In this document: positions 1-64,000 of the stretch, in pieces
How positions within the stretch are numbered: position 1 is the stretch's first letter
How the letters are laid out: every line of letters begins with the position of its first letter
NCBI GenBank assembly: GCA_008933995.1
Contig: WARS01000044.1
Span: 496,001-560,000, forward strand
Reading direction: 5' to 3'
Length of the DNA: 64,000 nt
Source of the DNA: Datnioides undecimradiatus
Lineage: Eukaryota > Chordata > Actinopteri > Lobotiformes > Datnioididae
The notes under the pieces: model-generated
The model's database searches: none
Told to the model about the DNA's origin: nothing
Seen by the model: only the letters and a program-made list of their open reading frames with translations
Translations under genes and position numbers: made by a program

Positions 1-627
1 GGTATCCATCTCAGCAGAGGTTTACAGGTACAGACCACATGTATTTGAAAGGAGCTGCTACATCAGTTAGTCAGTTTACTCTTTGTTGAACTTAGATGTA
101 CACAGCATCTAAACAAAATAATAACTTTAATTTGAAATGGAGCAAGGCCTTCTGGAATAAGGCTAACATAATGGTGGGACATCACAATTGCCATGGCAAC
201 ACCATGTAAATTTATTCAATGAGTTTTGATTCATAGCACCCCCATACACCCACTCTAGTATTTACTTTGTCAATCAGTAGAATTTAATAAGACATAAGTG
301 GTAATGACTGCAAAAGTCCATAAACTGAATGCACAATAATTCACTTTTCACATTTATTATTAAATGGGCTCATGTTGTGAAGCTTCTTGTCTATTTCCCC
401 ATTGCTCTCAACATGCAAACATAAGAAATAAAGTTGCAATTTTGAAGCTTCTGTGATGCCAGAGCCAAAAGATGATGGAGATATTTTGTTATTAGCTAGA
501 ATCTTTTTCTGCATCACAAGGGAAGAAACTTGTGAGTGGCAGATTGAGGAGGGTAAAGCCAAGCTAGTTTCAGATTCATGAACTGGAGCATGATTACGTT
601 TGCAAGCAGGCTGATAGGCACACACAG

Positions 628-630
<3 letters not shown>

Positions 631-672
<42 letters not shown>
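631..672 (+). repeat. (CA)n microsatellite
   Basis: An uninterrupted CA run of about 21 units in a satb1 intron. It produces several meaningless Cys-Val or His-Thr reading frames on both strands. Confidence 0.97.
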
Positions 673-673
<1 letters not shown>

Positions 674-982
674 GCACACAAGCACACACATACACCTGGC
701 TGTAGCCCAAGTCTAGCACACAATGCCATCCAGATGCACAGTGCAGATAGAACAGAGGGATCCAGCATGGTTCTGCTTGCCAAACAGACGGGTAATACAG
801 AAAGAGAGAGCATGTGTGTGTGTGAGAGAGAGAGTAGAGAGAGGTAAAGAGAACATAGCGAAAGTAAAGTAAAAAGGGAGGCCAATGAAGAGATAGAAAA
901 AGAACCTCAGGGGTTTTGGACCACCTGTCTGTACTGGCATGACCGCTGAATGACCTCCAAACATTTACATGACGAGTAGATA

Positions 983-985
<3 letters not shown>

Positions 986-1013
<28 letters not shown>

Positions 1014-1014
1014 A
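986..1014 (+). repeat. (GAAA)n microsatellite
   Basis: About seven GAAA units in the same intron, followed by AAAAGGAAAA. Confidence 0.95.
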
Positions 1015-1546
1015 GGAAAAACTGGAGACATGCACGGGAGGAAGAGAAAATGAGACAGCTAAAATCCTCTCATTCCATGAAGGGAAATTATCCTCAAAAC
1101 AAAAGGCAATAACAAGCTTATGGGGCCGCCATAAAAATGAGAACAATAAACACTCAAATCATGCCTGCGTCTGTGTGTACGTGTGTATTAGTGCACTTGT
1201 TTGCCAGTGCGTGTTTGTGAGATTGCGTGTGCACGCGTGTGCTTGCGCAGTACTGTGCACAAATAAGTGGTGTGCATGTGTGCACATGTTTTTGTATGGT
1301 GACTATTAAAGTGATAATTTAGGACACAATAGCAGTCTGATGCACTGATGATAGTTCTCTGCAGAGTACAGCTGCTGGCTGATTATCTGGGCTTCCCTCC
1401 ACACACACACACCAGCCACCCCTGCTTTAACCAAGGAGATGGATTCATTGCAGAGACTAAATTTGAACATTTAAGCAACAGAAACAATTGGTTGTGTTTA
1501 AGGCTGGACATATTCATAAACTTTACATTGGGAAGAGAGAAAGTAC

Positions 1547-1702
1547 CTGACTCTTGGATGCAGCCACCTTTGCGAACAGAGCCTGCGACACCTTGGCTCT
1601 CTTCATCTCGTGCTGAATCTCCTCATAGATAGAAGCGCTCACATTGAGAACACAACTGTCTGTCCTCAACCCTCTGTCTCCTGTGACTGGGGACAGTCTC
1701 GC
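1547..1702 (-). CDS. satb1: satb1 coding exon 8 (linker and first part of CUT2; residues 498-549)
   Basis: Acceptor TTTTTAG|GCG, donor AGTCAG|GTACTT. After a divergent linker ([15 protein letters not shown]) it reads [19 protein letters not shown] and [12 protein letters not shown], the N-terminal part of CUT2. The exon is 156 nt, phase 0 to phase 0. The next exon (GWLCELLRW in the family) is not in positions 1-1546. Confidence 0.94.
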
Positions 1703-2680
1703 CTAAAAATAAAATTTGTGTTTACCACAAGCTGCAATAATCATCCCAGGTAATGTGAATTTACAGAAAAGTGAGACGAGACTGATACAGAGCACAGACA
1801 CAAGCTAAGGTTAACACACTTTTAGACAGGGGTCAGATCCTTTATGCAGACCGATAGTGTCTATACAAAGCGGAGAGCAATGTGGAGGGTTGGGAGGGCA
1901 ATGTGAACTGATTCACTGAATACTCTCTCGAAGGGAAGCTCCTCCCTGAGAGGGGAAGCAGCTGGCAACATTATGTATACCAGAGGAAACATGCGGTAGT
2001 CTGCACCCTCTGTAGTACTGCGGTGCACCAGGATCTGGTCGTACCAGACTGGGAAAAAAGGGGTTGTGGGGGGTTAGGAATGGGGTGATAAAAAAGAAAA
2101 CTCTCATGACTAGAGGAAGTTAGTAGTGTCAGTTTACAGACTATTACTATTTTGACCTGATGATGGGATCGCAGCTTAGGGATCACCAGGTGTGTCACAA
2201 ATCACCCTGATGGGGGCATAAATGTCTATACCAAAGACTTCAAAAAAGCTCAGTAATATGATGAATTCTGTTTGTTGGTGTTGTTGATAAAGTCCTCAGA
2301 GTTTGAAATGTCTTTAATAAACTGACCCAGTTTGACTGACGTTATCTGTCCAGCCATACAGGATATGTGCAAGATTGTTTCTCACACCAGAACAAACAGA
2401 AAATCTACTGCTCATTATGTTGATTGAGGTATAAAACAGCACTCTCTCTCTCCATCTCTCTCTTTCAGTGTGACCTGTGTGGGCCTTGGTGGCGTTTTAT
2501 TGCAGCTGGGGGTGAATCCAGTCAAGCTTCTGTCTTTCTCCTCCTGGTAGATGCGTTCCCTCTCAGCCTCAGGCAGCTGCAGGAAGCTGTACATAGCCCG
2601 CAGGTTAACCAGCAGAGACTGGGAGGCGTGTAATGGATCCTCCTCCTTACGCAGTATCTCTGACAACAGACCCTGGTAAA

Positions 2681-2731
<51 letters not shown>

Positions 2732-5700
2732 CTACTCAAGCAGTACACAACAGTACATGCATTAAATCTGAAATGTATTCAGACATGTTGGTGTATACTG
2801 ACTTCAATTCATTAAAATAACAATTAAAACTGAGGTGAAACTATTGTGGGGGGCTTTCAGCTTTTAATAATTTGTGAATGCCAATAAAAAGTCTTGAAAG
2901 GAATATGCTGACATTTTCAGAAATATGATTGTTGGCCTTCTTGTCCACAAGATCCATATCACTATTACATCTGTCTGTTAAATATAAAGCAACAGCCGGC
3001 AGACGTTAGCTGTAGCTTACCGCGTAGACTGGAGACCACAAACAACAAATTGTGGTGAAAAGCAACCAAACTTGTTTTTACCCTTTTTAACAAATGGGAT
3101 ATAATGTTTTAGGTGAACTTCCGAGGTGCTAATAAAGACAGATTTTATTTGTTTACCTTTGGACAGAGCCAAGCTACCCGCTAGCTGTTTCCAGTTTTTA
3201 TTCTTAGCAAAACTTGATGTTTCTTAGCTGTAGTTTTATACTTACCACAGGGGGGTAATATTGATTTTTTTTCTCTAACTCTCAGCAAAAAGTATGTTTC
3301 CAAAAATGTTGAAGTATTGTTGAACTTTAAAAATTTATTTCAAAGCTTTTATGAAAAAAGGAAGAGAACATTAAATTGAACATTGTGATGAACCAGTGAT
3401 GATGCAGATGTCTTTAAATAAATGTTTAATGTTAAAATCAACACTTTGGCATACATTGTTAAATGGTTAAGGACAAAAAAACAGACAATATTTCGAATTA
3501 TGGCTGCATTTAGAGTGTGTTGACACCATGAACATCATGCATACCACAATCAATCTCACGTTAATGATTTTTCCATTATTGTAATCCAAAGATCCCAGTA
3601 AAATGTTTCTCATGGCTAAAGGAATTTTGGACAATCTCCTCATACTCAAGTTTGGATCTCTTTCAATGAGGCACCTTGTCAAGTTCCTGTGGTTTACTGT
3701 TTCACAGCTATACATGATCCGGAGCCAGTTCTCAGTTGGTACTTAACATACTGCTCGCCTGTAGAGCTAGTATTATTCTGGGTGTATCTGTGTATGCAGG
3801 AAAACCTTCAAACACGCTTGCTTGCATGCTGATCGTAGGGCCTCCATCCGGAAAAGAAATCAGATTTCACACTGGCATTGAAATGGAAGGAGAGGAAACA
3901 GCCTTCTTATTCAAATCATGGATCATCTTTGGATGCACCCAGAAAAAACGAGTCCTTCCAAATAGATGGAGGCTTTGTGTGAATCGCCAAATGACAAATG
4001 CTCCCCTCACGTCTATATGGCAACTTGGCATCATGCCCAACTTGTATGGCTGGCACCAGAGCACCCTGGACTTGGCAATGGGGGAAACACGGGGGTGGAT
4101 AATAACTAGCTCTGCTTATTGTGATGAAAATGATAATGACGGTAATAATAATAATAATAACAATGGGTGAAGCCTGTCCTCTGAGCCCCATTTCTGTGGG
4201 TGTGGTGGTGAATGTAAGATGATGGACACAGATAACGTGGCATTTTAATCTTAGACGCAATGGTAGAGGGAGATAGGGATATGAAATGAGGGGATCCAAT
4301 GGAAAGAAAAAAGGGAAAGATTAAAAAAAAAGATGGAGAGGTAGAGATTAAACGAATAGAAGAGTGGCCAGAGTGCAAGGTGGCAAGATGGAGGGACATT
4401 AAGATAGAGGAAGGGGTAGAGAGGGAGACAGCATTTCTCCAAGGGGTTGTGATTAGTTGGCCCAGCAGCTGCTTCAGTACTGGCACCGGCTTTGTGCTGC
4501 AGAGAGCTGGCACAAACACACACACACACACACATACATACACACACGCATGCATGGGGGGGAGGGTGCACTGCGGCAAAGGCCATGCCAATGTGCCAAC
4601 CATCTAACACACATATTCACAGAACACACTTAACACAGAACCGCAACACCAGAAAACCCTCCAAAAGATAATTACCAGCAAACAGTTGCAACCTCTTTCA
4701 ACACCTGTCCCTCGCATCACAGTCACTGTGGTGTATTCGTTCCATACCTGGGTCCTGTTAAAGGCCACCCGGGCAAAGATGGCTTGGGAGATGCCTGCTC
4801 TCTTTAGTTCCTCCCTCACACAGTGGTAGATGTCACTTGGCACGTCTGTTGGACCCACAGAAGACCCAGCCGATGTCTGGTTTTGCAGTGGGGCTGCAGG
4901 GCCTCCCACTGGGCCACCGTGTGCCTGCTGCGGGGCTTGGGAATCAGGGGGTTTGGAGAAGACCTTGGCAGGAGCCCTGCCTACAGGCGGATGGTTGAGA
5001 TACTGCTGTGGGGATGGTGAGAGACCCTGGCCAGCTAGCATGCGGCTAACGGCATACTGCTGGTTGAGAAACTGGGCCATGACAAGCTGCTGGTTGACCA
5101 TTTGGGAGCTGAGAGGTTGGGTTACCAACCCGTGAGGTCGCAGGCCGAGTGCTGGGCGGCCACATAAGTTGGCTACTTCTCCATGAGAGAAAAGAAGGGT
5201 GGAGCTCTGATCTGCTGGGCTACTTGTGATTGGCTGCTGGGTGAGGGTGATCTGTGTGGACTGGTCGGGGAAACTGTCCTTCTCTGGTGCAGAAAAAGGC
5301 GAGACAGATGTATAATTACTAACACACAAAATTCTAACAGTGTGTCCTAAATCTGTACTGGACGCTAATTCTAAGCAAGTATGCATACTACTGGAAAAAG
5401 GGCCAAAATGTTCTACATATACTCAAAGCACACAGCATGCATACCAAATATAGCTGAAATTTTTGAGTGTCTTGCTGATGGAAACTGTTCTCTCCCAACG
5501 CAATGCACAAATTAAACCGAGGAGCAGCTCACAGCTGGAAGTTTTTTAATATTTTATGGGTGATAGCGAGACTCCTTCCTAAACATCTTGGGAAAACAAG
5601 TGAGCTTTTTCCTCATAAAGTTTAATCAGGAGTGACTTTCCAAAGCTGCAGTTTGATGTGTGACATCCAACATTTTGTACATAATCCTGTTAGTTCAAAA

Positions 5701-6291
5701 TGTCTTGCCTGACTGCTAGAACTGGTTATTTTGTAATACACACTGTATAGAATTAGTATGTTGTATGGATCTGAGACATGCTGTAAGAGTTATCAGGTAC
5801 ACTTAATGTTTGTAAGCTTGATTGAAATCCCTCACCCTTGAAGCATTTGCTCTTCTTGAAGTGCTTGTACCATCGACCAAACTCGTGACACTTGGCAGCT
5901 GAGACATTTGCATAGTAAGTGCTATTTACAATAGATGATATCATACTCTGAAACAGAGGGGAAAAGACAATAGAAATTCATTACATTTTCCAAGCTCCTG
6001 CTATGGGCGGCCTGGGTGTCTCAGCTGTTCACACATCTGATATTAATGAACTCAGATCTGTGTTATTAAAAAGACCCCCAGGTAAAAAGGATAATAAAGA
6101 CAGATGAGTGTGTCAGTGTGTGAGCTCCTTGCGTGCGTCTGTGTGTATGTACAGCATGTGTATGTATGCATGTACAGTATGTGTGCATGCATGTGTGCAT
6201 TTATATGTGTGTGTGTGTGTGTGTGTAATCAAACAAAACACTAGAGGTCATCAGAGACTATGCCTCAATGTCTGTCTCACTCACACTCACT

Positions 6292-6337
<46 letters not shown>

Positions 6338-9300
6338 CACAGTTTTTCCCTGAAGACCATCCTCTTCTGCAATCTTTACATCTGATTACACCTTTCATCT
6401 TCTCATATTTATTTTAATCTGCTTCTTGCAAACAAGAGAGGGGGGTAAAGGGAGTGATAGGAGAGAGAGGGGGAGAGAGAGGAGAGAGAGGAAGGAGAGA
6501 AAGGAAGGGTGGGGGAGGAGGATTTGTCTGTATCAGATCAGCAGAGAAGGAAGGAATTTGAGGAAGAGAGAGATAGTGAGCAATTTCTCTTTATCAAACT
6601 GTAGATGTCCTATGCACCCTCAGGCAAAATAGCAGATAGGCTAAGTTGATAATTATGAATATTCATAGAGAGGCCTTCCTCCAAATACTGCATCATTAAT
6701 GTAAAATTATTTCTGCAGTTGTGTCTGTATTTGCTTAATTAAACACACCAGAACTGAAGATCTTAAAACCAGATTTGGGGCTGTTATTGCTGAATCAGTC
6801 AAGATTGCAGGAGAAGCAAAATACCAAGTAGTGAGAGAGATGGACAGATAGAGTGAGGAAAGTTAAGACAGTGGGCGAGGCTGACAGACAGATAGAGTGA
6901 CAGGCAGACAGGTTGGCAGTGGAAAGAATCAAGATAGGCAGCAGCCCAGGCAGCAGGGCTTTTTAAGAGATTGCCATCTCTCTTTATCTGTTTCTCTCTC
7001 ACGCTCTGCCCCCACACCTTATCTACCTCTGCATCTGGACTTCCTGTCTCACTATTGGACCACACGTTTACCCAGCTTCATGCGTCAAAGTAGGCATGCA
7101 CGCACGCATTCACAGGACATGGAAGGGCAAAGACATTACAGGCACAATTTGAACTTCAGCCCAAATATTCCTCCTTTGATTTCTTGTATGCATGATCTGT
7201 GTGTGTGTGTACCTGGGACAGTGGGCACTCCTTGGCCAGGGTGCTCTGGTTCATGTCCTTCAAGAGCTCCTTCAGGGCGTTTCTCACTGTGGAGTGACTC
7301 CACTGCTCGGCTGGCAGGTCCTCCAACTTTGGACAGCTAGTCAAAGAAAAAGCACTTGAACTGCAACATCTTCATATATTACAATTTAAAGACAGAGTCA
7401 AGCAATGAAGTCCACTTTCATAAAGCTGGAGAACTTTCATTTGAAAAACTGTCTTTCAGTGCTCATTATAGTTAACACTCCAAAAACGCTGGTACTATTG
7501 GTCCCATCATGTACATTAAATGCACATTATGTAATTTCTGCAGTTAGGGCCCTTCAACCAAAACAGTAACAAAGAAGTTTGATGATGTTGTGACATAATG
7601 TGGGATCATGGGAATTGTTGTCTACTTTGTTAAACAACAAAAATTGGATTTAATTAAATTATAGATTTAAGAGTTTGAACATTTTTGGAAACGCTTAACA
7701 TGATTTACACATACGAGTCTTCTAAACCTTTAATGGCATCTTAAATTAGACCCTGCTGATGACATCATTAGGGTTATTATGGTTAGACTTCCCTTCAGAG
7801 CCTCAGAAGATACACCTGTTGAACAGAACTTTATGTGTAAAATCAGTGGAGTTCCCCTTTAAAAAGGCGCTACCCCCAAAACTTCTGTACTTGCTTTCAT
7901 GGAGCAGGGTGAGAAACAGGCTGAAGTCTGAGCATGTTTTCATTTTAACACACACATTTTGGCTGTGGGAGGAAACTAATGCATTTGAAAAACTACTTAT
8001 TGGAGCTAATAAACTCAGAGTGAGTGAAATAATGCACATGCTTCTTTCTTTGAGCCAGTAGTCCGTTTTTTACTGAAGACAATTTGACATGACACAGCAG
8101 AAAAGAACTGTCTCTGCACTTAATATTAGAGTTAATGATGTCTGAATTCCACAATAAGTTAAAATGTCTGCTGTGAAGATGGCCCATATCAACCTTAAAA
8201 TGTCTGCTGTGAAGATGGCCCATATCAACCTCTGCCTTTCTATCTTGCACTGATAAATATGCTGCACTGTCCTTGATCTCAAGTTGACACAGCACCTAAA
8301 ATGTGGTCGAAAACAGCAGTCGAAAATCAGAAGGGACATCTATCATTCAAAAACATTACAGGAAATAACTTTTAATGCCTTTTTAAAATGTCATTAATAT
8401 TCATGGCAACACGCAAATAAAATCACTCATTAAACTTAATCTAATGGCATTAAAATAGAATAAGAATTTTATCGTCCGCTGCACACCAAAAGACATTTTG
8501 TGTGGGTCTTATGTGGTCTGTGCCCTTTGGTTGTTTTGTTTCGTTAATAAAGAATAGGAATGGTGGGTAGTGAGAGTCTTTTCCAGCATGCACTGAGAGA
8601 ACTCAACCAGATATTTTGCTACAGACAGACAAGACAGGGAACAGAAGCTGACTGTAACAGTAGACACACATATAGATGCGACATCAGCTCCCTACCTGTG
8701 CAGCTGTATTTTAAGGGTGATGACATGGTGAACATCCTGCAGCATATCAGCCACTGTGGCATCAGGAGCATCTGTTACACAGGACAGAGGCACTGGGTTC
8801 CACCTGCCCACCTGGATCAGACCTGAACATTGCACACAAAAGTAAAAAATGGGGGAAAACAGTATTGTTTTTTAACTTGTGCCATTCTCTTTGTGAAAGA
8901 CTCATGTTATGTACCTTTGGCCTGTGCGGCAGAGCTGTGCGAGTAGCCCAGTGTCAGCAGGGCCATCTCTATCAGCTGGTTAAACAGCAGATCTCTCTTG
9001 ACCAACACAAACTCAGCATGTTCTTCTCTCTTCTCTCTTTCCAGAGGGCTTTCCTTGTGCTCCACCACGCAGAACACCGGCAGCAGGCTCCCTGATGTGA
9101 CGGACACAAATTATGTCATCTGACATAAAGGGACACTTAAGGTTGTGAGTGCATATATGACATGAGGGAAGAATTATTCAAGCAAAAGAAAAACTCACTA
9201 AAGATCCAATCTGTCGTATCATGTTTCAAGTCAGTGCAACTGGAATCTTTAAAGAATAAAACCACTGAGCTCCCCCTTTGTAGCTATTCTCTGAACCCCC

Positions 9301-9532
9301 TGTCATTTCATGTACCTCTGCTGTGCAAGCTCTTGCTCTGTGGTCTCACTGTGGTGGGTTTCTGGGGCAGGCAAGGGTTTTTGGCCACAGGACTCCCCTG
9401 CCTGCTCCTCTCTTGGGCCGAGGGTCCTGCTCCGTTTTGTTCCAGTCTAGCCAGCTTGGCAGGAGGGGGCCGGGGCTCTACAACGGGATCACTGCCCTCA
9501 GGTTTCTTGGCTCCATTACACAGGGCGTCCAT
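1547..9532 (-). CDS. satb1: satb1 (special AT-rich sequence-binding protein 1), eight coding exons, 3' part off the left edge
   Basis: Coding segments joined on the minus strand: 9532-9316, 9091-8915, 8822-8696, 7336-7213, 5947-5836, 5283-4748, 2672-2475 and 1702-1547. Together they make 1647 nt, or 549 codons without a stop. Every intron is GT-AG and every phase matches. SATB1 is a nuclear chromatin organiser that binds base-unpairing AT-rich DNA and anchors loops. Visible in order: N-terminal [12 protein letters not shown] (nuclear-targeting region in the family), ULD tetramerisation domain (about 73-175), CUT-like domain (about 177-250), Q/P-rich linker, CUT1 (about 399-485) and the first part of CUT2 (about 517-549). 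Human SATB1 has 763 residues, so the rest of CUT2 and the homeodomain lie outside. SATB2 is less likely: residues such as [21 protein letters not shown] and [11 protein letters not shown] follow SATB1, and the kcnh8 neighbour agrees. Teleosts carry satb1a and satb1b; I cannot tell which this is. Confidence 0.96.
1703..2474 (-). other. satb1 intron between CUT1 and CUT2 exons
   Basis: 772 bp with GT-AG borders. Apart from the weak donor and a CT-rich patch near 2441-2465 (sense strand GA-rich, just after the donor), nothing notable was seen. Confidence 0.75.
2475..2672 (-). CDS. satb1: satb1 coding exon 7 (second half of CUT1; residues 432-497)
   Basis: [40 protein letters not shown] and [10 protein letters not shown] match the SATB CUT1 C-terminal half, followed by a Pro-rich tail ending PRPTQ. 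The exon is 198 nt, phase 0 to phase 0, so it could be skipped in frame. The acceptor is unusual: a (TG)23 repeat on the sense strand stands where the polypyrimidine tract should be, followed by CTTTACCAG. The donor CAG|GTCACA is weak. Confidence 0.94.
2682..2727 (+). repeat. (CA)23, i.e. (TG)23 on the satb1 sense strand, abutting a splice acceptor
   Basis: A 46-nt uninterrupted dinucleotide repeat. On the satb1 sense strand it is (TG)n and ends nine bases before CUT1 exon 7, so it takes the place of the polypyrimidine tract. Confidence 0.97.
2890..3245. repeat. Degenerate teleost dispersed repeat (TTAGC-arm type)
   Basis: I recognise the order AAATATAAAGCAACAGCC, CAGACGTTAGCTGTAGCTTA, GTAGACTGGA on the left, and GACAGAGCCAAGCTA, CGCTAGCTGTTTCCAGTTTT, TTCTTAGC on the right. 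The two ends are roughly inverted, as in a non-autonomous element very common in fish. Family name not assigned. Confidence 0.6.
4517..4548 (+). repeat. (CA)n microsatellite, interrupted
   Basis: CACACA runs with two CATA interruptions, followed by a GGGGGGGAGGG stretch at 4556-4566. Confidence 0.92.
4748..5283 (-). CDS. satb1: satb1 coding exon 6 (linker and start of CUT1; residues 253-431)
   Basis: Acceptor CACCAG|AG, donor ACCCAG|GTATGG. A 536-nt exon encodes a Q/P/S-rich linker that includes the family motif [23 protein letters not shown]-like stretch and QQYLNHPP. It then encodes the start of CUT1: [18 protein letters not shown] and [12 protein letters not shown]. The linker is longer than in human (extra P/A/G-rich and [12 protein letters not shown] segments). 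The minus-strand reading frame remains open past the donor, but that part is intronic. Confidence 0.96.
5284..5835 (-). other. satb1 intron between exons 5 and 6
   Basis: 552 bp of unremarkable AT-rich sequence with GTGAGG donor and a CTGCACCAG acceptor. I see nothing else in it. Confidence 0.75.
5836..5947 (-). CDS. satb1: satb1 coding exon 5 (end of CUT-like domain; residues 216-252)
   Basis: Acceptor TTTCAG|AGT. The reading is [37 protein letters not shown], and then the split codon G|AG. The donor is AAGG|GTGAGG. It closes the CUTL domain. After KKSK the sequence departs from mammalian SATB1: human continues toward the VEMD caspase-6 site, here it is [11 protein letters not shown]. Confidence 0.95.
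6206..6226 (+). repeat. (TG)n microsatellite
   Basis: About ten GT units following a broader GT/GCAT-rich 6105-6205 stretch. Confidence 0.93.
6295..6334 (+). repeat. (AC)20 microsatellite
   Basis: An uninterrupted AC run. With the GT run 70 bases upstream it could pair as an inverted (GT)/(AC) arm in the transcript. Confidence 0.96.
7213..7336 (-). CDS. satb1: satb1 coding exon 4 (CUT-like domain; residues 174-215)
   Basis: Acceptor CTAG|C completes the split Ser codon. The reading is then [17 protein letters not shown] through [17 protein letters not shown], which is the first part of the CUT-repeat-like (CUTL) DNA-binding domain. The donor CAG|GTACAC runs straight into a short CA repeat on the transcribed strand. 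The exon is 124 nt and ends in phase 0. Confidence 0.96.
7337..8695 (-). other. satb1 intron between exons 3 and 4
   Basis: 1359 bp of AT-rich sequence. It contains a perfect 36-bp tandem duplication but no coding segment that I can support. Confidence 0.7.
8161..8232 (+). repeat. 36-bp tandem duplication
   Basis: Units 8161-8196 and 8197-8232 (both starting AAAATGTCTGCTGTGAAGAT) are identical except for the last base (T versus C). Near-identity points to a recent duplication or a polymorphic copy number. Confidence 0.97.
8696..8822 (-). CDS. satb1: satb1 coding exon 3 (ULD, second half)
   Basis: This exon has no ORF of its own because it is short and lacks a Met at its start. Read between CAG|GTC and CACAG|GTAGG it gives [20 protein letters not shown], then [14 protein letters not shown] and ITLKIQLHS. 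It completes the ULD. Compared with the human protein as I recall it, Y-to-C (PLSC) and Y-to-H (DVHHV) changes are visible. The intron before it is only 92 bp. Confidence 0.95.
8915..9091 (-). CDS. satb1: satb1 coding exon 2 (ULD, first half; residues 73-131)
   Basis: Acceptor CAG|GGA, donor AAAG|GTACAT. The exon encodes the ubiquitin-like (ULD) fold: [10 protein letters not shown], then [20 protein letters not shown] and [16 protein letters not shown]. In mammals this domain mediates SATB1 tetramerisation and partner binding. The exon is 177 nt, phase 1 to phase 1. Confidence 0.96.
9316..9532 (-). CDS. satb1: satb1 coding exon 1 (start codon, residues 1-72)
   Basis: The ATG is at 9532-9530 and the reading is [13 protein letters not shown]...KSLHSR, with one base left over (phase 1). 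The start is chosen because it begins like human SATB1 (MDHLNEA...) and leads into the conserved [12 protein letters not shown], and there is no in-frame ATG between it and the likely acceptor. The donor is G|GTACAT. The region after residue 35 is a low-similarity S/P/K-rich spacer, as is usual before the ULD. Confidence 0.9.
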
Positions 9533-9578
9533 CTGTGGTCTCACACTAATACAGATACGGACTCTTAAAAATCGAAGA
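9533..9578 (-). other. satb1: Probable 5' untranslated part of satb1 exon 1, preceded by an acceptor
   Basis: On the minus strand a T-rich tract followed by CTTGTGCAG ends at 9579, 47 bases before the ATG. It is the best acceptor there, and would mean at least one upstream non-coding exon. A second possible acceptor (ATTAG) ends at 9546. Which is used cannot be decided from sequence alone. Confidence 0.5.
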
Positions 9579-9959
9579 CTGCACAAGATAAACAAACAAA
9601 AACAACTAATAAGATCTTTATAGTATATCTGTTAGTGATTGTGAGCTTATGGTGAGCATAATTACATGTAAATATTAGGCTACGTGTATTATGAAATAAG
9701 TTTTGCAACGACAAACGTAGTGTTCAGGCTATCTGGATAGCTGGTGAGTGTCTACAGAGTGTCACAGAAAGCTGTTTCTGTGTCTAACAAGAAAATTAGA
9801 AAGCACAATTTTGACACACACGTACACGCACACACGAACACACAATCAGATCTGCGGGATATCCGGATCAGTATTAGGGGATGACCTTCACCCAGATGCA
9901 GCGATTGGGATAACCCTTTAAATCCAGTAAAAGTCCACTGTTTGCTACAGCGCAGTTTC

Positions 9960-10560
9960 CCATAATAAACCTGCTGTCATCTCCGGGCGCGCAGCTGTAA
10001 GCGACTGTGATTCAGTTCATCCTCAGCTCCTAAATGCGCGCTAATCGTCCCACGTCTGATTCTGAAGTTTGATCTTGGCGAAACCAACCTGTTTCAATCG
10101 GCAATTCGCGCGTGTCCGACCTGCCATCATACCTCAACAGCTCATTCCTGTAGACATCGGCTGTATCCATATGTTACCGTGGCTCACCATTGATCTCCAG
10201 TTGAGGAACAGACCCGCTGCTTCTGTCTGTCGACATGCGTCCTTTTACTTCAATAATCGCCTGGTTAACATCGCCATTATCTCGTGTTCACTGTCTAAGT
10301 AGTTTTGCTTCTATCCCTCCTTGTTCTCCGACCGCGTTCCCTTCTCCGGTGCACAGATAGACTGGCCTTAGCGCAAGTTCGGAGCGACCTCCCATCCAGA
10401 GCACCGGGACATGCTGCTACTGTAGATCATGCTCAAGAGAGAACAATACACGGCATGGAGCTCTTGGAGTACATTCCCTATCATACATTATGCTACAGCA
10501 CTGACTCCGGGACAGCAGTTGGTTACACTTCAAAGCCCTATGCGCACGCGAGGAGTGTGT
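9960..10560 (-). promoter_or_regulatory. Candidate satb1 promoter / first non-coding exon (CpG-rich)
   Basis: CpG dinucleotides are clearly denser here than in flanking DNA, with CGGGCGCGCAG, GCGCGCTAATCG, TCGCGCG-type runs and others. On the minus strand there are two good splice donors, GAG|GTATGA (exon would end at 10133) and ATG|GTGAGC (10198). Either could belong to a 5' untranslated exon joined to the acceptor near 9579. No convincing TATA box was identified. Role inferred from position and composition. Confidence 0.45.
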
Positions 10561-10612
10561 GTGTGTGAGAGAGAGAGAGGGGGAGAGAGAGAGAGGGAGA
10601 GAGACCTACACC
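10561..10612 (+). repeat. (GA)n / GAGA-rich tract
   Basis: A run of GAGAGA and GGGAGAGA directly beside the CpG-rich candidate promoter of satb1, entered through a short GTGTGTGT stretch. Simple-sequence purine tracts next to promoters can be nucleosome-poor; no function is shown here. Confidence 0.85.
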
Positions 10613-10959
10613 CCCACACACAGACTCATAAATACGCGGACCCAGCTGCATTAGCATATGGTGTAATAATGAATTCACTAGCGCGCTCCGTAAATGTATT
10701 AAATGTGACAATTGCGCATAAATCTATTTATTATTTTCTGCCGCATGCTGTGCACGCACTTATTATTGTCTTTAGGGTATTGGAGCTCTCCATGGTAACA
10801 AAGTGGAGCAGGACGAGGTGGAAGTGGCTTACTGATATTAACTTTTGAATGTTGATGTTTTATTGTACAAGATGATCTATGGCTCGTGTTTTACTTGTGG
10901 ATAATCACAGTGTTTATGAACGTATAATAGGCTACGCATAATGCTATGGGACATATAGC

Positions 10960-11620
10960 CTACTATGAGTATAGTTCACCATAGTATATAATATTATATA
11001 TTATACTATAGTATAGCATTACATTTATATAGTACAGTATGATGTCGTGGTTCAGCAGTTCTTGCTGTATGCGTATGTGATACAGTACCACACTGATACT
11101 GTTCTACTGTTGTGTACTATTCTAGTACAGTAGGCTATATATAGTGGTGTATATAGCAGTATACTATACTGATAGTGCTATACTGTATTATACTGTAGTA
11201 TATAAGCATACTTACTAGCAATGTATATGATTAAATATGGATTATCATATACTGGGCAACAATATAGTTATAGTATAGTATAGTATAGTATAGTATAGTA
11301 TACAGAATAGTATGGTATATTACAACTGAATTTTACCAGAATAGGTTTAACATAGTGCCAGAGAGTCTATTAAATATATATAACGTAAGTATATATATAT
11401 ATATATATATATTTGTGTGCATGTGTATAAAATACATTATAGAATACAGTATATAGCATAACTTAAAGGACTGAATAGTATAGTATTGTATAGTATAGTG
11501 TGATGTAGTGTAGTATAGTAATGAAGATACGCATGGCTATTATTTGCACTACATACTCTCTCTCTATATATACACAGAATGTATGTATATGTATATATAT
11601 ACATATTTATATAGAATTAC
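10960..11620. repeat. AT-rich tract with (TATAG)n and (TA)n
   Basis: About 650 bp dominated by A and T with repeated TATAG/TAGTA/TATACTA units. A perfect (TAGTA)6 run lies at 11271-11301, a second degenerate run near 11477-11520, and (TA)n runs near 11389-11411 and 11567-11612. Several sub-stretches are self-complementary (TATACTATAGTATA). It sits between the two gene starts, closer to satb1. Confidence 0.85.
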
Positions 11621-14600
11621 ACAGCATAGCAGTTCAAATATAAGTTTTACACACAGTAAGATGAAGCTATAAATAAGTCTGAAAATGATCATTTGACTCA
11701 AATTATTTTACTCTGACAGTGTTCACAACATTTGACAGTAGAATATATGAAAGTGCAAACAGCAGATTAACACAAAGCTCAAAAAATGCATAAAAGGAAA
11801 CACTGTCATCACCATACCTCAAAGTTTTGACACAGTTGAATCAATTAGCATAGAAAACAGCTCGCCAGCGTGTCTTTTGTCCTGTTTGCAGAAGTTGCAG
11901 CCAAGTATCAGCAGATCTTCCGCCTTGCAATCGACTGCAGATGAGATGCACCTCGCCAATGGAGCTGTGATCCCTAAATGGTGCCTGAAATCTCTGTGAA
12001 GGTATCCCAAAGCAAAGGGTGGCAGGTGTTTGTGTGTATGTATGAGATAAAGAAAGAGCGTGGAAGGGTCAGAGATCTTTCATTCTGGAAGATAAGATTC
12101 AAAGACTTGCCCCATGAAAGGTTACACCGGTGTGATTACAGGTCTGTCTCTTTCTACAGAGACAGAACAGGCACGTAGTTGGGTGGATGTTGTGCAATAG
12201 GAGCGTATGTTTGGGGAGAGAGAGCATGCTCTACTACTTTTGACTAATTAAACAAAGTGAATTAGCTATCTCCCCAGCCAGAAAGAGTCATGGCTGGTTA
12301 CACATCATTCATCGTGACTAATTCAGAGAGAGAGATGTCACTCAGCTCAGCTGGGTGGAAGTGTGCATGTGTGTTTGTGTGTGTATCCCCAAATTGCACC
12401 TCTGGGTATGCTCCTGTGCAAGTTCACTGTTTTGTGTGCATGTGTGTTTTAGAGATATTTATTTGTGTGTGCTTGTGCCTTTAAGTGTTAATATGTTCGC
12501 ATTTCTCTCTCTCTGTCACCCTCTGCTCCACTATTTTATCACTGGCTTGATACGTCGTCAATGAGGCTGGCATGCTAAATGATAATTAAGACCATTACAC
12601 GCTCACAGAGCATGCTACCAGTGCAGCACACGGCTCCCTCAATCGCAGCCTCATCTCAGGGGACACCCTACTACTCACACAGTCGTGTATCTCTCCAAAT
12701 TAGGTTAGATTTTCATTCCACCTCATTCGCCATGGATGTGATGTGGTTATTATAAACTCATGATATGGTTAGTGAGCCTGCTGCCATTAGATGGGTGGAG
12801 GCATCATGTTGGCGCGTTAAAGGGGAAATGGATTGCCAACACTCAGTATTGCACATCTCTGTTTCATGCGTACTTCTGTCCTGAAGTATGTTTGCAGATG
12901 CACACAGTCTGATGCACACAGTGCACTACAACATGCACACAGACAGTTACAAATGCATGTTTTTGTGCAGACTGATGAGCAGAAACAAACACTTCTCAGT
13001 CCACATGAATCATACCACCTTAACAAAAGTGATATTTTCATATTTTTTTTTACTTTTTCATACTTCTTTTATACTTCTGCTGCTCTGCATTAAATATAAA
13101 ATATTGTACTTTACACTCCACCACATCGATTTGACAGCTACAGTTGCAGTGCGTAGCTGGGCCACTAGTCACATTTTAGATATCTATGAGTTGTTAGCTG
13201 TTCCACCAGAGGGAGTCAACCCTTAAACTGAGGCCACAATTATCCAATATTTTACAAAATTAATGCAAACTTTTGAACAATGATCTCACACTCTCCCAGG
13301 TTTATCTCATGAGCTAATGAAGGGGGGCATCACTTGTAACCGCTGGACAAATCCACTGAACTGTATGTAAAGGAGTAAAGCTAGTTCCAGTTCCAAGAAC
13401 AACAACATGAAAATCTGCACTGATGCGTCGGTGTTAGTGATCTAATTATTTCATATATAACAATATGCAAATATGAGTCACTTTAGGTGACACTTGTTTT
13501 TACTGAAGTATGATTTTGGATGGAGGAAATTTACTTGTAACGGAGTATTTCTACATTGTTGCACGGCTACTTTTCCTTAAGTGAAGGATCTGAGTGTTTT
13601 TCCTCCCCTATCTATCTCTCATATTAAACCCCCTAACACAGAAACCTCTTTGTACAGATATATCACATATCCATACAATAACCCTATCTGTGACATTGTG
13701 CCACAGCTAAGCTTGATGGCAGCGACTGCTCCTCGTGTTTCTCCTAATCTAGGGTGTGTACAGGCTCCTTGGCCTGTTAATGTACTGTTGGCACAGGTAT
13801 CAAATATTGGCTTAGACACAAACATAGCCTTGGGTTAAAGTGTTTTTTGATGAATGTATACAAATCAGAATCTTTGACAAAAGAGGCTCAGGTTAGAGTG
13901 CAGGGACCTCCAGATTTCTGATGAGATTGTGGGCTCAGGATTCAATGTAAGTTGCGCCCTCCTTAAAGTGCACACTAGTTTGAAAAAATAACGGGTTTTG
14001 CTTTGTTTGAAGAGGGAAAAATGGCTTGAGCAATTGTTGAGATAAGAATGACAAAGCACTAAAGACAGGAGTTGAAGTATTGGGTTATATGGGCCTGAAA
14101 TGTCATGTGACATTTCTGTATGGCTTCTGTCAAGAAGGTTTGTGCAATGTGTTTATGACCGCAAATACAGTTGGTTGTGTGAATGTGGCTATGCACATAC
14201 CGCACATACAATATGGCCTATTAGCTTTGTCTAACTATGTGTGTAAAATTAATTTATAGCCGTATCTTTGGACAGCCATGCCTGTGTCTTAGATAGCACC
14301 CGAGGGCATTATAAAAACCATTAAAAAAACACAGTGTTGCATTTGCAACGCAGCTAGGGAGCCTTAAAGCATAACTGCATGACTATATGTTATACAGGCA
14401 TGGGGCCATATTAGATTAGAGTTTAACCAGGACTGTTTATAATGAAGCCAAAGCCGAGAGAAACAGAGGAGTGGAGCTGAAACAATAGAGCAGCTCAACA
14501 CTTACTGAAACCACATTCATACTCCCTGCAGGTAAAAGCTAGCATCATTGCAGTTCTTGTAATTATGCATATTGTTAAAATCCTCTGACTTGACTTAACA

Positions 14601-17139
14601 GGCATGACCGATCCTTATGAATGGGTTTTATGTATGTTTCTTAAATATTTGAATGCACACAGTGTATGTTAAAGCTCTTTATGCAAGATTTCTCTGATGA
14701 CTTCTAGTGGTAGCATGAAGAAAGGCGTCTGATCCAGGCACACAGGATGAATTACAGAGAGCAAAACAAAGACCAAAGCAAGTTTCACTGATTGTGTAAT
14801 TTTTCCGCAAACAAAATTGGACACAATCAGAATGAATTGGTGCATTTGGTATCATCACATAACAATTCCACACACAGGGGCTTTAAGTGCTACTTGTCAA
14901 AGACTGTCTTACAATGAAGCTCAATGATCCTTGACTTTCCTTTGCTTAAAATGGGCTAATAACACTGTAAAACAAATGGTACTAGGTAGTTATCTATAAT
15001 ATTTGATTTTTAGATATAATCCATTTATTCAAACAGGTTTGAAACATTTATTATTAGTTTAGGATTAATGCCACAGTAAGTGCTCAGCAAATTTGAATTT
15101 GCTGTATTTAGGACTGGGCTGAAGCAAGATATTATACTAGTTCATCCAAAATGTAAAGATTTAAGATGAGAGCACATTTCACTTTTATGGCCTCTTAGCT
15201 GGTTGCGTGTGAATGTAATAGTACACTGAGGTTGTAATGATTTTGAGTTTTAGGATGTAGTATCTACTTTACCTATATACAATTTAAATTGAATTTGTTT
15301 AGTCATGCAGTTCTGAAAGGACTCTGCTGTTTGAGTCAGTGAGTTAAATAACTGAGTGACGATTGAATGACCACTGAACATTAAATGATCTGAATGAATG
15401 TATGGGGGTTTCATAAAGGTTTTGGTGAGGTAAGACAGTGAGCAACAGTGACTCACGTTGACTTCACCACAAACTTAATGATGACACACACACGCACACG
15501 CGTACACACAAAATGTGATCAGGCTTAAATGATGCATTAAGTACTTAATTACTCAGGTGAAGCGTCACTGTGCGTTGGCTGTCTGTTTTAATTTTATTAG
15601 CTGACTCTTTATGGAAGTATATCTCTGTATTTCACACCGCCTCACCTCAGGGACATGACTCACATGTTTCCATACGTGTCACCTGTATGTGCTTTTATGA
15701 GTGTATGAAGGCAACATGCAGTTTGTGCGCTTGTTTGGAGCCACTGAGGTGATACGTGATTCAGATCAGCCAGCCTCAGAGCACCTGATGACCTCACTTT
15801 GGCTAAATGACATAACAACTGTAACAGCTGCTTCACTTTTGTGGGGGCTCTGAGTAGGAGGCACAGTGCTTGACTTTTGGTGTTCAGTCCTGTGGAACTG
15901 TTGGTAATGGGATTGACCTAGATTGGTTATATCTGTTGTGTTTTGCCTGCATATGTATGTGTGTGTGTATTTGTGTGCCAGTGCATGTGAATGTACCCCA
16001 GGTTTGTTGTTACTTGCTCAAGGTGTCTTGTACTTGCAACATGAGGCTTGTAATTGAAAATCTTTGGGTGCAGTCCCATTTCTGGATTTACAGAGGAGAG
16101 TTTGCAAAAAGTGGGATTTCATGATCACTTGAGGCAGGATTTTTTCAAGTGTTCGTTGTCAAAATGATTTCCATCGTTACATCAGAATTGCACCTCCCAT
16201 CATTTCAGAGAGGCTTTTGCTCACAAATCAACCAGTGTATCTCACCATCATCCAACAACATATCAATAATTCTTATGTTAACCTCTTCTGGTTATGGTGA
16301 TTCAACCAACCTGTGGGCTTCAAAGTTTGGTCTCCTGCTTTCCCCACTTTTTGAATGGAAGAAAAATATTGGTTATGAAGCTGTTCAAGGTGAAAAGATT
16401 CTGCCAGTTACCAAAAAGTCTAGGCAAGTCAATTTTATTGCTATCAGAAATTTTTGCCTCAGGGTACTTTACAGTCTGTTTTGGATATAACACCCTCAAA
16501 AAAAGGCTCCCTTCACCCAAAAAAACCTTTTAATGAGGAAATAGAAATCTCAGGAGGGATCCCTTTTCCATAACTAACAGACATACAATTAATGGTGCAC
16601 GTAGAGAATAAAACAACATTGTGAAATTACAGTATGAAAAATGAGAATGACAAAATTTTGGATAGATTGTAAAAAAAAAAAAAGCATACAGCTTTTTTAC
16701 TTTCATCAGATATGACTGTATGCATATGAACATGTGTATGTGCATATGAACTCTGACTAAACTTTTTGTTGAGGTTTCTGAATTCAAATAAAACAAAAAA
16801 CTGTAACAGAAATGTTCTACTTGAACTTAAATTCTGCGTACAGTTATATTTCAGACATTGTTCTGGCGAAACATTGTGAAAGTGACACACGTGATCAGTT
16901 TACCAGTCTCTAGATGCCATTTAAAGAAAGTGTTTCCCTCCCAGTGTTTTCTATAGAGGATGTTTGTGCTCTACAGGCTGTATGTGCATTGATGAGGCTG
17001 AACTCCTCCTCTCCTATTTGTTCGACCGTGTTACTTTACAGTCCACATGAGGGCGCCATTGTGCAACTGATATGTCCCCGGAACATTTCAGTGATGCCCA
17101 CGGTATTTTGACTCCAACCCATCTGGGCACGACTTCCAC
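11621..17139. other. Intergenic DNA between satb1 and kcnh8
   Basis: No coding potential was seen. It contains a dispersed repeat (13040-13600), short CA/GT stretches (about 12360-12480 and 15485-15510), and several AT-rich homeodomain/POU-like stretches such as TGACTAATTAAAC near 12241 and ATGCTAAATGATAATTAAG near 12572. Some of these may be enhancers of either gene, but nothing in the sequence alone proves it. Confidence 0.6.
13040..13600. repeat. Dispersed percomorph repeat (TTTACTTAAGT family), copy A
   Basis: I recognise the pattern: ATATTGTACTTTACACTCCACCACAT, written here in part, then TTTGACAGCTACAGTT, and at the far end TTTACTTGTAACGGAGTATT and CCTTAAGTGAAGGATCTGAG. It resembles a non-autonomous element very common in percomorph genomes. 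I give no family name because I could not search. Other copies lie at 23060-23220, 48999-49690 and 50913-51020. Confidence 0.6.
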
Positions 17140-61027
<43,888 letters not shown>

Positions 61028-64000
61028 GTAGGACACTGTGTGTTGCGTGTGTGTGTGTGAGACAGAAAGAGACACAGACAGGTGGGCTCAGGTAAGCTCA
61101 GACCATATGGCTATATCAGCACGCCACATGCGAGACAGGTGAAAGGACAGAGATAAGTAATGCAGAAAAAAGCTAAATAAATGAATTGGCAGGAAGGATG
61201 TGACATTGTAGAGATAATTGCTGTCAGGGTTGTGGTTTTAATAATGAGGTCTTATAGAGTGGTGTCATTTTTCATAATTGTTCAATCCAAATTATGCATT
61301 CATATGTTTTCATTATCCTAAAAACCTAAAAAATGAATTTTGTGTTCTCTTTTTTACACCAGGTCTTAGTAGCCCCACTGTGCCTTGTTGATGTTCTTCT
61401 ATAGTATCAGATTTGGATGTATTATAGCTTTCAGTGGTTCATTGTCCAGCTTGAAATTATCTGTTCACACACACGCATGCACAAACACACAGCCTCTCGT
61501 GCTGTATCCTATGGTTTTGATTGGCGGGTGGCTAAATTGACATTAGACTTTTGGCAGGTGAAGAGGAGTGTTTGCTTCCTCCTGCTAAGCTTCAGTCTGT
61601 ATCCTGGGAAGAGCAGATAGAGGCAGGAGAGAAGAAGAGACACAAAGAGAGGAAAATGATGAGGAAAAGGAGAAATGGCAGACAGCTTTCTGAGACGAAA
61701 CAAAAAGTAAATCGGAGAGGGATGAATACGCAAAGTGTGAAAGACAAAGGCACAACACCTTCACAGTTTTACACATTGGCTCTGATGTCCTTTCTGTGAC
61801 TCCACGGGTGACCGGTGTTTGACAGGAAGTGTCTCAGCATGGTCTTGTAGGTTGTTAATCCTCACTTGGATCCATCCGCTCAAATCACCATAGGAGATGA
61901 AAAGGGGCTGTTGGTTCAAAGCTGTTCTGCTCCCTCCACAAACACAATTACAATGACAAATGAGGGTATTGAATATCATGTGCTCCATGTATGACTGTTA
62001 CAAAATGCATTTATTTGTAAAAAGGGCTTATTTTGAAGAAAAAGTTATTTTACCTAATTTGTGCTGGCATTAGCCCATTTGCTCAGTGCTCAGTCTGTGA
62101 CAGTACAGTCCTAAATGAGTACTGTGATCAACTGATGCACATTTCCTCACTGACCCACTCCAGTATTTGTTATTGCATCTCATCTATTAGTAAAAATGAC
62201 TAGAGAACACTGCAAACAAAATGCACATTTGCATGGGTTGTTGTCAGTGTTACTTTTCTTTATAAACACCCACAACAGTTCTCATTCGTTCAGTCATCAA
62301 CATCTAGAGTCTTTTGTGACATGTCCCTATGCACAAACTGCAAATGTAAATGTGAAATATAGCCAGACAAACAAAAAAATCACAGGATTTATTTAGTTTC
62401 TGATTCTGACCTGAACCATACAAGTATGGCAGCATTTTAATGAACCCTAAATTTTGTGAACGCAGTAATAAACCAGCTTTGCCTTGCCCCGTGACCTCTT
62501 GGCATTACTTAATCACCTCATGTTACATGTATGCCACTGAAAGCTTCCTTCTAGTGGGAGCTGAGTAAGGCATTAATAAGACCTTACATGGTGACCTTTG
62601 TACTGTGTCACTGAAAATCATGATGTAGCATGCAGCTGCAGAAGACTAGCTGAAATAACAAGAGCTTTGCTTGAACAGTCAGAGTAATTGAATTTTTAAT
62701 TATAGAAAGAGGTGAGAAAAGCACACGACAATATGATGCACATGCATGCAGTTCATCCCAAATACACTTGAGTGTATTAGACATGTGTACAATCACATAG
62801 GCACTGCAGGTTTGACCCACTTAAGTATATTAACGCAATGAAACAAAATCAAATACTGAAAGCTGCATGCAGGTATAAAATATAACTTTAAAGCAGCATT
62901 GATTTCATGTTTTGGCCGCTTTAGGGCAACAACATTTACACCCTATTTTACACATAGGGTACTGTAACGTCTGATAGACTGGAACACATTCCCATCAGTT
63001 TTTAAAAGTAGGTTGAAGTTTTGGCCACGAAAACTGATTCAGGCCAAACAACAAAACACAATACATACTATCACTTGCATTCAGAGTTTGACACCCCCCC
63101 CCCCCACCCCCAAGATAGTAACAACTGGGTCTATAATAAGCCTGTAAACTAATCATTAGGTAAACATTTTTTATTTTTTAAAATTTGGTCACCAACATTG
63201 TTGAAAACAATTAGTTTGAGGAAAACCTGGAAGTTGAATTATACAAGGTGTAATACCTTAGTAGCCCCAGGTTACTAATGTCCCAAGGTTTGTAAATTAC
63301 CAAATGTAAATAATCCTTTAAACTCAGCTGAAGTGAAAGTATGTTTGCATCATAATGTATATGTGATCAAGCAGGATTCAAATAAAGGCATATTGTATCC
63401 ATTTATTTCATGATCAACAAAGCAGTATAGTGGAGTATTTCAGTCGATCTAATGAATCAACTGTTGCATTAATGAAATAGTGGATAATTTTTCAGAGTCA
63501 AACCAGATATTGTCTCATGTTGTTCATGGGTAATTTAGCATAAACGATCTATATTCAAATAATGCTGTTTCGGAGTTGTTTGGTCTGTACGCTTACCTGT
63601 AGCTGCGGTGAGTTCTGGTCAACCATGGCTACTGGTTTGTCTGACCATTTCCATCGTGGCTCTGAAGTGGGAGCATTGGAATCATGATGACAGCGTTTCA
63701 GATTGGACTGTCCTGTTGCTCTCTAGCTTTTTCTATTTTTATCAGAGCCAGAGTTTAGACTCTGGCTTTTATCAGCCACTCCAGAGAGATTGGAAGAGAG
63801 AATAATTTGCTCAGTTAAAATTATTGTTTTACTACTATTGGCTCATCAAAGTTAAACACCTGCAGTGTTAAATGATAATAAAAATGTAAGAAAAAATAGA
63901 TTTAGATGTATATGTGGTCAATTAACATATGCCATAAAATGCGAGTCCATATTTTAGAGAGCAGATAAGGGAGCACCTTCCCTTATCTGGTCTGCCAGGA
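61028..64000 (+). other. kcnh8 intron 15, partial, to the window edge
   Basis: Begins with a GT-rich stretch just past the donor (61040-61060). It includes a poly-C run near 63092-63104 and otherwise AT-rich sequence. The expected next coding segment (continuation of the coiled coil) was not found. Confidence 0.65.

Follow-up and report, generated by a model that had tools for sequence, protein, structure and literature searches.

The question raised by this locus is how a coding exon of satb1 is recognized when a dinucleotide repeat occupies the position of the polypyrimidine tract in its acceptor, and whether such an acceptor is a working splice signal or a switch for exon skipping. The window, that is, the whole stretch of 64,000 nucleotides analysed, corresponds to positions 496001–560000 of contig C480 in a genome of 581 Mb and 497 contigs. 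The satb1 gene is found on the minus strand in the first 9.5 kb of the window and its last exons lie past the window edge, in stretch L002. It was delimited by tblastn of the window and L002 with the human SATB1 sequence. This search covered in one gene the ULD, CUTL, CUT1, CUT2 and homeodomain regions, which compose the SATB1 domain list given in PMC10457122. Two other features of the gene are a 36-base unit present in two perfect tandem copies (8159–8231) in the intron between exons 3 and 4, and an exon 4 donor (7197–7212, minus strand) that leads directly into a short AC repeat, CCCAG/GTACACACACACACAG, in an intron whose acceptor has an ordinary polypyrimidine tract.

Exon 7, which is numbered according to the coding-exon count of this analysis, translates without stop codons into 66 residues. 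The first 50–54 of them match the PDB chains of SATB1 CUT1 (1yse, E value 1.5e-21; residues 40–89 of the 93-residue 2o49 chain), identifying the exon as the one that codes the second half of CUT1. It is in register with the paralogues, with 43 of 50 CUT1 residues identical to those of C307, and the sequence following the repeat is thus, by its CUT1 match, a real conserved coding exon. The intron that separates it from the preceding exon has 2075 nt. On the other side, the translation of the exon starting at position 1702 aligns by eye and gap-free to human SATB1 from the V that comes after ...PPQ, and both ends of exon 7 therefore appear conserved. The coordinates of these elements, and of those discussed below, are collected in the table.

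Table. Position of the splicing elements and exons of satb1, kcnh8 and the C486 paralogue. Coordinates are those of the window unless another stretch is named; a slash marks the exon/intron boundary.
Feature	Position	Strand	Basis
satb1 exon before exon 7, first half of CUT1; ends ...FNRTQ, donor CAG/GTATGG	4748..5283	-	
Candidate branch-point adenosine of satb1 exon 7, in TGAC, position -57	2729..2729	-	inferred
(GT)23 tract in polypyrimidine-tract position, satb1 exon 7	2682..2727	-	sequence
CTTTACCAG, remainder of exon 7 acceptor; sole U run is three U's	2673..2681	-	sequence
satb1 exon 7, 198 nt, phase 0/0, second half of CUT1	2475..2672	-	
Exon 7 donor, CAG/GTCACA, with C at both +3 and +5	2469..2474	-	sequence
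satb1 exon after exon 7, first half of CUT2; acceptor ATTTTTAG	1547..1702	-	
satb1 homeodomain with diverged recognition helix	L002, about 5240-5401	-	
kcnh8 exon 4 acceptor tract (TG)23.5, then TTTACAG; TACTAACTAT before it	39629..39675	+	
kcnh8 exon 4, 131 nt	39682..39812	+	
C486 CUT1 exon acceptor: TAAC, (TG)13, GGCTGCAG; intron of 103 nt	L006, C486:5596388-5596546	-	

The repeat is a perfect (AC)23 array on the plus strand (100% match), which in the sense direction of satb1 reads as 46 nt of (GT)23. A GU-repeat acceptor was defined as one with at least 10 units on the sense strand, no more than about 15 nt away from its AG, and in exon 7 the run ends 9 nt before the exon. An earlier note on this DNA had described a (TG)23 repeat replacing the polypyrimidine tract nine bases before a 198-nt exon with phase 0 ends, coding the second half of CUT1 and followed by a weak donor. 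This anatomy was recovered in each of its elements, including the phase and length of the exon and the donor sequence CAG/GTCACA, which departs at +3 and +5 from the consensus GTRAGT.

The acceptor was then compared with others of the gene. A crude count gives 12 pyrimidines in 20 positions before exon 7, 12 before e2 and 11 before e8 among the seven satb1 acceptors tested, and by this measure it is not the weakest acceptor of satb1. Within the final 40 nt, these three acceptors also agree in their longest stretch of pyrimidines, 5 nt. What is special in the exon 7 acceptor is the alternation and the length of its tract. The AG-free zone upstream of the exon, 59 nt, is the longest among the same seven acceptors, but its length alone is not unusual because the ordinary acceptor of the homologous exon in C307 has an AG-free zone of 124 nt. 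Apart from the A at -5, the 59-nt zone has a single adenosine, in the TGAC at -57, and no other A stands between the repeat and the closest AG upstream of it. The (GT)23 array is thus likely to fill all the space that separates branch point and AG, and the repeat length would set this distance. TGAC obtains 2.99 in a hand-made branch-point score; motifs further upstream score better (4.89 at -90) and have AGs between them and exon 7.

The interpretation that we consider probable is a functional 3' splice site whose polypyrimidine tract is replaced by a GU repeat, with exon 7 present in most or all transcripts. The repeat would fill the space from the branch point, putatively the A of TGAC, to CUUUACCAG. 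Its alternating U's together with the CUUU would offer U2AF a poor yet sufficient platform, and exonic enhancers would probably help the conserved CUT1 exon against TDP-43, which would bind to the same tract. Such an arrangement could originate by microsatellite expansion of a T- or TG-rich segment located between branch point and AG, if the expansion is tolerated, which would be why acceptors of this kind recur, as in kcnh8 exon 4 and in a satb2-like gene (see below). Human APOA2 (apoA-II) has a comparable layout at its intron 2/exon 3 boundary, where a GU repeat of about 16 units substitutes for the polypyrimidine tract and the exon is included. There, TDP-43 and enhancers reportedly oppose each other (Mercado 2005). 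The likeness to APOA2 lies in the replacement of the polypyrimidine tract and in the presumed filling of the space between branch point and AG; the satb1 repeat differs in belonging to another gene and in being longer, 23 units versus about 16. Judged by this layout, which it shares with APOA2 and CFTR, the satb1 exon 7 acceptor has the structure of a GU-repeat acceptor.

An argument for this interpretation comes from the neighbouring gene, kcnh8, which was identified on the plus strand of the window by tblastn with the human KCNH8 sequence. The two genes recognised in the window, satb1 (minus strand, 1–9.5 kb) and kcnh8 (plus strand, 18–57 kb), point away from each other and are presumably also neighbours on human 3p24.3. 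The acceptor of kcnh8 exon 4 has the same architecture, in the same genome, with a TACTAAC three bases upstream of its (TG)23.5 tract, and the exon 3/exon 4 junction is in register with human KCNH8. This exon, unlike satb1 exon 7, would shift the frame of the ion channel if skipped, as its length is 131 nt. The GU-repeat type of acceptor must consequently work here, if kcnh8 is functional.

A second occurrence is found among the satb paralogues. A genome search with a CUT1 query gave matches on four contigs, C480, C307, C468 and C486, and the genome therefore has three further satb genes. In the exons homologous to satb1 exon 7, the acceptors of C307 and C468 are ordinary while that of C486, a gene that we take to be satb2-like on the basis of its residues, has a GT repeat. 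The architecture is that of satb1 and the exon is homologous, but the repeat has 13 units, the intron 103 nt and the exon 213 nt. Since 213 nt could also be skipped in frame, obligatory inclusion is argued by kcnh8 only. A branch-point-like motif adjoins the repeat or is at most 3 bases away from it in all three cases, namely TGAC in C480, TAAC in C486 and TACTAAC in kcnh8; higher-scoring motifs are found further upstream in both C480 and C486, and the putative branch points are weak candidates. The presence of the same construction before a frame-shifting exon and its recurrence make a functional GU-repeat acceptor the simplest account of the satb1 arrangement.

The frequency of these acceptors was estimated on the coding exons of the four satb genes and of kcnh8. 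A GT run of at least 20 nt, ending in each case 6–9 nt before the exon, is present in 3 of the 33 acceptors that were placed uniquely out of 36 tried; the other three (C307 e5, kcnh8 x2 and x11) have no GT array by eye. Exons with an undefined start or located outside the stretches analysed were set aside prior to counting; these include C468 e4 and e6, C486 e3, e4, e6 and homeodomain exon, the N-terminal exons of C307 and the late exons of kcnh8. Without the index case and with the three acceptors read by eye, the count is 2 of 35 (0.7–19%), a rate that is only indicative as the sample is small, non-random and started from a hit. Within the window, two of the six GT/AC arrays of at least 20 units abut, in sense orientation, one of the 17 coding acceptors. 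Random placement of six arrays relative to 17 acceptors gives p = 8e-5 for at least two contacts and p = 0.0086 for at least one contact among five arrays, in a test chosen after both cases had been seen. Shorter arrays are common, with 52 GT/AC arrays of at least 10 units in 232 kb. Genome-wide, (GT)10 is followed by CAG 10924 times versus 5340 times in the mirrored GAC control, a ratio of 2.05 that compares with background CAG:GAC ratios of 2.00 in the window and 1.97 in the 232 kb. YAG behind (GT)10 shows no clear excess across the genome (5869 versus 5557 expected; counted per run, 5221 versus 5114). These genome-wide counts would fit a few hundred true GU-repeat acceptors as well as none. 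Of 30 (GT)10-AG loci, those listed first for C1 and C2 and many of them overlapping, 10 distinct sites were read, and the open frames that follow their AGs reach at most 62 codons.

The main alternative is that the acceptor behaves like that of CFTR exon 9. TDP-43 bound to (UG)23 would block U2AF, a part of the transcripts would skip exon 7 in a proportion set by repeat length, and a Satb1 without complete CUT1 would be made. The likeness to CFTR exon 9 proposed in the earlier note holds for the anatomy, since the (TG)m(T)n organization of CFTR is also a UG repeat followed by a short U tract and AG. The long UG repeat and three-U tract of satb1 go beyond the TG13T5 allele of CFTR. In CFTR, the tract is used less when its U's are few and its UG's numerous (PMC12171016) and severity follows the TG number when associated to T5 (PMC9385490). 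Binding of TDP-43 to (GU)23 is expected from the affinity published for its RNA-binding domain, about 68 pM for (GU)6 in preprint PMC12697283, and 23 repeats could hold three such domains. The exon has 198 nt and a weak donor; on paper both of its splice sites are weak, a condition for partial skipping that speaks against constitutive use. Some repression of exon 7 is also plausible because TDP-43 located close to a splice site represses that site, according to review PMC13343711.

Other observations argue against regulated skipping. CFTR missplicing depends on hnRNP A1 at an exonic GGGGAAU element as well as on TDP-43 at the UG tract (PMC12171016). The satb1 exon, which has (TG)23 plus three T's at its acceptor, differs by having no such element: GGGGA and TAGGG, sought as exonic hnRNP A1 silencers, are both absent from exon 7 and one GGGA is present. 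The same type of acceptor precedes kcnh8 exon 4, which is not skippable in frame. Skipping would also remove about 50 of the 93 residues that make up a folded construct of the CUT domain, a loss likelier to break CUT1 than to tune it. The step taken in the earlier note from this anatomy to regulated skipping, and to a satb1-specific rheostat, thus found no support, in view of the same acceptor type at kcnh8 exon 4 and, with 13 repeats, in C486, and of the absence of GGGGA. We consider skipping tuned by TDP-43 unlikely, and a constitutive GU-repeat acceptor more likely than a satb1-specific splicing rheostat. The satb1 acceptor probably represents a known signal in a functional form found in fish, and not a switch particular to this gene.

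Two further explanations have a small probability each. In the first, the (GU)23 RNA would adopt the poly(UG) quadruplex (pUG) fold and so compact the 46-nt stretch that separates branch point from AG. RNAs with 12 UG repeats fold and those with 24 form double folds (PMC12276007), and the 23 units of satb1 are above the minimum of 12. TDP-43 binding and pUG folding are mutually exclusive (PMC12697283), and a 24th unit would allow the double fold, a possible step in a dependence on length. The 23, 23.5 and 13 repeats of satb1, kcnh8 and C486 all sit between a branch-point-like motif and AG, in line with this explanation. Against it, the half-life of pUG folding in vitro, at least 13 min (PMC12276007), is slow relative to co-transcriptional splicing, and TDP-43 would outcompete the folding if abundant.

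In the second explanation the array is meaningless, either because it results from neutral drift in a decaying duplicate or because of an assembly error that could also make its length wrong. The abundance of GT/AC arrays noted above is in line with this possibility, as is the state of the C480 copy. Of the two satb1-like genes, C480 has diverged more, with 42 of 50 CUT1 residues as in human versus 49 of 50 in the other gene. Its homeodomain is present but the recognition helix is changed, reading FFNSQDHD where the three other satb genes have FFQNQRY or FFQNQRF. In homeodomain numbering, residues N51 and R53 seem to be missing, and CUT1 and CUT2 may for this reason be the main DNA-binding parts of the C480 Satb1. 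The C480 copy may be under relaxed constraint, a possibility opened by the altered helix that weakens the arguments drawn from its conservation. On the other side, the CUT1 and CUT2 exons of C480 are still open and recognisable and the layout is repeated in kcnh8 and C486; the satb1 repeat length is known here from one assembly.

It is very improbable that exon 7 follows a bridged, U2AF2-independent AC-GT intron of the type known from fish and lamprey (Lin et al., Genome Research, as cited in review PMC7404189), in which a donor-side AC tract pairs with the GT tract and joins the splice sites. The two have in common a 3' splice site with a GT tract, here in a fish-like gene, and sense AC runs exist in satb1 intron 4 (6226–6206 and at the exon 4 donor), two introns upstream, but no sense AC array of at least 4 units is found in either intron flanking exon 7, that of 2075 nt included, which led to rejection of bridging within these introns, while the only sense AC array of kcnh8 intron 3 (13 nt, 2342 nt into an intron of 2841 nt) is away from the donor, the 103-nt C486 intron has no AC array by eye, and the folding of the 201-nt acceptor region is no more stable than that of shuffled sequences (z -0.98). 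An unusual hairpin at the exon 7 acceptor was rejected on this same z value, from a prediction restricted to nested base pairs.

For satb1 alone, it is likely that exon 7 is simply included through its GU-repeat acceptor. A broader proposal, to which we give a low probability, is that fish have a sizeable class of constitutive GU-repeat acceptors placed exactly between branch point and AG and devoid of an AC partner. The repeat would act as a length-dependent spacer, single-stranded under TDP-43 and pUG-compacted without it, microsatellite alleles would tune the splicing of many genes, and the satb CUT1 exon would have acquired such an acceptor twice independently, in C480 and C486. The openly licensed literature searched for microsatellite or TG-repeat polypyrimidine-tract acceptors in teleosts gave no report, and its one match on skipping of the satb1 CUT1 exon concerns another SATB1 exon. 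If GU-repeat acceptors without AC partners were frequent in fish, a core splicing signal in conserved genes would contain ordinary microsatellite variation. The alleles of a repeat would then translate directly into splicing alleles, and fish would provide a natural test of the competition between U2AF, TDP-43 and poly(UG) folding.
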